Source of the DNA: an uncultured Pelagibacteraceae bacterium
GTDB taxonomy: Bacteria > Pseudomonadota > Alphaproteobacteria > Pelagibacterales > Pelagibacteraceae
Assembly: GCA_902628495.1 (NCBI GenBank)
Contig: CACONH010000001.1
Location: 248,001-312,000, forward strand
Direction: 5' to 3'
DNA length: 64,000 nt
Part shown: positions 1 through 64,000 of the stretch, in pieces
Layout: every line of letters starts with the position of its first letter
How positions within the stretch are numbered: position 1 is the stretch's first letter
Position numbers and translations under genes: made by a program
Notes under the pieces: generated by a model
What the model was told of the DNA's origin: nothing
Seen by the model: the letters and a program-made list of their open reading frames with translations, nothing else
Databases searched by the model: none

Positions 1-1
1 A

Positions 2-901
2 AGTACTGGATCTAAAATAAAATTCAGAAACAAAGATATTGAAGTTTTAAATTTAGAAAACTTTGATTTCTCTAAAGCAAATATCACTTTTTTCTCTGCA
101 GGAGGAAAAATATCTGAAAAATATGCACCTATAGCAGCAAAGCACTCTGTTATTATTGATAACTCAAGCTATTTTAGAATGGATCCCGAAGTTCCTTTAA
201 TTGTCCCTCAGGTTAATTCAAAAGACTTAGATATTATGAAAAAAAACATTATCGCAAACCCAAATTGTTCAACTGCTCAACTTGTTATAGTGTTAAACAA
301 ACTACATGATGAATTTAAGATTAAAAGATTAGTAATATCCACTTACCAATCCACATCAGGTGCTGGAAAAAAACCTATGGACGAACTAATTAAACAAACT
401 AAAAATATTTTAGATAATAAAAAAATCGATATTGAAAATTTTACAAAACAAATAGCATTTAATGCTATCCCACATATTGATCAATTTAGTACTGACGGAT
501 ATACAAAAGAGGAAATAAAAATGATTCAAGAAACAAATAAAATTTTAAATTCTAATATTAAAATTACTGCGACTTGTGTTAGAATCCCAGTTTTAATTTC
601 TCATGCAGAATCTGTTAACATTGAATTTGAAAATGAAGTTTCAGTTGATAAAATTAAATATATTTTGTACCAATCACCTGGTTGTAAAGTTATTGATGAT
701 AGAAATGATGGTGGATATATTACACCTATTGAGGCGGAAGGAAAAAATGAAACTTTTATTTCAAGAATAAGAAAAGATAATAGTCAAAAAAATGCAATTA
801 ATATGTGGATAGTTTCTGATAACCTTTTAAGGGGAGCTGCTTTAAATGCAGTAGAAATAGCCGAGGCATATATTAATAAAAAGAATTATGAAAAACGATA
901 A
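2..901 (+). CDS. asd: Aspartate-semialdehyde dehydrogenase, 5'-truncated by window edge
   Basis: This enzyme reduces aspartyl phosphate to aspartate semialdehyde with NADPH, the branch step to lysine/diaminopimelate, threonine and methionine. The reading frame is open from base 2, so the gene begins before the window; about 299 residues are visible and the N-terminal NADP-binding glycine motif is missing. Visible family signatures are SAGGKISEKYAP (from about base 98), SYFRMDPEVPLIVPQVN, the catalytic cysteine in NPNCSTAQ (Cys codon 266-268) and RIPVLISHAESVNIEF. The ATG at 179 lies inside the conserved SYFRMD motif and is not the start. The 3' end overlaps sdhC by 14 bases, which suggests translational coupling to the TCA block. 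Confidence 0.95.
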   Translation, partial: STGSKIKFRNKDIEVLNLENFDFSKANITFFSAGGKISEKYAPIAAKHSVIIDNSSYFRMDPEVPLIVPQVNSKDLDIMKKNIIANPNCSTAQLVIVLNKLHDEFKIKRLVISTYQSTSGAGKKPMDELIKQTKNILDNKKIDIENFTKQIAFNAIPHIDQFSTDGYTKEEIKMIQETNKILNSNIKITATCVRIPVLISHAESVNIEFENEVSVDKIKYILYQSPGCKVIDDRNDGGYITPIEAEGKNETFISRIRKDNSQKNAINMWIVSDNLLRGAALNAVEIAEAYINKKNYEKR

Positions 902-1271
902 TCCCATATCACCACATATTCAGGTTTACAATTGGCACATATCTTCGTTAGTTTCTATTTCTCATAGAATTACAGGTGTATTAAATTATGCATTATTAAT
1001 TCTAGTATGTTTTTGGGTAATAAGTTTACTGTTAGGCGAAAAAAATTATGAATATTTTAAAATTTTTTCAAATTCTTTTATAGGTAAATTTTTTATTATT
1101 GGTTTTATATGGTCTTATATATTTCAAATTTTGAGTGAAATTAGACATTGGTTTTGGGATATGGGATATGGTTTTGAACTCAAGACAACAAAAATCACAG
1201 GTACCATAGTTATACTAGGCTCATTTATTTTAACAATAATTCTGTATATCGCAAAAGGAATTTTAATTTAA
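888..1271 (+). CDS. sdhC: Succinate dehydrogenase cytochrome b556 subunit (membrane anchor SdhC)
   Basis: This is the larger membrane anchor of complex II, which carries electrons from succinate to ubiquinone in the inner membrane. The 127-residue protein has the family N-terminus SPHIQVYNW and the quinone-site motif SISHRITG (S23, R27), followed by three hydrophobic spans at roughly 30-50, 64-84 and 104-125. The conserved segment SEIRHWFWDMGYGFE is present. The position that holds the axial haem histidine in E. coli (H84) and in other alphaproteobacteria (HxxNGIRH) is Gln80 here (codon 1125-1127, caa), seven residues before H87. The quinone-site residues are kept but the haem ligand is not. 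The ATG lies inside the end of asd, and the last base overlaps sdhD. Confidence 0.95.
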   Translation: MKNDNPISPHIQVYNWHISSLVSISHRITGVLNYALLILVCFWVISLLLGEKNYEYFKIFSNSFIGKFFIIGFIWSYIFQILSEIRHWFWDMGYGFELKTTKITGTIVILGSFILTIILYIAKGILI

Positions 1272-1594
1272 TGTTACAAGCTACTAAAAAATGGATTTTT
1301 CAAAAAATTAGCTCAGTGATAATGGTACCATTTATGATTTGGTTTCTTTTAAATATAGTTGAAATTTTTAATGCAGAATATAATGAAGTTGTTATTTTTT
1401 TTACATCTCAGCCATCTAAAATATTATTCTCAATATTCATCTTGAGCACATTTTTTTACTCTGCTTTAAGTATTAGTGAGATATTTGAGGATTACATAAG
1501 TCAAGAAAACGTTAAAAAATACTCAAATTTAGGTGTTTTTTTGTCATCTTTAATTATTCCGTTAATTACCATAATTAGTATTATATATTTATAA
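1271..1594 (+). CDS. sdhD: Succinate dehydrogenase hydrophobic anchor subunit (SdhD)
   Basis: This is the second complex II membrane anchor, 107 residues with three hydrophobic segments (about 14-33, 50-68 and 84-106). The N-terminal WIFQKISSVIMVPF matches the family W..QRISG region, and E73-D74-Y75 matches the family EDY motif, whose Tyr helps bind ubiquinone. Counting back from EDY, the axial haem histidine (E. coli H71; HAxLG in alphaproteobacteria) is replaced by Tyr63 (codon 1457-1459, tac). There is no histidine anywhere in the protein. Together with Gln80 in SdhC this means neither standard haem b ligand is present. Identity is secure from position between sdhC and sdhA. Confidence 0.93.
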   Translation: MLQATKKWIFQKISSVIMVPFMIWFLLNIVEIFNAEYNEVVIFFTSQPSKILFSIFILSTFFYSALSISEIFEDYISQENVKKYSNLGVFLSSLIIPLITIISIIYL

Positions 1595-1597
1595 GTT

Positions 1598-3373
1598 ATG
1601 AAGTCTTACAAAATTATTGATCATGAATATGACGTAGTCGTTTTGGGTGCTGGTGGTTCAGGTTTAAGAGCTGCCGTAGGTCTTAGCGAGGCTGGATTAA
1701 AAACAGCATGTATATCTAAAGTATTTCCAACAAGAAGCCACACGTCTGCAGCTCAAGGAGGAATTTCTGCAGCTCTTGGAAACATGGGTGAGGATGATTG
1801 GCGTTGGCATATGTATGATACTGTTAAAGGTTCAGATTGGTTAGGAGATCAAGACTGCATTGAATATTTATGCAAGGAAGCTCCTCGAGCTGTATTAGAA
1901 CTTGAGAAATACGGAGTTCCATTTAGTAGAACTGATGATGGAAAGATTTATCAGAGGCCCTTTGGAGGAATGACCAAAAATTATGGAAATGAACCTGTTC
2001 AAAGAACATGTGCAGCTGCTGACAGAACTGGCCATGCTATATTGCATACATTATACGGTCAGGCAGTAAAACATAATACAGAATTTTTTATAGAATACTT
2101 TGCTTTAGATCTTTTAATGAAAGATGGTGAATGCAAGGGTCTAATAGCTTGGAATTTAAATGACGGAACAATTCATAGGTTTAGATCTCATATAACTATA
2201 ATCGCTACAGGTGGTTACGGAAAAATATATTATTCAGCGACATCTGCACATACTTGTACTGGGGATGGAAATGCAATGGTTTTACGTGCAGGCTTGCCTT
2301 TGCAAGATATGGAGTTTGTGCAATTTCACCCAACAGGAATTTATGGTCACGGAACTTTAATATCGGAAGGTGTTAGAGGCGAGGGCGGTTACTTAGTAAA
2401 TTCTAAAGGTGAAAGATTTATGGAAAGATATGCTCCAAAAGCGAAGGACTTAGCATCTAGAGATGTTGTGAGCAGGTCTATTGCTGTTGAGATTAATGAA
2501 GGTCGTGGAGTAGGTAAAGACAAAGATCATGTACACTTACATTTAGATCATTTAGATAAAAACGTAATAGAGGAGAGACTCCCTGGAATATCAGAGTCAT
2601 CAAAATTATTTGCAAATGTAGATGTAACTAAGGAACCTATACCGGTTGTTCCAACTGTTCACTACAACATGGGCGGTATTCCAACAAATTATAAAGCGGA
2701 AGTTTTAACTTTAAATGGATCTGAAAAAACAGTTCCTGGTCTTATGGCAATTGGTGAGGCAGCGTGTGTATCAGTTCATGGAGCAAACAGATTAGGTTCT
2801 AACTCTCTAATTGATTTAGTGGTGTTTGGAAGAGCTGCAGCAAAAAGAGCATCTGAATTAGTTAAACCTGGACAACCTCACGAGGAGATCTCGCAGTCAG
2901 AAACAGACAAATGTTTAGAAAGATTTGACAGACTTAGAAACTCAAGCGGTTCAAATAGCACTGCTGATTTAAGATTATCAATGCAAAAAACAATGCAGTC
3001 AAAATGTGCAGTCTTTAGAACTGAGAAAACCTTAAAAGAAGGCGTTAATGAAATAAGAAAGCCTTTTGAAGGAATGGAAGATTTATCTGTTAAAGATAAA
3101 TCTCTAATTTTCAACACAGACTTAGTTGAAACTTTAGAATTTGACAATTTAATCAGACAAGCAATAACAACAATGGACTCTGCATATTATAGAAAAGAAA
3201 GCAGAGGAGCTCATGCAAGAGAAGACTATCCGAAAAGAAATGATGAAAAGTATATGCAGCACACACTATCGTGGTGTGAGGGAAAAAGAACTAAAATTGA
3301 TTATAGGCCAGTCCATAGATCAACTTTAACTAATGATGTTCAATATTTTCCTCCACAGGAAAGAGTATATTAA
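1598..3373 (+). CDS. sdhA: Succinate dehydrogenase flavoprotein subunit
   Basis: This is the catalytic subunit of complex II; it oxidises succinate to fumarate at a covalently bound FAD on the cytoplasmic face. The 591-residue length is normal. The Rossmann motif [14 protein letters not shown] is at residues 13-26, and the FAD-linking histidine is H48 in [11 protein letters not shown]. The substrate-site segments [19 protein letters not shown] and [10 protein letters not shown], and the C-terminal REDYPKRND region, are all present. It sits 3 bases after sdhD and ends one base into sdhB (TAATG), so the four subunits are co-translated. Nothing suggests loss of catalytic function even though the anchors are unusual. 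Confidence 0.98.
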
Positions 3374-4146
3374 TGGTTCAAATAAGTTTGCCTAAAAACT
3401 CTAAAGTTCAAAAAGGCAAATATTTTAAGGATAAAACTGGCTCAAAAAACATAAGAAAAGTTAATATTTATAGATGGGATCCATCTACAGGTGAAAATCC
3501 GCGAATTGATACTTATGAAGTAGACATGGATAATTGCCCATCTAAAGTTTTAGATATTTTAAACAAAATTAAAAATGAAATAGACCCAACCATTGCCTAT
3601 AGACGATCTTGCGCCCATGGAGTTTGTGGATCATGTGCAATGAACATGGATGGAAAAAATGGTTTAGCATGCACCAAATCTCATGCAGAAATTAAAGGGG
3701 AAATTAATATTTATCCTTTGCCTCATTTAAAAGTTTTAAAAGATTTAATTGGTGATTTAAGCACTTTATATAAACAGTATGACTCAATTAAACCTTGGTT
3801 AAAAAATTCAAAAAATTTAGGTGATGCTGAAAACCTTCAATCAAAAGAGGATAGAGCTAAATTAGATGGCCTCTATGAGTGTATAATGTGTGCTTGTTGT
3901 TCAACTTCTTGTCCTAGCTATTGGTGGAATGGAGACAAGTATCTTGGACCAGCTGTTTTACTTCAAGCTTATAGATGGATAATTGACTCTAGAGATGAAG
4001 ATAGAAAAGAAAGATTAAAAAAAGTAGCTGATGAACTAAAATTATATAGGTGCCATACAATCATGAACTGTACAAATGCTTGTCCAAAAGGTCTTAATCC
4101 TGCAAAAGCTATTGCATCTATCAAAAAAATGCTTGCAACAAGTTAA
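3373..4146 (+). CDS. sdhB: Succinate dehydrogenase iron-sulfur subunit
   Basis: This subunit passes electrons from FAD to the quinone site through three iron-sulfur clusters. The 257-residue protein carries the [2Fe-2S] ligands in [15 protein letters not shown] plus the later GLAC cysteine, and the two ferredoxin-like cysteine clusters [12 protein letters not shown] and [17 protein letters not shown] for the [4Fe-4S] and [3Fe-4S] centres. All expected cysteines are present, so the electron wire up to the quinone is intact. Its start overlaps the sdhA stop. A short 24-base gap separates it from the following aldehyde dehydrogenase. Confidence 0.98.
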
Positions 4147-4170
4147 TTAGTTAATTAAATAATTTTGCCA

Positions 4171-5664
4171 ATGAATTTAATACAACATTATGTAAACGGT
4201 AAGCCTTTTGCTGGTTCATCAAAAAGACGAGGAAAAGTTTTTAATCCTGCTACAGGATCACAAGAAAGTGAAGTATCTTTGGGCACAAAAAAAGATTTAG
4301 ATGAAGCTGTTGAGGTAGCTTCAAAGGCTTTTGAAGCATGGTCTGTTAAACCCCCGATACAAAGAGCAAGAATTATCTTTAAATTTAAAGAATTAATCGA
4401 AAAAAATTCTGATGAGTTGACAAAACTAATAGTTTCAGAGCATGGAAAAGTTTATGAAGATGCAAAAGGTTCACTCACAAGAGGCTTAGAAATAGTTGAG
4501 TTTGCTTGCGGTATACCTCAAATGTTAAAAGGGGAATTTACAGAAAATGTTGGAACAGATATTGACAGCTGGTCAATTAGACAACCATTAGGCGTTTGTG
4601 CTGGTATAACTCCATTTAATTTTCCTGCAATGGTACCTATGTGGATGTTTCCGATGGCTATAGCTTGTGGTAACACATTTATATTAAAACCCTCAGAAAA
4701 AGATCCTTCGTGTTCAATAATGTTAGCTAAGTTATTTTCAGAAGCTGGTTTACCTGAAGGAGTACTTAATGTTGTGAATGGCGATAAAGAGGTAGTTGAT
4801 GCAATTCTAACAAATAAAAAGATTCAAGCAGTAAGCTTTGTAGGCTCAACCCCAATTGCAAAATATATTTATGAAAATGCTGCAAAAAACGAAAAAAGAG
4901 TTCAAGCATTAGGAGGAGCCAAAAATCATTGTGTTGTTATGCCAGATTGTGATTTAGATCAAGCAGTTAACGGATTAATGGGTGCAGCATATGGTTCTGC
5001 AGGAGAGAGATGTATGGCCCAATCAGTTGCAGTGGTAGTAGGGAAAGTTGGTGACGAATTAGTTAATAGACTTTCTAAAAAAATCGAGGCTCTTAAAGTT
5101 GGCCCCGGAATGGATAAAAGTTCTGAGATGGGTCCATTGGTTACTCGAGAACATTTAGATAAAGTTAGAGGATATGTAGATTTAGGAGTTAAAGAAGGAG
5201 CTAAATTAGTTATAGATGGCAGAAACATAAAGCTACAGGGTTATGAAAATGGTTTTTTTATAGGTGGATGTCTGTTCGATCATGTTAAAAAAGATATGAG
5301 AATTTATAAGGAGGAAATTTTTGGACCTGTTCTCTCAGTTGTAAGAGCCAAGGATTTTGATGAGGCAACAAAACTAATTAATGATCATGAATTTGGAAAT
5401 GGAACAAGTATTTATACTAGAGACGGAGATGTTGGAAGAACTTTTGCCAGCAAGATAAAAGTTGGCATGGTTGGAATTAACATACCTATTCCTGTTCCAG
5501 TGGCCTTTCATAGCTTCGGAGGGTGGAAAAGATCTTTATTTGGAGATCAACACATGCATGGGCCAGAAGGTGTAAGATTTTATACTAAATTAAAAACAAT
5601 AACATCAAGATGGCCATCTGGTTTTAGATCTGATCCAGAATTTGTAATGCCAACTATGAAATAA
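4171..5664 (+). CDS. mmsA: CoA-acylating methylmalonate/malonate-semialdehyde dehydrogenase
   Basis: This family converts methylmalonate semialdehyde to propionyl-CoA, or malonate semialdehyde to acetyl-CoA, with NAD+ and CoA and release of CO2. The 497-residue protein has aldehyde dehydrogenase landmarks ITPFNFPAMVPMWM, KPSEKDPS, FVGSTP and the catalytic cysteine C281 in SAGERCMAQS, a context characteristic of MmsA rather than ordinary aldehyde dehydrogenases. I chose ATG 4171; an in-frame TTG two codons earlier (4165) is less likely. It lies between sdhB and mdh, an unusual place, where it could feed acetyl-CoA or propionyl-CoA from beta-alanine, valine, inositol or DMSP-derived C3 compounds into the adjacent TCA enzymes. 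The substrate cannot be settled from sequence alone. Confidence 0.9.
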   Translation: MNLIQHYVNGKPFAGSSKRRGKVFNPATGSQESEVSLGTKKDLDEAVEVASKAFEAWSVKPPIQRARIIFKFKELIEKNSDELTKLIVSEHGKVYEDAKGSLTRGLEIVEFACGIPQMLKGEFTENVGTDIDSWSIRQPLGVCAGITPFNFPAMVPMWMFPMAIACGNTFILKPSEKDPSCSIMLAKLFSEAGLPEGVLNVVNGDKEVVDAILTNKKIQAVSFVGSTPIAKYIYENAAKNEKRVQALGGAKNHCVVMPDCDLDQAVNGLMGAAYGSAGERCMAQSVAVVVGKVGDELVNRLSKKIEALKVGPGMDKSSEMGPLVTREHLDKVRGYVDLGVKEGAKLVIDGRNIKLQGYENGFFIGGCLFDHVKKDMRIYKEEIFGPVLSVVRAKDFDEATKLINDHEFGNGTSIYTRDGDVGRTFASKIKVGMVGINIPIPVPVAFHSFGGWKRSLFGDQHMHGPEGVRFYTKLKTITSRWPSGFRSDPEFVMPTMK

Positions 5665-6635
<971 letters not shown>

Positions 6636-6636
<1 letters not shown>

Positions 6637-7796
6637 TGAATATTCACGAACATCAAGCTAAACAAATTTTAAAAAAATATGGTGCAAGTGTTCCAAAAGG
6701 TGATTTTGCTTTCACAGTAAACGAGCTAATTGAAAAAGCCAAAAAGATTAAGACTGAAAAATATGTTTTAAAAGCACAGATACACGCTGGAGGTAGAGGT
6801 AAAGCTGGAGGAGTCAAAATATTGAATAATATTGAGGAATTAATTGATGCTGCAAAAGAGATGTTGGGTAAAACTCTTATTACTCACCAGACTGGTCCCA
6901 ATGGCAAAGAAGTAAAAAGACTTTATATTGAAGAGTCTTCTAAAATTAAGAAAGAATTTTACTTGTCTTGTCTTATTGATAGAGCAAGTTCAAAAATTGC
7001 ATTTATTTCTAGTGATCAAGGAGGAATGGACATTGAAGAAGTAGCTAAAAAGAGTAATGAAAAAATAATTACGACTAAAATAGATTATCTTGAGGATATT
7101 GATGATGAAAATTGCAAAAAAATTATCAAAATTTTTAATCTAAAAGACAACACAATGTTACAAGGAATAAATCTAATTAAATCAATTTATAAAATGTTTA
7201 TATCCACTGATGCAAACTTAGTTGAAATAAATCCTTTAATATTAACTGAAGATGATAATCTAATCTGTTTAGATGCCAAAATGAATTTTGATGATAATTC
7301 AATTTTTAGACAACCAGAGATTCAAAGCCTAAGGGATTTAAATGAGGAAGATCCATCAGAAATTGAAGCAAGCAAACATGATTTAGCCTATATAAAATTA
7401 GATGGATCAATTGGCTGTATGGTAAATGGAGCGGGATTAGCAATGGCAACCATGGATATAATTAAATTGTTTGGTCAAGAGCCAGCAAATTTTTTAGATG
7501 TAGGTGGTGGAGCCTCAAAAGAAAAAGTTTCTGCAGCTTTTAAAATTATACTTTCAGATCCAAATGTTAAAGGAATATTAATAAATATTTTTGGAGGCAT
7601 TATGAGATGCGATATTCTTGCTCAAGGAGTTGTTGAAGCAGCAAAAGAAATTAATATCAATGTACCACTTGTAGTTAGATTAGCTGGAACAAACTATAAA
7701 GAAGGTAAACTAATTTTAGATAACTCAGGGTTAAAAATAATTTCTGCATCAGATTTGTCAGATGCGGCTAGCAAAATTGTAAAAGCAATAAAATAA
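6636..7796 (+). CDS. sucC: Succinyl-CoA synthetase (ADP-forming) beta subunit
   Basis: This is the nucleotide-binding subunit of the enzyme that interconverts succinyl-CoA and succinate with ATP synthesis. The 386-residue protein has the ATP-grasp domain first ([12 protein letters not shown] at the start, [14 protein letters not shown] around residue 50, VEINPL near 195) and the C-terminal CoA-ligase domain with GFGG-equivalent [17 protein letters not shown]. It overlaps mdh and sucD by single TAATG junctions, which implies tight stoichiometric co-translation with sucD. Confidence 0.97.
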
Positions 7797-8671
7797 TGTC
7801 TATTTTAGTAAATAAAGAAACTAAAGTAATTTGCCAAGGATTTACAGGATCCCATGGCACATTTCACTCTGAACAAGCTATTAAGTATGGAACTAATCTT
7901 GTAGGTGGTGTAACTCCCAAAAAAGGAGGCCAAGAACATTTGGGTAGACCAGTCTTTAATACTGTTAAAGAAGCTAAAGATAAAACTGGTGCGAATGCTT
8001 CAATGATTTATGTCCCAGCAAAGTTTGCTGCTGCTGCAATAATTGAAGCATTAGACGCATCTATAGAATTGATTGTTTGTATCACTGAGGGGATACCAAT
8101 ATTAGACATGTTAAAAGTTAAAAAAAAATTATCAAAATCTAAATCAAGATTAATTGGTCCTAACTGCCCAGGTATTATTACACCTGATGAATGTAAAATT
8201 GGAATAATGCCAGGAAATATTCATAAAAAAGGAACAGTTGGAATAGTTTCAAGATCAGGTACATTAACTTACGAAGCAGTTGCTCAAACTACTGAAAATG
8301 GACTGGGTCAATCGACTTGTATAGGTATTGGAGGCGATCCAATTAATGGAACAAATTTTATTGATTGTCTTGACCTTTTTTTAAAAGACGATGAAACAAA
8401 ATCTATACTTATGATTGGGGAAATCGGTGGTTCTGCAGAGGAAGAAGCTGCAGAATTTATAAAAAGTCATTCTATCAAAAAGCCTATGGTTGGATTTATT
8501 GCAGGAGTTACAGCACCACCCGGTAGAAGAATGGGGCATGCTGGAGCAATAATTTCTGGAGGCAAAGGTAGCGCAAAAGACAAAATAGAAACTATGGAAA
8601 AAGCAGGCATTACTATAGCTAATTCTCCTGCCGAGTTGGGTAAAACACTTATAGATAAATTGTCTCTTTAA
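7796..8671 (+). CDS. sucD: Succinyl-CoA synthetase alpha subunit
   Basis: This is the CoA-binding subunit that carries the transient phosphohistidine. The 291-residue protein has the CoA-binding Rossmann domain ([16 protein letters not shown] and [10 protein letters not shown] near the N-terminus), the [20 protein letters not shown] signature, and the phosphorylated histidine in [12 protein letters not shown] (about residue 245). A 35-base gap with an AAGGA stretch separates it from sucA, one of the few real gaps in this block. Confidence 0.97.
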
Positions 8672-8706
8672 ATAAAGGAACTTTGTATTATAAATAGTAA
8701 ATATAA

Positions 8707-11574
8707 ATGAGTTCCTCAAATAACTTAGAAAATAAAAATGCAACTTTTTTAAATAAATCCAACAGCGGATTTATTGAGGAAATGTATGTAAAATTTATAG
8801 AGGGAGATCCAAATTTACCTGAAAGTTGGAGGAGCTATTTTGAAAGTCTTAATGAAGATCTAGAAGTCATTTCCAAAGAAATTCAAGGACCAAATTGGAG
8901 TCCTAAAAAAATAAAAATTAATAGAAATAATTTAAACTATAAAAATAATGTCCCTACAGAAAATGTTAATGCAGATAAAAAAGTTTCAGATTCTATAAGA
9001 GCTATAACGCTAATAAGAGCTTACAGAACAAGAGGTCATTTGATTGCAAATTTAGATCCTTTGGGTTTAATGAAAAGAGAGTACTTACATGATTTACATC
9101 CAAAAGATCATGGTTTTACTGCAGATGATCTTAATAGGAAAATTTTCTTAGATAACTATATGGATATAGGACATGCAACAATTAAAGAAATAACAAATAA
9201 TTTAAAAAAAATCTATTGCTCAACAATTGGTGCAGAATTTATGCATATTACAGATCCAGCTGAAAAAGTCTGGTTCAGAGAAAGGATGGAAAAAAAAGAA
9301 AATCAATTAAATTTTACTAGAAATGGAAAAATAGCAATTATGAATAAAATAATCCAAGCAGAAGGATTTGAAAAATTTTTGGCAAAAAAATATGTTGGAA
9401 CTAAAAGGTTCGGCCTAGATGGTGGCGAGTCTTTAATACCATCTTTAGAACAAATAATTAAACGAGGAGGTCAATTAGGTGCAAAAGAAATTAAAATTGG
9501 AATGCCTCATAGAGGAAGATTAAATGTTTTAGCAAATGTTTTACAAAAGTCTTATAAAAGAATTTTTAATGAATTTGCAGGTGAATTTTCAGCTACACAT
9601 GATGACTCCACAGGTGATGTAAAATATCATTTAGGAGCATCTTCAGATAGAGAATTCGATGGAAATTCTGTTCACGTGAGTTTGACTGATAACCCATCGC
9701 ATTTAGAGGCAGTCAATCCCATAGTCCTCGGTCAAACTAGAGCAAAACAATTTTTTCATAAGGACGAAGAAAGAAAAAAAGTAATACCAGTTCTAATTCA
9801 CGGAGATGCTGCGTTTGCTGGACAAGGTGTAGTAGCAGAATGTTTTGCTATGTCAGGCCTTAAAGGACATAATACCGGAGGAACCATTCACATAATCGTA
9901 AACAACCAAATTGGATTTACAACCAGCCCAAGGTTTGCAAGATCAAGTCCATATCCTTCTGATTTAGGAAAAGTTGTGGAGTCACCGATTTTACACTGCA
10001 ATGGAGACGATCCAGAGTCTGTTGTTCATTGTGCAAAAATCGCAATAGAATTTAGGCAAAAATTTAATAAAGATGTTGTTATAGATATGATTTGTTATAG
10101 ACGGTTTGGCCATAATGAAGGGGACGAACCTTCATTCACTCAGCCATTAATGTATAAAAAAATTAGGGCTCACCCAACTACACTAAATATTTATGGTAAA
10201 AAACTGGTTCAGGAGGGAACTTTATCTGAAAGTGAGTTTAATAAAATGAATACAGATTTTAAACAACTTTTGGAAAATCAGTTTAAAACTGCAAAAGATT
10301 ATAAACCAAAATTAAATTGGTTTGAAGGAACATGGTCAAGATATCAACCAACTAAAGGTAAAGATAAAAAAGGAGTAACGGGAGTAAACAATGACAAAAT
10401 TAAGAAAATATCAGAAAAAATAAACTCAATACCTTCAAAAATATTTGCTCATAAAACAATCGAAAGAGTTTTTTCTCAAAGAGCAAAAACAGTAGCTGAA
10501 GGAAAAAATATTGATTGGTCTACAGCAGAAAGCCTGGCTTTTGGCGCTTTGTTAGAAGAAGGTTTTCCAGTAAGGTTAGTCGGACAGGACTCAGGCAGAG
10601 GTACATTTAGTCAAAGACATTCAGTAATTAGGAACCAAAATGATAATTCAAGATATATCCCGTTAAATAACATTTCAAATAATCAAAAAAAATATGAAAT
10701 AGTCGACAGTCTGTTGTCCGAATTGGCAGTTCTAGGTTTTGAATATGGTTATAGTTTGGTTGAACCAGAAACACTAACTATATGGGAAGCACAATTTGGA
10801 GATTTTGCAAATGGAGCACAAGTAGTTATAGATCAATTTATAGCATCAGGAGAGAGAAAGTGGTCAAGGGCCTCAGGACTCGTAATGCTTTTGCCCCATG
10901 GATACGAAGGACAAGGACCAGAACATTCATCTGCAAGATTGGAGCGTTATTTACAATTATGTGCCCAAGAAAATATTCAGGTTATGAATTGTACAACACC
11001 CGCTAACTATTTTCACGCTTTAAGAAGACAAATTCACAGGGAATTTAGAAAACCATTAGTTATTATGACACCCAAGTCTTTGCTGAGACATAAATATTGT
11101 GTGTCAAATTTAGATGATTTTAATAAATCTAATTCTTTTCATAGAGTATTAGAAGACCATGCTTTAATCAAAAATTCTAAATTTGTAAAAATTAAAAAAG
11201 CTAAAAAAGTCAGAAAAGTTATAATTTGCTCAGGTAAAATTTATTTTGATCTACTCGAAGCAAGAGAAAAAAATAAGGTTGACGATGTAGTTTTTGTTAG
11301 AATTGAAGAACTATATCCATTCCCAGTAAAATCTTTAACTAAAGCCATTAAACCATATGTCTCAAATTCTCAGTTTTTTTGGTGCCAGGAAGAGCCTAAA
11401 AATATGGGCGCATGGTCATCTGTAAGAGATTATATTCAATGGACTTTGGATAATTTAGGAGTTAAAAAGAAATTAGATTATATTGGCAGAAAAGCTGCGG
11501 CATCGCCTGCTACTGGATATGCTAATAGACATGCTAAACAACAAAGAGAAATTTTAGATAAAGTATTTAAATAA
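8707..11574 (+). CDS. sucA: 2-oxoglutarate dehydrogenase E1 component
   Basis: This thiamine-diphosphate enzyme decarboxylates 2-oxoglutarate and passes the succinyl group to the lipoyl arm of SucB. The 955-residue length and the N-terminal helix for E2 docking (FIEEMYVKFIEGDPNLPESW) are typical. The ThDP-binding stretch runs from HGDAAFAGQGVVAE to NNQIGFTTSP. Other conserved blocks include KIGMPHRGRLN, GHNEGDEPSFTQP, ESLAFGALLEEGFPVRLVGQ and HGYEGQGPEHSSARLER. The stop is followed directly by the sucB ATG with no gap. Confidence 0.98.
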   Translation: MSSSNNLENKNATFLNKSNSGFIEEMYVKFIEGDPNLPESWRSYFESLNEDLEVISKEIQGPNWSPKKIKINRNNLNYKNNVPTENVNADKKVSDSIRAITLIRAYRTRGHLIANLDPLGLMKREYLHDLHPKDHGFTADDLNRKIFLDNYMDIGHATIKEITNNLKKIYCSTIGAEFMHITDPAEKVWFRERMEKKENQLNFTRNGKIAIMNKIIQAEGFEKFLAKKYVGTKRFGLDGGESLIPSLEQIIKRGGQLGAKEIKIGMPHRGRLNVLANVLQKSYKRIFNEFAGEFSATHDDSTGDVKYHLGASSDREFDGNSVHVSLTDNPSHLEAVNPIVLGQTRAKQFFHKDEERKKVIPVLIHGDAAFAGQGVVAECFAMSGLKGHNTGGTIHIIVNNQIGFTTSPRFARSSPYPSDLGKVVESPILHCNGDDPESVVHCAKIAIEFRQKFNKDVVIDMICYRRFGHNEGDEPSFTQPLMYKKIRAHPTTLNIYGKKLVQEGTLSESEFNKMNTDFKQLLENQFKTAKDYKPKLNWFEGTWSRYQPTKGKDKKGVTGVNNDKIKKISEKINSIPSKIFAHKTIERVFSQRAKTVAEGKNIDWSTAESLAFGALLEEGFPVRLVGQDSGRGTFSQRHSVIRNQNDNSRYIPLNNISNNQKKYEIVDSLLSELAVLGFEYGYSLVEPETLTIWEAQFGDFANGAQVVIDQFIASGERKWSRASGLVMLLPHGYEGQGPEHSSARLERYLQLCAQENIQVMNCTTPANYFHALRRQIHREFRKPLVIMTPKSLLRHKYCVSNLDDFNKSNSFHRVLEDHALIKNSKFVKIKKAKKVRKVIICSGKIYFDLLEAREKNKVDDVVFVRIEELYPFPVKSLTKAIKPYVSNSQFFWCQEEPKNMGAWSSVRDYIQWTLDNLGVKKKLDYIGRKAAASPATGYANRHAKQQREILDKVFK

Positions 11575-12909
11575 ATGTCAGAAAAAATAGTTGTTCCTGT
11601 CCTTGGAGAGAGCATAACCGAAGCTACAGTTGCAAAATGGCTTAAAAGCAAAGGCGATAGCGTTGAAGTAGATGAACCCATTGTTGAGCTGGAAACTGAC
11701 AAAGTAAATTTAGAAGTACCCTCACCATCTAGAGGGATCTTGGGAGAAATAAATTTCGAAGCAGGATCTACAGTTGAAGTTGGAGCAACATTAGGGTCTA
11801 TCACGGGAGGTCAATCAGCTTCTAAAAACGATAAAATTGAAAAAATAAAAGCTACGACCAAATCACCAGAAAATATTAATGGCAACATAATTAAATTGGA
11901 TGAAGAAAGAGACACCAAACTCTTTGACAATAATAACGAAAAAGAAAATTTAAAAATTCAAACTAAACAAGGTACAAATCAAGAACCTGAAGAAGAGGCA
12001 CTTGTTTTAACTGAAGAAGTAAAAAGTGATGAAAAAGTTAAATCAGGGAAAGAAAAAGTTATGTCACCTGCAGTTAGAAAAATAGTAAATGAAAATAATA
12101 TAAATATAGAAGAAATTAAGGGATCAGGCAAAGATGGGATGATTCTCAAAGGGGACTTGCTAAATTTAATGAGTGTTAAACCTGCTCCATCAGAAAGAAA
12201 ATTAAAATTTGGAGAGGAAGAAAAAATTAAAATGTCTAGGTTAAGAATGACAATTGCAAAAAGATTAAAACAAGCCCAAGAAAATTCAGCGATGCTTACT
12301 ACTTTTAACGAAGTAGATATGACAAATATCATGAACATGCGAAAAGAAAATCAGGTGGATTTTCAGCAAAAATTCAAAATTAAACTGGGGATCATGTCGT
12401 TTTTTGTTAAAGCTTGCGTAGTTGGGCTTAAGTTATATCCAGCAATCAATGCAGAAGTAGAAAGCGAGAACATAATTTACAAAAATTATTACAATATTAG
12501 CTTTGCTGTTGGAACAGATAAAGGATTGGTGGTGCCAGTTTTAAAGAATGCAGATGAAATGTCATTTGCAGACATAGAGATGAATATAAAAACTCTATCT
12601 GATAAGGCTAGAGATGGAAAAATTACAATTGAAGACCTACAAGGTGGAACATTCACAATTAGCAACGGGGGCGTATATGGTTCTATGTTATCTACTCCAA
12701 TTTTAAATTTACCACAATCAGGTGTTTTGGGCATGCATAATATTGTTAGTAGACCATATGTAATTAATAATGAAATTAAGATTAGACCAATTATGTATTT
12801 AGCATTATCTTATGATCATCGTATAATTGACGGAAAAGAGGCAGTTTCATTTTTAAAAACTGTTAAAGAAAATTTGGAGGAACCAAGAAGATTATTTTTA
12901 AATTTATAA
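11575..12909 (+). CDS. sucB: Dihydrolipoyl succinyltransferase (E2 of 2-oxoglutarate dehydrogenase)
   Basis: It transfers the succinyl group from the lipoyl arm to CoA. The 444-residue protein has one lipoyl domain at 1-76 with the modified lysine K43 in [11 protein letters not shown] charged flexible linker (about 80-155) follows, then a peripheral-subunit-binding domain around 160-200 ([21 protein letters not shown]) and the C-terminal acyltransferase domain, which ends in the active-site motif [12 protein letters not shown]. The gene begins on the base after the sucA stop and is followed 4 bases later by lpdA, completing the complex. Confidence 0.97.
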
Positions 12910-12913
12910 AGCT

Positions 12914-14314
12914 ATGTCTGAAAAATTTGATGCAATTGTTATAGGCGGTGGCCCAGGTGGATATGTTTGTGCAATAAGGCTTGCTCAATTAGGAAAAAAA
13001 ACTGCATGTGTAGAATATAGGGGCACTTTAGGCGGAACATGTTTAAATATTGGATGCATACCCTCAAAAAATTTATTGAACCTTTCTGAAAATTTTCAAA
13101 AAGCAAAAAATTTTTCAAAAGTAGGAATCGAGATAAGTGATATTAAATTAAATCTTGATAAAATGATGAAAAATAAAGATAAAGCGGTAACTGTATTAAC
13201 TAAAGGAGTAGAGTTTTTATTTAAAAAAAATAAGGTTTCTTATTTCAAAGGTTTTGGAAGCTTTGTTTCGGACAAAAAAATAAAAATTAAAGGTTCTGAC
13301 GGCAAAGAGTTAGAAATTGAAGGGGAAAATATAATTATAGCTACAGGCTCAGAGCCCTCTAAAATGCCAAATATTAACTTTGATGAGGAAAGAATTGTAT
13401 CTTCAACAGGCGCTCTTTCTTTAAAAAAAGTTCCAAAAAAAATGATTGTAATCGGAGGTGGATACATAGGGCTAGAGATGGGTTCTGTTTGGTCAAGATT
13501 AGGCTCTGATGTTCATGTGATTGAATTTTTAGATAATATAACACCCGGAATGGATAAAGAAATTTCAAATGAATTTATGAAAATTTTAAAAAAACAAAAC
13601 ATAAAATTTCATATGGGCACAAAAGTTGAGAAAATTATAAAAAAAGGAGAAATTGTAGAGATTCAGACTTCTAATATTAAAGGAGAAAAAAGCTCTCACG
13701 ATTGTGACGTTGCTCTAATCTCAATAGGTAGAAAGGCATTTACAGATAAGCTAAATTTAGAGAAAATAAACTTAAAAACTGACGAAAAAGGTAGAGTTAA
13801 AGTAGATAAAAATTTTAAGACAGACAAAAAAAATATTTTTGCTATAGGCGATGTAATTCAAGGACCGATGTTAGCGCATAAGGCTGAAGAAGAAGGTATT
13901 GCAGTGGCAGAAATTATTGCAGGCCAATCTGGACATGTAAATTATGATTTAATTCCTGGAGTTATTTATACTTCTCCAGAAGTAGCAACTATCGGAAAAA
14001 CAGAAGAACAATTAAAAAAACAAAATATAAGTTATAAAATAGGAAAGTTTCCATTCATGGCAAACTCTAGAGCTAAAGCAATTGATGAGCCTGAAGGTTT
14101 CGTAAAAATTCTAGCTGATAACTCAACTGATAAAGTGTTAGGGGTACATATTATAGGCCCCCATGCTGGTGAAATGATTGCTGAAATGGCAGTTGCGATG
14201 GAATTTGGTGCAAGTTCTGAGGACATTGCAAGGACTTGTCATGCACATCCTACGTTTTCTGAGGCAATTAAAGAAGCTGCATTATCAGTAGATAAAAGAC
14301 AGATTCATTCGTAA
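12914..14314 (+). CDS. lpdA: Dihydrolipoyl dehydrogenase (E3)
   Basis: This flavoenzyme reoxidises dihydrolipoamide on E2 with NAD+. The 466-residue protein shows the FAD motif VIGGGPGGYVCAIRLAQLG, the redox-active disulfide GGTCLNIGCIPSKNLL, the NAD motif VIGGGYIGLEMGSVWSRLG, FAIGDVIQGPMLAHKAEEEG, and the C-terminal His-Glu pair in CHAHPTFSEAIKEA. It closes the 2-oxoglutarate dehydrogenase set. The same E3 may also serve other complexes such as pyruvate dehydrogenase or glycine cleavage, but that is inference. Confidence 0.97.
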   Translation: MSEKFDAIVIGGGPGGYVCAIRLAQLGKKTACVEYRGTLGGTCLNIGCIPSKNLLNLSENFQKAKNFSKVGIEISDIKLNLDKMMKNKDKAVTVLTKGVEFLFKKNKVSYFKGFGSFVSDKKIKIKGSDGKELEIEGENIIIATGSEPSKMPNINFDEERIVSSTGALSLKKVPKKMIVIGGGYIGLEMGSVWSRLGSDVHVIEFLDNITPGMDKEISNEFMKILKKQNIKFHMGTKVEKIIKKGEIVEIQTSNIKGEKSSHDCDVALISIGRKAFTDKLNLEKINLKTDEKGRVKVDKNFKTDKKNIFAIGDVIQGPMLAHKAEEEGIAVAEIIAGQSGHVNYDLIPGVIYTSPEVATIGKTEEQLKKQNISYKIGKFPFMANSRAKAIDEPEGFVKILADNSTDKVLGVHIIGPHAGEMIAEMAVAMEFGASSEDIARTCHAHPTFSEAIKEAALSVDKRQIHS

Positions 14315-14333
14315 TATATATCTTATATTACAA

Positions 14334-16292
14334 ATGAAGTTTCCAGTTCTTATCCCAAATATATTTGATCATCCATTTACATACACATCTGATATAAATC
14401 TGAAGGTAGGTGACTATGTTGAAGTCCCTTTTGGTAAAAAAAAAATTAATGGCGTTGTCTGGAACGAGTTTGAACAAGATCAATCAAAAAAGTTTCAATT
14501 AAAAAAAATATTGAGGAAATTAGATGTTAACCCATTAAAAAAAACAACAATAGACTTCTTAAATTGGTTTTCAAAGTATAACATTGTTCCTAAGGGAATG
14601 GCTTTGAAACTTCATTTACTAAGTAATCAGGCTATCGAAAATGAAATAAATGATAATTTCACTGAGTACAACTCCATAATTAAAACATCTATTTATGAAT
14701 TAAATAATGAACAGCTTAAGTGTTTAACCGATTTATCTAAGAAAAATAATAAATTTTGTGTTAATGTACTTCAAGGCACAACAGGCTCAGGAAAAACATT
14801 AGTTTATTTCAATCTTATTAAAAATAAAATTAAACAAAATAAACAAGCACTTATACTGCTACCTGAAATAGGTTTAACTGGAGAATTCGAAAAAAAATTT
14901 TTAGATTTTTTTGGTTTTAAACCAGCTATATGGCACTCTAGTGTGACACCAAAAAATAAAAAAATTATATGGAATGGTTTAAGCAATGGAAATATTAAAG
15001 CTATAATTGGCGCTAGATCATCTCTTTTTTTGCCTTTTAAAAATTTAGGTATAATTATTGTTGATGAGGAACACGACCAATCTTTTAAACAAGACGAGGG
15101 AGTTGCTTATAATGCAAGAGATATGGCTATATCAAGAGCATCTTATGAAAACATTCCAGTAAATTTAATTTCTGCCGTTCCATCAATTGAAACATACAAC
15201 AACATAAAAAAAGGAAAGTATTTCTCTCATCGAATTCTAAAAAGATATAAAAATGCGAGGCTACCTGAATATGAGTTAATTGATTTAACTAAAGAAAAAA
15301 GAATTAAAAATAGTATATTTTCTGAAAAAATTATTAGCAAAGTCAAAAATCATTTAAAACAAAATGACCAAGTATTATTCTTTGTTAATCGAAGAGGATA
15401 CTCTCCTTTTGTTATTTGTAAAAAATGTTTAAAAAATTTCACTTGTCCAAAGTGTTCTATTAATCTCGTTTATCATAAAAAAATAAACAAGATTTTATGT
15501 CACTATTGCGGGTATAAAAAAAACTTAGAAACAATTTGTAAATCTGATAGTAAAAAATGTGAATTTGTTTATAGTGGTTTGGGTGTTGAAAAAATATTAG
15601 AAGAAGTAAAAAAAAATTTTCCCGGGAAAAAAACTGTAATTTTTTCAAGCGATACAATTAATAAAAGAAATTCACAAATTGAAATACAAAAAATTATTGA
15701 TAATCAAACTAAAATTTTAATAGGAACCCAATTAATATCAAAAGGTTTTCATTTTCCAAATTTAAACTGCATAGTAATACTTGATTTAGATTTAGCTTCA
15801 CGAGGTTTTGACATAAGAAGCGTGGAAAAAACTGTACAGCTATATCATCAATTGTCAGGGCGTGCCGGAAGAGAAGGCAAGCCATCAAAAGTATATTTTC
15901 AGACAATTAATAAAAAAAATAATGTGATATCTCAAATTATAAATCCAGACCCATACGTATTTTTAGAAAATGAACTTGAATTAAGGAAAAAATTTAAATT
16001 ACCACCTTTTGAGAGATTTGTTTCAATTATAATAAGTTGTAAAAATTCCTCTATGTCAGAAAAGATTGCGTATGACCTTGTTACATTACTTAAAAAAAAA
16101 ACAGATGGGAATATATTGGGTCCTGTAAATGCACCAATTTATAGAATTAGAGACAAATATAGAAATAGAATACTTATTAGATCGAGTAAAAAAATAAACA
16201 TTCAAAGACAGATACTTAATACTATAAAAAATTTTAAACTACCGCCTCAAATAAAACTTTCAGTTGATGTTGATCCAATAAACTTCAATTAA
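14334..16292 (+). CDS. priA: Primosomal protein N' / replication-restart helicase PriA
   Basis: This superfamily 2 helicase recognises stalled forks and reloads the replisome. The 652-residue protein is somewhat shorter than the roughly 730 residues of E. coli PriA. Visible parts are the N-terminal 3'-DNA-binding domain (DYVEVPFGKKKINGVVW), Walker A GTTGSGKTLVYF, Walker B VDEEHDQSFK, and the helicase C domain with LIGTQLISKGFHFPN and QLSGRAGREGKP. The zinc module has CKKC, CPKC and CHYC pairs plus a final pair spaced wider (CKSDSKKC). It lies just upstream of the ATP synthase genes but is unrelated in function. Confidence 0.95.
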   Translation: MKFPVLIPNIFDHPFTYTSDINLKVGDYVEVPFGKKKINGVVWNEFEQDQSKKFQLKKILRKLDVNPLKKTTIDFLNWFSKYNIVPKGMALKLHLLSNQAIENEINDNFTEYNSIIKTSIYELNNEQLKCLTDLSKKNNKFCVNVLQGTTGSGKTLVYFNLIKNKIKQNKQALILLPEIGLTGEFEKKFLDFFGFKPAIWHSSVTPKNKKIIWNGLSNGNIKAIIGARSSLFLPFKNLGIIIVDEEHDQSFKQDEGVAYNARDMAISRASYENIPVNLISAVPSIETYNNIKKGKYFSHRILKRYKNARLPEYELIDLTKEKRIKNSIFSEKIISKVKNHLKQNDQVLFFVNRRGYSPFVICKKCLKNFTCPKCSINLVYHKKINKILCHYCGYKKNLETICKSDSKKCEFVYSGLGVEKILEEVKKNFPGKKTVIFSSDTINKRNSQIEIQKIIDNQTKILIGTQLISKGFHFPNLNCIVILDLDLASRGFDIRSVEKTVQLYHQLSGRAGREGKPSKVYFQTINKKNNVISQIINPDPYVFLENELELRKKFKLPPFERFVSIIISCKNSSMSEKIAYDLVTLLKKKTDGNILGPVNAPIYRIRDKYRNRILIRSSKKINIQRQILNTIKNFKLPPQIKLSVDVDPINFN

Positions 16293-16297
16293 TATAG

Positions 16298-16317
16298 AAA
16301 AAAAATGTATTTTTTTT
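16298..16317 (+). repeat. A8/T8 inverted repeat just after priA
   Basis: Eight A residues (16298-16305), a TGTA loop and eight T residues (16310-16317) form a perfect A:U hairpin beginning 6 bases after the priA stop. It may act as a weak terminator between priA and the ATP synthase genes. It has no G:C pair, and homopolymer runs are common in such AT-rich DNA, so chance is a real alternative. Confidence 0.3.
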
Positions 16318-16357
16318 AACCTCTAGCTTGATCGTATCTAGGCTATATGCTAATTAG

Positions 16358-16385
16358 TTCAAAAATTTAAAGATCTAATTATATT
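16358..16385 (+). promoter_or_regulatory. Candidate promoter of atpHAGDC
   Basis: In the 115-base gap before atpH, TTCAAA at 16358-16363 is followed after 16 bases by TATATT at 16380-16385, 22 bases ahead of the atpH ATG. A TTGATC at 16328 could be an alternative -35 but lacks a well-spaced -10. This gap is one of the larger ones in the window, which supports a promoter here, but the match is modest. Confidence 0.35.
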
Positions 16386-16407
16386 AACTTGATAAAATTC
16401 ACTTAAA

Positions 16408-16938
16408 ATGACCTTTAACAGTTACTCAAAAGCTTTGTATGAATTATCCATTGAGTCTAGTGTTACGGATGAAATCGAGCACCAGTCTAAATCTATTTTA
16501 AAAGCTTTGGAAACGATAAAAGAATTTAATGCTTTTATCAAAAACCCTCTTTTTAAACAAAATGATCAAGTTGAAATGCTAAATGGTCTTTCAAAGAAAT
16601 TTAACTTTAACCCAATACTAAATAAATTCTTAAATTTTTTGGTTAGCAAGCGTAGACTTTTTTATTTAGATAAAATTTTAAAAGATTTTGTTTCATATTG
16701 TTCATTTAAAAGAGGTGAAGTGGATGCAAAACTAATATCTGCCAAAGAACTTAAAGATGATGAAGTAGAAAAAATCAAAAAAGAGCTTTTCGCTAAGTTC
16801 GGGTCAAAAATTAATTTAGATTATAAAGTAGACAAAGATCTTATTTCAGGACTAATAATTCAAGTTGGAAGTATAATGATTGATAATTCTCTGAAAAATA
16901 AACTTAAACAAATTAAATCACAGATGATCGAGGTATAA
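16408..16938 (+). CDS. atpH: F1FO ATP synthase delta subunit
   Basis: This 176-residue protein is the stalk subunit that links the F1 head to the FO b-subunits. The N-terminal helical region (SYSKALYELSIES) and the C-terminal segment KINLDYKVDKDLISGLIIQVGSIMIDNSLKNKL follow the OSCP/delta family pattern. It is the first gene of the F1 cluster atpHAGDC. The membrane FO genes are not in this window, as is usual in alphaproteobacteria where F1 and FO operons are separate. Its stop abuts the atpA ATG. Confidence 0.95.
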   Translation: MTFNSYSKALYELSIESSVTDEIEHQSKSILKALETIKEFNAFIKNPLFKQNDQVEMLNGLSKKFNFNPILNKFLNFLVSKRRLFYLDKILKDFVSYCSFKRGEVDAKLISAKELKDDEVEKIKKELFAKFGSKINLDYKVDKDLISGLIIQVGSIMIDNSLKNKLKQIKSQMIEV

Positions 16939-18469
16939 ATGGATATAAATCCTTCAGAAGTAACAAAAATATTAAAAGAACAAATCAAAAAATTTGGAGA
17001 CAAATCTGAGGTTACTGAAATTGGACAAGTTTTATCTGTTGGTGATGGTATAGCCAGAATATATGGTCTAGATAATGTTCAAGCAGGAGAGATGGTTGAA
17101 TTCTCTGATGGTTCAAAGGGAATGGCCTTAAACCTTGAAAGTGATAACGTTGGCGTAGTTATTTTTGGTGACGACAGAGCTATTAAAGAAGGAGATACGG
17201 TAAAAAGAACGGGATCAATTGTTGATGTTCCAGTCGGTAAACAATTATTAGGAAGAGTAGTTGATGGGTTAGGAAACCCAATAGATGGTAAAGCTAATCT
17301 CGAAAAAAATCTAGAAAGAAGAAGAGTGGAAGTAAAAGCACCAGGTATTATACCGAGACAATCGGTAGGTGAACCAATGCAAACTGGTTTAAAATCGATA
17401 GATAGTTTAATTCCAATTGGTAGAGGCCAAAGAGAATTAATCATAGGAGATAGACAAACTGGAAAAACTGCAGTCGCAATCGACACAATTATTAATCAAA
17501 AAAAAATTAATGAATCAGAAGATGAAAGCAAAAAACTTTATTGTATTTATGTTGCTATAGGCCAAAAAAGATCTACGGTTGCACAAATTGTAAAGACATT
17601 AGAGGATGCAGGAGCTATGGATTATACGACAATAGTTTCGGCAACAGCTTCAGATTCTGCTCCTTTACAATTCTTAGCACCTTATACTGGTTGTGCTATG
17701 GGAGAATATTTTAGAGATAATGGAATGCATGCACTCATTATTTACGATGACTTATCAAAACAAGCAGTAGCCTACCGTCAGATGTCTCTATTACTTAGAA
17801 GACCTCCAGGTAGAGAAGCTTATCCAGGTGATGTCTTTTATTTACACAGCAGACTTCTAGAGAGAGCGGCGAAATTAAGTGACGCCAATGGTGGAGGCTC
17901 ATTAACAGCATTACCTGTTATTGAGACACAAGCGGGGGATGTTTCTGCATATATTCCAACTAATGTAATTTCTATTACAGACGGGCAAATTTTTTTAGAA
18001 ACAGAATTGTTTAATCAAGGTATTAGACCAGCGGTTAATGTTGGGTTGTCTGTTTCACGAGTTGGATCAGCCGCTCAAACTAAAGCGATGAAAAAAGTTG
18101 CAGGCTCAATCAAATTAGAGTTGGCTCAATATAGAGAAATGGCAGCATTTGCTCAATTTGGTTCTGATTTAGATGCCTCAACTCAAAAATTATTAAATAG
18201 AGGATCAAAATTAACAGAGTTATTAAAGCAAAAACAATATTCACCAATGACTGTTGCAGAGCAAGTTTTAACTATATTTGCAGGTGTTAGAGGATACCTT
18301 GATGATATAGACTTAAAAAATATCGAAGATTTCGAAAACCAACTTTTGGAAAAATGCAAATCTGAAAAACCTGAGATTATTGAAAGTATTTCCAGCTCTG
18401 GAAAGCTTGATGAAGATATAGAAAAAAATTTAGCATCTCTGATAAATGATTTAAAAGAAAAGTTTAAAA

Positions 18470-18477
<8 letters not shown>
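16939..18477 (+). CDS. atpA: F1FO ATP synthase alpha subunit
   Basis: This is the non-catalytic nucleotide-binding subunit of the alpha3-beta3 head. The 512-residue protein carries the P-loop [14 protein letters not shown] near residue 170, the [17 protein letters not shown] block, the family signature near [17 protein letters not shown], and the IRPA-type arginine context. It starts directly after atpH and overlaps atpG by 8 bases. Confidence 0.98.
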
Positions 18478-20771
<2,294 letters not shown>

Positions 20772-21167
20772 ATGGACCAATTTAATTTAGAAATCATAAG
20801 TCCAGAAAAATCTTTTTTAACAAAAAGTGATACTGAGGAAGTAGTTATCCCGGCTATTGAAGGATATATTGGTATATTAAAAGATCATATTCCTTTAATT
20901 TCTTTCTTAAAACCAGGAATTATTGACGTAAGATCTAAAAATAAAACTTTAAATTATTATGTGGATGATGGAATTGTCGAATTTAAAGATAATACTTTGT
21001 CGATACTAACAAGCAATATTTTTGACTTAAAAGAAATTGATAAAAATAAAGTGGATAAAATTGTGAAGGATGCGGAGGAAGGTTTAAAAAAAGAAAATAT
21101 TAAAGATCAAGATCGATATATATTAAATCAGAAAATTGAGGTTTTAAATTCTATAAAGTCTAATTAA
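20772..21167 (+). CDS. atpC: F1FO ATP synthase epsilon subunit
   Basis: This subunit caps the rotor and can inhibit ATP hydrolysis. The 131-residue protein has the N-terminal beta-sandwich (FNLEIISPEKSFLTKSD, IPAIEGYIGILKDHIPLI) and a short lysine-rich C-terminal helical pair. In alphaproteobacteria inhibition is often taken over by the zeta subunit, whose gene is at 55976. The 3' end overlaps the 3' end of the convergent rppH gene by 8 bases, so any terminator must lie within rppH. Confidence 0.93.
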   Translation: MDQFNLEIISPEKSFLTKSDTEEVVIPAIEGYIGILKDHIPLISFLKPGIIDVRSKNKTLNYYVDDGIVEFKDNTLSILTSNIFDLKEIDKNKVDKIVKDAEEGLKKENIKDQDRYILNQKIEVLNSIKSN

Positions 21168-21639
21168 AAATAATTTTTTTAACTTCGCTTTTTAAATTTT
21201 TGTATACATCAGTTTTAAAGTCAACAACCCATTTAGTAATCTCATCTAAGTCAATCCATCTCCACTCCGAAAACTCTGGTTTTTTCGTTTTAATATTGAT
21301 CTCTGTATCTTCACCTTTAAATCTCATACAAAACCATTTTTGTTTTTGTCCTTTGTATTTACCTCTCCATATTATCCCAAGAAGATTTTCAGGTAAAAAA
21401 TACGTTTGATAACCTTCAATCTCTTTTATTAAATCTACATTTTTTACACCTGTCTCTTCTTCAAGTTCTCTAAGTGCTGCATCTAAAAATTTTTCATTTC
21501 CATCTACACCACCCTGAGGCATTTGCCAGTAATTGTGAGGGTTATCTAATCTTTTGGCTACAAAAACCTTATTATCTTTGTTTAAAAGAATAATACCTAC
21601 ACCTATTCTTAAAGGTAAATTTTTAAACTTTTCCTGCAT
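21160..21639 (-). CDS. rppH: RNA pyrophosphohydrolase (Nudix)
   Basis: It removes pyrophosphate from 5'-triphosphate RNA ends and so starts mRNA decay; some relatives hydrolyse dinucleoside polyphosphates. The 159-residue protein has the Nudix box beginning GGVDGNEKFLDAALREL and continuing into EEETGV, and the substrate-binding WQMPQGG just before it. It is the last gene of the rplU-to-rppH run, 4 bases after ctpA, an order (ctpA-rppH) common in alphaproteobacteria. Confidence 0.93.
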   Translation of the reverse strand: MQEKFKNLPLRIGVGIILLNKDNKVFVAKRLDNPHNYWQMPQGGVDGNEKFLDAALRELEEETGVKNVDLIKEIEGYQTYFLPENLLGIIWRGKYKGQKQKWFCMRFKGEDTEINIKTKKPEFSEWRWIDLDEITKWVVDFKTDVYKNLKSEVKKIIFN

Positions 21640-21643
21640 TAAA

Positions 21644-22780
21644 TTATCCAGTGAATAATTTTCTAGCGAATTTTAGTTGGTTATCGTTTTCTGAAAGAAT
21701 TCTAAAATCATCAGACTCTTCTTCCACAGTAATATCTGGTGTTACACCAACTTCTGAAATTGATTTTCCTGATGGTAAATAATACTTTGAAATAGTTAAC
21801 CTAATTGCGCCTCGATTTTTTAAAGGTATAATAGACTGTACCGACCCTTTTCCATAACTTTTCTCGCCAACTAACACTGCTCTTTTGTGATCTTTTAAAG
21901 CTCCAGCAACTATCTCTGATGCTGAGGCAGAGCCTTTATTAATTAAAACTATAAGAGCTTTACCATTAATAATGTCACCTTCTCTAGCAAACCATTTTTG
22001 ATTCTCATTTTTTTTTCTTCCTTTGGTCGATACTATTTCACCATCATCCAAAAAAAAATCTGATATCTTAATTGCTTGGCCTAGTAATCCACCTGGATTA
22101 TTTCTCAAATCTAAAATATAGCCCTCTATCTTTTTATTTTTTTTAAATTCTTTAATCTTCTTTTTAATTTGATCGTCACTATTTTCATTAAATGATGTGA
22201 GACGGATATATCCAATTTTTTCATCAAGCACCTCAGATTTAACTGATGCAACCTGAATAATCTCTCTGGTTATATTAAAAACTAACGATTTTCTTAATCC
22301 AACTCTTCTAACAGTAATTTCTAAAGTTGATCCAACAGGTCCTCTCATTAATTCGACTGCTTCATTTAACGTTTTTCCTTGAACTTGTGTATCATTTATT
22401 TTGACAATGTAGTCTCCAGCCTTAACACCTTCTCTTTCAGCAGGTGAATTATCGAGTGGTGATATTACTTTCACAACACCTGCTTCCATACCAACTTCTA
22501 TGCCCAAACCCCCAAATTCACCTTTAGTTTCTGTTTGCATTTCTTCCAAATTTTTTGGAGACATATACGATGAATAAGGATCTAACGATTGTAAAACACC
22601 GTTAATTGCAGCATCCATAGTGTCTGATTGATCTACTTCTTCTACATATTCCTTATTTATCTTATCTAAAACTTCTCCAAAAAGATCTATTTTGTCATAA
22701 ACTGTTTCTTCTTGAGCACTAACTTTTCCAAAATACAAAATAAAAAAAATGATAAGAGTAAATATTCTTTTATTATTCAT
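21644..22780 (-). CDS. ctpA: Carboxy-terminal processing peptidase, S41 family
   Basis: This is a periplasmic serine protease that trims C-termini and controls cell-wall enzymes. The 378-residue protein begins with a signal peptide (hydrophobic residues 6-18, cleavage likely after VSA), then the N-terminal helical region, a PDZ domain around 85-170 (GGLGIEVGMEAGVVKV, GVKAGDYIVKI) and the S41 core. The nucleophile serine is in GSASASEIVAGAL and the lysine of the dyad in GEKSYGKGSVQ. It is shorter than the roughly 440 residues seen in many relatives. The start overlaps the rsfS stop (TAATG). Confidence 0.95.
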   Translation of the reverse strand: MNNKRIFTLIIFFILYFGKVSAQEETVYDKIDLFGEVLDKINKEYVEEVDQSDTMDAAINGVLQSLDPYSSYMSPKNLEEMQTETKGEFGGLGIEVGMEAGVVKVISPLDNSPAEREGVKAGDYIVKINDTQVQGKTLNEAVELMRGPVGSTLEITVRRVGLRKSLVFNITREIIQVASVKSEVLDEKIGYIRLTSFNENSDDQIKKKIKEFKKNKKIEGYILDLRNNPGGLLGQAIKISDFFLDDGEIVSTKGRKKNENQKWFAREGDIINGKALIVLINKGSASASEIVAGALKDHKRAVLVGEKSYGKGSVQSIIPLKNRGAIRLTISKYYLPSGKSISEVGVTPDITVEEESDDFRILSENDNQLKFARKLFTG

Positions 22781-23130
22781 TAGACAATTACTCTTTCTTT
22801 AGGAATTAATTCAGACCATATTTTCTCAAGCTCATAGAATTTTCTTTTTTCTGGGTTAAAAATATGAACAACAATATCGATACCATCAACAAGCTTCCAT
22901 TCTGTACTGTCTCTTCCTTCAATTTTACATTGACTAAATCCATTTTCTTTAAATTTGTCTAATACCTGTTCCGACAATGACTGAATATGTCTTGAAGAAG
23001 TTCCACTCGCTATAATCATATGATCCGCAATTGAGGACTTATCTTTTAAGTCAATTGAAACTATGTCCAGTGCTTTATTGTTATCTAATGTTTCAATTAT
23101 TAATTTTTTAAGATTGGTTTTCTTGACCAT
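22780..23130 (-). CDS. rsfS: Ribosomal silencing factor RsfS
   Basis: RsfS binds ribosomal protein L14 and blocks subunit joining when nutrients are scarce. The 116-residue protein has the family blocks KALDIVSIDLKDKSSIADHMIIASG, TSSRHIQSLSEQV and the near-C-terminal STEWKLVDGIDIVVHIF. It follows nadD by 15 bases, the usual nadD-rsfS order. In many relatives rlmH follows; here ctpA follows directly. Confidence 0.95.
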   Translation of the reverse strand: MVKKTNLKKLIIETLDNNKALDIVSIDLKDKSSIADHMIIASGTSSRHIQSLSEQVLDKFKENGFSQCKIEGRDSTEWKLVDGIDIVVHIFNPEKRKFYELEKIWSELIPKERVIV

Positions 23131-23145
23131 TAATCACTAATAATA

Positions 23146-23682
23146 TCAAAAATTTCTAATTTTAGAAGATGAAATGTTAACTTTTTTAAATTCAACATAA
23201 GTAAGACCTTTATTTTTGATTGATTTATACGCGATAGATTTTTTAGCCTTTGCCTTAAAACCATTTCTATCAAAAACTACGATTTTGGAAATTTTTGGTA
23301 TTTTTTTCCAATTGTCCCATTTGTGAAAATTTAATAAATTATCTGCACCTAATATAAAATGTATCTCTTTTTTTTTATTTTTACTTTTAAAATACTTTAT
23401 TAAATTAATTGTCTTATTTGAATTAATTTTTTTTTCTAAAAAAACAACTTTAATATAATTTTGTTTCCTTGTTAAACTTCTTGAAAGTTTTATTCTTTTG
23501 TTTAAACCAAAATAAGTTTTTTTCTTAAATGGATTTTTTTTTGTAATAGCCCAAATTATTTTTTTTAAATTAAACTTTTTTTTTGCTATTTGAGAAATTT
23601 TTAAATGTCCTTTGTGAGGTGGGTCGAATGTACCACCAAGTATGCCTATTTTATCTGTGTGTCTATTTTCTAATTTGGCCAT
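23146..23682 (-). CDS. nadD: Nicotinate-mononucleotide adenylyltransferase
   Basis: It adenylates nicotinate mononucleotide in NAD synthesis. The 178-residue protein has the nucleotidyltransferase motif GILGGTFDPPHKGHLK (residues 13-28), ADNLLNFHKWDNW in the middle and SSSKIR close to the end. The polypeptide stops two residues after SSSKIR, so the C-terminal helix that usually follows this motif is missing, and the family is more often 190-215 residues. The ATG overlaps the end of proA by 20 bases. Confidence 0.9.
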   Translation of the reverse strand: MAKLENRHTDKIGILGGTFDPPHKGHLKISQIAKKKFNLKKIIWAITKKNPFKKKTYFGLNKRIKLSRSLTRKQNYIKVVFLEKKINSNKTINLIKYFKSKNKKKEIHFILGADNLLNFHKWDNWKKIPKISKIVVFDRNGFKAKAKKSIAYKSIKNKGLTYVEFKKVNISSSKIRNF

Positions 23683-24913
23683 TCCCAGCTATATGGTATT
23701 TAAATGATACTAATTGATTTAGCCCCACTGGACCTCTTGGTGGCAACTTGTTTGTAGATATTCCTACTTCTCCACCAAAACCCAGTTCTCCTCCATCTGC
23801 AAATTGAGTTGATGTATTATGCATAACAATAGAACTTTTTACATTTTTTATAAAATAATTAGCATTTACAGGGTTATTTGTAATAATAGAGTCAGTATGC
23901 ATTGTACCAAATTTATTGATGTGTTGAACTGCTTCATTAACATTTTTAACAATTTTAACAGAGATTTTTGAATCAAGATATTCTGTACTCCAGTTTTTAT
24001 TAGTTGCATTTTTAAGTTTACCACTAAAAATTTTCCTAACTTTTTTATCTGCGTATATTAAACAATTATTATTTTTTAATTCGTTTAGTATCAAATTAAT
24101 TTCTTTTTTTGGACAATCTTTATGAATTAATAAAGTTTCAGTAGCTCCACATATGCTAACGTTTCTCATTTTTGCATTTAAAACAACATTACTTGCCATT
24201 TTTATATTTACTTTTTTATCTATAAATGTGTGACAAATACCTTCTAAGTGACCTATTACTGGAACATTACATAATTCTTTGACTTTCTTAACAAGGTTTT
24301 TGCCTCCTCTAGGAATCATAACATCAATATAATTTCTCATATCTTTTAGAAGTGAGCTAACAACTTTTCTATCTTTTCTTTCAATAAATTGAACATAATT
24401 CATATTCACTTTATTAGCCTTTAGAGATTTTCTAAATAGTTTGACAAATATTTTGTTAGTAAAAAAAGCTTCTGAACCACCCTTGAGAATCACTGAATTA
24501 CCTGATTTAAAACAAAGACAAGATAGATCTACAGTTACATTTGGCCTACTCTCATAAATCACACCAATGACACCAATTGGAATAGATATTTTTTTAATTT
24601 TTAGACCGTTTGGTCTTTTCCATTTATCTAAAATAACCCCAATTGGGTCCTTTAATTTAGTTATTTCAATTATTGTTTTAGTTATCGAACTAAGCTTTAA
24701 TTTATCTAACTCAAGTCTTGCAACTAAATTTTTATCAATATTTTTTACTTTGGCATTCTTAATATCTTTTTTGTTTTGTTTAAGTATTTTATTTAAATTT
24801 TTTTTTATTAAATCACTGAATTTCAATAAAACCTTATTTTTTGTGTTTGTATCCACTTTTTCTAAACTTGCTTTATAAGAATTTTGACCTAATTTTTGTA
24901 AATATTTTTTCAT
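23663..24913 (-). CDS. proA: Glutamate-5-semialdehyde dehydrogenase (gamma-glutamyl phosphate reductase)
   Basis: It is the second enzyme of proline synthesis and reduces glutamyl-5-phosphate with NADPH. The 416-residue protein starts at MKKYLQKLGQNSYKAS. An upstream in-frame extension to 24946 runs into proB and is not conserved-looking, so I chose the ATG at 24913, one base after the proB stop. Family blocks are PIGVIGVIYESRPNVTVDLS, ILKGGSEAFFTN, PRGGKNLV and the catalytic cysteine in NVSICGATETLL. It is coupled with proB. Confidence 0.95.
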   Translation of the reverse strand: MKKYLQKLGQNSYKASLEKVDTNTKNKVLLKFSDLIKKNLNKILKQNKKDIKNAKVKNIDKNLVARLELDKLKLSSITKTIIEITKLKDPIGVILDKWKRPNGLKIKKISIPIGVIGVIYESRPNVTVDLSCLCFKSGNSVILKGGSEAFFTNKIFVKLFRKSLKANKVNMNYVQFIERKDRKVVSSLLKDMRNYIDVMIPRGGKNLVKKVKELCNVPVIGHLEGICHTFIDKKVNIKMASNVVLNAKMRNVSICGATETLLIHKDCPKKEINLILNELKNNNCLIYADKKVRKIFSGKLKNATNKNWSTEYLDSKISVKIVKNVNEAVQHINKFGTMHTDSIITNNPVNANYFIKNVKSSIVMHNTSTQFADGGELGFGGEVGISTNKLPPRGPVGLNQLVSFKYHIAGNGQIRK

Positions 24914-24914
24914 T

Positions 24915-26021
24915 CTAGATTTCCACCATATCATCTTTGTGAACAACTTCAGTTTTTGTTTTGAAACCTATTAATTCTTCAATTTTATTTGACTGATGAC
25001 CTTTTATTTTGTCAATTTCCTCAGATGAAAATGAACTCAGGCCTATTGCTAGCTCTTTATCATTTTTACTAATTATTTTTATTTGATCACCTTTTTTGAA
25101 TGAACCTTCAACACTCTTTACACCTGCGGCCAGCAAACTCTTGCCTTTTCGTAATGCATTTTCTGCACCCTCATCAATCTTTAAATATCCTTTTGCGTGT
25201 AAAGTACTGGCAATCCACTTTTTTCTAGCATCTAATTTAGAAATTTCAGGAATAAACCATGTACATATTTTTTTATCTAAAATATTACTCAAAGGTCTTT
25301 CTTTTAATCCGTTTGCTATTGCCATTTTACATCCTGAGAGCGCACATATTTTAGCTGCATCAATTTTAGTTCTCATACCACCTGATCCATACTCACTAGT
25401 TTTCCCAGAAGCTAATTTAATTATATTTTGGTCTATTTTTTCAATCTTATTTATCAATTTAGCATGCTTATGAATTTTTGGATTTTTTGTATAAAGTCCA
25501 TCCACATCTGATAATAGCACAAGACAATCTGCATCAGAAATTTGAGCAACTCTTGAGGCTAGTCTATCATTATCTCCATATTTTATTTCGGAAGTAGCAA
25601 TAGTATCGTTTTCATTAACTATCGGTATAAAATTAAGATTAAATAAATTTTCAATCGTCCTTTTAGCATTTATAGCTCTCCTTCTTATTTCAGTATCTTC
25701 TAGTGTAAGCAATATTTGGGAAATGTTAATTTTTTGAATAGCGAAAACTTCCTTAAATAAATTCATTAACTCGATTTGTCCTACAGATGCTACGGCTTGA
25801 CTTTGATCTATTTTAAGTTTTTTCTTTACTATATTTAATTTCTTACAACCAAGAGCAATTGCACCTGAACTTACTATAATAATGTTCTTATTTTTTTTTC
25901 TTAAAGCTTTAATATCTTTTGCAAACTCCAACAACCATTTTTTTCTTATAATTTTTTTGTCATCAATAATTAACGACGATCCTATTTTAACAATAATAGT
26001 TTTAGAATTTTCAAGATACAT
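24915..26021 (-). CDS. proB: Glutamate 5-kinase
   Basis: It phosphorylates glutamate in the first step of proline synthesis and is normally feedback-inhibited by proline. The 368-residue protein has the amino-acid kinase domain first (KIGSSLI at 12-18, IIVSSGAIALGCK, PIVNENDTIA, GSGGMRTKIDAAKIC) and a C-terminal PUA domain (about 275-360, KGKSLLAAGVKSVEGSFKKGD). The start overlaps the 3' end of obgE by 11 bases. Confidence 0.96.
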   Translation of the reverse strand: MYLENSKTIIVKIGSSLIIDDKKIIRKKWLLEFAKDIKALRKKNKNIIIVSSGAIALGCKKLNIVKKKLKIDQSQAVASVGQIELMNLFKEVFAIQKINISQILLTLEDTEIRRRAINAKRTIENLFNLNFIPIVNENDTIATSEIKYGDNDRLASRVAQISDADCLVLLSDVDGLYTKNPKIHKHAKLINKIEKIDQNIIKLASGKTSEYGSGGMRTKIDAAKICALSGCKMAIANGLKERPLSNILDKKICTWFIPEISKLDARKKWIASTLHAKGYLKIDEGAENALRKGKSLLAAGVKSVEGSFKKGDQIKIISKNDKELAIGLSSFSSEEIDKIKGHQSNKIEELIGFKTKTEVVHKDDMVEI

Positions 26022-26994
26022 TTTTAAGCAACTTTATTTTTAAATTTGATATTAATTTTTTGTTAAAAGTAGATAATTGAATAACTTTTTTATTTAATTT
26101 TTCCTCAAATTTCATCTTTTTATTTTTGAGCTCTTTTTGTGATAATAAATCGACTTTATTTAACACTATAATTTCTTTTTTTCTTAATAGTTCCTTACTA
26201 TACTCACCTAATTCTTTTCTAATTTGTTTATAAGAATTAACCAAATCTTCCTCAGAAACATCAATTAAGTGTAATAGTGTTTTACATCTTTCTACATGTT
26301 TTAAAAACTTTATACCTAAACCGATGCCAGTGTGTGCACCTTCGATTAATCCCGGTATGTCTGCTAATGTAATCTCTTTATTATCATACATTGCAACACC
26401 TAGATTAGGATTTATAGTTGTAAACTTATAATTAGCAATTTTGGGATTTGCAGAGGTTATTGAAGCAAGTAAACTTGATTTACCTGCATTTGGTAAACCT
26501 ATTATTCCAATATCAGCAATCGTTTTAAGTTGTAACCAAATCCAAAATTCCTCGCCTTTTGTACCTTTTGTAAATTTTCTCGGAGCTCTATTAGTAGATG
26601 ATTTAAACCTGGTATTTCCAAAACCACCTCGACCTCCTAGAGCAACAATAAACTCATCTTTTTCTTTTTTGAAATCAAAAAGTAAAGTTTTATTATCTTC
26701 TTCAAAAATTTGTGTCCCTATTGGTACAGATAAGAATAAATCTTTTCCACCTCTCCCTGTTTGATTTTTTCCTTTACCATCACCACCCCTTTTGGCTTTG
26801 AAATGTTGTTGATATCTATAATCGATTAAAGTATTTAAATTTCTCTCTGATTTTAATACCACAGAGCCACCCTTACCCCCGTCACCTCCATCTGGACCAC
26901 CGAACTCTATAAATTTTTCGCGTCTGAAACTTGGTGATCCTGAACCACCGTTACCAGCTTTAACAAATATCTTTACTTGATCTAGGAATTTCAT
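26011..26994 (-). CDS. obgE: Obg-family GTPase ObgE/CgtA
   Basis: This essential GTPase works in 50S ribosome assembly and growth control. The 327-residue protein has the glycine-rich Obg domain (1-158, FVKAGNGGSGSPSFRREKF and GGPDGGDGGKGGSV) and a G domain with G1 GLPNAGKSSLL, G3 DIPGLIEGAH and G4 NKVD. There is no long C-terminal extension. It follows rpmA in the classic rplU-rpmA-obgE order. Confidence 0.97.
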   Translation of the reverse strand: MKFLDQVKIFVKAGNGGSGSPSFRREKFIEFGGPDGGDGGKGGSVVLKSERNLNTLIDYRYQQHFKAKRGGDGKGKNQTGRGGKDLFLSVPIGTQIFEEDNKTLLFDFKKEKDEFIVALGGRGGFGNTRFKSSTNRAPRKFTKGTKGEEFWIWLQLKTIADIGIIGLPNAGKSSLLASITSANPKIANYKFTTINPNLGVAMYDNKEITLADIPGLIEGAHTGIGLGIKFLKHVERCKTLLHLIDVSEEDLVNSYKQIRKELGEYSKELLRKKEIIVLNKVDLLSQKELKNKKMKFEEKLNKKVIQLSTFNKKLISNLKIKLLKNVS

Positions 26995-26995
26995 A

Positions 26996-27019
26996 ATACA
27001 ACTTTTGTTTATGTTGTAT
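26996..27019 (-). repeat. 7-bp inverted repeat between rpmA and obgE
   Basis: ATACAAC (26996-27002) and GTTGTAT (27013-27019) are perfect reverse complements with a 10-base loop. They fill most of the 29-base gap between the rpmA stop and the obgE start. There is no T-run after the stem on the minus strand, so it is not a classic terminator. It could be an RNA processing or partial-attenuation site that lowers obgE relative to the ribosomal protein genes. Confidence 0.4.
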
Positions 27020-27023
27020 GAAT

Positions 27024-27278
27024 TTAATTGGGTTTTACTGAAACGTAAGTTCTATCTGACTTACTTTTTTTAAAAACAACCTTACCCTTAACAACCGAGA
27101 AAATAGAATGATCTTTGCCCATACCAACGTTTTGGCCTGGAAAAATTTTAGTTCCTCTTTGCCTGACTATTATATTGCCAGGTACAACGAGTTGGCCACC
27201 GTATTTTTTTACACCTAATCTTCTACCAGCACTATCTCTTCCGTTTCGAGAGGATCCACCTGCTTTTTTTGTTGCCAT
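27024..27278 (-). CDS. rpmA: 50S ribosomal protein L27
   Basis: L27 lies near the peptidyl-transferase centre. The 84-residue protein has the family start [16 protein letters not shown] and [19 protein letters not shown]. There is no N-terminal propeptide of the kind cleaved in Firmicutes. It sits 21 bases after rplU. Confidence 0.98.
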
Positions 27279-27299
27279 AATTTATCTTTATAATTTATT

Positions 27300-27698
27300 T
27301 TACTTATCTTTTTTAATTTCAGTCTTTTTATCTTTTTTTACTTTACTAATTTTTTCAGCCTCAGACAATACTTTACCATCTTTTGACATTATCTTATTGA
27401 CCCTAATTAAGGAGTATTGCTGTCTATGACCATTTTTTCTTCTAGAATTTTTTCTTCGCCTTTTTTTAAATATTAGAACTGTCCTATTTTTAGCATTTTT
27501 TAAAAATTCGGCTTCTACTTTTGCACCTTGGACAGTTGGTAAACCTACCTCAACATTTTTATCATCTCCGTAGGCAAGTATTTCTTTAAATTCAATTATA
27601 GAATTTGGTTTTTGATCTCCAAATTTTTCTATTTTAACTATTTCTCCAGCTTTAACTTTATATTGTTTTCCACCAGTTTGTATTATCGCAAAAGACAT
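27300..27698 (-). CDS. rplU: 50S ribosomal protein L21 with lysine-rich tail
   Basis: L21 is a 23S rRNA-binding protein. The 132-residue protein has the conserved start FAIIQTGGKQYKVKAGE and the RRRKNSRRKNGHRQQYSLIRV block near residues 78-98. A lysine-rich tail of about 28 residues (ending KKDKKTEIKKDK) extends beyond the usual roughly 103-residue core, as in several alphaproteobacteria. A clear promoter and an AAGGA ribosome-binding site lie upstream, making it the first gene of the long minus-strand run to rppH. Confidence 0.97.
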   Translation of the reverse strand: MSFAIIQTGGKQYKVKAGEIVKIEKFGDQKPNSIIEFKEILAYGDDKNVEVGLPTVQGAKVEAEFLKNAKNRTVLIFKKRRRKNSRRKNGHRQQYSLIRVNKIMSKDGKVLSEAEKISKVKKDKKTEIKKDK

Positions 27699-27722
27699 GT
27701 TTTATCCTTAAAAATTAAATGC

Positions 27723-27750
27723 AATATATAATTAGCTTTTTTATAGTCAA
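27723..27750 (-). promoter_or_regulatory. Sigma-70-type promoter of the rplU-rpmA-obgE run
   Basis: On the minus strand, TTGACT (27750-27745) is followed after 16 bases by TATATT (27728-27723), 24 bases before the rplU ATG. The predicted start of transcription leaves a short leader with AAGGA in front of the ATG. No comparably good promoter is visible between the genes downstream to rppH. Confidence 0.65.
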
Positions 27751-27760
27751 GATTAATAAG

Positions 27761-28477
27761 CTAAAAATTATCCTTTAAATCCCTGAGTTTTGAGAAAGCT
27801 TCAATATTTTCTGCCTTTAAAAATATGTTGCATTCTAGTTCTTCTTTTAAAATAGATGGAATTGTTGGTATTCCTGCATTTAAATTTTTATTAATTAAGT
27901 CTATTTTTTTTTTAAGATTTTTATTATCTGGATCATGCTCAATACAGAATTTTGCATTACTTAACGTATATTCATGCCCACAATATATTAAAGTTTCTTT
28001 ATCAAAAGTTTTAATCAATGATAATGATCTGAACATATCTTCATATGTTCCTTCAAATAACCTTCCACAGCTTAATGAAAATAAAGTATCTCCTGTAAAC
28101 AATATTTTGTCGTTGAAAAAATGATAGCAAATATGACCTGAGGTGTGACCTGGAGTATGATAAGTTTTAAATTGAAAATCACCTTCTTTAAATATCTCCT
28201 CATTTTTGAGGCAAATATCTATGCCTGGTATTCTTTTTTTATCATCTATAAAACCAATTATTTTACACTTGTACTTTTCTTTTAATGTTAAATTTCCGTC
28301 TATATGATCAAAGTGATGATGTGTGTTTAAGATATATTTTAATTTTAGATTTAATTTTTCTAATGATTTAATAAGTGGATCAGATTCGCTTGGGTCTATA
28401 ACTAGTGCCTCATTATTATTATGCACTATATATGAAAAATTATCTTTTAAACATTTTACAATTTCAACTTTTATCAT
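27761..28477 (-). CDS. gloB: Hydroxyacylglutathione hydrolase (glyoxalase II)
   Basis: It hydrolyses S-lactoylglutathione to lactate and glutathione in methylglyoxal detoxification. The 238-residue metallo-beta-lactamase-fold protein has the dinuclear metal motif THHHFDHIDG, HTPGHTSGH, FTGDTLFSLSCGRLFEG and CGHEYTLSNAKF. The C-terminal substrate-binding domain is present. It overlaps metW by 4 bases (ATGA), so it is probably co-expressed with metX-metW although the functions differ. Confidence 0.93.
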   Translation of the reverse strand: MIKVEIVKCLKDNFSYIVHNNNEALVIDPSESDPLIKSLEKLNLKLKYILNTHHHFDHIDGNLTLKEKYKCKIIGFIDDKKRIPGIDICLKNEEIFKEGDFQFKTYHTPGHTSGHICYHFFNDKILFTGDTLFSLSCGRLFEGTYEDMFRSLSLIKTFDKETLIYCGHEYTLSNAKFCIEHDPDNKNLKKKIDLINKNLNAGIPTIPSILKEELECNIFLKAENIEAFSKLRDLKDNF

Positions 28478-29070
28478 TTTTCTATTAAAAAAATACCAAG
28501 TTCAGAAGTTAAATTTTTAAAATTTAAATTAAACTTATTAATTGAAGATACTTTATTATTTGTAAGAGCTAAAGATTTAAATAAATTTATTTTTCTATCA
28601 TTACAAAAGTTTACGAAGTCCTTAATTGAGCACATATGGAGATTGGGTGTATTATACCATTCATTTGGTAGCGTTTTTGTAACAGGCATTGTGCCTTTAA
28701 ATAACAAGTCAAATCTCACTTTCCAAAAACCAAAGTTTGGTATTGTTACAATTGACGTCTTTCCTATTCTTAATAAATCACTTATTACTTTTTCGGGATT
28801 TAAAAAAGCTTGTAAGGTTTGGCTTAAAATAACGTAATCAAAACTATCACTAGGAAATTGTTGTAAATCTATCTCAGCATTACCCTCAATTACAGTGAGT
28901 CCCTTCTGAATACATTTTTGAACGTTATCTTTAGATATTTCTAGACCTCTAACTTTTTTGGATATATTTTCATAAATAAATTTCATCAGCTCGCCATCTC
29001 CACAACCAACATCTAAAATTGATTTTTCTCTTTGAATAGAGTTTGCAATGATTTTAAATTCTTCTTTCAT
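28474..29070 (-). CDS. metW: Methionine biosynthesis protein MetW
   Basis: MetW is a small methyltransferase-fold protein that acts with MetX in homoserine acylation for methionine synthesis. The 198-residue protein has the SAM-fold motif ILDVGCGDGELMKFI, the family block QTLQAFLNPEKVISDLLRIG and NEWYNTPNLHMCSIKDF. It follows metX by 2 bases, so the pair should share the SAM-II riboswitch control upstream of metX. Confidence 0.95.
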   Translation of the reverse strand: MKEEFKIIANSIQREKSILDVGCGDGELMKFIYENISKKVRGLEISKDNVQKCIQKGLTVIEGNAEIDLQQFPSDSFDYVILSQTLQAFLNPEKVISDLLRIGKTSIVTIPNFGFWKVRFDLLFKGTMPVTKTLPNEWYNTPNLHMCSIKDFVNFCNDRKINLFKSLALTNNKVSSINKFNLNFKNLTSELGIFLIEK

Positions 29071-29072
29071 AA

Positions 29073-30188
29073 TTATTTTTTATATGAGTTATCAACAAAA
29101 TTCTTTAATGCATTAAGAAAATCAGGAACATCTAATAAAAAAGAGTCGTGACCTTTATCAGACTTTACCTCTAAAAATCCTACATCTGCATTTATCGAAT
29201 TTAGGGCAATTACTATTTCTCTATTTTCAGCTGTTGGATACAACCAGTCAGAGGTAAATGAAATGATAAAAAATTTGGTTTTTGTATTTTTAAATACTTT
29301 TGAAAGATCGCCATTAGAATTTTTGCAAAGATCAAAATAATCCATTGCTCTTGTTATATAAAGATAGCTATTTGCATCGAATCGATCGACAAATATTGAT
29401 CCCTGGTATCTAAGATAACTCTCAATTTGAAAATCAGCATCAAAACCAAATTTGATTTTGTCTCGCTCTTGAAGTTTTCTACCAAATTTTTCCTGAAGAC
29501 CTTTTTTTGATAAATATGTTATGTGGGCTGCCATTCTTGCAACAGACAATCCCTTATTAGGAGATTTATTTTCTAATTCGTAATTACCATTTATCCAGTT
29601 TTCATCTGCCATGATTGCTTGCCTTCCTAACTCATTAAAAGCTATGTTTTGAGCTGAGTGACTAGCAGAGCATGCTATAGGAATAGCTATTTTCGACTTA
29701 TCAGGGTAGTTAGCAATGAATTGTAAAACTTGCATGCCACCCATAGATCCACCAGTGACACAAAATAATTTATCTATATTAAAATGATCAAGTAAATTAA
29801 ATTGTGCATTAACCATATCGTTTATTGTTATAACTGGAAAATTAATACCAATTTTTTTTCCACTCTTTTTATCAATGGAGCTAGGACCAAACGATCCCAT
29901 ACAACCACCAATAACATTTGCACATATTATAAAATACTTATTTGTATCAAGTGCTTTATTTGGACCAATCACATATGACCACCATCCATCTTTATTAGTT
30001 ACTGGATTTTTACCTGACGCAAATTGGTCTCCAGTAAGTGCATGAAACACCATTATAGCATTATCTTTATCCTGATTGAGCTTTCCATAAGTTTCGTAAG
30101 CAAGAGGATAATCTGTAATAGTAACCCCACAATCTAATTTTAGTGGTTTTTTAATAATTATTTTTTTTATGTCGTCAAATCTGTTCAT
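29073..30188 (-). CDS. metX: Homoserine O-acyltransferase (acetyl/succinyl) MetX
   Basis: It activates the hydroxyl of homoserine by acyl transfer in the first committed step of methionine synthesis. The 371-residue alpha/beta-hydrolase protein has the oxyanion region FHALTGDQFASG, the nucleophile elbow VTGGSMGGMQVLQF, the catalytic Asp region FTSDWLYP and the catalytic His in KSDKGHDSFLLD. MetX-fold enzymes in proteobacteria may use succinyl-CoA or acetyl-CoA; sequence alone leaves this open. A promoter and a SAM-II riboswitch lie directly upstream. Confidence 0.95.
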   Translation of the reverse strand: MNRFDDIKKIIIKKPLKLDCGVTITDYPLAYETYGKLNQDKDNAIMVFHALTGDQFASGKNPVTNKDGWWSYVIGPNKALDTNKYFIICANVIGGCMGSFGPSSIDKKSGKKIGINFPVITINDMVNAQFNLLDHFNIDKLFCVTGGSMGGMQVLQFIANYPDKSKIAIPIACSASHSAQNIAFNELGRQAIMADENWINGNYELENKSPNKGLSVARMAAHITYLSKKGLQEKFGRKLQERDKIKFGFDADFQIESYLRYQGSIFVDRFDANSYLYITRAMDYFDLCKNSNGDLSKVFKNTKTKFFIISFTSDWLYPTAENREIVIALNSINADVGFLEVKSDKGHDSFLLDVPDFLNALKNFVDNSYKK

Positions 30189-30220
30189 AATATCTGATTG
30201 AATTGTGAGGAAAAAAACTT

Positions 30221-30268
30221 ATTTAGCGGTTTTTTTAAAGCGCTCGCAATTCAGTTAAATCAGCGCAA
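30221..30268 (-). promoter_or_regulatory. SAM-II riboswitch (metA motif) controlling metX-metW
   Basis: Read on the minus strand from 30266, the leader has GCGCUGAUUUAA, then UUGCGAGCGC, then CGCUAAA at 30228-30222. This is the SAM-II aptamer: stem P1 is GCGCU pairing with AGCGC, the loop holds the invariant GAUUUAA, and the downstream CGCUAAA pairs with the UUGCG of the loop to form the pseudoknot. It closely resembles the marine metagenomic SAM-II RNA used for structural work. The metX ATG is about 33 bases further on. SAM-II is a known off-switch for metA/metX in alphaproteobacteria: SAM binding closes the pseudoknot and hides the ribosome-binding region. Confidence 0.92.
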
Positions 30269-30274
30269 AGATCT

Positions 30275-30301
30275 TCTATAGTATGTAATCAATTATGTCA
30301 A
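30275..30301 (-). promoter_or_regulatory. Promoter of the metX SAM-II leader
   Basis: On the minus strand a perfect -35 TTGACA (30301-30296) is followed by a 15-base spacer and TATAGA (30280-30275). Transcription should begin near 30268, almost exactly at the 5' edge of the aptamer, which supports both calls. The spacer is slightly short. Confidence 0.55.
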
Positions 30302-30362
30302 TTACAACTGATCGTTGTTTAATTTTATTTCAATTATTTTATTATTATTTATATATATCGAT

Positions 30363-31436
30363 ATGCAAAAAGTAATTTTTAGGAAAATCGGAGTAAAAAG
30401 TTACAAACCTGGTAGGTCAGTACTTTTAAACAAAAAAAAAATTGTCAAATTATCAGCAAATGAGTCTGCATTAGGTTACTCACCAAGAGTAAAAAAAAAA
30501 TTATCGAAAATTAATTTATTATCTAAATATCCCGACTCAAAGTCTAAAAATTTACGTAAGGAAATTTCAAAGAAATTTAGATGTAATTTCGATCAGATAA
30601 TTTGTGGCTCAGGTTCAGATGAAGTAATTCAAATGATTTGTCAATTATTTTTAACAAAATCAGATGAAGTAATTGTGCCAAAATATAGTTTTTTAATGTA
30701 TAGAATTTATTCAGGAATAATAGGAGCCAAAGTTGTCTATGCTGATGAAGAAAATTTTAAAGTATCGGTAGAAAATATATTAAAAAAAGTAACTCGAAAA
30801 ACTAAAATTGTTTTTTTAGCAAATCCTAATAACCCAACAGCAACTTATTTGTCTGCATTAGAATTAAAAAATTTAAGAAAAAGGCTCAGAGCAAATATTC
30901 TGTTAGTAGTTGACGATGCTTACGAAGAATATATGATAAATAAAGACTATAAGTCTGGATTAAACTTATTTAAAAATAAAAGTAATGTTTTTATTTTAAG
31001 AACTTTTTCTAAAATTTATGGACTAGCTTCCCTAAGAGTTGGATGGGGGTACGGATCAAAGGAAATAGTAAAAGCATTGATGAAAATTAAACCACCATTT
31101 AATATTACAAAAATAGGAGAGTTATCAGCTATTGAATCACTTAAAGATAAAATATTTATATCGAAATCAATTAAACATAATAAAAAATGGGCAGAAAAAC
31201 TTAAACGTAACTTAGAAAAAAATCATATTACAACAAATAAAGTGTCTGCGAACTTTTTGTTATTAAATTTCGATAAGTGTAAAATTTCAGCCCAAAAATT
31301 TAAAAAAAAACTTGAAGAAAAAGGTATTATTGTTAGAAGCCTTGAAGTATACGGTATAAAAAATAAATTAAGAGTAACAATAGGAAATTCTAAAGAAAAT
31401 AATTTTTTTCTGAAAACATTAAAATCAATATTCTAA
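30363..31436 (+). CDS. hisC: Histidinol-phosphate aminotransferase family (HisC)
   Basis: This PLP enzyme transaminates imidazole-acetol phosphate in histidine synthesis, and in this genomic setting it may also serve phenylalanine/tyrosine synthesis. The 357-residue protein has LSANESALGYSP at the start of the core, SGSDEVIQMICQLF, FLANPNNPTATY, and the PLP lysine in RTFSKIYGLASLRVGWG. I chose ATG 30363; a TTG 48 bases upstream would add a hydrophobic stretch with no family support. It is divergent from metX and followed at once by the prephenate dehydrogenase, a conserved alphaproteobacterial arrangement. Confidence 0.92.
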   Translation: MQKVIFRKIGVKSYKPGRSVLLNKKKIVKLSANESALGYSPRVKKKLSKINLLSKYPDSKSKNLRKEISKKFRCNFDQIICGSGSDEVIQMICQLFLTKSDEVIVPKYSFLMYRIYSGIIGAKVVYADEENFKVSVENILKKVTRKTKIVFLANPNNPTATYLSALELKNLRKRLRANILLVVDDAYEEYMINKDYKSGLNLFKNKSNVFILRTFSKIYGLASLRVGWGYGSKEIVKALMKIKPPFNITKIGELSAIESLKDKIFISKSIKHNKKWAEKLKRNLEKNHITTNKVSANFLLLNFDKCKISAQKFKKKLEEKGIIVRSLEVYGIKNKLRVTIGNSKENNFFLKTLKSIF

Positions 31437-31437
31437 A

Positions 31438-32343
31438 ATGTTTAATAATATATTAATTGTTGGATGTGGACTGATAGGATCCTCTATTTTAAGAGGTTCA
31501 TTAAGCAAAAAAATCTCAAAAAATATTCATGTTTTTGAAAAATCAAAAAAAAATATCAATTTAATAAAAAAAATTGATAAGAAAATTAAATTTCTTAACA
31601 AGATAGACAATAAAGTTTCCAATATGGACTTGATTGTACTTTCTACGCATATGAGCCAATATAATAATATAATTAAAAAGATGCAAAGACACATTTCGCC
31701 GAAAAATTTGATAACCGACACAGGCTCAACTAAACGTAATATTGAAAATTTAATTAATAGAAATAAAAAATTAAAAAAAATATTTATCCCAAGCCATCCA
31801 ATTGCTGGATCAGAAGTAAGTGGACCAGAGTTTGGAGATAAAGATTTATTTAAAGACAAGTGGTGTATAATTTTGAAAGGTAATGATAAATCTAAAAAAA
31901 ATTTAAAAAAAATAGAAAAATTTTGGAAGAAACTTGGATCAAAAATAATATTTATGAATTCTATTGATCATGATAAAATTTTCTCGATAACTAGTCATTT
32001 ACCGCATTTAATTGCTTACAATTTAGTGAAAACCGCTATTGATTTTCAAAAGAAAAGCAAAAAAAGTATTATAAAATATAGCGCAGGTGGTCTAAGAGAT
32101 TTTTCAAGAACAGCAGCATCTAATGAAATAATGTGGCGTGATATTTTCTTTGAAAATAAAGATAATATTATCGATTCAATAAATATTTTTATAAGAAATT
32201 TAAAAAATTTTAAAAAGCTTATTAAAAATCAAAATAACACAAATATTTTAAAGATACTTAAGAATTCAAAAAAAGTTCGAAAACAAATAATTAATTTAAA
32301 ACAAGATGTATCAAAACCTAATTTTGGTAGAGATATACTTTAA
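31438..32343 (+). CDS. tyrC: Prephenate/arogenate (cyclohexadienyl) dehydrogenase
   Basis: It oxidatively decarboxylates prephenate or arogenate on the way to tyrosine. The 301-residue protein has the NAD motif IVGCGLIGSSILRG, then IVLSTHMSQ, DTGSTKRNIE, the conserved HPIAGSEVSGPEFGD, ITSHLPHLIAYNLV, and SAGGLRDFSRTAAS. There is no fused chorismate mutase domain. It lies one base after hisC and its 3' end overlaps the convergent sulfotransferase gene by 4 bases. Confidence 0.92.
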   Translation: MFNNILIVGCGLIGSSILRGSLSKKISKNIHVFEKSKKNINLIKKIDKKIKFLNKIDNKVSNMDLIVLSTHMSQYNNIIKKMQRHISPKNLITDTGSTKRNIENLINRNKKLKKIFIPSHPIAGSEVSGPEFGDKDLFKDKWCIILKGNDKSKKNLKKIEKFWKKLGSKIIFMNSIDHDKIFSITSHLPHLIAYNLVKTAIDFQKKSKKSIIKYSAGGLRDFSRTAASNEIMWRDIFFENKDNIIDSINIFIRNLKNFKKLIKNQNNTNILKILKNSKKVRKQIINLKQDVSKPNFGRDIL

Positions 32344-33854
32344 TTCAAATCTTTTAGGCTAGTTAAATAACTTTCATAGCCGCTATATGATTTTAAGGAT
32401 GTGTTATATATTGGTTTTCTCGCTTGGTTAAAGCTGATTGTTTTAATCACTCGTTTATTTTTGTGATGTTGTAAACATTTGTCATCCCAGTCTAAAGAAC
32501 AAAATTCTAATAATTTTTTTACCTCATTTTTAGTATCGTTAACCAGATCTTCGTATTTTAGATCATATATATTATTAGGAAAAAGATTTTTCCAAAAAAA
32601 CATCAAATCTTTATAAGATTTATAATAGTTAGACAAATCTTTTAAATCATTCCCAAAGCTTATTTTTGTAGGAAAATAGTTTTTATATATTGACCAACAA
32701 TTATCTATAGGGCTTCTAATAATATTGATAAATTTTGAATTTGGTAAGAACTTTATGATAAAACCAATATAGAAAAAATTAAGTGGTGCTTTATCTGTAA
32801 AAAGTTTTTCAGAGTTATCAGCATTAGATATATAGTCTAAGTAATCATTCCTACAATTTAATAAATCATTTTCACTTAAATTTTGATTAAATCTGAAATA
32901 ATCGTTATAAATTTTTTGTATATAGGGTAACTCACCACCACCAAATACATTTTCATGAGACGACAAAATTTGTTCAGTTAAAGATGTCCCTGATCTTGGC
33001 ATACCTATGATAAAAATAAATTTTCTACTTTTTAAATTTAATTTAAAATTATCCAAAGATTTAAACTTAATTTTAATTGAATTAAATTTTTTTTTATCCT
33101 CTTCAAAATTATAATTACTAATTTTTTTTGATAGGTCATTTGCTTTCTTGTAATTTTCAAAAGACTCTGAATAATTATTTTGATCGCCGTATGCTTTTCC
33201 AAGAGCAAAATGTAGATGCAATAATGAATTGTCATCGAGTTTCATGGTTGACAATTTTTGCCTTAAGCTAGAAAAGTGCTTATTTGGAGAATTATACTTT
33301 TCCATTTGAGAAATCATCCTATCTGCTTCTGTAAAATTAGGTTTAAGCTCTAACATTTTATAATATAATTTCTTAGATTTTTCAAAATTACCTAAACTGT
33401 TGTGAAGACCTGCTAAGTTATACATTATCGCAAGTTCCTCAGGTTTCTTTAATAAAATTTTTTCATAAATAGATATTGCCTCTTCATTTTGATCTAAATT
33501 TTTTTTTAAATTCGCCAAATTATTTAACAAACTTAAATTGTCATTATCAATTTTAAGTCCTTTCTTGTAGTAGTCCCCAGCTTTTTTGTATTGATAAATA
33601 TTTGAATAAAACATTCCTAAATTATTTAAAAAATCAATGTTATTTGGATTAACTTTTAAAGCTGATTCCATCACGCTTATAGCTTTTTTGATATTATTTT
33701 TGTTATTATAAGAGAGACATAATAAATTATAAAAAACATCAATTTTATTTTTTTTTAAAACTAGATTGCATTCCTCTATAACTTCATCATATTTCCCTCC
33801 TAAAAATTTTTTTTTCAACTCTTCAAATTTACTTTTTAAATCTTGTACGTTCAT
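32340..33854 (-). CDS. TPR-repeat sulfotransferase family protein
   Basis: The N-terminal half of this 504-residue protein (about 1-200) is a run of tetratricopeptide repeats (for example FLNNLGMFYSNIYQYKKAGDYY and AIMYNLAGLHNSLGNFEKSKKLY). The C-terminal half (about 260-500) is a sulfotransferase domain: the 5'-phosphosulfate-binding loop is FIIGMPRSGTSLTEQILSSH, and FINIIRSPIDNCWSIYKNYF matches the 3'-phosphate-binding motif. By family it should move a sulfo group from PAPS to an unknown acceptor. The gene starts directly after the NlpC/P60 gene, suggesting an envelope-related role. The acceptor cannot be inferred. Confidence 0.85.
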   Translation of the reverse strand: MNVQDLKSKFEELKKKFLGGKYDEVIEECNLVLKKNKIDVFYNLLCLSYNNKNNIKKAISVMESALKVNPNNIDFLNNLGMFYSNIYQYKKAGDYYKKGLKIDNDNLSLLNNLANLKKNLDQNEEAISIYEKILLKKPEELAIMYNLAGLHNSLGNFEKSKKLYYKMLELKPNFTEADRMISQMEKYNSPNKHFSSLRQKLSTMKLDDNSLLHLHFALGKAYGDQNNYSESFENYKKANDLSKKISNYNFEEDKKKFNSIKIKFKSLDNFKLNLKSRKFIFIIGMPRSGTSLTEQILSSHENVFGGGELPYIQKIYNDYFRFNQNLSENDLLNCRNDYLDYISNADNSEKLFTDKAPLNFFYIGFIIKFLPNSKFINIIRSPIDNCWSIYKNYFPTKISFGNDLKDLSNYYKSYKDLMFFWKNLFPNNIYDLKYEDLVNDTKNEVKKLLEFCSLDWDDKCLQHHKNKRVIKTISFNQARKPIYNTSLKSYSGYESYLTSLKDLN

Positions 33855-34568
33855 TTATCTAATTCCGATCACCTTTAATTTTGCCGTCTTTTTTATTAGT
33901 TCTATTGTTTTATTTATATTCATAACAAGAACCTTTTTTTTAGGTCCGTAAGCATGTATTAATAGGGTCTTTGATAGACAAACTGCAACATGGCCTTTCC
34001 AAAATATAATAGCATTCTTCTTAATATTGCATGGTTTTTTAAAATATTTTATTTGATCTTTCGTATCTCTAGGGCAGTATTGGTTATTAAATTTAAAGAA
34101 AATTTGTACTAATGCCGAACAATCAATTCCTTTATAAGTTTTCCCACCCCATTTATAAGGGATATTTTTGAAAATTTTTATATTTTTAAAAGTCTGCCGT
34201 TTATAATTGATTGGTAGTACATCTTTTTTTTTTATCCAATAATTTTGAAATTTATAAAAATTTTTTGTTTTTTCAGTTACCGAAATTAATGAACAAAATG
34301 GTAGTTTAAAATTTAGTATAAATTTATTTTTTGGTTTAGAATATATAATTGCAAATAAAGACGAAATTTTATGTGTAAATTTCATATTTTTTATAAATTT
34401 TCTTCTTTTTATAAAACCTGTATATTTATCGTATGAGGTCTTAATTTTATACCAGCCATTTTTTTTACTTAATATTTTAAACTTTTCACCATATATCAAT
34501 TGCGAAGATAATTTTGATTTTAAAGATTTTTTTTCATAAATATTTACTATGGGATAATTATTTATCAT
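33855..34568 (-). CDS. NlpC/P60 (C40) peptidase with SH3-like N-terminal region
   Basis: This family cleaves peptide cross-bridges in the cell wall, typically gamma-D-Glu to diamino-acid bonds. The protein is 237 residues from the chosen ATG at 34568, which overlaps the ampG stop as ATGA; a longer frame to 34673 would run deep into ampG. The N-terminal part (about 1-120) has two SH3-like strands sets (IYEKKSLKSKLSSQLIYGEKF, YDKYTGFIKRRKF). The catalytic cysteine is in KGIDCSALVQIFFKF and the histidine in WKGHVAVCL, with a further LLIHAY. No signal peptide is evident, so it may act on muropeptides in the cytoplasm, consistent with its AmpG neighbour. Confidence 0.85.
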   Translation of the reverse strand: MINNYPIVNIYEKKSLKSKLSSQLIYGEKFKILSKKNGWYKIKTSYDKYTGFIKRRKFIKNMKFTHKISSLFAIIYSKPKNKFILNFKLPFCSLISVTEKTKNFYKFQNYWIKKKDVLPINYKRQTFKNIKIFKNIPYKWGGKTYKGIDCSALVQIFFKFNNQYCPRDTKDQIKYFKKPCNIKKNAIIFWKGHVAVCLSKTLLIHAYGPKKKVLVMNINKTIELIKKTAKLKVIGIR

Positions 34569-36028
34569 TTGGTCGGTGCTACTTTTGAAATATATACTAT
34601 TAAAAATAAAACTGGTATTCCTATTAAAGCGGTAGTTATAAAGTAGGCTTGATAACCCATTACATCCACCCATGCCCCAGAGTAACCTGCTATAAGTTTA
34701 GGTAAAAATAACATTATTGAACTGAAAAGTGCATATTGAGTAGCTGTAAATCTTATTGATGTTAACCCAGACAAGTATATTACAAACGCAGCCCCAGCAA
34801 ATCCGCTGGAAATATTGTCAGCTGTAATTACAGAAATTAAGTATTTAATATTAGCTTCTGTACTTGCCAACCAAGCAAAAAGTAGATTGCTCAATGATGC
34901 GATAAGTGCACCAATAAATAAAGTGATCATTGTCCCAAATCTCATCGCAAAATATCCTCCAAAAAGCCCTCCCACAATCGTAGCAAAAACTCCAAAAAAT
35001 TTAGAATATGTTGCAATTTCACCGATGCTATATCCTTTTTCTAGATAAAAAATATTTGCCATAACTCCCATAACAACATCCGCCATTCTGTAAAGTGATA
35101 TCAAAAGCAAAATAAGTATTGCAAACTTTCCATACCTATCGATAAAGTTTTTAATTGGATTATAGTAACTTTCTTTAATTATTGAGCTCTCTTGAAATTT
35201 GAATTTAATTATCAAAAGAAAATATAAACTGCTACATAAAAAACAAATAACTAATTTTAATATTGTAAACAAAAAACTTGTAAAGTTTTTGTCTGAAAAA
35301 GGGTTAATAATATTAGAATAAACAAATATGAAAATTAAAACTGAAATTAATATATTTAGAAAAAATTTAAAGTGTGAATTTGTTTTATTTGAATATTTTC
35401 TTTTTCGCCTCGGTTCATAGGATATAAGATTTGCAATAATACCTATCAACATTAATAGTGACATTACAAGGTATACTTTTTTCCAAACATTATGTTCATA
35501 ATCATCAGCTCCCCATAACGAAGCTAACCACAAACTGCCAGCCCCACCAACTAGCATACCAATTCTATAACCAGCTATATATGTAGACGATAGTGATCCC
35601 TGTAAGTTTTGATCGACAGACTCAATTCTATAAGCATCAATTATTATATCTTGGGTTGCACTAAAAAAAGCAACAAGTGTAATGCACACAGCTGTAATAT
35701 AAATATTATTTTGAGGATCATTTATTGATGTGAGAATTAATGTGAAAATTATTAACAACTGTGTCAGGAGCAACCAGCTTCTTCTATGTCCCATACCAGA
35801 AAAAAAAGGAATGCTAACTTTATCTACTAAAGGGGACCATAAAAATTTAAAAGCATATGCAAATCCAGCCCAACTAAAAAGAGTGACAGTGCTTCTTTCA
35901 ATACCAGCTTTAGTTAACCATACTGATAAAGTAGAAAAAACTAAAAGTATTGGTAACCCCGATGAGAAGCCAAGCATAATCATTTTTAATGGCTTCTCAG
36001 TAAAGAAAAATAAAAAGTTTCTATTCAA
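34565..36028 (-). CDS. ampG: AmpG-type muropeptide MFS permease
   Basis: AmpG permeases import anhydro-muropeptides released from peptidoglycan for recycling. The 487-residue protein is a major-facilitator membrane protein with about 12-14 hydrophobic spans. Family landmarks are MIMLGFSSGLPILL near the start, LWSPLVDKV, GHRRSWLLLTQ, STYIAGYRIGMLVGGAGSLWLA and SSGFAGAAFVIYLSGL. The start is a TTG at 36028 right after the trkH stop; an internal ATG at 35983 would cut into the conserved first helix. Its neighbour is a peptidoglycan peptidase, and AmgK/MurU at 53 kb complete a recycling route. Confidence 0.88.
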   Translation of the reverse strand: MNRNFLFFFTEKPLKMIMLGFSSGLPILLVFSTLSVWLTKAGIERSTVTLFSWAGFAYAFKFLWSPLVDKVSIPFFSGMGHRRSWLLLTQLLIIFTLILTSINDPQNNIYITAVCITLVAFFSATQDIIIDAYRIESVDQNLQGSLSSTYIAGYRIGMLVGGAGSLWLASLWGADDYEHNVWKKVYLVMSLLMLIGIIANLISYEPRRKRKYSNKTNSHFKFFLNILISVLIFIFVYSNIINPFSDKNFTSFLFTILKLVICFLCSSLYFLLIIKFKFQESSIIKESYYNPIKNFIDRYGKFAILILLLISLYRMADVVMGVMANIFYLEKGYSIGEIATYSKFFGVFATIVGGLFGGYFAMRFGTMITLFIGALIASLSNLLFAWLASTEANIKYLISVITADNISSGFAGAAFVIYLSGLTSIRFTATQYALFSSIMLFLPKLIAGYSGAWVDVMGYQAYFITTALIGIPVLFLIVYISKVAPTK

Positions 36029-37474
36029 TTATTTTCTCCAAAAAGATGGTAAAAAAATTATTAGTATCGCAAAAATTTCCAGTCTTCCTAAAATCATACC
36101 TACTGATAGCAACCACTTAGATGGATCAGGAAGCCCAGAATAATTACTATTTGGTCCAATTTCACTCCCCAAGCCAGGGCCAACATTAGATAAAGAAGAT
36201 GCAGCACCTGAAATTGAAGTTATGAAGTCTAAGCCAGTTAAGGTAAGCATTGAAGCCAACACAAAAAATATCAAAATATAAAGATATATAAAAGATACTA
36301 TCGATGCTATCAGCTTATCTTCAACTTTACTATTATTGTATTTCAGATTTATTATAGCTCTTGGATATATAATTTTAATTAATTGATTTCTGATAAAGTA
36401 ATATAAAATGTGTACTCTAAAAATTTTTATTCCACATGTGGTTGATCCAGCGCACCCTCCTATAAACATAAGTATTAAGAAAAAAATTAATGGAAAATTC
36501 CCCCATTGATCAAATTCTTTAGTTACATATCCTGTGCCTGTTAAAATTGAAACTACATTAAAAATTACTGATCTTAGATGTATTTCAAATATACTATTAT
36601 TAACTATAATAAGATAAACAAATAATACTAATATTGAGATTAGAGTTAGTTTAAAAAATAGTTTAACTTGCTCATCTTTAAAAATAATTTTTTTATCATC
36701 AGAAATAAATTTTATATATAATATAAAAGGAATGCTACCTAACAAAATAAATATAATTGAAACAATCTCAATGTAAGCATTATTAAAATATCCTATAGAC
36801 TGATCGTAATTTGAAAAGCCACCAGTTGCTATTGTTGTCATAGAGTGTGTCAAACTATCGAAAGTATTCATTCCAAAAATTTTATAAAATAATGCACACA
36901 AAAAAGTTAAAGATATATATACAGTGATTAGTGTTTTAGAAATTTCTTTAGATTTCGGTAAAATTTTTTCAGAGGTGTCATAAGCGGAAATTTTTAACAA
37001 TTGCATTCCACCAATATTCATAATTGGCATAAGTGTAATAGCCATCAAAATTACACCAATTCCTCCAAGCCATTGAAGCATTGACCTCCAAACGAGTATA
37101 CCTTTTGGTGAACTTTCTATGTTATTTAAAATTGTTGCCCCTGTAGTTGTAATTCCTGACATGCTTTCAAAAAAAGAGTCTGTAATTGATAAATTTAATC
37201 CAGAGAAAAAAAAAGGTAAGGATCCAAATGTTGCAATGCTCAACCATGATAAAGCTGTTAATAAAAAAGCCTGTTGTGTATTTATTAATTTTAAATGATC
37301 AATGTTAGAAAGAAAAAACAATATCCCGAAAGTAATTGTTATAATTCCAGAGGTAATGAAAGTAGAATCAAATTCGTTATAAATTAATTGGAACACCACG
37401 GGAACAATCATGGCAACTCCTAAAATAATTAATAAAATCCCTAATGTAAAAAATACTGTTTTATAATTGGACAT
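36029..37474 (-). CDS. trkH: TrkH-family potassium uptake channel subunit
   Basis: This is the membrane subunit of a Trk/Ktr potassium uptake system. The 481-residue protein has the four-repeat channel design, with selectivity-filter-like loops GITTTGATIL, ATGGFSNYD, LTGTGYVT and SNVGPGLG, and the GGCAGSTTCGIKIFR segment. About 10-12 hydrophobic spans are visible. The regulatory TrkA partner is not in this window. It has its own 85-base divergent region shared with lysK. Confidence 0.92.
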   Translation of the reverse strand: MSNYKTVFFTLGILLIILGVAMIVPVVFQLIYNEFDSTFITSGIITITFGILFFLSNIDHLKLINTQQAFLLTALSWLSIATFGSLPFFFSGLNLSITDSFFESMSGITTTGATILNNIESSPKGILVWRSMLQWLGGIGVILMAITLMPIMNIGGMQLLKISAYDTSEKILPKSKEISKTLITVYISLTFLCALFYKIFGMNTFDSLTHSMTTIATGGFSNYDQSIGYFNNAYIEIVSIIFILLGSIPFILYIKFISDDKKIIFKDEQVKLFFKLTLISILVLFVYLIIVNNSIFEIHLRSVIFNVVSILTGTGYVTKEFDQWGNFPLIFFLILMFIGGCAGSTTCGIKIFRVHILYYFIRNQLIKIIYPRAIINLKYNNSKVEDKLIASIVSFIYLYILIFFVLASMLTLTGLDFITSISGAASSLSNVGPGLGSEIGPNSNYSGLPDPSKWLLSVGMILGRLEIFAILIIFLPSFWRK

Positions 37475-37559
37475 TTTTAACGAACATTATTTTATGGAAA
37501 ATAAATTTCAACATTATATGAATAAAATATGTTCCTAAAATACAAGATATTTTAAATTG

Positions 37560-39128
37560 ATGATAAATATTAAAAAAGAAGATATAGAAAAGTCGAACTC
37601 ATGGCCGTTTGTTGAGGCAAAAAAGATTCTCAAAGAAAGGAAAAAATACATAGATAAAAAAGGAAAAATTATACTACAGACTGGATATGGTCCTTCAGGA
37701 TTACCCCATATTGGAACATTTGGAGAAGTTGCAAGAACAAGCATGGTAGTCAACGCCTTAAATTACTTAACAAATTTACCTAAAGAAATTATTACATTTT
37801 CTGATGATTTAGACGGTTTGAGAAAAGTGCCAGATAACGTTCCAAACAAAGATATACTTAAAAAAAATTTGCATAAGCCTCTTACAGATATTCCTGACCC
37901 GTTTGGAAAATTTAAAAGTTTTGGGGAACATAATAATGAAATGCTCAAAAAATTTTTAGATGAATTCAGTTTTAAATATAAATTTATGAGTTCAACGGCT
38001 TTATATAAATCTGGATATTTTAATGCTACACTAAAAAAAATATTAGATAATTACGAAGGGATAATGGAAATAATTATTCCTACATTAGGTAAAGAAAGAC
38101 AAAAAACATATTCTCCATTTCTTCCTATATGCAAAGAAACAGGTCAAGTGTTAGAAATACCCATTGTCGAAATAAATAAAAAAAATTCATCTTTAATTTT
38201 TGATAATAATGGAAAAAAATTGGAGACAAGTATTTTGGATGGCAATTGCAAACTTCAATGGAAAGTAGATTGGGCAATGAGATGGTATACTCTTGATATT
38301 GATTTTGAAATGTATGGAAAAGACTTAATTGAGAGTGCAATTCTATCTAATAAAATAATTAAACTCTTAGGAAAAAATAATCCCACGGGTTTTGCCTATG
38401 AACTATTTCTTGATGATAAAGGTGAAAAAATTTCAAAGTCAAAAGGAAACGGTGTAACTATTGAGGAATGGCTTAATTATGCCTCACCAGAAAGCTTGTC
38501 CTTGTTTATGTATCAGAATCCAAAAAGAGCAAAAAAATTATATAAAGAAATTGTACCAAAGGCTGTAGATGAGTATTTAGATCTAATCGAAAAAAGTAAG
38601 AAACAGGATGCACGAGAGTTGTTGCTTAATCCTTTATGGCACGTTCATAATGGCAAAATTCCCTCAGAGGATTATATCATGAGTTTTTCCATGCTATTAA
38701 ATTTAGTTGAAACTAGTAATGCTACATCTGTAGAAGTGCTTTGGAAATTTGTAAAAAATTATAAAAAAGATATTACTAAAGACAACTTTCCTATATTTAA
38801 TAATTTAATAAAATATTCAATAAAATATTTTAACGATATCGTTAAACAAAACAAAAAATATAAAAAACCAAATATTTCAGAAAAAAAAGCTTTATTAAAT
38901 TTAATTTCAAGCTTAGAAAAATGTTCTGATAATATGAAGCCTGAGGATATTCAAACAGAAATTTACACAGTAGGAAAAAATAATGGTTATAAGGAAAATC
39001 TTAGAGAATGGTTTAAATTAATTTACGAGGTAGTCTTTGGAGTAGAAAATGGTCCGAGGTTAGGGTTTTTCATAAGTTTTTTTGGAAGAAAGGAAATGAT
39101 TTCACTTATTAAAGAGAAAATAAATTAA
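37560..39128 (+). CDS. lysK: Class I lysyl-tRNA synthetase
   Basis: It charges tRNA-Lys. This is the class I type (archaea and alphaproteobacteria), not the class II LysS. The 522-residue protein has the HIGH motif in GPSGLPHIGTFGE (near residue 43) and the KMSKS motif as KISKSKGNG (about residue 296), with the class I LysRS block YELFLDDKGE just before it. I chose ATG 37560; the preceding in-frame TTG at 37557 is a less likely start. Its stop overlaps pyrD by one base. Confidence 0.94.
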   Translation: MINIKKEDIEKSNSWPFVEAKKILKERKKYIDKKGKIILQTGYGPSGLPHIGTFGEVARTSMVVNALNYLTNLPKEIITFSDDLDGLRKVPDNVPNKDILKKNLHKPLTDIPDPFGKFKSFGEHNNEMLKKFLDEFSFKYKFMSSTALYKSGYFNATLKKILDNYEGIMEIIIPTLGKERQKTYSPFLPICKETGQVLEIPIVEINKKNSSLIFDNNGKKLETSILDGNCKLQWKVDWAMRWYTLDIDFEMYGKDLIESAILSNKIIKLLGKNNPTGFAYELFLDDKGEKISKSKGNGVTIEEWLNYASPESLSLFMYQNPKRAKKLYKEIVPKAVDEYLDLIEKSKKQDARELLLNPLWHVHNGKIPSEDYIMSFSMLLNLVETSNATSVEVLWKFVKNYKKDITKDNFPIFNNLIKYSIKYFNDIVKQNKKYKKPNISEKKALLNLISSLEKCSDNMKPEDIQTEIYTVGKNNGYKENLREWFKLIYEVVFGVENGPRLGFFISFFGRKEMISLIKEKIN

Positions 39129-40165
39129 TGTTCGATAAAATTAGACCATTGATATTTAAATTAGATCCTGAATTGGCACATAAATTAGCTATTAAGGCTC
39201 TTAAAACAAATTTGTTTTTAAAACAAAAAATTTCAGAAGTCTCATATTTAAAATCTGAATTATTTGGAAGAGAGATAAAAAATCCAATCGGGGTTGCTGC
39301 TGGTTTTGACAAAGATGCTGAAGTTTATAATTCATTATTTAATCTAGGATTTGGTTTTGTTGAGGTGGGAACAGTCACACCTTTAAAACAATATGGAAAC
39401 AAAAAACCAAGAGTTTTTAGGTTAGAGAACGATAAAGCTTTAATAAATCGTCTTGGTTTTAATAATTCAGGCAGTGATGTTGTAAGTGATAGAATAAAAA
39501 AAAATAAACCGATTGGTATACTTGGTGTAAACATAGGGCCAAATTGGAACAGCAAAGATAGAGTAGGAGACTATCTAATTGGATTTAATAAATTTTATAA
39601 ATTAGCAGATTATATAACAATTAATATTTCATCACCTAATACGGAAAACTTAAGAGATTTTCATAATTTAGATGAATTAGGAAATTTATTAGATAAAATT
39701 TTTTCCGAAAAAAAAAAATTAAATAGCGACATTCCAATTGCTTTAAAGGTTTCACCAGATATTGATAACAATATTGTTAAAGATATATCTAAAATATTAA
39801 TACAATATAAAGTCAATGCGTTGATTGTTTCAAATACTACCGATCAAAATAGAGATAACCTTAAAGACCATCAAAAATTTCAGAAAGGCGGTTTATCTGG
39901 CAAACCTTTAAACGATATATCAAATAAATTGATAAATAATTTTTTTAAAAATCTAAATGGACAAATAAAAATTATTGGTGTGGGAGGTGTGGAATCTGGT
40001 GAAACGGCATACAAAAAATTTTTGAGTGGGGCTAATTTTGTTCAACTTTATACAGGCATGGTTTTTAGAGGACCTAAAATTGCAATAAAAATTAATGAAG
40101 AACTTAAAAAAATATTAAAGGAAAAAAAAATAAAAAATTATTCCGATATTATTGGTAAATTATAA
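39128..40165 (+). CDS. pyrD: Dihydroorotate dehydrogenase (quinone), class 2
   Basis: It oxidises dihydroorotate to orotate in pyrimidine synthesis and passes electrons to ubiquinone. The 345-residue protein has the class 2 N-terminal membrane-binding helix pair (1-40, FKLDPELAHKLAIKAL). It also has NPIGVAAGFDKDAE, FGFVEVGTVTPLKQYGN, NRLGFNNSG, the NISSPNTENLRD motif with the catalytic serine, and GVGGVESGETAYK for FMN phosphate. Electrons would enter the same quinone pool as succinate dehydrogenase. Confidence 0.96.
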   Translation: MFDKIRPLIFKLDPELAHKLAIKALKTNLFLKQKISEVSYLKSELFGREIKNPIGVAAGFDKDAEVYNSLFNLGFGFVEVGTVTPLKQYGNKKPRVFRLENDKALINRLGFNNSGSDVVSDRIKKNKPIGILGVNIGPNWNSKDRVGDYLIGFNKFYKLADYITINISSPNTENLRDFHNLDELGNLLDKIFSEKKKLNSDIPIALKVSPDIDNNIVKDISKILIQYKVNALIVSNTTDQNRDNLKDHQKFQKGGLSGKPLNDISNKLINNFFKNLNGQIKIIGVGGVESGETAYKKFLSGANFVQLYTGMVFRGPKIAIKINEELKKILKEKKIKNYSDIIGKL

Positions 40166-40167
40166 AC

Positions 40168-40196
40168 TTGACTGAATCAAAATGTACATTTATACA
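40168..40196 (+). promoter_or_regulatory. Near-consensus sigma-70 promoter giving a near-leaderless rpmB mRNA
   Basis: TTGACT (40168-40173), exactly 17 bases, then TATACA (40191-40196) is one of the best promoter matches in the window. It fills the 39-base gap between pyrD and rpmB. The -10 ends only 8 bases before the rpmB ATG (40205), so transcription should start about 1-3 bases before, or on, the start codon. The bases between (ctctcctc) contain no Shine-Dalgarno sequence. Confidence 0.7.
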
Positions 40197-40204
40197 CTCT
40201 CCTC

Positions 40205-40486
40205 ATGCCAAAAAAGTGCGAATTAACTGGAAAAAGACCTTTGAAAGGCCATAAGGTAAGTCATGCGAATAATAAAGTTAAAAGAAGATTTTTACCAAGT
40301 GTAAAAAAAGTTGGTTTTAAAAGCGAATTATTAAATAAAAAACTAAAGATAACCGTCTCTAATGCAGCAATGAGATCTATAGATAAAAAAGGAAGCTTTG
40401 ATCAATTTATGAAAACTGTGAAATCAAAAAATTTATCTATAAGATTAAAAAAAATTAAAAAAAGCATAATCCAAAAATCATCATAA
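40205..40486 (+). CDS. rpmB: 50S ribosomal protein L28
   Basis: This is a structural protein of the large ribosomal subunit. The 93-residue protein has the conserved start MPKKCELTGKRPLKGHKVSHANNKVKRRF and ITVSNAAMRSIDKKGSFDQF. It has a basic tail longer than that of the 78-residue E. coli protein, as is usual in alphaproteobacteria. Its strong promoter sits almost on the start codon. The stop overlaps the next gene by one base (TAATG). Confidence 0.96.
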   Translation: MPKKCELTGKRPLKGHKVSHANNKVKRRFLPSVKKVGFKSELLNKKLKITVSNAAMRSIDKKGSFDQFMKTVKSKNLSIRLKKIKKSIIQKSS

Positions 40487-41034
40487 TGAATAAGTTGTTT
40501 TTAACCTTATCCCTTTTTATGGGGTTTGTGGTTCTAATTTCAAATTTTCTAGTCCAGTTTCCTATCAAATATTATGGATTAGAAAATATTTTAACCTACG
40601 GAGCTTTTAGTTACCCAATAGCTTTTTTAATTACTGATTTAGCCAATAGGTCTTTTGGTAAATTAACAGCTAGAAAGATTGTTTATTTTGGTTTCACAAT
40701 TGGATTATTATTTACACTTATATTTTCTACAAATTTTTCTGATTTAATTTCAATTAGAATAGCTATTGGTTCTGGAACAGCATTTATAGTTGCACAATTG
40801 TTAGATGTTCAAGTTTTTGATATATTAAGGAGAAAAACATGGTTTGTTGCTCCTTTATTTTCATCGCTAATAGGCTCAACTGTTGATACGTTTTTATTTT
40901 TTTCTATTTCATTTTATGGAACCGAAATGCCTTGGATAACTTTGTCACTTGGCGACTTAGGTGTTAAAATATTTATAGCATTAATAATGCTTGTACCATT
41001 TAGATTATTACTTGGTACACTTAAACCAGTCTAA
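40486..41034 (+). CDS. VUT-family (YhhQ-type) queuosine-precursor transporter
   Basis: This 182-residue inner-membrane protein has six hydrophobic spans. Family landmarks are YGAFSYPIAFLITDLANRSFGKLTARKIVYFGF near residues 38-70, a stretch typical of the VUT/DUF165 family. YhhQ of E. coli imports the queuosine precursors preQ0/preQ1. Whether this protein carries the same substrate is inferred from family membership only. It ends one base before the convergent agmatinase-like gene. Confidence 0.8.
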   Translation: MNKLFLTLSLFMGFVVLISNFLVQFPIKYYGLENILTYGAFSYPIAFLITDLANRSFGKLTARKIVYFGFTIGLLFTLIFSTNFSDLISIRIAIGSGTAFIVAQLLDVQVFDILRRKTWFVAPLFSSLIGSTVDTFLFFSISFYGTEMPWITLSLGDLGVKIFIALIMLVPFRLLLGTLKPV

Positions 41035-41035
41035 A

Positions 41036-41914
41036 TTATTTTAAAAAAAATTTATACGTCAGTATCTTATAAGCAAGTTTTGCCACTAAAAAATTATATG
41101 AATTAAATCCTTTAATTGGAGCTAATTCATTTATATCTGCTCCTATTATATTCGCATTTTTAAAAGTGGTTTTAATTAAACTTAACGTTTCATACCAAAA
41201 CAAGCCTCCTGGTTCGGGAGTTCCAGTTGCAGGCATAATACTAGAATCTAAACCATCTACGTCAAAAGTTAAATATACATTCTTATTTTTAATTAATCTT
41301 TTAAAATATTTTAAATTCCATTTTTTTTTATCTTTAGCCCAAAATATTTTGATCCTGCTTTCATTTTTTTTTAAAAAAGGAATTTCCTCTTTTGAGATAT
41401 TTCTTATACCAATGGAAATTAAATTCACATTTTTGAAGTCCAAGCACCTTCTCATGGCTGATGCATGTGAGTATTTTTGATAATTATAGCTATTTCTAAG
41501 ATCTGCATGGGCATCAAATTGTAAAATCGTTACATTTTTATAACTTTTAACAAAAGGTTCAATACAGCCCGCTGTGATCGAATGTTCACCTCCTAAAGTT
41601 AGTGGAAATAAATTTTTTTCAATTGATTTTTGGTTTAAAAGTGAAATTTGTTTTAATGCTTTATTTATATTTTTATTAATTTTAAATGGTTTGATAGTTT
41701 TTACGCCTATAACTTTGAAAGGTTCACAATAAAGCTCTTCATCGTAAAGCTCAACTTGATGTGAAGCTTTTATTATTTCTTTGGGCCCATTTTTTGTGCC
41801 TCCGCCATAACTAACTGTTTTTTCTAAACCAAATGGTATAACAACAGATTTTTGTTTAATATCGAATTTGTTATCAATACCTAAAAATCCATTTTTATTT
41901 GATAGATATTTCAC
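41036..41914 (-). CDS. speB: Agmatinase/ureohydrolase family protein (SpeB-like)
   Basis: Ureohydrolases split guanidino groups to urea and an amine; agmatinase gives putrescine from agmatine. The 292-residue protein has all binuclear manganese motifs: GGEHSITAG, QFDAHADLR and DVDGLDSSIMPATGTPEPGG. The start is a GTG at 41914, right after the stop of the preceding gene. It is the last of three genes in a polyamine operon with an ornithine/lysine decarboxylase and a deoxyhypusine-synthase-like enzyme. No arginine decarboxylase is in the window, so the true substrate (agmatine, a guanidino-polyamine, or another guanidino acid) is open. Confidence 0.85.
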   Translation of the reverse strand: MKYLSNKNGFLGIDNKFDIKQKSVVIPFGLEKTVSYGGGTKNGPKEIIKASHQVELYDEELYCEPFKVIGVKTIKPFKINKNINKALKQISLLNQKSIEKNLFPLTLGGEHSITAGCIEPFVKSYKNVTILQFDAHADLRNSYNYQKYSHASAMRRCLDFKNVNLISIGIRNISKEEIPFLKKNESRIKIFWAKDKKKWNLKYFKRLIKNKNVYLTFDVDGLDSSIMPATGTPEPGGLFWYETLSLIKTTFKNANIIGADINELAPIKGFNSYNFLVAKLAYKILTYKFFLK

Positions 41915-42952
41915 TTATTCAAAAATTTTAGAGAAATTCTTTCGATCCCTCTTTTTCCATTCGCCTTTGTGGTATGCATCGCTTGCAATTAAAGGTATTA
42001 CACTAGTTGCTTCAGCAAACACCATTTGTTCCTTAGAGATATCAACTTTGCCCCAAGAACTAGCCTCTTTTAAAGTTGAACTACTACATGCCCCATCTCT
42101 AGTGTCCGCGACAGTAATTTGAATTGCATATTTATGCATGTCCACATCTTTACCCAACAGCTCTGCACAAATAACTGTATCCTGAATAAAATTTTTTGGA
42201 ACCCCCCCACCAATCATTAACAAACCAGATCCTTTTGATTTTATCTTTATTTCAGTTAATTCTCTAAATTCTCTAATTGAGTCGATAGTCATATGGTTTT
42301 TTGGATTTTTTTCTTGGTGCATTACTAACCCAAATCCGGCACTGGAATCTGTGAATGCGGGACAGAATATGGGCACTTGGTAGTCATATGACATCTCAAT
42401 TAAGGAACCTTTTTTCTTTGCATTTTTTTTTAGATATTTGCCAAGCTCAGAGATAAATTCTCTTGATGTATAGGGTCGTGGCTCAAGTGAATCAGCAATT
42501 TCTCCAATTACTTTATCACAATGTTGTAGTTCCTCTTCATCAATATATGTGTCATATATTCTATCGATATAATTTTTTCTTAATTCTGTGTCATCTTGAA
42601 ACTGAGAGCCTTGATAATGTTTAAAACCTAAAGCTTCAAAGAAATCCATGTCAATAATTGATGCTCCAGTTGCGACTATTGCATCGACCATATTATATTT
42701 GACTAAATCTCTATAAATATGCATACATCCAGCCGCAGATGTTGAGCCTGCTAATGTCAAAAAAATGGTACAATCTTTTTCACTTAGCATTTCATTATAG
42801 ATTTTTGCAGCATTAGCTGTCTCTCGAGACACAAAAGACATTTTTTCCATTGAGGAAATTATAGGTCTTGCATCAAACTTAGTTATATCAATATGTTCAA
42901 CCGGTTTATTTAGAAAATCTTTTTTACTGTTATGACCTAGGGTTTTTTTCAC
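41915..42952 (-). CDS. Deoxyhypusine-synthase-like enzyme, probable homospermidine or guanidino-polyamine synthase
   Basis: Bacteria lack eIF5A, and bacterial members of this family make polyamines such as homospermidine by NAD-dependent aminobutyl transfer. The 345-residue protein has FLTLAGSTSAAGCMHIYRDLV, VDAIVATGASIIDMDF and MIGGGVPKNFIQDT for NAD binding. The catalytic lysine is in EASSWGKVDI, matching the SWGK motif of human deoxyhypusine synthase. The start is a GTG at 42952, 6 bases after the decarboxylase gene. Databases also use the name 1,9-bis(guanidino)-5-aza-nonane synthase for related proteins, which would fit a guanidino-removing neighbour. Confidence 0.82.
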   Translation of the reverse strand: MKKTLGHNSKKDFLNKPVEHIDITKFDARPIISSMEKMSFVSRETANAAKIYNEMLSEKDCTIFLTLAGSTSAAGCMHIYRDLVKYNMVDAIVATGASIIDMDFFEALGFKHYQGSQFQDDTELRKNYIDRIYDTYIDEEELQHCDKVIGEIADSLEPRPYTSREFISELGKYLKKNAKKKGSLIEMSYDYQVPIFCPAFTDSSAGFGLVMHQEKNPKNHMTIDSIREFRELTEIKIKSKGSGLLMIGGGVPKNFIQDTVICAELLGKDVDMHKYAIQITVADTRDGACSSSTLKEASSWGKVDISKEQMVFAEATSVIPLIASDAYHKGEWKKRDRKNFSKIFE

Positions 42953-42958
42953 AAGATT

Positions 42959-44137
42959 TTAAGCAACCAAATAACTTTTGCATTTATCTTTATTATACAT
43001 AGTCATTATAGGTTCATCATCAACTTCATAAATTTTGTCGGAATAAAACCCATTAAACTGTGTTCTAAATGTAAGACCATAAGCTCCGAGTTGACCTAGT
43101 TCTATGTAATCATTTTCCTTTATATTGTTTGGAAGTATAAAAGGACCTTTCATATAATCCATGCTATCACATGTTGGACCATAAAAATCAAATGCTGTCA
43201 TTTTTTTTGATATCATTCTACCGTTTGTAATAAGTCTTGATGGATAAACTATATTTGGAACACCTCCATCAAATAAAGTTCCATAAGTGCCATCATTAAT
43301 ATAAAGCTTTTGTTTTTTTCTTAAATTTACTCTTACAATTGTTGAACCCGATTCTGCCACCAGTGCTCTACCAGGCTCGCATATAATTTCCGGCAATTTA
43401 TCTATTTTGAGAGTATTTAATGAATTTTTTATTTCCTCAAAGTAGCTATTCAAAGACTGAGGAATTAAGTCGGGATAAATAGTTGGAAACCCTCCGCCTA
43501 TATTAATTACTTTTGGTATAATTTTTGTTTTCTTAATCAAATTTCCAATTTCAGTTATTCCTTTTGTATAAGAAATCGGGTGCATACATTGAGAACCAAC
43601 ATGAAAACTTAAACCTAATTTCTTTGTATATTGATTGGCAAGTCTGATTAGGCCTGGGGCCTCATTATTATTAACACCAAATTTTTTTGACAAATCAATT
43701 TCTGCGTGTTCATTTGAAACTGCAATTCTTACATATAATTCTAAATCATTTGCGTGGTTAGTAGTTTCTAGAATTTTAATTAGTTCGTCCTTAGTATCCA
43801 GCGAGAATGCTTTAACCCCAAATTTGAAATATGCATCTTTTATGTCTTCTCTACTTTTTACTGTATGCATATATGAGCAATCCAAAGAGCTATCTATTTC
43901 TTTTATGACTTGGATTTCTTTAATAGATGCCACATCAAAGTTTTTTATACCACTTTCAATTAGTGTTTTAACAACTTCTTTGTTCGGATTAGTTTTAACT
44001 GCGTATAAAATTTTACCTGGGAAATTTGTTATAAAGTATTTTGAGGCTTTTTTTATTGATTTTTTTCTGATGCAGTAGACTGGATCAGATGGTTTTAACT
44101 CAGTTATTAGTTCATAAACCGATTTAAATTTTTTCAT
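42959..44137 (-). CDS. Ornithine/lysine decarboxylase, alanine-racemase fold
   Basis: This PLP enzyme decarboxylates a basic amino acid, most likely ornithine to putrescine. The 392-residue protein has the PLP lysine in ILYAVKTNPNKEVV, FDVASIKEI, LSFHVGSQCMHP, INIGGGFPTIYP, EPGRALVAESG and the C-terminal active-site motif YGPTCDSMDYM. This is the short eukaryotic-like ODC/LDC type, not the large AAT-fold enzyme of E. coli. A strong Shine-Dalgarno AAGGAG lies 6 bases before the ATG, unusual in this window, and a hairpin followed by a T-run lies upstream in the leader. Substrate preference (Orn, Lys or both) cannot be fixed from sequence. Confidence 0.88.
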   Translation of the reverse strand: MKKFKSVYELITELKPSDPVYCIRKKSIKKASKYFITNFPGKILYAVKTNPNKEVVKTLIESGIKNFDVASIKEIQVIKEIDSSLDCSYMHTVKSREDIKDAYFKFGVKAFSLDTKDELIKILETTNHANDLELYVRIAVSNEHAEIDLSKKFGVNNNEAPGLIRLANQYTKKLGLSFHVGSQCMHPISYTKGITEIGNLIKKTKIIPKVINIGGGFPTIYPDLIPQSLNSYFEEIKNSLNTLKIDKLPEIICEPGRALVAESGSTIVRVNLRKKQKLYINDGTYGTLFDGGVPNIVYPSRLITNGRMISKKMTAFDFYGPTCDSMDYMKGPFILPNNIKENDYIELGQLGAYGLTFRTQFNGFYSDKIYEVDDEPIMTMYNKDKCKSYLVA

Positions 44138-44162
44138 TTTTAGCTCCTTAAAAAAAATTTAA

Positions 44163-44190
44163 CAAAAAAAAACTGCATAACTTGTATGCA
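44163..44190 (-). terminator. Terminator-like hairpin in the decarboxylase leader (possible attenuator)
   Basis: On the minus strand TGCATA (44190-44185), a 5-base loop and TATGCA (44179-44174) form a 6-bp stem followed by a run of nine T residues, then the AAGGAG and ATG of the decarboxylase. The element is therefore between any upstream promoter and the gene it precedes. It may attenuate the polyamine operon, or it may be a chance fold in AT-rich sequence. Confidence 0.35.
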
Positions 44191-44293
44191 ATTTTTGTAA
44201 GTCGTTTTTTACTTATATAGTGAGCTATGTAAAGAAAAATTATGAGGTTTTTTGGTTTTTTTAGACTATTGAAATTTTAGGATTTATGACCAT

Positions 44294-44866
44294 ATGAGAT
44301 CTACAATGGAGACAGATAAGCTTAAAAATATTAATGAATTTGAAGACAAATCTCTTCTAATTGTTGATGACGATAATCCTTTTAGAGAAAGGCTTGCAAG
44401 AGCTATGGAAAAGAAAGGCTTCAAGGTTTCACAAGCTGAAGGTGTAAAAAAAGGTCTAGATGCAGTAAGAAATAATAAGCCAGCTTTTGCTGTAGTAGAC
44501 TTAAGACTAGGTGATGGTAACGGTCTTGAGGTTGTAAAAGAGATACAAAATTCAAATTCAAACAGCAGAGTAGTAATGTTAACAGGGTATGGAAATATCC
44601 CAACAGCCGTTGCAGCAATCAAACAAGGTGCAATAGATTATTTGGCAAAACCAGCTGATGCAGATGATGTTGAAAAGGCTCTTTTAGCTAATCCAAATAA
44701 AAAAGCAGAACCGCCTGAAAATCCAATGTCAGCTGATCGAGTAAAATGGGAACATATTCACAGAGTATTTGAACTTTGCAATAGAAATGTTTCTGAGACA
44801 GCTAGAAGATTAAAGATGCATCGAAGGACTCTTCAAAGAATTTTATCTAAAAGATCACCTAGATAG
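44294..44866 (+). CDS. regA: RegA/ActR/PrrA-family response regulator
   Basis: In alphaproteobacteria this global regulator responds to redox state and controls respiration and carbon use. The 190-residue protein has a receiver domain (about 15-130: LLIVDDDNPFRERLARAMEK, the phospho-accepting Asp in FAVVDLRLGDGNG, MLTGYGNIPTA, AIDYLAKPAD). A short linker and a C-terminal Fis-type helix-turn-helix follow, with the hallmark VSETARRLKMHRRTLQRI and ending KRSPR. The start may be this ATG or the one at 44306 (METDKL). The usual partner kinase RegB is not adjacent. It is divergent from the polyamine operon and overlaps convergent bioY by 8 bases. Confidence 0.93.
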   Translation: MRSTMETDKLKNINEFEDKSLLIVDDDNPFRERLARAMEKKGFKVSQAEGVKKGLDAVRNNKPAFAVVDLRLGDGNGLEVVKEIQNSNSNSRVVMLTGYGNIPTAVAAIKQGAIDYLAKPADADDVEKALLANPNKKAEPPENPMSADRVKWEHIHRVFELCNRNVSETARRLKMHRRTLQRILSKRSPR

Positions 44867-45410
44867 ATTTTCTAAACTTTACAATTTTTGAAGCAAGAAA
44901 AGTTAAAATCAGAATCTTGAATAATTCTGCTAATAGAAAAGGCTTTGCACCAAGCTCAAAAATGGGTTTATCCCATCCAATTAGACTTCCTAACCATATT
45001 AATCCAAAAATGTAAATAGTTGAAACTGATATAAGAATTTTGAAAAAATTTTGTATTATATTTTGTCCAAAGTTAAAATAACCTGTCAAAAAAACTGCAC
45101 TCAAAAATCCAATTAGATAACCCATAGTTGGTCCTGTAAAGTAAACTAAACCAACTCCTTTTTCGGGAGAATTAGAGAAAACTGGCAATCCTAAAATTCC
45201 TTCAAATAAATAAACGGTTATTATCGATAAACCAATTTTGTAACCAAATGCTATGCCTAAAAACAAAACTACAAATGTTTGCATTGTCATTGGCACAGGA
45301 TAAAAAGGAATTTTTATCTTTGCAGATATTGTTAAAATTAAACTTCCCAAGATTATTATAAAAAAATTTTTTAAAATTTTTTGATTTTGATTTGACCGTA
45401 CACTATCCAT
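44859..45410 (-). CDS. bioY: Biotin transporter substrate-binding component BioY
   Basis: BioY is the membrane S-component for biotin uptake, working alone or with an ECF energising module. The 183-residue protein has about six hydrophobic spans and the family blocks IKIPFYPVPMTMQTFVVLFLG, LFEGILGLPVFSN, GPTMGYLIGFLSAVFL and IWLGSLIGWDKP. No BioM or BioN gene is adjacent. The ATPase upstream is not of the ECF type. Presence suggests dependence on, or scavenging of, external biotin. Confidence 0.92.
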   Translation of the reverse strand: MDSVRSNQNQKILKNFFIIILGSLILTISAKIKIPFYPVPMTMQTFVVLFLGIAFGYKIGLSIITVYLFEGILGLPVFSNSPEKGVGLVYFTGPTMGYLIGFLSAVFLTGYFNFGQNIIQNFFKILISVSTIYIFGLIWLGSLIGWDKPIFELGAKPFLLAELFKILILTFLASKIVKFRKSI

Positions 45411-45442
45411 CTAATTATTATATCTTTTTGTTAAAGATTTAT

Positions 45443-46360
45443 CTAGTTTTTTATCAATTTTATAAATACATCTTCAAGGTCTGGATCCCTTGATTGTACA
45501 TCGAAAATATCAATCTTTTGGCTTTTGATAACATCAATTATTTCTTGTATATTAATAATATTTTTTTCGTAGGATACGACTAGCTCTTTTTCATTATTTT
45601 TTATTATCTTTAATTTTTTTTTTAAGGTATCAATTAATTCTACTTTTTTATTTACTGAGAATTTAACTATTTTTGTTTGTATTTTATTTAACATATTTTC
45701 AGTAGTTTCCAGTGCAATCAAATTTCCTCGATTAATAATACCAATTCGGTCACACATTTCTTCTGCTTCAGATAAATAATGAGTAGTAAGTATAATTGTT
45801 ACACCTATGTCTCTTAAAGATTTTACGTTATCTAATAATTTCTTTCGTAACTCTACATCAACTCCAGCAGTAGGTTCATCTAAAATTACAATTGGTGGTT
45901 TATGTACTAATGCTTTTGCAATTAAAAGTCTCCTCTGCATACCACCTGATAAATTCCTTGTGTAGCTATTACCTTTTTCACTAAGAGAGACTAGATCTAA
46001 TATAGTATCAGTAATTCTATCTTTTTTTTTTACACCATATAGACCAGCCTGAAGTTCCAATAATTTTTTTGGTGTAAAAAAAGGATCAACATTTATCTCT
46101 TGAGGGACTATCCCTAGTGAAGCTCTAACTTGTCTAGGGTTTTTGTCCATGTTGAATCCCCAAACATCTACATCTCCAGAAGTTTTAGTAGTTAGTCCTG
46201 CAAGAATATTTATAAAAGTACTTTTCCCCGCGCCGTTTGGACCCAATAAGCCAAAAATTTCTCCTTCTTTCACCTCTAAGTTTAAATTTTTAAGAGCATG
46301 AATTTTTTTGTTGTAGGTTTTGTTTAGATTTTTGACAGAAAGTACAATTTTATTATTCAT
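45443..46360 (-). CDS. ABC transporter ATP-binding protein (ABC-2 type)
   Basis: The 305-residue protein is a stand-alone nucleotide-binding subunit: Walker A LLGPNGAGKSTFINIL, Q-loop GIVPQEINVD, signature NLSGGMQRRLLIAKAL, Walker B PIVILDEPTAGVD and the H-loop TTHYLSEAEEM. The C-terminal tail (about 220-305) is typical of ABC-2 export ATPases such as YadG/CcmA-like proteins. The ABC-2 permease that normally lies next door is absent; the neighbour 32 bases downstream is bioY. The exported substrate is unknown. Confidence 0.85.
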   Translation of the reverse strand: MNNKIVLSVKNLNKTYNKKIHALKNLNLEVKEGEIFGLLGPNGAGKSTFINILAGLTTKTSGDVDVWGFNMDKNPRQVRASLGIVPQEINVDPFFTPKKLLELQAGLYGVKKKDRITDTILDLVSLSEKGNSYTRNLSGGMQRRLLIAKALVHKPPIVILDEPTAGVDVELRKKLLDNVKSLRDIGVTIILTTHYLSEAEEMCDRIGIINRGNLIALETTENMLNKIQTKIVKFSVNKKVELIDTLKKKLKIIKNNEKELVVSYEKNIINIQEIIDVIKSQKIDIFDVQSRDPDLEDVFIKLIKN

Positions 46361-46410
46361 TTAGATTTATAGACTTATAACATTAAGATAAATTAAAATA
46401 AAATTTATTA

Positions 46411-49185
46411 ATGAGCAAAGCACCCAAAAGAGAAAATTACTATTTAATCGATGGATCTGGATATATCTTCAGAGCTTACTATGCATTACCACCTTTATCT
46501 AGAAAATCTGATGGGCTACCAACAGGAGCTGTAGCTGGATTTTGCAACATGTTATTCAAATTATTAGAAGATGCAAAATCCTCTGATAATAAATCTAAAC
46601 CTACTCATTTTGCTGTTATATTTGACTCTGCTAGAAAAAATTTTAGAAATGAGATTTATTCTGAATATAAAGCAAATAGATCAGATGCGCCCGATGATTT
46701 GATTCCACAATTTGACTACATTAGAAAATCTGTAGAAGCTTTTAATTTACCATCTATAGAACTCATTAATTATGAAGCAGATGACTTAATAGCAACTTAT
46801 AGTGAACAAATAATAAAAAAGGGGGGAGATGTTACAATTGTATCTTCTGATAAAGATTTAATGCAGCTATATAAAAAAAATATAAGAATTTATGACCCAA
46901 TGAAAAATAAGTTCATTAATGAGGAAGATATTCAAAAAAAATTTGGTGTAAAAGCAGAGAAAGTAATAGATGTTCAATCTTTAGCAGGAGATAGCAGTGA
47001 TAATGTACCTGGTGTGCCTGGTATAGGAATTAAAACTGCTGCAGAATTAATAAATGAGTATGGAACCTTAGAAAATCTTCTGTCAAATTCTAAAAACATT
47101 AAGCAAAACAAAAGAAGAGAGACACTTATTGAAAACAAACAAAAAGCAATGATTAGTAAAAAGCTAGTTACTTTAAAAAAAGATGTACCCGTTAAAGTTC
47201 CGTACAGTGATTTTGTTCTAAAACAGATTGATAAAAAAAAATTGTATAATTTTTTAAGGGATATGGAATTTAATAGGTTGTTGAGTTCAGCAATATCGAC
47301 TTATGGCGAAGTTGATTTTAAAGACAATAGAAAAGAATTTTCCCAAGCTAAGCCAGAAAGTAAAATTGATAAAAAAAAATATATATTAATAAAAAATGAA
47401 AATGAACTCAGTGAATTAATATCTAAAATTGAACAAGAAAGTGAAATATCTATTGATACAGAGACAAGCTCTCTTGATCCACACCAAGCAGAACTAATTG
47501 GTATATCTATTTCACCAAAAATTGGTGAGGCTTATTATATACCTTTAAACCATAAAAATTTTAAGAATTTAATGGAAAAAAATGTATTAAAAAAATTGCA
47601 GAATATCCTAGAAGACAAAAGTATTAAAAAGATTGGTCAAAACATCAAATTTGATTATATCATACTTTATCATAGAGGTATTGATTTAGAACCATTAGAA
47701 GACACAATGTTAATGTCTTATGTGTTAGATGCTGGAAAAAATAGGCACAATATGGATACTTTATCAGAAATTCATTTAGGTCATAAAACAATTTCATATA
47801 AAGATCTTGTAGGAAGTGGAAAAAAACAAATAAATTTTAGTGAAGTTAAAATTGAAGTTGCAAAGGACTATGCTGCTGAAGATGCAGATATTACTTTCAG
47901 ACTTTATAAGAAATTTTTAATTAATCTCAAAAATGAAAAATTAATGAATATCTACGAAACTTTTGAAAAACCATTAATTAAAATTTTAGCTCATATGGAA
48001 ATGGATGGTATTAAACTTGATAAAAAATTTTTAAATAAACTGTCTGAAAATTTTCAAAAAAAAATCTCTGATCTAGAAAAAAAAATTTTTAAAATATCTA
48101 AAAAAGAATTTAAAATTGGATCAACCAAGCAACTTGGAGAGGTATTATATAACGACCTGAAAATATCTGCTCTAAAAAAAACTAAGAAAGGTAGTTTTGC
48201 TACTGGTGCTAGTGTATTAGAAGATCTCGCTTACAAAGGCCATGAGTTACCACAACTTGTTTTAGAATGGAGACAGCTAACAAAATTAAAAAATACTTAT
48301 TCAGATTCTTTACCAGAATTCTTAAATCCTAACACAAGTAGAGTGCATACTAGTTTTTTATTGGCCGCTACAACAACAGGCAGATTGGCATCAAGTGATC
48401 CTAATTTGCAGAATATTCCAATTAAATCTAATGACGGAAAAGAAATTAGAAAAGCATTTATTTCAGATAAAGGGTACAACCTTTTATCTGCAGATTACAA
48501 TCAAATCGAGATGAGAATATTGGCTGACCTTGCAGATGTAAAAGAACTAAAAAAAGCTTTCAACAATAAAGAGGACATACATTCATTAACAGCAAGCCAA
48601 GTTTTTAATGTAAAAATAAAAGATGTTACATCTGAGCTCAGGCGCAAAGCAAAAGCAATAAATTTTGGAATAATTTATGGAATTTCTCAATATGGTCTTG
48701 CAAAACAAATCTCTGTGACAACTAATGAAGCTGATGAATTTCTTAAATCTTACTTTAAAAAATTCCCTGAAATCAAAGATTACATGTCAACTACAATAAA
48801 TTTTTGTAGAAAAAGTGGATATGTTAATAATATCTTTGGAAGAAGAACTCATATAACAGGAATTAATGATAAAAATTTTAATGTAAGAAATTTTCAAGAA
48901 AGAGCTGCTATAAATGCACCAATCCAAGGATCAGCATCTGAGCTAATGAGAATGGCAATGATCAACATTTTTGAAAAAATTAAAGTTAAAAAAATAAAAG
49001 ATTGCAAGTTACTTTTACAAATTCATGATGAGTTAATTTTTGAGGTTAAGAAAAATAATATAGAAAATATAAAAAAATTAGTAGAGAATGGAATGAAAAG
49101 TGTTCAAAAAAGTGATTTGCATTCATTTTCAATTCCAATACTTGTAGATGTTAATATTGGTGAAAATTGGGGATTGTTACAATAA
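46411..49185 (+). CDS. polA: DNA polymerase I
   Basis: It fills gaps and removes RNA primers in replication and repair. The 924-residue protein has all three domains. The 5'-nuclease is at about 1-290 (YLIDGSGYIFRAYYAL, NYEADDLIATYSE, SSDKDLMQLY, GDSSDNVPGVPGIGIKTA). The 3'-5' proofreading exonuclease is at about 325-510 (SIDTETSSLD, IGQNIKFDYIIL, YAAEDADITF). The polymerase is at about 530-924 (DYNQIEMRILAD, RRKAKAINFGIIYGIS, QIHDELIFEV). The proofreading metal-binding acids DTE are intact. It is divergent from the ABC ATPase gene. Confidence 0.97.
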   Translation: MSKAPKRENYYLIDGSGYIFRAYYALPPLSRKSDGLPTGAVAGFCNMLFKLLEDAKSSDNKSKPTHFAVIFDSARKNFRNEIYSEYKANRSDAPDDLIPQFDYIRKSVEAFNLPSIELINYEADDLIATYSEQIIKKGGDVTIVSSDKDLMQLYKKNIRIYDPMKNKFINEEDIQKKFGVKAEKVIDVQSLAGDSSDNVPGVPGIGIKTAAELINEYGTLENLLSNSKNIKQNKRRETLIENKQKAMISKKLVTLKKDVPVKVPYSDFVLKQIDKKKLYNFLRDMEFNRLLSSAISTYGEVDFKDNRKEFSQAKPESKIDKKKYILIKNENELSELISKIEQESEISIDTETSSLDPHQAELIGISISPKIGEAYYIPLNHKNFKNLMEKNVLKKLQNILEDKSIKKIGQNIKFDYIILYHRGIDLEPLEDTMLMSYVLDAGKNRHNMDTLSEIHLGHKTISYKDLVGSGKKQINFSEVKIEVAKDYAAEDADITFRLYKKFLINLKNEKLMNIYETFEKPLIKILAHMEMDGIKLDKKFLNKLSENFQKKISDLEKKIFKISKKEFKIGSTKQLGEVLYNDLKISALKKTKKGSFATGASVLEDLAYKGHELPQLVLEWRQLTKLKNTYSDSLPEFLNPNTSRVHTSFLLAATTTGRLASSDPNLQNIPIKSNDGKEIRKAFISDKGYNLLSADYNQIEMRILADLADVKELKKAFNNKEDIHSLTASQVFNVKIKDVTSELRRKAKAINFGIIYGISQYGLAKQISVTTNEADEFLKSYFKKFPEIKDYMSTTINFCRKSGYVNNIFGRRTHITGINDKNFNVRNFQERAAINAPIQGSASELMRMAMINIFEKIKVKKIKDCKLLLQIHDELIFEVKKNNIENIKKLVENGMKSVQKSDLHSFSIPILVDVNIGENWGLLQ

Positions 49186-49194
49186 GATAAACTG

Positions 49195-49223
49195 TTGCCC
49201 AAATTATAACAATTTAGTATTTT
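49195..49223 (+). promoter_or_regulatory. Candidate promoter of chvI-chvG
   Basis: TTGCCC (49195-49200), 17 bases, then TATTTT (49218-49223) lies in the 48-base gap between polA and chvI. The -10 ends 10 bases before the ATG at 49234, so the leader would be only a few bases. No Shine-Dalgarno sequence is seen (ttttaattactgc), which fits a near-leaderless transcript like that of rpmB. Confidence 0.45.
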
Positions 49224-49233
49224 TAATTACTGC

Positions 49234-49932
49234 ATGACTCAAACAATTGCATTAGTAGATGATGATAGAAATATTCTAACAAGCATTAGTATAGCTTTAG
49301 AAAAAGAGGGATTCAAAGTTCAAACATATTTAGACGGAGAAAGCGCACTAATTGGTCTGTCCAGAACTCCACCAGATCTAGCTATAATTGATATTAAAAT
49401 GCCAAAAATGGATGGAGAAGAATTACTCAAAAAATTAAGAAAAAAAACTTCTCTTCCAGTTATTTTTTTAACTTCCAAAGATGAGGAAGTAGACGAGCTA
49501 TTAGGACTAAAACTTGGTGCAGATGATTTTGTGAAAAAATCTGGAGGTTTTTCTATAAAAGTTTTAATTGAAAGAATTCGTGTTCAGTTAAGAAAAAAGA
49601 ATATTAATATTGAGGACACAAAAAATATTATTAACCACGGAAAACTTAAACTTGACCCATCCCAATTAGAATGCGAATGGGGTGGAAAGCAATTACCAGA
49701 TAAATTAACAACTACCGAATTTTTAATAGTTCAAGAATTAGCAAAAAGACCAGGAATAATAAAAGAAAGAGCCCAATTGATGGATATTGCTTATAGAGAG
49801 GATACAGATATAGAGGACAGAACAATTGATAGCCATGTGAAAAGAATTAGGAAAAAATTTAAAAAAGTTGATGAAAATTTTTCGGCTATCGAAACTAGAT
49901 ATGGCAGTGGCTATAGGTGGAATGTTAGTTAA
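49234..49932 (+). CDS. chvI: ChvI-type response regulator (OmpR family)
   Basis: ChvI with ChvG forms an envelope/acid-stress two-component system conserved across alphaproteobacteria. The 232-residue protein has a receiver domain ([24 protein letters not shown], phospho-Asp in [26 protein letters not shown]) and a winged-helix DNA-binding domain in the C-terminal third ([43 protein letters not shown]). Its last base overlaps the chvG start (TAATG), so regulator and kinase are co-translated. Confidence 0.93.
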
Positions 49933-51470
49933 TGTTTTCCTCAACTATTAAAAATTTATCAATTTTAAAGAAATTCTTATTTATAAATCTAATTATCTTT
50001 TTGTTCATAGGTTCACTAACAATAATCTATTTAAGTTACGTACAACCAAATTTAATTAAAAAAAAAACTTCAATACACATTCAAATCTTAAATAATACTA
50101 TACAAAACCTAAATAGATTGAATGTTAAATTTAACAAACAGGATATAAAAAATTTTTTATTTTCTAAAAGATTTCTATTTCAGAGTGTTGATAGGGTAGT
50201 ATTTTTTGATGAAGATTATGATATCATAGCGGATACTAATACTTTAGACTTAGATCCCAGGTCATTTAGTCAAAGAATTGATATTATTGAATTTGATATT
50301 TCTACAAATAATAATGAAATAGTTACACAAGAAGATAAAATAAACCAAAAAAAAGAAACAGAGTTAAAAGAAAAAATATCAAATTATGCCTCTTCAACTA
50401 ATTTTGGCAAACCATTTACCTTTACAACTGAAAGCTATCAGCAATTCAAATTATCTACTGTAAAAAATTTAATAATAAATGGTACACCGTCTGGTTATTT
50501 ATTAATTTCAGAAAATGCAAATGAGATTAAAACTGCGATTAATGAAAGAAAAACTTTTATAATACGTACTGCTATATTTGTAGGAATTGTAATTTTTATT
50601 TTTTCCTTGGTTTTAAATAGGTATTTTTTAAAGCCAATCAAAAATTTGGTTAATTTTACCCAAAGCATTAAAGAGAGAAGTAAAAAAAGAGTCGATTTAA
50701 CAAATCTAGTTAAAAGAAATGATGAATTAGGAATGTTGTCACACTCATTAAGTGATATGACAAATGAATTACAAAAAAGAGTAAATACAGCAGAAAACTT
50801 TTCTACTGATTTAGTACACGAGATTAGAAATCCGCTTGCATCATTAAAAAGTGCTTCAGAAATTTTAAGTGAAACAAGTAGTAACAGTGAGAAAGAAAAA
50901 TTAGTAAAAATCTTATCACATGATGTTGAAAGAATTGAAAGACTAATTACAGACTATTCGCAAATGTTAAAAGATGAAGTTGCTATAACTCAAGAGCAAA
51001 TGAAGAATATCGATTTAGAAGAAGTTATTAATTCAGTTGTCGATGATTTTAATGGAATATACTTATCAAAAAGAGGAATTAAGATTAATTTTAAAATTCA
51101 AAAAAATGGTGAAAGATACATTATTAAAGGTATCGAAAATAGAATCGAGCAAGTTTTAGCAAATCTTCTTGAAAATTCTATTTCTTTTAGCGAAGATAAT
51201 AAAAAAATTATTGTCGAACTTAAAAAAAATAAAAATAATAAAATCCATCTTTCAGTAGTTGATGAAGGAAGAGGTTTTAAGGAAAAAAATACTGAAAAAA
51301 TTTTTAAAAGATTTTACAGTAATAGACCTGAAAAATTTGGAGAACATTCTGGTCTAGGTTTGAATATAGTAAAAAATCTAGTTGATTTACACGGTGGGAG
51401 TATTAATGCATCAAATAATAAGTCTAAAAACGGAGCTAGAGTTGATATTTATTTTCCAACCATAAATTGA
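49932..51470 (+). CDS. chvG: ChvG-type sensor histidine kinase
   Basis: This is the membrane sensor partner of ChvI. The 512-residue protein has a first transmembrane helix (about 16-36), a periplasmic sensor domain (about 37-208), a second helix (about 209-228), a HAMP linker, the phospho-accepting histidine in STDLVHEIRNPLASLKSASE, and the ATPase boxes NLLENSISFSED (N), VVDEGRGFKEKN (G1) and SGLGLNIVKNLVDLHGG (G2). In rhizobia the hprK/PTS genes follow; here ahcY follows directly. Confidence 0.93.
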   Translation: MFSSTIKNLSILKKFLFINLIIFLFIGSLTIIYLSYVQPNLIKKKTSIHIQILNNTIQNLNRLNVKFNKQDIKNFLFSKRFLFQSVDRVVFFDEDYDIIADTNTLDLDPRSFSQRIDIIEFDISTNNNEIVTQEDKINQKKETELKEKISNYASSTNFGKPFTFTTESYQQFKLSTVKNLIINGTPSGYLLISENANEIKTAINERKTFIIRTAIFVGIVIFIFSLVLNRYFLKPIKNLVNFTQSIKERSKKRVDLTNLVKRNDELGMLSHSLSDMTNELQKRVNTAENFSTDLVHEIRNPLASLKSASEILSETSSNSEKEKLVKILSHDVERIERLITDYSQMLKDEVAITQEQMKNIDLEEVINSVVDDFNGIYLSKRGIKINFKIQKNGERYIIKGIENRIEQVLANLLENSISFSEDNKKIIVELKKNKNNKIHLSVVDEGRGFKEKNTEKIFKRFYSNRPEKFGEHSGLGLNIVKNLVDLHGGSINASNNKSKNGARVDIYFPTIN

Positions 51471-51495
51471 CTAGTTGAATAAATTTTGAATTAAT
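51467..51495 (+). promoter_or_regulatory. Weak candidate promoter of ahcY
   Basis: TTGACT (51467-51472), overlapping the chvG stop, is followed after 17 bases by ATTAAT (51490-51495). The -10 matches only four positions of the consensus. I saw no SAH or SAM riboswitch in the 43-base gap. Confidence 0.3.
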
Positions 51496-51513
51496 GTACA
51501 ACCAGAAAAAAAA

Positions 51514-52800
51514 ATGACAGATTACAAAGTAAAAGATATCAATTTAGCTGATTTTGGAAGGAAAGAAATTTCTCTCGCAGAGACTGAAATGCCAGGTTTA
51601 ATGGCATTACGAAAAGAATATAAGGGTAAGAATCCATTAAAGGGCGCAAGAATTTTAGGATGTTTGCATATGACAATTCAAACTGCAGTTTTAATTGAAA
51701 CTTTAGTTGACCTTGGTGCTGAGTGCAGATGGTCTTCTTGTAATATATTTTCCACTCAAGATCACGCTGCCGCAGCTATCGCAAAATCTGGAACTCCAGT
51801 TTTTGCATGGAAAGGTGAAACCGAGGATGAATATTGGTGGTGTGTAAGACAAACTATTGAGGGTAAAAAAGATTGGAAACCTAACATGATCTTAGATGAT
51901 GGGGGAGACCTAACAGCTTTAATGCATAAGGATTATAAACATCTTATGAAAGATATTAAAGGATTGTCAGAAGAGACAACAACAGGTGTTTTAGCTTTAA
52001 AAAAAATGGAAAGCGAAGGAACTCTTTTGGTCCCGGCGATTAACGTAAATGACTCTGTTACAAAATCAAAATTTGACAATTTATATGGTTGTAGGGAAAG
52101 CTTAGTAGATGGTATCAAAAGAGCGACTGATGTAATGATGTCAGGAAAAGTAGCCATAGTAGCTGGTTTTGGGGATGTAGGAAAAGGTAGTGCCGCATCA
52201 TTAAGACAAGCTGGTGCGAGAGTAATGATAACCGAAACAGATCCAATTTGTGCATTACAAGCAGCTATGGAAGGTTATGAAGTAGTTTTAATGGATGACA
52301 TGATCAAGCATGCTGACATAGTTGTGACTGCCACTGGGAATAAAGATATTATAACAGCGGATCACATGAGAGACATGAAAGATAGAGCAATACTTTGTAA
52401 TATTGGCCACTTTGATAATGAAATTCAGGTTGAAGCGCTTAGAAATTACAAGTGGGATGAAATAAAACCTCAGGTGCACGAAATAGAACTACCTAGCAAA
52501 AAAAGAATAATTTTACTTGCAGAGGGAAGATTAGTAAATTTAGGATGCGCGACTGGACACCCAAGTTTTGTTATGAGTGCATCATTTACAAATCAAGTTA
52601 CAGCTCAAATAGAATTATGGAATAATTCTGATAAATATGAAAAAAAAGTTTATGTTTTACCAAAACATCTAGACGAAAAAGTTGCTATGCTTCATTTAGA
52701 AAAAGTTGGAGCCAAGTTAACTAAGTTGTCTAAAGAACAAGCAGATTATATTAGCGTAAAACAAGAAGGACCTTATAAACCAGATGCCTATCGCTACTAA
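51514..52800 (+). CDS. ahcY: S-adenosylhomocysteine hydrolase
   Basis: It reversibly splits S-adenosylhomocysteine, the by-product of methylation, into adenosine and homocysteine. The 428-residue protein has [20 protein letters not shown], the substrate-site [15 protein letters not shown], the NAD motif [32 protein letters not shown] and the C-terminal [22 protein letters not shown]. Along with MetX/MetW it belongs to the sulfur-methyl cycle. The 3' end overlaps tsaE by 17 bases. Confidence 0.97.
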
Positions 52801-53254
52801 CGGTAGCTCGATAAAAGTTTCAAATCTAAAAGTTTTAAAAAATTTAGCCTGCAAGATTGCAAATAAAATAAAGTCAGGAGAAACAATTCTATTATATGGT
52901 CAACTTGGAGTTGGCAAAACTACATTTGCTAGATTTTTTATAAATCATTTACAAAAAAAAACAAATTCAAAAATTACTGAAGTGCCAAGTCCTACATTTA
53001 CTGTAATGTATGAATATCTGGCTAATCAAAAATTAATTCAGCACTATGATTTTTATAGAGTAAAAAATTACAAAGAATTGAATAATATTGGTGTATTTGA
53101 GGATAATGAAGTAATTTCGTTAATAGAATGGCCAGAAAAAATAAAATTTAAACCAAAAAACCGTATCGAGTTGAAATTCAAATATTTAAAAAACTTTGAA
53201 AATAGAAATATTAAAATTAAACTTTTTGGAAATTGTAAAAATTATGAATTTTAA
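52784..53254 (+). CDS. tsaE: tRNA threonylcarbamoyladenosine biosynthesis ATPase TsaE
   Basis: TsaE hydrolyses ATP to support TsaB-TsaD in making the t6A modification at position 37 of ANN-decoding tRNAs. The 156-residue protein has the P-loop [34 protein letters not shown] and the Walker-B-like SLIEWPEK. The chosen ATG gives a 17-base overlap with ahcY. In alphaproteobacteria tsaE commonly leads an operon with amgK and murU, as it does here. Confidence 0.93.
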
Positions 53255-54149
53255 AAAAATTAAGGGCGATGCATCAGATAGAGAGTTCTATAGGTCAAGA
53301 AACTCTATATTAGTCTATTCAAAAAAAAATAAATATAAGAATCTTTTAGTATATGACTGCATTAATAAAATTTTGAACAATCATAAAATACACGCTCCAA
53401 AACTTATAAAAAATAATTATGACAAAGGTTCTATACAAATTACTGATCTAGGAAAACAAAGTGTAAAAAATATTCTAAAAAAAAATAATAGATATAAAAT
53501 CTATAAAAAAATAATTGATATACTCATTAGGTTTAAAAAAATAAAAAATACAAAAACCATAAACTTAAATAGAAAACAATATTATATGAAAAAGTATAAT
53601 CACAAAGATTTATATAAGGAGGCGGATTTATTCAATAAATGGTACACGCCTTACTATAATAAAAAATTGGCCAAACCTTATAAAAAAAAAAAAATTAGAA
53701 AAATTATAAATGTCTTAATAAAAAAAATAAAATTACCAAATAACACGTTCGTTCATAGAGACTTTCATGTTTCTAATATGATGTATAAAAATAAAAAAAT
53801 ATATTTGATAGATAGCCAGGATGCTGTTATTGGTAACCCAGCATATGATTTGGCGTCATTAATAGATGACGTAAGGTATAAATCATCAAATCTATTTAAA
53901 AAAAATATTTATTCATATTTTTTAAAAAAAAGTAAAAAAATAGACAGAAAATCTTTTCAAAATGACTTTTTAATACTTTCTGTTTTGAGAAATCTAAAAA
54001 TTTTAGGAATTTTTACAAGACTTGCAAAAAGAGACAAGAAAAACAATTATCTAAAATTAATACCTTATACATGGAAATTAATTAAACTTAGAACAAGTGG
54101 CAATAACATTTTTGATGAGTTAGTTTCTTGCTTAAATAACGAAAAGTAG
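53244..54149 (+). CDS. amgK: Anomeric MurNAc/GlcNAc kinase AmgK (aminoglycoside phosphotransferase fold)
   Basis: AmgK phosphorylates MurNAc at the anomeric carbon in the peptidoglycan-recycling bypass to UDP-MurNAc. The 301-residue kinase has the N-terminal KGDASDREFYRSR motif, the catalytic loop FVHRDFHVSNMMY, and LIDSQDAVIGNPAYDLASLID with the metal-binding Asp. I chose ATG 53244; a frame extension to 53196 lies inside tsaE. The product is very lysine-rich. It is followed 5 bases later by murU, the next enzyme of the same route, which makes the specific call stronger than the fold alone. Confidence 0.87.
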   Translation: MNFKKIKGDASDREFYRSRNSILVYSKKNKYKNLLVYDCINKILNNHKIHAPKLIKNNYDKGSIQITDLGKQSVKNILKKNNRYKIYKKIIDILIRFKKIKNTKTINLNRKQYYMKKYNHKDLYKEADLFNKWYTPYYNKKLAKPYKKKKIRKIINVLIKKIKLPNNTFVHRDFHVSNMMYKNKKIYLIDSQDAVIGNPAYDLASLIDDVRYKSSNLFKKNIYSYFLKKSKKIDRKSFQNDFLILSVLRNLKILGIFTRLAKRDKKNNYLKLIPYTWKLIKLRTSGNNIFDELVSCLNNEK

Positions 54150-54154
54150 AAAAG

Positions 54155-54847
54155 ATGAAAAAATTAAACACAGCTATAATTATGTGTGCAGGTTTTGGTA
54201 AAAGATTAAAGCCACTAACAAATAAAGTGCCAAAACCCCTCTTAAAAATACATAATAAGTCTCTTCTAGAAAACACAATAGAGTTATTATTTAAATTAAA
54301 TATAAATAAAATTTTCTTAAATTCTCATCATTTAAGTCAACAGATAAAAAGATACATTTTAGAAAAGAAATTATCAAAAAAAATTAAAGTGTTTGAGGAA
54401 AAAAGAAAAATTTTGAATACAGGAGGGGGTATTTTAAATATTGTAAAATCTTCGAATGATAAAAATTACTTAGTTTTAAACCCAGACACAATTTGGACCA
54501 AAAAGCATTCACTCGAAATAATTAAAATGAAAAATTTATATTTTTCTAAAAAAGCATCAAACATGCTCCTAGTAGTTAAAAAAAAAAGAAGTTTCGATAA
54601 AAGACTAAGTGGTGATTTTTCAATGAAAAAAAATATTCTTACATATAGTTCAAAAAAAGAATATATATTCACAGGCTGTCAAATAATCAACAGAGATCTA
54701 TTTATTAATATAAAAAAAAAAATTTTTCCTATTTCATTAATTTGGAATAAATTGTTAATGGATAAAAATTTGTACGGTTATGAAAGTAAAATTAATTTTA
54801 AACACGTAACCGATATTAAAATTTATAAAAAATTAATTATTAAATAA
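54155..54847 (+). CDS. murU: N-acetylmuramate-1-phosphate uridylyltransferase MurU
   Basis: MurU makes UDP-MurNAc from MurNAc-1-phosphate, which gives a salvage entry that skips MurA and MurB. The 230-residue protein has the nucleotidyltransferase signature IIMCAGFGKRLKPLTNKVPKP, the LNTGGGILNI stretch and VLNPDTIW with the metal-binding Asp. It pairs with amgK upstream. The 3' end overlaps convergent gpmA by 15 bases. Confidence 0.9.
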   Translation: MKKLNTAIIMCAGFGKRLKPLTNKVPKPLLKIHNKSLLENTIELLFKLNINKIFLNSHHLSQQIKRYILEKKLSKKIKVFEEKRKILNTGGGILNIVKSSNDKNYLVLNPDTIWTKKHSLEIIKMKNLYFSKKASNMLLVVKKKRSFDKRLSGDFSMKKNILTYSSKKEYIFTGCQIINRDLFINIKKKIFPISLIWNKLLMDKNLYGYESKINFKHVTDIKIYKKLIIK

Positions 54848-55555
54848 TAATTTTTTAGCCCTTGCCTCGTCAAGATATCTTGCTTTGATTACCTTTAAAC
54901 TATTATCAAAATCTATAACCAGTGGATTGCCAGTAGGTATTTCTAAATTTGAAATATTTTCATTACTTATTTTAAATAAATATTTACATAAAGCTCTTAT
55001 AGAATTTCCATGTGCAGCAACCAATATCCTTTTTTCCAATTTTAGTAGTTTTAATATTTTACTTTCAAAATATGGGATAACTCGATTATATGTGTCCTCT
55101 AAAGACTCAGTATCAGGAATATTTCTTTTTGGAATGTTTTTGTATTTATCTATATTCAATGGATGATAAACGTTATTTTTATCTAAATTTTCAGGCTTTA
55201 AACTCCATGATCTTCTAAATTCATGTATTTTTTTTTCTCCAAGTTTTTTTTTCATTTCCTCTTTATTTAAGCCAGTTAAAGCTCCATAATGTCTTTCATT
55301 CAGTTGCCAAGCCTCTTCAAACTTGAGATTTTTAATTCCTATAGTTTCTTGGATTAACTTTAATGTATTGATAGCTCTTTTTTGAAATGAGGAAAAATAG
55401 TAATCGAATTTAAGATTTTCATTAATAATTAATTCACCAGCAGTTTTTGCCTCTTTTCTACCTTTATCAGATAAATCTATATCAACCCATCCAGTGAACT
55501 TATTTTGACTATTCCATTCGCTTTGTCCATGTCTTATTAATACAAGGTGAACCAT
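54833..55555 (-). CDS. gpmA: 2,3-bisphosphoglycerate-dependent phosphoglycerate mutase
   Basis: It interconverts 3- and 2-phosphoglycerate. The 240-residue protein has the phosphohistidine motif LVLIRHGQSEWNSQNKFTGW, ALTGLNKEEMKKKLGE and the second catalytic histidine in VAAHGNSIRALCKYL. This is the cofactor-dependent type, slightly longer than strict minimum forms. It overlaps murU at its 3' end and is divergent from the VanZ-like gene, with only 38 bases between their starts. Confidence 0.94.
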   Translation of the reverse strand: MVHLVLIRHGQSEWNSQNKFTGWVDIDLSDKGRKEAKTAGELIINENLKFDYYFSSFQKRAINTLKLIQETIGIKNLKFEEAWQLNERHYGALTGLNKEEMKKKLGEKKIHEFRRSWSLKPENLDKNNVYHPLNIDKYKNIPKRNIPDTESLEDTYNRVIPYFESKILKLLKLEKRILVAAHGNSIRALCKYLFKISNENISNLEIPTGNPLVIDFDNSLKVIKARYLDEARAKKLLFNN

Positions 55556-55593
55556 CTATACATGTTTGATAACTTAAAATTACAATTAAATAA

Positions 55594-55995
55594 ATGTTTA
55601 TAATGAGAAATATTAGAAAATATTTAGACTTATTTTTCAAAATTACTAATTTTACTATAATAATTCTATATTTATATCCAGGTAGTATTCTTGGATGGAT
55701 ACTATATGGAAATTTAGAATCGCAGCCTCAATTAACTGGAGATTTTTTATCTTTATCATCCAATCATTTCTATACGTTTTTAATTTTATCATTTATTTCT
55801 ATTTTAAATTATTCAAATAACCCAAAAAAACTTAATTACATTTTTTTATATTTACTTTTCATTTCGATAATCCTAGAACTAGCACACATTGTTATTCCAA
55901 ATAGAAGTTTTCAATTTGAAGATTTGATTGGTAACATAACAGGTGTTATAATTTCTTATATATTAATGAAATTTTATGAGTTCATTCGAAGATAG
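55594..55995 (+). CDS. VanZ-like membrane protein
   Basis: This 133-residue protein has four hydrophobic spans (about 14-34, 52-71, 78-96, 108-128). A VanZ-family pattern is visible: YPGS near residue 28 and the C-terminal block ELAHIVIPNRSFQFEDLIGNITGVIIS, where a conserved Glu-leading helix and PNR.....D..GN..G motif are typical. The function of VanZ-like proteins outside vancomycin/teicoplanin clusters is unknown. An ATG at 55603 is an alternative start. It overlaps the next gene by 20 bases. Confidence 0.75.
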   Translation: MFIMRNIRKYLDLFFKITNFTIIILYLYPGSILGWILYGNLESQPQLTGDFLSLSSNHFYTFLILSFISILNYSNNPKKLNYIFLYLLFISIILELAHIVIPNRSFQFEDLIGNITGVIISYILMKFYEFIRR

Positions 55996-56284
55996 AAAAA
56001 AAAATTTTGAAAATAAGTTTGCTCATGATGAAGAGCTTAAATTTAAAGTAAACTCAAAAAGAAACAAATATTTAGGTGAATGGGCAGCAGAAATTTTAGG
56101 AAAAAAAGATCAAGAAAAAGAACAATATATATTAGAAGTAATAAAATCTGATTTTAGCGAGCCAGGTGATGAAGATATAATTAAAAAATTGTACCAAGAT
56201 TTGAAAGATAAAAATATTTCAGAAAATGATGTTAGAGAAAAATTAAATGAACTGCTGCAAACTGCAAAAAAAGATTTTTTATAG
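55976..56284 (+). CDS. ATP synthase zeta subunit (DUF1476 family)
   Basis: In Paracoccus and relatives the zeta protein binds F1 and blocks ATP hydrolysis, a role like mitochondrial IF1. The 102-residue protein matches the family along its length: FEDRKKNFENKFAHDEEL at the N-terminus, RNKYLGEWAAEILGKKDQ in the middle and DFSEPGDEDIIKKLYQDL further on. The N-terminal inhibitory segment is present but has many lysines, so inhibitory strength is uncertain. The F1 genes atpHAGDC are at 16-21 kb, so this regulator is encoded apart from its target. It overlaps both neighbours. Confidence 0.85.
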   Translation: MSSFEDRKKNFENKFAHDEELKFKVNSKRNKYLGEWAAEILGKKDQEKEQYILEVIKSDFSEPGDEDIIKKLYQDLKDKNISENDVREKLNELLQTAKKDFL

Positions 56285-56765
56285 TTTAATTATTTTTTTT
56301 TTTTTAATTTCAAAACCTATTCATTCATTAGAGGTTGAGGGATTTGCAAAAGTTATTGATGGTGACACAATAATTATAGACAAAAAAAAAATTCGATTAT
56401 TAGGAATAGATGCACCTGAAATTGAACAATACTGTAAAAAACCCTGGATACAATTTAATTTTATTACTCTAAATAAAAAATACAAATGTGGTTTAGTAGC
56501 AAAAGAAAGATTAGATAAAATTATCTCAAAAAATAAAATAAAATGTAAAGGTGAAAAGTATGATCGCTATAAAAGATTAATTGCGATTTGTTATAAAAAA
56601 AAAATAGATTTAAACAATTGGATGGTTAAAAATGGGTTAGCATTAAATTACACCAAGTATTCAAAAAAATATATTAGTTCTGAAATACAAGCTAAGAGAG
56701 AAAAATTGGGATTATGGAAAGGTCAATTTGATAAACCATGGGAATGGAGAAAAAAAAATAAATAA
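56247..56765 (+). CDS. Secreted thermonuclease-family (SNase-like) nuclease
   Basis: This 172-residue protein has a signal peptide (hydrophobic residues about 10-22, IFYSLIIFFFLIS) and a staphylococcal-nuclease fold. It shows VIDGDTIIID and IRLLGIDAPE with calcium/catalytic residues, KERLDKIISK, and GEKYDRYKRLIAIC with the catalytic Arg. A calcium-dependent extracytoplasmic nuclease for nutrient scavenging is the likely role by family. The gene starts 38 bases before the end of the zeta gene, in another frame. Confidence 0.82.
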   Translation: MNCCKLQKKIFYSLIIFFFLISKPIHSLEVEGFAKVIDGDTIIIDKKKIRLLGIDAPEIEQYCKKPWIQFNFITLNKKYKCGLVAKERLDKIISKNKIKCKGEKYDRYKRLIAICYKKKIDLNNWMVKNGLALNYTKYSKKYISSEIQAKREKLGLWKGQFDKPWEWRKKNK

Positions 56766-56779
56766 ATTATAATTCTGAA

Positions 56780-57376
56780 GTGATTCATTTTAAAAAAACT
56801 TGGATAATTTTTTTCTTTTTTTTAATAAGTTGCTCATCGATACCAAAAAATACATCTGATGGCTGTTCAATATTCACTGAAAGATATTTATGGTACAAGC
56901 ATTCAAAAAAAACAGAGCAAAAATGGGGCACACCAATTTATATACAATTAGCAATAATTAAAATGGAGTCTGATTTCGATTGGCTTGCTAAACCCCAGAG
57001 AAATAAGATTTTTAAAATAATTCCTTATAAAAGACCTTCATCTTCTTTTGGGTATTCTCAAGCAGTCAAGGGTACCTGGAAACAATACAAAAAAGAAACA
57101 AACAATCCGCTAGCAATTAGAAACAGGTTTAAAGATAGTGTAGATTTTATAGGATGGTATACAAGCAAATCCTCAAAAATATTAAAAATTTCGAAAGAAG
57201 ATCCTTTTAGACAATACATTGCTTACCATGAAGGGTGGGGCAATTATAAACACTATAAAAGAAATAAAAAGGTTATTAATTTAGCTAAAAAAGTAAAAAG
57301 TTATTCTGAAATATATAAAAAACAATTAACGAAGTGTAAAAAAAAACTGAGTCGAAAGAAATTTATAATTTATTAA
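56780..57376 (+). CDS. Lytic-transglycosylase-like lipoprotein
   Basis: The 198-residue protein starts at a GTG and has a lipoprotein signal (WIIFFFFLISCSS, lipobox cysteine about residue 18). The body has features of SLT-type murein hydrolases: the putative catalytic Glu in LAIIKMESDFDWLAKP, SSSFGYSQAVKGTWKQY and IAYHEGWGNYKHY. It may cleave the glycan backbone and thus feed muropeptides to AmpG/AmgK/MurU recycling. The family match is from pattern only. It ends 4 bases into the convergent RND gene. Confidence 0.75.
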   Translation: MIHFKKTWIIFFFFLISCSSIPKNTSDGCSIFTERYLWYKHSKKTEQKWGTPIYIQLAIIKMESDFDWLAKPQRNKIFKIIPYKRPSSSFGYSQAVKGTWKQYKKETNNPLAIRNRFKDSVDFIGWYTSKSSKILKISKEDPFRQYIAYHEGWGNYKHYKRNKKVINLAKKVKSYSEIYKKQLTKCKKKLSRKKFIIY

Positions 57377-60300
57377 CTTAACTCTTTATTTAATTTTTCC
57401 TCAATATAATTAATACTTTTAGTATTTTTTCCAATTATCAAATAAATTACTGGTATCACATACAAGGTAAAAAATGTTGAAAAAAACATACCTGCAAATA
57501 TCGTTATACCAACAGTTAATCTACTTGCCTCGCCAGGACCGCTGCTAATTACTAATGGTAAAACTCCAAATATAGTAGAGGAAGATGTCATTAATATTGG
57601 TCTTAATCTAATGCTAGCCGACTCCATAACAGCTGTTTTAATATTCTTACCTTCGGCTCTTAATTGATTTGCAAATTCAACAATCAATATCCCATTTTTT
57701 GTGGCTAAACCTATAAGAATAATTAATGCTATCTGACTATAAACATTTATTGAACTTCCTACTAATAACAAACCGACCAAACCACCTAAAATAGCTAGTG
57801 GAACTGTTAACATGATGGTTAACGGATGTTTGAAACTTTCAAATTGGGCAGCCATTACTAAATAAGCAGTTATTAATGCTAAAACAAATATTAAATATAT
57901 TTGATAACTAATTTCCTTTATTTGCTCACTTTCACCCTTGAATTCAACCCTGGCTTCTGGGGTATTCTTATTTACAACATCTTCTAAAAAATTAAGTGCT
58001 GATACTAACGAGTAATCACCAATAATATTCGCAGATATTGTTACAGCTTTTTGTCTATTATATCTCGATAAAAATGGAGCAGTGCCTTCCTCGTCAATTG
58101 TAACTAAATTAGAAAGTGAAATAAGCTTATTAGTATTTTTTGATCTTACATAAACTTTATTTAAACTTGATGGCTCATTTCTATTAGATATATCACCCTG
58201 TAATATTATAGAATATTCTTTTCCGTCTTTAGTAAAGTTAGTAACATTTTTTGAACCAAAAATTGTTTCAATAGTTTTTCCTATCTCTACAGTCGAGATA
58301 CCTAAGTCAGAGGTTTTTTTTTGATCAATCTTTACATTTAAAATTGGTTTATTTAGTTCAAAATCATCCTCAATATTAGTCAGATTTTTATTTTTTCTTG
58401 CCTCCAATTTTATTATTTCTTTCCATCTTATTAATTCTTCATAAGTATTTCCTTGTATTACAAATTGAATAGGTTTTTCTACACCACCAGTTCTAATTCC
58501 TTGTGGCATTATTGGAAAAGCTAAAACTCCAGGCACTTTAGAAATTTCTTTAAAAGACTCCATCATAATTTTTTGACCACTTCTGTCTCTTTTTTCCCAA
58601 CTCTCTAGTAAAGCTATTATGAATGCAGAGTTTACTTGTTTACTACTTTTTCCAAACCCAGGTACTCTTAATATCACTCTTCTGTACTCACCTTTGCCAA
58701 TTTTAGGAAGTAGAAATCCTTCAATTTCTTGTGCTTTGTTTGATGTAAAATCAAAGCCAGAACTTTGTGGTGCTTTTACAATTACAAAAAAAGCTCCTCT
58801 ATCTTCTTTTGGAATTAGTTGTTTTGGAGCATAAAGAAATGCTGTTATCGTTAATATTAATACAGAAAACAAAAAAAATATAACTGTTTTTTTCTTATCG
58901 ATCCAGTATGAAAGTGAGTTCTTATAAAATATTTTAAAATCTTTCAGTTTTTTTTCAAAACTGTGAGTTAATTTATTTTTTTTATCATTTTGCCCTAGGA
59001 CCTTACTTGCTAGCATAGGGCTAAGGGATAAAGCTACAAAACTAGAAATTATCACTGCAAAGCTTAAGGTAACGGCAGTTTCCATATAAAGAACACTTGA
59101 TAATCCCTTAACAAAAATTAGAGGAATAAAAACAGCCACAAGAACTAATGTTGTTGCAATAATTGCAAATGAAACTTGTTTCGAGCCTTTGTAAGCCGCA
59201 ACCAATGGTGACTCTCCAAGCTCAATTCTTCTTACAATATTCTCTAACATTACTATGGCGTCGTCTACTACAATTCCAATGGCAAGTACTAGTGCCATTA
59301 ATGTGAAAAGATTTATTGAGAAATCGAAAAAATATATTGCTAGAAACGTAGAAATTAGTGAAACGGGCAAAGCAACAAGAGGCACTATTAATGACCTAAA
59401 ATTACCCAAAAAAGAATAGATTATAAATGATACAAGTATTAAGGCTACAAAAAGAGTTTTATAAACCTCTTTAATTGCACTAGAAATGTAATTACTCCTA
59501 TCAAAAGAAACATCTAATTTTGTTCCATCTGGTAGACTAGGTTCAATTTGTTTTATTTTTTTCTTAATTCTGTTTGCTACTGAAATAGTGTTTGCATCTG
59601 AGTTTTGATAAATACCTATACCCACTACTTGTCTACCATTTCCTTTAAATAATGTTCTTGTTGATACTGGACCGAATTCTATTCTTGCAACATCTTCAAG
59701 TTTAGTAATAGATCCGTCTATCGATTTTTTTAACGGCAATTTTTTAAAAGACTCAAGTGATTCATATGCATTTTCGAGTTTAATTGTTAAATCAATATCT
59801 TTAGATTCTATTTTTCCAGCAGGAAATTCTACATTTTCCTGCCTAAGGACATTTTCTATATCTTGAGTTGTAAGATCTCTAGCTGCTAATGAGAGTGGAT
59901 CTAACCAGACCCGAAGAGATAGTTCCCTCTCTCCACCCAACCTCACTCTTCCAACACCTTCAACTGTTGAAAAATAGTCGGTTAAATACCTATCCGCATA
60001 ATCTGTCAATTCAAGATCAGACATAAAGTCAGAACTAAAACTTAACCACATAGTTGTTCTAAAACCAGCTGATTGTTTGAATATTTCAGGTGCATCTGAC
60101 TCAGTAGGTAAATTATCTAATACTCTTGCAATCGAACTTCTCACGTCATTTGCCACATCATCAATATCAAGATTATCTTTGAATGTTAGATCAATTCTTG
60201 ACCTTTCATCTTCACTCATTGATTCTATAGAGACTAACCCGGCAGTACCTCCAACAAAGTCCTCAATTTTTTGAGTAATTTGTTTATCAACAACATTTGC

Positions 60301-60465
60301 AGATGCGCCTTTATAATCTGTTTGTATCGATACTACTGGTCTATCAATATCTGGAATTTCATTAGTAGGGATATCAAAAAAAACTAGAGTTCCAAATATT
60401 ACTAATACCAAACTCATCACTGAAGCAATGACAGGTCTTTTAATAGATAAATCAGTTAGAAACAT
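57373..60465 (-). CDS. RND-family efflux pump inner-membrane transporter (HAE1/AcrB-like)
   Basis: This proton-driven transporter moves drugs or other hydrophobic compounds out through a tripartite complex. The 1030-residue protein has the two-fold RND layout with a first transmembrane helix at about 10-30, two large periplasmic loops and helix groups around 335-480 and 840-1010. The TM4 proton-relay acids are present in AIGIVVDDAIVMLENIVRRIE (tandem Asp) and the start FLTDLSIKRPVIASVMSLVLV is family-typical. It is directly preceded by its adaptor gene. No outer-membrane TolC-type gene is nearby. Confidence 0.92.
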   Translation of the reverse strand: MFLTDLSIKRPVIASVMSLVLVIFGTLVFFDIPTNEIPDIDRPVVSIQTDYKGASANVVDKQITQKIEDFVGGTAGLVSIESMSEDERSRIDLTFKDNLDIDDVANDVRSSIARVLDNLPTESDAPEIFKQSAGFRTTMWLSFSSDFMSDLELTDYADRYLTDYFSTVEGVGRVRLGGERELSLRVWLDPLSLAARDLTTQDIENVLRQENVEFPAGKIESKDIDLTIKLENAYESLESFKKLPLKKSIDGSITKLEDVARIEFGPVSTRTLFKGNGRQVVGIGIYQNSDANTISVANRIKKKIKQIEPSLPDGTKLDVSFDRSNYISSAIKEVYKTLFVALILVSFIIYSFLGNFRSLIVPLVALPVSLISTFLAIYFFDFSINLFTLMALVLAIGIVVDDAIVMLENIVRRIELGESPLVAAYKGSKQVSFAIIATTLVLVAVFIPLIFVKGLSSVLYMETAVTLSFAVIISSFVALSLSPMLASKVLGQNDKKNKLTHSFEKKLKDFKIFYKNSLSYWIDKKKTVIFFLFSVLILTITAFLYAPKQLIPKEDRGAFFVIVKAPQSSGFDFTSNKAQEIEGFLLPKIGKGEYRRVILRVPGFGKSSKQVNSAFIIALLESWEKRDRSGQKIMMESFKEISKVPGVLAFPIMPQGIRTGGVEKPIQFVIQGNTYEELIRWKEIIKLEARKNKNLTNIEDDFELNKPILNVKIDQKKTSDLGISTVEIGKTIETIFGSKNVTNFTKDGKEYSIILQGDISNRNEPSSLNKVYVRSKNTNKLISLSNLVTIDEEGTAPFLSRYNRQKAVTISANIIGDYSLVSALNFLEDVVNKNTPEARVEFKGESEQIKEISYQIYLIFVLALITAYLVMAAQFESFKHPLTIMLTVPLAILGGLVGLLLVGSSINVYSQIALIILIGLATKNGILIVEFANQLRAEGKNIKTAVMESASIRLRPILMTSSSTIFGVLPLVISSGPGEASRLTVGITIFAGMFFSTFFTLYVIPVIYLIIGKNTKSINYIEEKLNKELS

Positions 60466-60466
60466 T

Positions 60467-61330
60467 TTAATTTAAAATTTTTATTTTAATTTTGTCTCTT
60501 ACCTTTGATATTCCTTCGGTAACTATTTTGTCTCCTAAAGATAATCCATCAATTATCGAAACTTTACCAAAGTTTCTCTTTCCAATTTTCACTTTGATCT
60601 TATTTACCGTATTATCTTCTAGAACTTTGTAGACAAAAGCAGCTTCACCTTGAATTAAAAGCGAATTTTCAGGAATTCCTAATTGTTCTTTCTTATCGTA
60701 AATAATTTTTATATCTAAAAGCATACCTGGAATTAACTTTAAGTCTTTATTTTCAACAATTATACTTGCAAGTACAGATCTTGTACTGGGGTCTACCCTT
60801 GAACTGACAGACTCTATAGTACCGTAAAATTTTTTTTCAAACGAATCTGATTTAACTTCAGCTGAAAGCCCAGGTTTTAATATGTTTAAATATATTTCAG
60901 GAACTTTAATATTTAGTAATATCGATGTTGTATCATCCAAAGTTAATATAAAAGACTCAGTTCCCAAAACTCCTTGTGCTATTTCTCTTTTCCCTAAAAT
61001 ACCTTTAAAAGGTGCAACAATTTTTTTATCTGAAGTTTCAAAAATAACCTCTCCCTCTTCAACAACCTTACCTATGATTATGTTTTCGTTTAATATTTCA
61101 CTTTTTTTAATTCTATAATTTTTATTTTTAAGAGATAATGCAGTTCCAAAAGTTTCTATACTTTCATAAAATGTGGACTTGCTTACAGCGTTAACTATTA
61201 CACCTGGTGGTGGCATCTTAGAAAATTTCTTTACAAAGTGTTTAGTAACAAAATGCCTACCAACTATTACTGAAATAATAATAATTAATAAAACTATTAA
61301 AAAAAATTGAATTTTTTTCGATTTAATCAT
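60467..61330 (-). CDS. RND efflux periplasmic adaptor (membrane fusion protein)
   Basis: This adaptor bridges the RND pump to an outer-membrane channel. The 287-residue protein has an N-terminal membrane anchor (about 8-23, FFLIVLLIIIISVIVG), a barrel/lipoyl half-motif region (GKVVEEGEVIFETSDKKIVAPFKGILG), a beta-barrel domain (LLNIKVPEIYLNILKPGL) and a membrane-proximal domain (VSIIDGLSLGDKIVTEG). The long alpha-helical hairpin found in larger adaptors is nearly absent. The stop is one base from the RND start, and the start overlaps the sulfurtransferase gene (ATGA). Confidence 0.87.
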   Translation of the reverse strand: MIKSKKIQFFLIVLLIIIISVIVGRHFVTKHFVKKFSKMPPPGVIVNAVSKSTFYESIETFGTALSLKNKNYRIKKSEILNENIIIGKVVEEGEVIFETSDKKIVAPFKGILGKREIAQGVLGTESFILTLDDTTSILLNIKVPEIYLNILKPGLSAEVKSDSFEKKFYGTIESVSSRVDPSTRSVLASIIVENKDLKLIPGMLLDIKIIYDKKEQLGIPENSLLIQGEAAFVYKVLEDNTVNKIKVKIGKRNFGKVSIIDGLSLGDKIVTEGISKVRDKIKIKILN

Positions 61331-62151
61331 GGTGAATACTTACCATATTCACTCCAAGATCCATCATAAATAATTGGCTGGTAGTCTTTATCTACTATCT
61401 TATAAGCATATGCTAGCACTGAGGCAGTGACTCCTGATCCACAAGTAAAAACAAATTTATTATTGTTCTTTGTTTTTATTATTTTTTCAAAAATTAACTT
61501 AAGTTCGTCCCTGGTTTTTAATTCGTTTGTAATTTGATTTATACATTCTCCATAAGGCAAACATAAAGAATTTTTGATACTTCCTCTTCTTAATCCTTTT
61601 CTAGGTTCATCTATTTCTCCGTTAAATCTTTTAAGACTTCTTGCATCAACAACTGCAAAATTATTTGAATCAATATTTTCATTTATTTGGCTCATATTAA
61701 AAACATAATTTTCTTTTTTAATTGCTTTGTAATTTGAAGTTACGATATTGGTTTTCTCATCAGTTAAAGCTTTATTTTCTTGTTTCCATTTTTTTAATCC
61801 TCCGTTTAAAATATATAATTTTCCAATGTCATGCCCAAAATACAATAAAGAAAACCAACATCTGCAAGAAGAATATAATCTTGAGTTATCGTATATAAGA
61901 ATTTTATCATTATTAGAAATGCCCAACTTAGAAATACTTTTGCTCCATTGATCCTCAGAGGGTAACATGTGAGGGAGATCAGTATTTTTTTCAGATGTAT
62001 TGTCTAGGTCGAAAAAAACGGAGTTAGGAATATGACTCTCCTTATATTCTAAATAAGGATCCCTATTTTCAGTTGGCAAATGCCATGAAGCATCAATTAT
62101 TTTAAATTCTTTTAAATTTTTTTCTGCAAAGTCTGTTGATATTAGGCTCAT
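61327..62151 (-). CDS. sseA: 3-mercaptopyruvate/thiosulfate sulfurtransferase
   Basis: This tandem-rhodanese enzyme moves sulfane sulfur from mercaptopyruvate or thiosulfate. The 274-residue protein has an N-terminal inactive rhodanese domain (FKIIDASWHLPTENRDP, ESHIPNSVFFD) and a catalytic C-terminal one (VVDARSLKRFNGEIDEPRKGLRRG). The active cysteine is in FTCGSGVTASVLAYAY; the CGSGVTA loop favours mercaptopyruvate rather than thiosulfate (usually CRxGx). It overlaps msrA and the RND adaptor by 4 bases each. Confidence 0.9.
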   Translation of the reverse strand: MSLISTDFAEKNLKEFKIIDASWHLPTENRDPYLEYKESHIPNSVFFDLDNTSEKNTDLPHMLPSEDQWSKSISKLGISNNDKILIYDNSRLYSSCRCWFSLLYFGHDIGKLYILNGGLKKWKQENKALTDEKTNIVTSNYKAIKKENYVFNMSQINENIDSNNFAVVDARSLKRFNGEIDEPRKGLRRGSIKNSLCLPYGECINQITNELKTRDELKLIFEKIIKTKNNNKFVFTCGSGVTASVLAYAYKIVDKDYQPIIYDGSWSEYGKYSP

Positions 62152-62594
62152 AGATTTTTTATAAGATATTTTTGATGATATTCCTCTGCCTTACAATAAT
62201 TTAAAACCTCAGTTATTTTTGTAACAATCCTGCCTTTAAAATCTAAATTTCTCTTATCTAAAACTTTTCCAGCTACTTTTTTTTGGATTTCATTTAAATA
62301 GAAAATTTCACTTCTATACTGAGTTCCTATATCTGGACCTTGTCGGTCAAGAGTTGTTGGATCATGAAAATCAAAAAATAGATTTATTATTTTTTCGTAT
62401 GAAATGATATTTTCATCAAACTCAATTTTTACTACTTCAGCATGTCCAGTGGTACCAGTGCAAACTTCTTGATAATTTGTATCTTTATTTTTTCCACCGC
62501 AGTATCCTACTTCAGTATTAGTTACACCGTCTATTTCACCAAATTTTCTTTCTGGTCCCCAAAAACATCCTAAACCTAATATTGCTATTTCCAT
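62148..62594 (-). CDS. msrA: Peptide methionine-S-sulfoxide reductase MsrA
   Basis: It repairs oxidised methionine residues in proteins. The 148-residue protein has the catalytic motif GLGCFWGPERKFGEIDGV (Cys about residue 10), TEVGYCGG, TGHAEVVKIEFDE, FFDFHDPTTLDRQGPDIGTQYRS and the C-terminal EEYHQKYL. It is at the short end of the family. It heads the msrA-sseA-adaptor-RND run, an odd mix whose genes overlap by ATGA junctions. Confidence 0.94.
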   Translation of the reverse strand: MEIAILGLGCFWGPERKFGEIDGVTNTEVGYCGGKNKDTNYQEVCTGTTGHAEVVKIEFDENIISYEKIINLFFDFHDPTTLDRQGPDIGTQYRSEIFYLNEIQKKVAGKVLDKRNLDFKGRIVTKITEVLNYCKAEEYHQKYLIKNL

Positions 62595-62638
62595 TGATTA
62601 TTAAATTAAAGTATCTAAAAGTATGCTGAGTAAATCAT

Positions 62639-63520
62639 ATGCTCAGTAAAAATCAATTAGGTTTTTTGTACATGTTTCTATCAGTGTGCGCCTTCTCACT
62701 AATGGATTTAATAATAAAATGGACTGCAGATTACCCACTTGGTCAAGTTGTTTTTTTTAGAGGTTTTTTTGGGATAGTATTTTATTTTTTTGTAATACCT
62801 AAAAATAGAATAAATAATTTTTATCGAACGAAAAGAGCATTTTTACATTTTTTAAGGTGTTTTGTGGGTCTTATAGCAATGGTAGCAATATTTATTGCAC
62901 TAAGAAATTTACCTTTAGCTACAGTAGTAAGCATATCATTTGCTGCACCTATATTTACAACTATTTTTTCAATATTTTTTTTAAGTGAGAGGGTTGGTAT
63001 CTATAGATGGCTCGCTGTAGTAATTGGATTTGTAGGAATTCTAATTATTACAGAACCAGGTTTTGAAAGTTTAAATATTTATTACATCTTCCCAATAATT
63101 TTTTGTATTGGTCTTTCATATGTTGCAATTGCAATAAGACAGCTTTCTTCAACTGAACCAGTTTGGTTAATTTCATTAAATTTTTCAATAGCAATCACAA
63201 TAGCTGGATTATGTACTTTACCTTATGGTTGGAAAATACCTTCCTTTTTTGATTTTTTTGTTTTGTCTCTAGTTGGTTTGTTTGGTGGTGTTGCAAACCT
63301 CTGGCTAAGCCAATCTTATAAATTTTCTGAGGTATCTTTAGTTACTCCATTAAAATATTTAGGATTAGTATTTGCTATTTTTTTTGGTTATTTAATATGG
63401 GGTGAAGTTCCATCTTTGAAATCATTAATTGGTGGATTATTAGTAATCTTATCCTCAATTATAATTTTTAGACGTGAAATAATAATTAAAAAAGTACCCA
63501 CAATACAAAGACATGACTAA
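62639..63520 (+). CDS. EamA/DMT-family transporter
   Basis: This 293-residue inner-membrane protein has about ten hydrophobic spans in two EamA repeats. Repeat one includes VVFFRGFFGIVFYFF and NLPLATVVSISFAAPIFTTIF; repeat two includes YKFSEVSLVTPLKYLGLVFAIFFGYLIWGEVPS. Such permeases export or import amino acids, nucleosides or related metabolites. The substrate is unknown. Its 3' end overlaps the following DNA glycosylase gene by 8 bases. Confidence 0.88.
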   Translation: MLSKNQLGFLYMFLSVCAFSLMDLIIKWTADYPLGQVVFFRGFFGIVFYFFVIPKNRINNFYRTKRAFLHFLRCFVGLIAMVAIFIALRNLPLATVVSISFAAPIFTTIFSIFFLSERVGIYRWLAVVIGFVGILIITEPGFESLNIYYIFPIIFCIGLSYVAIAIRQLSSTEPVWLISLNFSIAITIAGLCTLPYGWKIPSFFDFFVLSLVGLFGGVANLWLSQSYKFSEVSLVTPLKYLGLVFAIFFGYLIWGEVPSLKSLIGGLLVILSSIIIFRREIIIKKVPTIQRHD

Positions 63521-64000
63521 AAAACCGCATTATTGGAATAAAGCAATAAAAGTTTTATCAAAAAAAGATAAAATAATGAAAGGGTTAATACTAAAATATT
63601 CTGATAAAACCTTAACAACCCGTAAAGATTTGTTTTATTCTTTGTGTAAAAGCATTATTGGTCAACAAATAAGTGTCGCAGCCGCTAACTCGGTTTTTAA
63701 AAAATTTTCAAAAGCATGTAAAGGCAAAATAAAGCCTGGTAATGTTGCAGTGTTAAATAAATTAAAACTTAAAAAATGTGGTTTAAGTAGACAAAAGATA
63801 AAAGGTATTCAAGAACTTGCAAAAAAAATTAAGAATAAAAACTTTGACACAAAAAAAATTAAATATATGAGTGACGAAGAAGCAATTGAATACCTCTCTG
63901 ATTTACGTCAAATCGGGAGATGGTCTGCAGAAATGATATTAATTTTTAATTTAAATAGATCAAACATTTGGCCAATACAAGACATTGGCCTTTTAAGAGC
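63513..64000 (+). CDS. alkA: DNA-3-methyladenine glycosylase II (AlkA-type), 3'-truncated by window edge
   Basis: This base-excision enzyme removes alkylated purines. From ATG 63513 the frame stays open to the end of the window (about 162 residues seen). It begins MTKKPHYWNKAIKVLSKKDK and has SIIGQQISVAAANSVFKKF, the helix-hairpin-helix L..IGRWSAEMIL and the catalytic aspartate in IWPIQDIGLLR. All of these match the HhH-GPD glycosylase family. It is joined to the EamA gene by an 8-base overlap. Confidence 0.88.
   Translation, partial: MTKKPHYWNKAIKVLSKKDKIMKGLILKYSDKTLTTRKDLFYSLCKSIIGQQISVAAANSVFKKFSKACKGKIKPGNVAVLNKLKLKKCGLSRQKIKGIQELAKKIKNKNFDTKKIKYMSDEEAIEYLSDLRQIGRWSAEMILIFNLNRSNIWPIQDIGLLR

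What the first reader, a model, noticed from the sequence alone, without database searches (positions are those of the whole stretch)
888..1594. Complex II membrane anchors lack both haem-ligating histidines
Seen directly: SdhC has Gln80 and SdhD has Tyr63 at the positions that, by gap-free counting from the flanking RH and EDY motifs, hold the two axial haem b histidines (E. coli SdhC H84 and SdhD H71; alphaproteobacterial HxxNGIRH and HAxLG). SdhD has no histidine at all. In contrast the ubiquinone-site residues (SdhC S23/R27, SdhD D74/Y75) and all SdhA/SdhB cofactor residues are kept. Known: in E. coli haem b is not essential for electron transfer to quinone. Inference: this complex II may be haem-free or bind haem in a new way, possibly an iron-sparing adaptation in the ocean.
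Basis: partly seen in the sequence, partly recalled or inferred. Interest (0 to 1): 0.75.

Follow-up and report, generated by a model that had tools for sequence, protein, structure and literature searches.

The report
SAR11 complex II without haem ligands
The respiratory enzyme that links the citric acid cycle to respiration in a SAR11 ocean bacterium has lost both amino acids that normally hold its haem, and relatives show the loss in steps with the haem pocket being rebuilt, so this enzyme probably works without haem.

Summary
SdhC (888-1271) has Gln80 and SdhD (1271-1594) has Tyr63 where class C complex II has its two haem-ligating histidines; profile and structure alignments agree. In the window's genus 61 of 67 loci read have neither His and none has both. 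Relatives in the order show the intermediates: both His (including a genome matching freshwater LD12 by length), SdhC His only, SdhD His only. Outside the order 122 of 124 readable loci keep both. The pocket is rebuilt with the loss: the SdhC Gly one helix turn from the ligand is Glu in 85 of 85 loci of the affected genera. Over 309 loci, all 142 with both His keep this Gly; of 167 lacking one or both, 166 lost it and the last lost the matching SdhD Gly (not corrected for kinship). Quinone-site residues are kept and dN/dS is low. Best reading: a working, haem-free class C complex II, with Glu84 the mirror image of the Glu that replaces a haem propionate contact in yeast complex II, haem-free by cryo-EM (PMC13066397). 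Iron sparing is untested; no spectrum or complex structure was available.

The parts
888..1271 (+). sdhC, membrane anchor subunit C of succinate dehydrogenase, 127 aa
   Evidence: PF01127 93.4 bits, TIGR02970 115.4 bits; AlphaFold model pLDDT 85.2, E. coli SdhC 2wdq_C Z 14.6, rmsd 3.0, 116 aligned
1125..1127 (+). SdhC Gln80 (CAA) at the axial haem-ligand position (E. coli SdhC His84)
   Evidence: of 145 loci picked for having Glu84, 117 have a Gln codon (101 CAA, 16 CAG), 27 His, 1 Phe
1137..1139 (+). SdhC Glu84 (GAA), replaces the Gly of HxxNGxRH, one helix turn from the ligand
   Evidence: Glu in 85 of 85 loci of g1+g35+g36, Gly in 13 of 13 loci of g32-g34; codons over 145 Glu loci GAA 92, GAG 53
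1146..1148 (+). SdhC His87 (CAT), conserved RH histidine; a kept candidate for an alternative ligand
   Evidence: His in 67 of 67 g1 loci; His26 in 63 of 67
954..968 (+). SdhC Ser23 to Arg27, ubiquinone-site residues
1271..1594 (+). sdhD, membrane anchor subunit D, 107 aa, no histidine
   Evidence: TIGR02968 57.0 bits; AlphaFold model pLDDT 93.3, E. coli SdhD 2wdq_D Z 13.0, rmsd 2.0, 105 aligned
1304..1306 (+). SdhD Lys12 (AAA), position of E. coli SdhD residue 20 (offset 8); proposed partner of SdhC Glu84
   Evidence: Lys in 82 of 85 loci of g1+g35+g36 (2 Arg, 1 not aligned), Arg in 13 of 13 of g32-g34; pairing is inference from pseudo-symmetry
1457..1459 (+). SdhD Tyr63 (TAC) at the axial haem-ligand position (E. 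coli SdhD His71)
   Evidence: genus: Phe 53, Tyr 10, His 4 of 67
1460..1462 (+). SdhD Ser64 (TCT), possible hydrogen-bond partner of SdhC Gln80
   Evidence: Ser in 65 of 67 g1 loci, Met or Leu in 13 of 13 of g32-g34; partnership is inference
1469..1471 (+). SdhD Ser67 (AGT), replaces the Gly of HxxxG
   Evidence: Ser/Thr/Asn in 85 of 85 loci of g1+g35+g36, Gly in 13 of 13 of g32-g34
1490..1495 (+). SdhD Asp74-Tyr75, ubiquinone-site residues
1598..3373 (+). sdhA, flavoprotein subunit
   Evidence: TIGR01816 950.9 bits against cut-off 727.35
3373..4146 (+). sdhB, iron-sulfur subunit
   Evidence: NF004616 358.6 bits against cut-off 228

Best explanation
This is the only succinate:quinone reductase found in the own assembly. 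It is a working class C complex II whose haem b site has been abolished and refilled. Electrons pass from FAD through the three iron-sulfur clusters of SdhB straight to ubiquinone at the kept quinone site, without haem. In the family the SdhD ligand went first, together with Gly-to-Glu84 in SdhC and after Gly67 of SdhD had become Ser; the SdhC ligand then became Gln in the window's genus. The four-helix bundle that haem used to pin together is held instead by direct contacts, most likely a Glu84(SdhC)-Lys12(SdhD) salt bridge in place of a haem propionate contact, and Gln80 hydrogen bonds. Shown: the residues, their distribution, the Gly/His association (uncorrected for kinship), the low dN/dS. 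Inferred: absence of haem, the order of events, the contacts, the electron path.
For: Both ligand positions lack His in 61 of 67 genus loci and no genus locus read has both. Glu84 is in 85 of 85 loci of g1, g35 and g36 and in 60 of 62 Pelagibacter-titled loci, the other two having both His; both Glu codons are in use (92 GAA, 53 GAG), so the residue is held by selection. All 142 loci with both His have Gly84; of 167 without both, 166 lost Gly84 and 1 lost SdhD Gly67. Median dN/dS 0.19 (SdhC) and 0.28 (SdhD) in the genus, not above haem-type relatives (0.22, 0.42). Quinone-site residues kept. One SdhC/SdhD pair only in the own genome, and one SdhC match each in the single-contig relatives G012 and G082, whose loci read Q/F. 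The own genome keeps ferrochelatase and COX1, so the trait is not loss of haem itself. Yeast complex II with His/Tyr at these positions is haem-free by cryo-EM; its Sdh4 Glu112 replaces a Gly four residues after Tyr108 and bonds Sdh3 Arg97 in place of a haem propionate (PMC13066397, passages). SdhC and SdhD align to each other with 84 on 67, 80 on 63 and 27 on 12, so Glu84-Lys12 is the mirror pair.
Against: No protein or spectrum was examined. E. coli axial-ligand mutants can retain haem (a cited paper's title, seen in a reference list), so the one-His relatives may still bind it. SdhC His87 is in all genus loci read and could serve as a ligand. Four genus loci carry His at SdhD 63 and two at SdhC 80. 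No complex was modelled, only single chains. The Gly/His association rests on few independent changes: the kinship-corrected pair tests were not significant. Other columns besides the pocket also separate the two sets.
Confidence: 0.8

Rival explanations
1. The complex still binds one haem b, with substitute ligands such as SdhC His87 or with one or no axial protein ligand.
For: His87 in 67 of 67 genus loci; E. coli axial-ligand mutants are reported to retain haem (title in a reference list); PDB entries of the single Met mutants exist.
Against: His87 is also kept in 84 of 88 mostly both-His class loci, so its conservation needs no new role; Glu at the Gly next to the ligand is hard to fit with haem (inference); His26 is absent in 4 of 67 genus loci.
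Confidence: 0.13
2. The anchors are decaying: relaxed selection in a streamlined lineage removes the ligands and the complex is failing or replaced.
For: Repeated loss in small genomes; varied residues at SdhD 63 (Phe, Tyr, His, Asn).
Against: dN/dS 0.19 and 0.28, quinone-site residues and Glu84 kept, open sdhCDAB, no second copy in the own genome.
Confidence: 0.05
3. The loss is an adaptation to save iron or haem in the iron-poor ocean (a reason for the loss; it can be true together with the best explanation).
For: Loss is widespread in SAR11, and a genome of the exact length of the freshwater LD12 isolate keeps both His (G204, 1,160,202 bases, L117).
Against: SAR116-titled loci keep both His (L206, L212, L232); two non-SAR11 1.4-Mb genomes have each lost one His; haem is still made. 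Nine iron atoms per complex remain in clusters (recalled). Habitat was not tested against the trait.
Confidence: 0.2
4. Alignment artefact or assembly error: a His lies at either ligand position through an unseen indel.
For: None found.
Against: Gap-free profile and structure alignments; the same residues in many separately assembled genomes.
Confidence: 0.01

Closest known systems
Class C complex II, E. coli SdhCDAB and mitochondrial complex II
   Same: Two three-helix anchors, TIGR02970 and TIGR02968 membership, quinone-site Ser/Arg/Asp/Tyr, fold
   Different: Both axial His absent; Gly beside each ligand replaced by Glu (SdhC) and Ser (SdhD)
Saccharomyces cerevisiae complex II, haem-free class C (PMC13066397, passages seen)
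   Same: Tyr at the SdhD ligand position; a Glu replaces the ligand-neighbouring Gly and there takes over a propionate contact
   Different: Yeast keeps the SdhC His (His156) and puts the Glu in SdhD (Glu112); the window has Gln80 in SdhC and puts the Glu in SdhC. Independent origin is inferred from the kept His in SAR11 relatives.
Tetrahymena and Perkinsus complex II (named as haem-less in PMC13066397; papers not read)
   Same: Mitochondrial complex II without haem
   Different: Described there as divergent eukaryotic enzymes; residues not compared here
Class D quinol:fumarate reductase (E. coli FrdABCD)
   Same: Two anchors, no haem (PMC10238741, passage)
   Different: For the window's SdhC the FrdD model NF003977 scores 13 bits against cut-off 60; the anchors belong to the SdhC/SdhD families

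Membership tests
Class C complex II (by descent) | SdhC and SdhD family membership | tested here: met
   TIGR02970 115.4 bits (cut-off 52.3), TIGR02968 57.0 (41.8)
Class C complex II (by descent) | two anchor subunits of three transmembrane helices each | tested here: met
   AlphaFold models: three long helices each, plus short helices; best matches E. coli SdhC and SdhD
Class C complex II (by cofactor) | axial His in SdhC and in SdhD for one haem b | tested here: not met
   Gln80 and Tyr63
Class C complex II (by cofactor) | one haem b bound | not testable with these tools
   needs a spectrum or a structure
Class C complex II (by descent) | quinone-site residues | tested here: met
   Ser23, Arg27, Asp74, Tyr75
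Haem-free class C complex II as in yeast | non-His at a ligand position plus an acidic residue replacing the neighbouring Gly | tested here: met
   Gln80/Tyr63 and Glu84; in yeast the acidic residue sits in the other subunit
Haem-free class C complex II as in yeast | SdhC His to SdhD Tyr hydrogen bond | tested here: not met
   SdhC His absent in the window; Tyr63 present
Class D (FrdC/FrdD) | FrdC/FrdD family anchors | tested here: not met
   SdhC against FrdD models: NF003977 13 bits against 60, PF02313 17.1 against 25; no FrdC model listed
Class F | single six-helix anchor with Rieske cluster (PMC10238741, passage) | tested here: not met
   two separate three-helix anchors

The most novel reading that the evidence does not exclude
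Haem b of complex II has been replaced by a protein-only plug in a bacterial lineage: in SAR11 the ligand-neighbouring Gly of SdhC became a fixed Glu that salt-bridges SdhD Lys12, and both His were then lost stepwise. Haem-ligand loss with loss of the neighbouring Gly arose separately in the sister SAR11 family (SdhC Tyr or Asn), in two other small-genome alphaproteobacteria (one with Glu at the yeast Glu112 position) and, mirror-wise, in yeast. Haem b would then be a dispensable structural pin, not an electron carrier needed for turnover.
Probability: 0.45. Interest if true: 0.75.

Novelty: new variant of a known kind. Interest (0 to 1): 0.62.

Why it matters
[quoted passage not shown] The role of haem b in E. 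coli complex II is called highly ambiguous (PMC3290573, abstract start). This order offers a natural series with both ligands, either ligand and neither, beside the same kept quinone site, so the question can be tested without designing mutants. It also bears on iron and haem budgets of ocean bacteria.

Tried and rejected
Alignment shift: rejected. A second, haem-bearing complex II: none in the own genome (one SdhC and one SdhD); most matched genus genomes show one SdhC match, seven list two (G021, G040, G042, G114, G376, G425, G436) and were not inspected for it. Genomes without an SdhC match: 11 were followed up with sdhA; in 4 (G314, G272, G078, G274) an sdhA match over the cut-off lies at or near a contig start or is cut short, which suggests assembly gaps; 7 had no sdhA over the cut-off. 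Five genomes with a weak SdhC match were in the same call: G303 and G417 have sdhA, G041, G100 and G142 do not. So absence of sdh in those assemblies is not explained in each case. Loss of haem synthesis: rejected, ferrochelatase and COX1 are present; cytochrome b PF00033 was not found in the own 91.7%-complete assembly but is in 15 of 17 genus genomes searched, the own one being one of the two misses. Correlated-change tests on the tree: too few independent pairs, not significant. The tree is a quick search with 34 open forks; the order of losses inside f1 rests on it and on parsimony; in g35/g36 SdhC His and Gln are mixed, so Gln arose more than once or reverted. Whether His63 in 4 genus loci is kept or regained was not resolved. 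Structure of the SdhC-SdhD pair with or without haem could not be run. Papers PMC2888824 and PMC2084287 are not held; a residue search in PMC3290573 found nothing.

Sampling limits: the loci that searches returned by themselves (L003-L032, L245-L272) were the best-scoring SdhC matches, which may favour both-His forms; the 60 loci were chosen by me toward low scores and small genomes, and those also by me; many matching genomes were not fetched. Named loci L165-L244 are the best 80 of 584 to a both-His query; 7 of them are identical in the last 360 bases of SdhC to 6 of the genome loci, so counts hold some repeats. L231 (X) and L020 (SdhD not aligned) were dropped from the count of 309. L002, a second slice of the own genome, and the loci were left out of the counts.

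Full report
What is there. The window starts inside an asd-like gene (name recalled), followed by sdhC 888-1271, sdhD 1271-1594, sdhA 1598-3373 and sdhB 3373-4146, tightly packed on the + strand. SdhC and SdhD score above the curated cut-offs of TIGR02970 and TIGR02968. The own assembly (1.0 Mb, 17 contigs, 91.7% complete) has one SdhC and one SdhD. Of the 80 named loci found with an SdhC profile, 62 have Pelagibacter- names in their titles, that is SAR11; five of these are identical over the last 360 bases of SdhC to genomes that the search places in the window's genus g1, and two to genomes of g35.

The ligand columns. SdhC Gln80 and SdhD Tyr63 sit on the columns of the two axial histidines. 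The SdhC profile aligns without a gap across the ligand region to vertebrate SDHC; the SdhD profile aligns without a gap to E. coli SdhD over 96 positions; the SdhD model superposes on E. coli SdhD with 105 residues at offset 8 (Z 13.0, rmsd 2.0); the SdhC model on E. coli SdhC with Z 14.6, rmsd 3.0, 116 aligned.

Distribution. I read the two columns (SdhC/SdhD) in 311 loci (groups). Window's genus g1, 67 loci: Q/F 51, Q/Y 10, Q/H 4, H/F 2, none with both His. Same family f1: g35 (11) H/F 10, Q/F 1; g36 (7) Q/F 5, H/F 2; g37 (1), g32 (4), g33 (4), g34 (5) both His. Sister family f2: g2 (16) and g4 (3) Y/H, g5 (1) N/H, g3 (5) both His in 4, with SdhD not aligned in the fifth. The 62 named Pelagibacter-titled loci: Q/F 35, H/F 12, Q/Y 10, H/H 2, Q/N 1, H/N 1, F/F 1. 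Outside the order: 19 of 19, 17 of 18 named with one unreadable X, 86 of 88, together 122 of 124 readable with both His. The two exceptions are both 1.4-Mb genomes: G568 (Y/H) and G621 (H/Y). One both-His SAR11 genome, G204 of g33, is a single contig of 1,160,202 bases, exactly the length reported for the freshwater LD12 isolate LSUCC0530 (PMC6018831, passages); the identification rests on that length.

Order of events. On a tree of SdhA plus SdhB (99 rows, quick search) f1 and f2 are each supported (SH-aLRT 100), g32-g34 form one clade (97), and g37, g35/g36 and g1 form another (100). Fewest changes for His presence: SdhC 8, SdhD 4; Gly84 4; SdhD Gly67 1; both-His 5. The g37 locus and the named locus L169 beside it have both His but Ser already at SdhD 67; g35 mostly keeps the SdhC His but has Glu84 and no SdhD His; g1 has mostly lost both. 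This suggests the path Gly67 to Ser, then SdhD His lost with Gly84 to Glu, then SdhC His to Gln. In f2 the SdhC His went instead, with Gly84 to Cys, Ser or Asp. Direction is inference from parsimony, and some branches are weak.

Rebuilt pocket. Comparing g1+g35+g36 (85 loci) with g32-g34 (13): SdhC 84 Glu 85 against Gly 13; SdhD 67 Ser/Thr/Asn 85 against Gly 13; SdhD 12 Lys 82 against Arg 13; SdhD 64 Ser 72 of 85 against Met/Leu 13. Other columns also separate the two sets (for example SdhC 79 and 120, SdhD 5 and 50), so not every difference concerns the pocket. Over 309 loci, both His went with Gly84 in 142 of 142, and absence of one or both with loss of Gly84 in 166 of 167, the last having lost SdhD Gly67. 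These counts are not corrected for kinship; the pair tests that are corrected had too few cases and were not significant.

Selection. Over the 145 loci picked for Glu84 the codon is GAA in 92 and GAG in 53; at SdhC 80 of the same loci Gln is CAA 101, CAG 16, with His 27 and Phe 1. Median pairwise dN/dS in the genus is 0.19 for SdhC (259 pairs) and 0.28 for SdhD (308 pairs); in g32-g34 0.22 (25 pairs) and 0.42 (68 pairs), with median synonymous divergence 1.0 to 1.2, so values are rough. Quinone-site residues did not vary in the groups tabulated.

Mechanism. In yeast complex II no haem is seen by cryo-EM, consistent with spectra; Sdh3 His156 bonds Sdh4 Tyr108 directly, and Sdh4 Glu112, which replaces a Gly, bonds Sdh3 Arg97 in place of a haem propionate (PMC13066397, passages). 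The same paper states from E. coli mutants that haem is needed neither for assembly nor for redox activity. SdhC and SdhD profiles align to each other (hhalign probability 82%), with SdhC 80, 84, 91 and 27 on SdhD 63, 67, 74 and 12. Yeast Glu112, four after the SdhD ligand position, corresponds to SdhD 67; SAR11 Glu84 is its mirror position. By symmetry the partner of Glu84 is SdhD Lys12. This pair is inference. G568 (L273) has Glu at SdhD 67, the yeast position itself. Gln80 cannot bond a Phe side chain, so in most of the genus a partner such as SdhD Ser64 is needed; also inference.

Why. The lineage still makes and uses haem: ferrochelatase and COX1 in the own genome and cytochrome b in 15 of 17 genus genomes. 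Saving iron is possible but was not tested. SAR116-titled loci keep both His. A near-neutral loss once a Glu could replace haem as a pin fits as well.

Literature. All ten searches of the held library were used; nine bear on the question, one on strain genomes. In their listings (titles and starts of abstracts, at most 20 papers shown each; one search returned none) I saw no paper on missing haem ligands in SAR11 or in a bacterial class C complex II. Most subscription papers are not held, so earlier notice cannot be excluded. The iron-limitation study of Ca. Pelagibacter ubique has no hit for succinate dehydrogenase or sdh (PMC2864753, word search of the main text).

Noticed in passing
L033-L052 (f2 genomes): The sister SAR11 family, apart from g3, keeps the SdhD His but has Tyr or Asn for the SdhC His, the mirror image of yeast complex II.
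   Followed up: partly
L273 (G568) and L297 (G621): Two alphaproteobacteria outside the order with 1.4-Mb genomes each lost one haem ligand; L273 has Glu at the SdhD Gly, the position of yeast Glu112.
   Followed up: partly
L064, L080 (SdhC His80) and L070, L072, L082, L093 (SdhD His63): Six genus loci have His at one ligand position; retention or single-base reversion was not resolved.
   Followed up: no
G314, G272, G078, G274: Four SAR11 assemblies have sdhA at or near a contig start, or cut short, and no sdhC match, as if assembly breaks at the sdh genes.
   Followed up: partly
G000: Cytochrome b (PF00033) was not found in the own assembly although 15 of 17 genus genomes have it; probably a gap.
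   Followed up: partly
window 888-4146: sdhC overlaps the gene before it, sdhC and sdhD share one base (TAATG), and sdhA and sdhB share one base, a tight packing.
   Followed up: no
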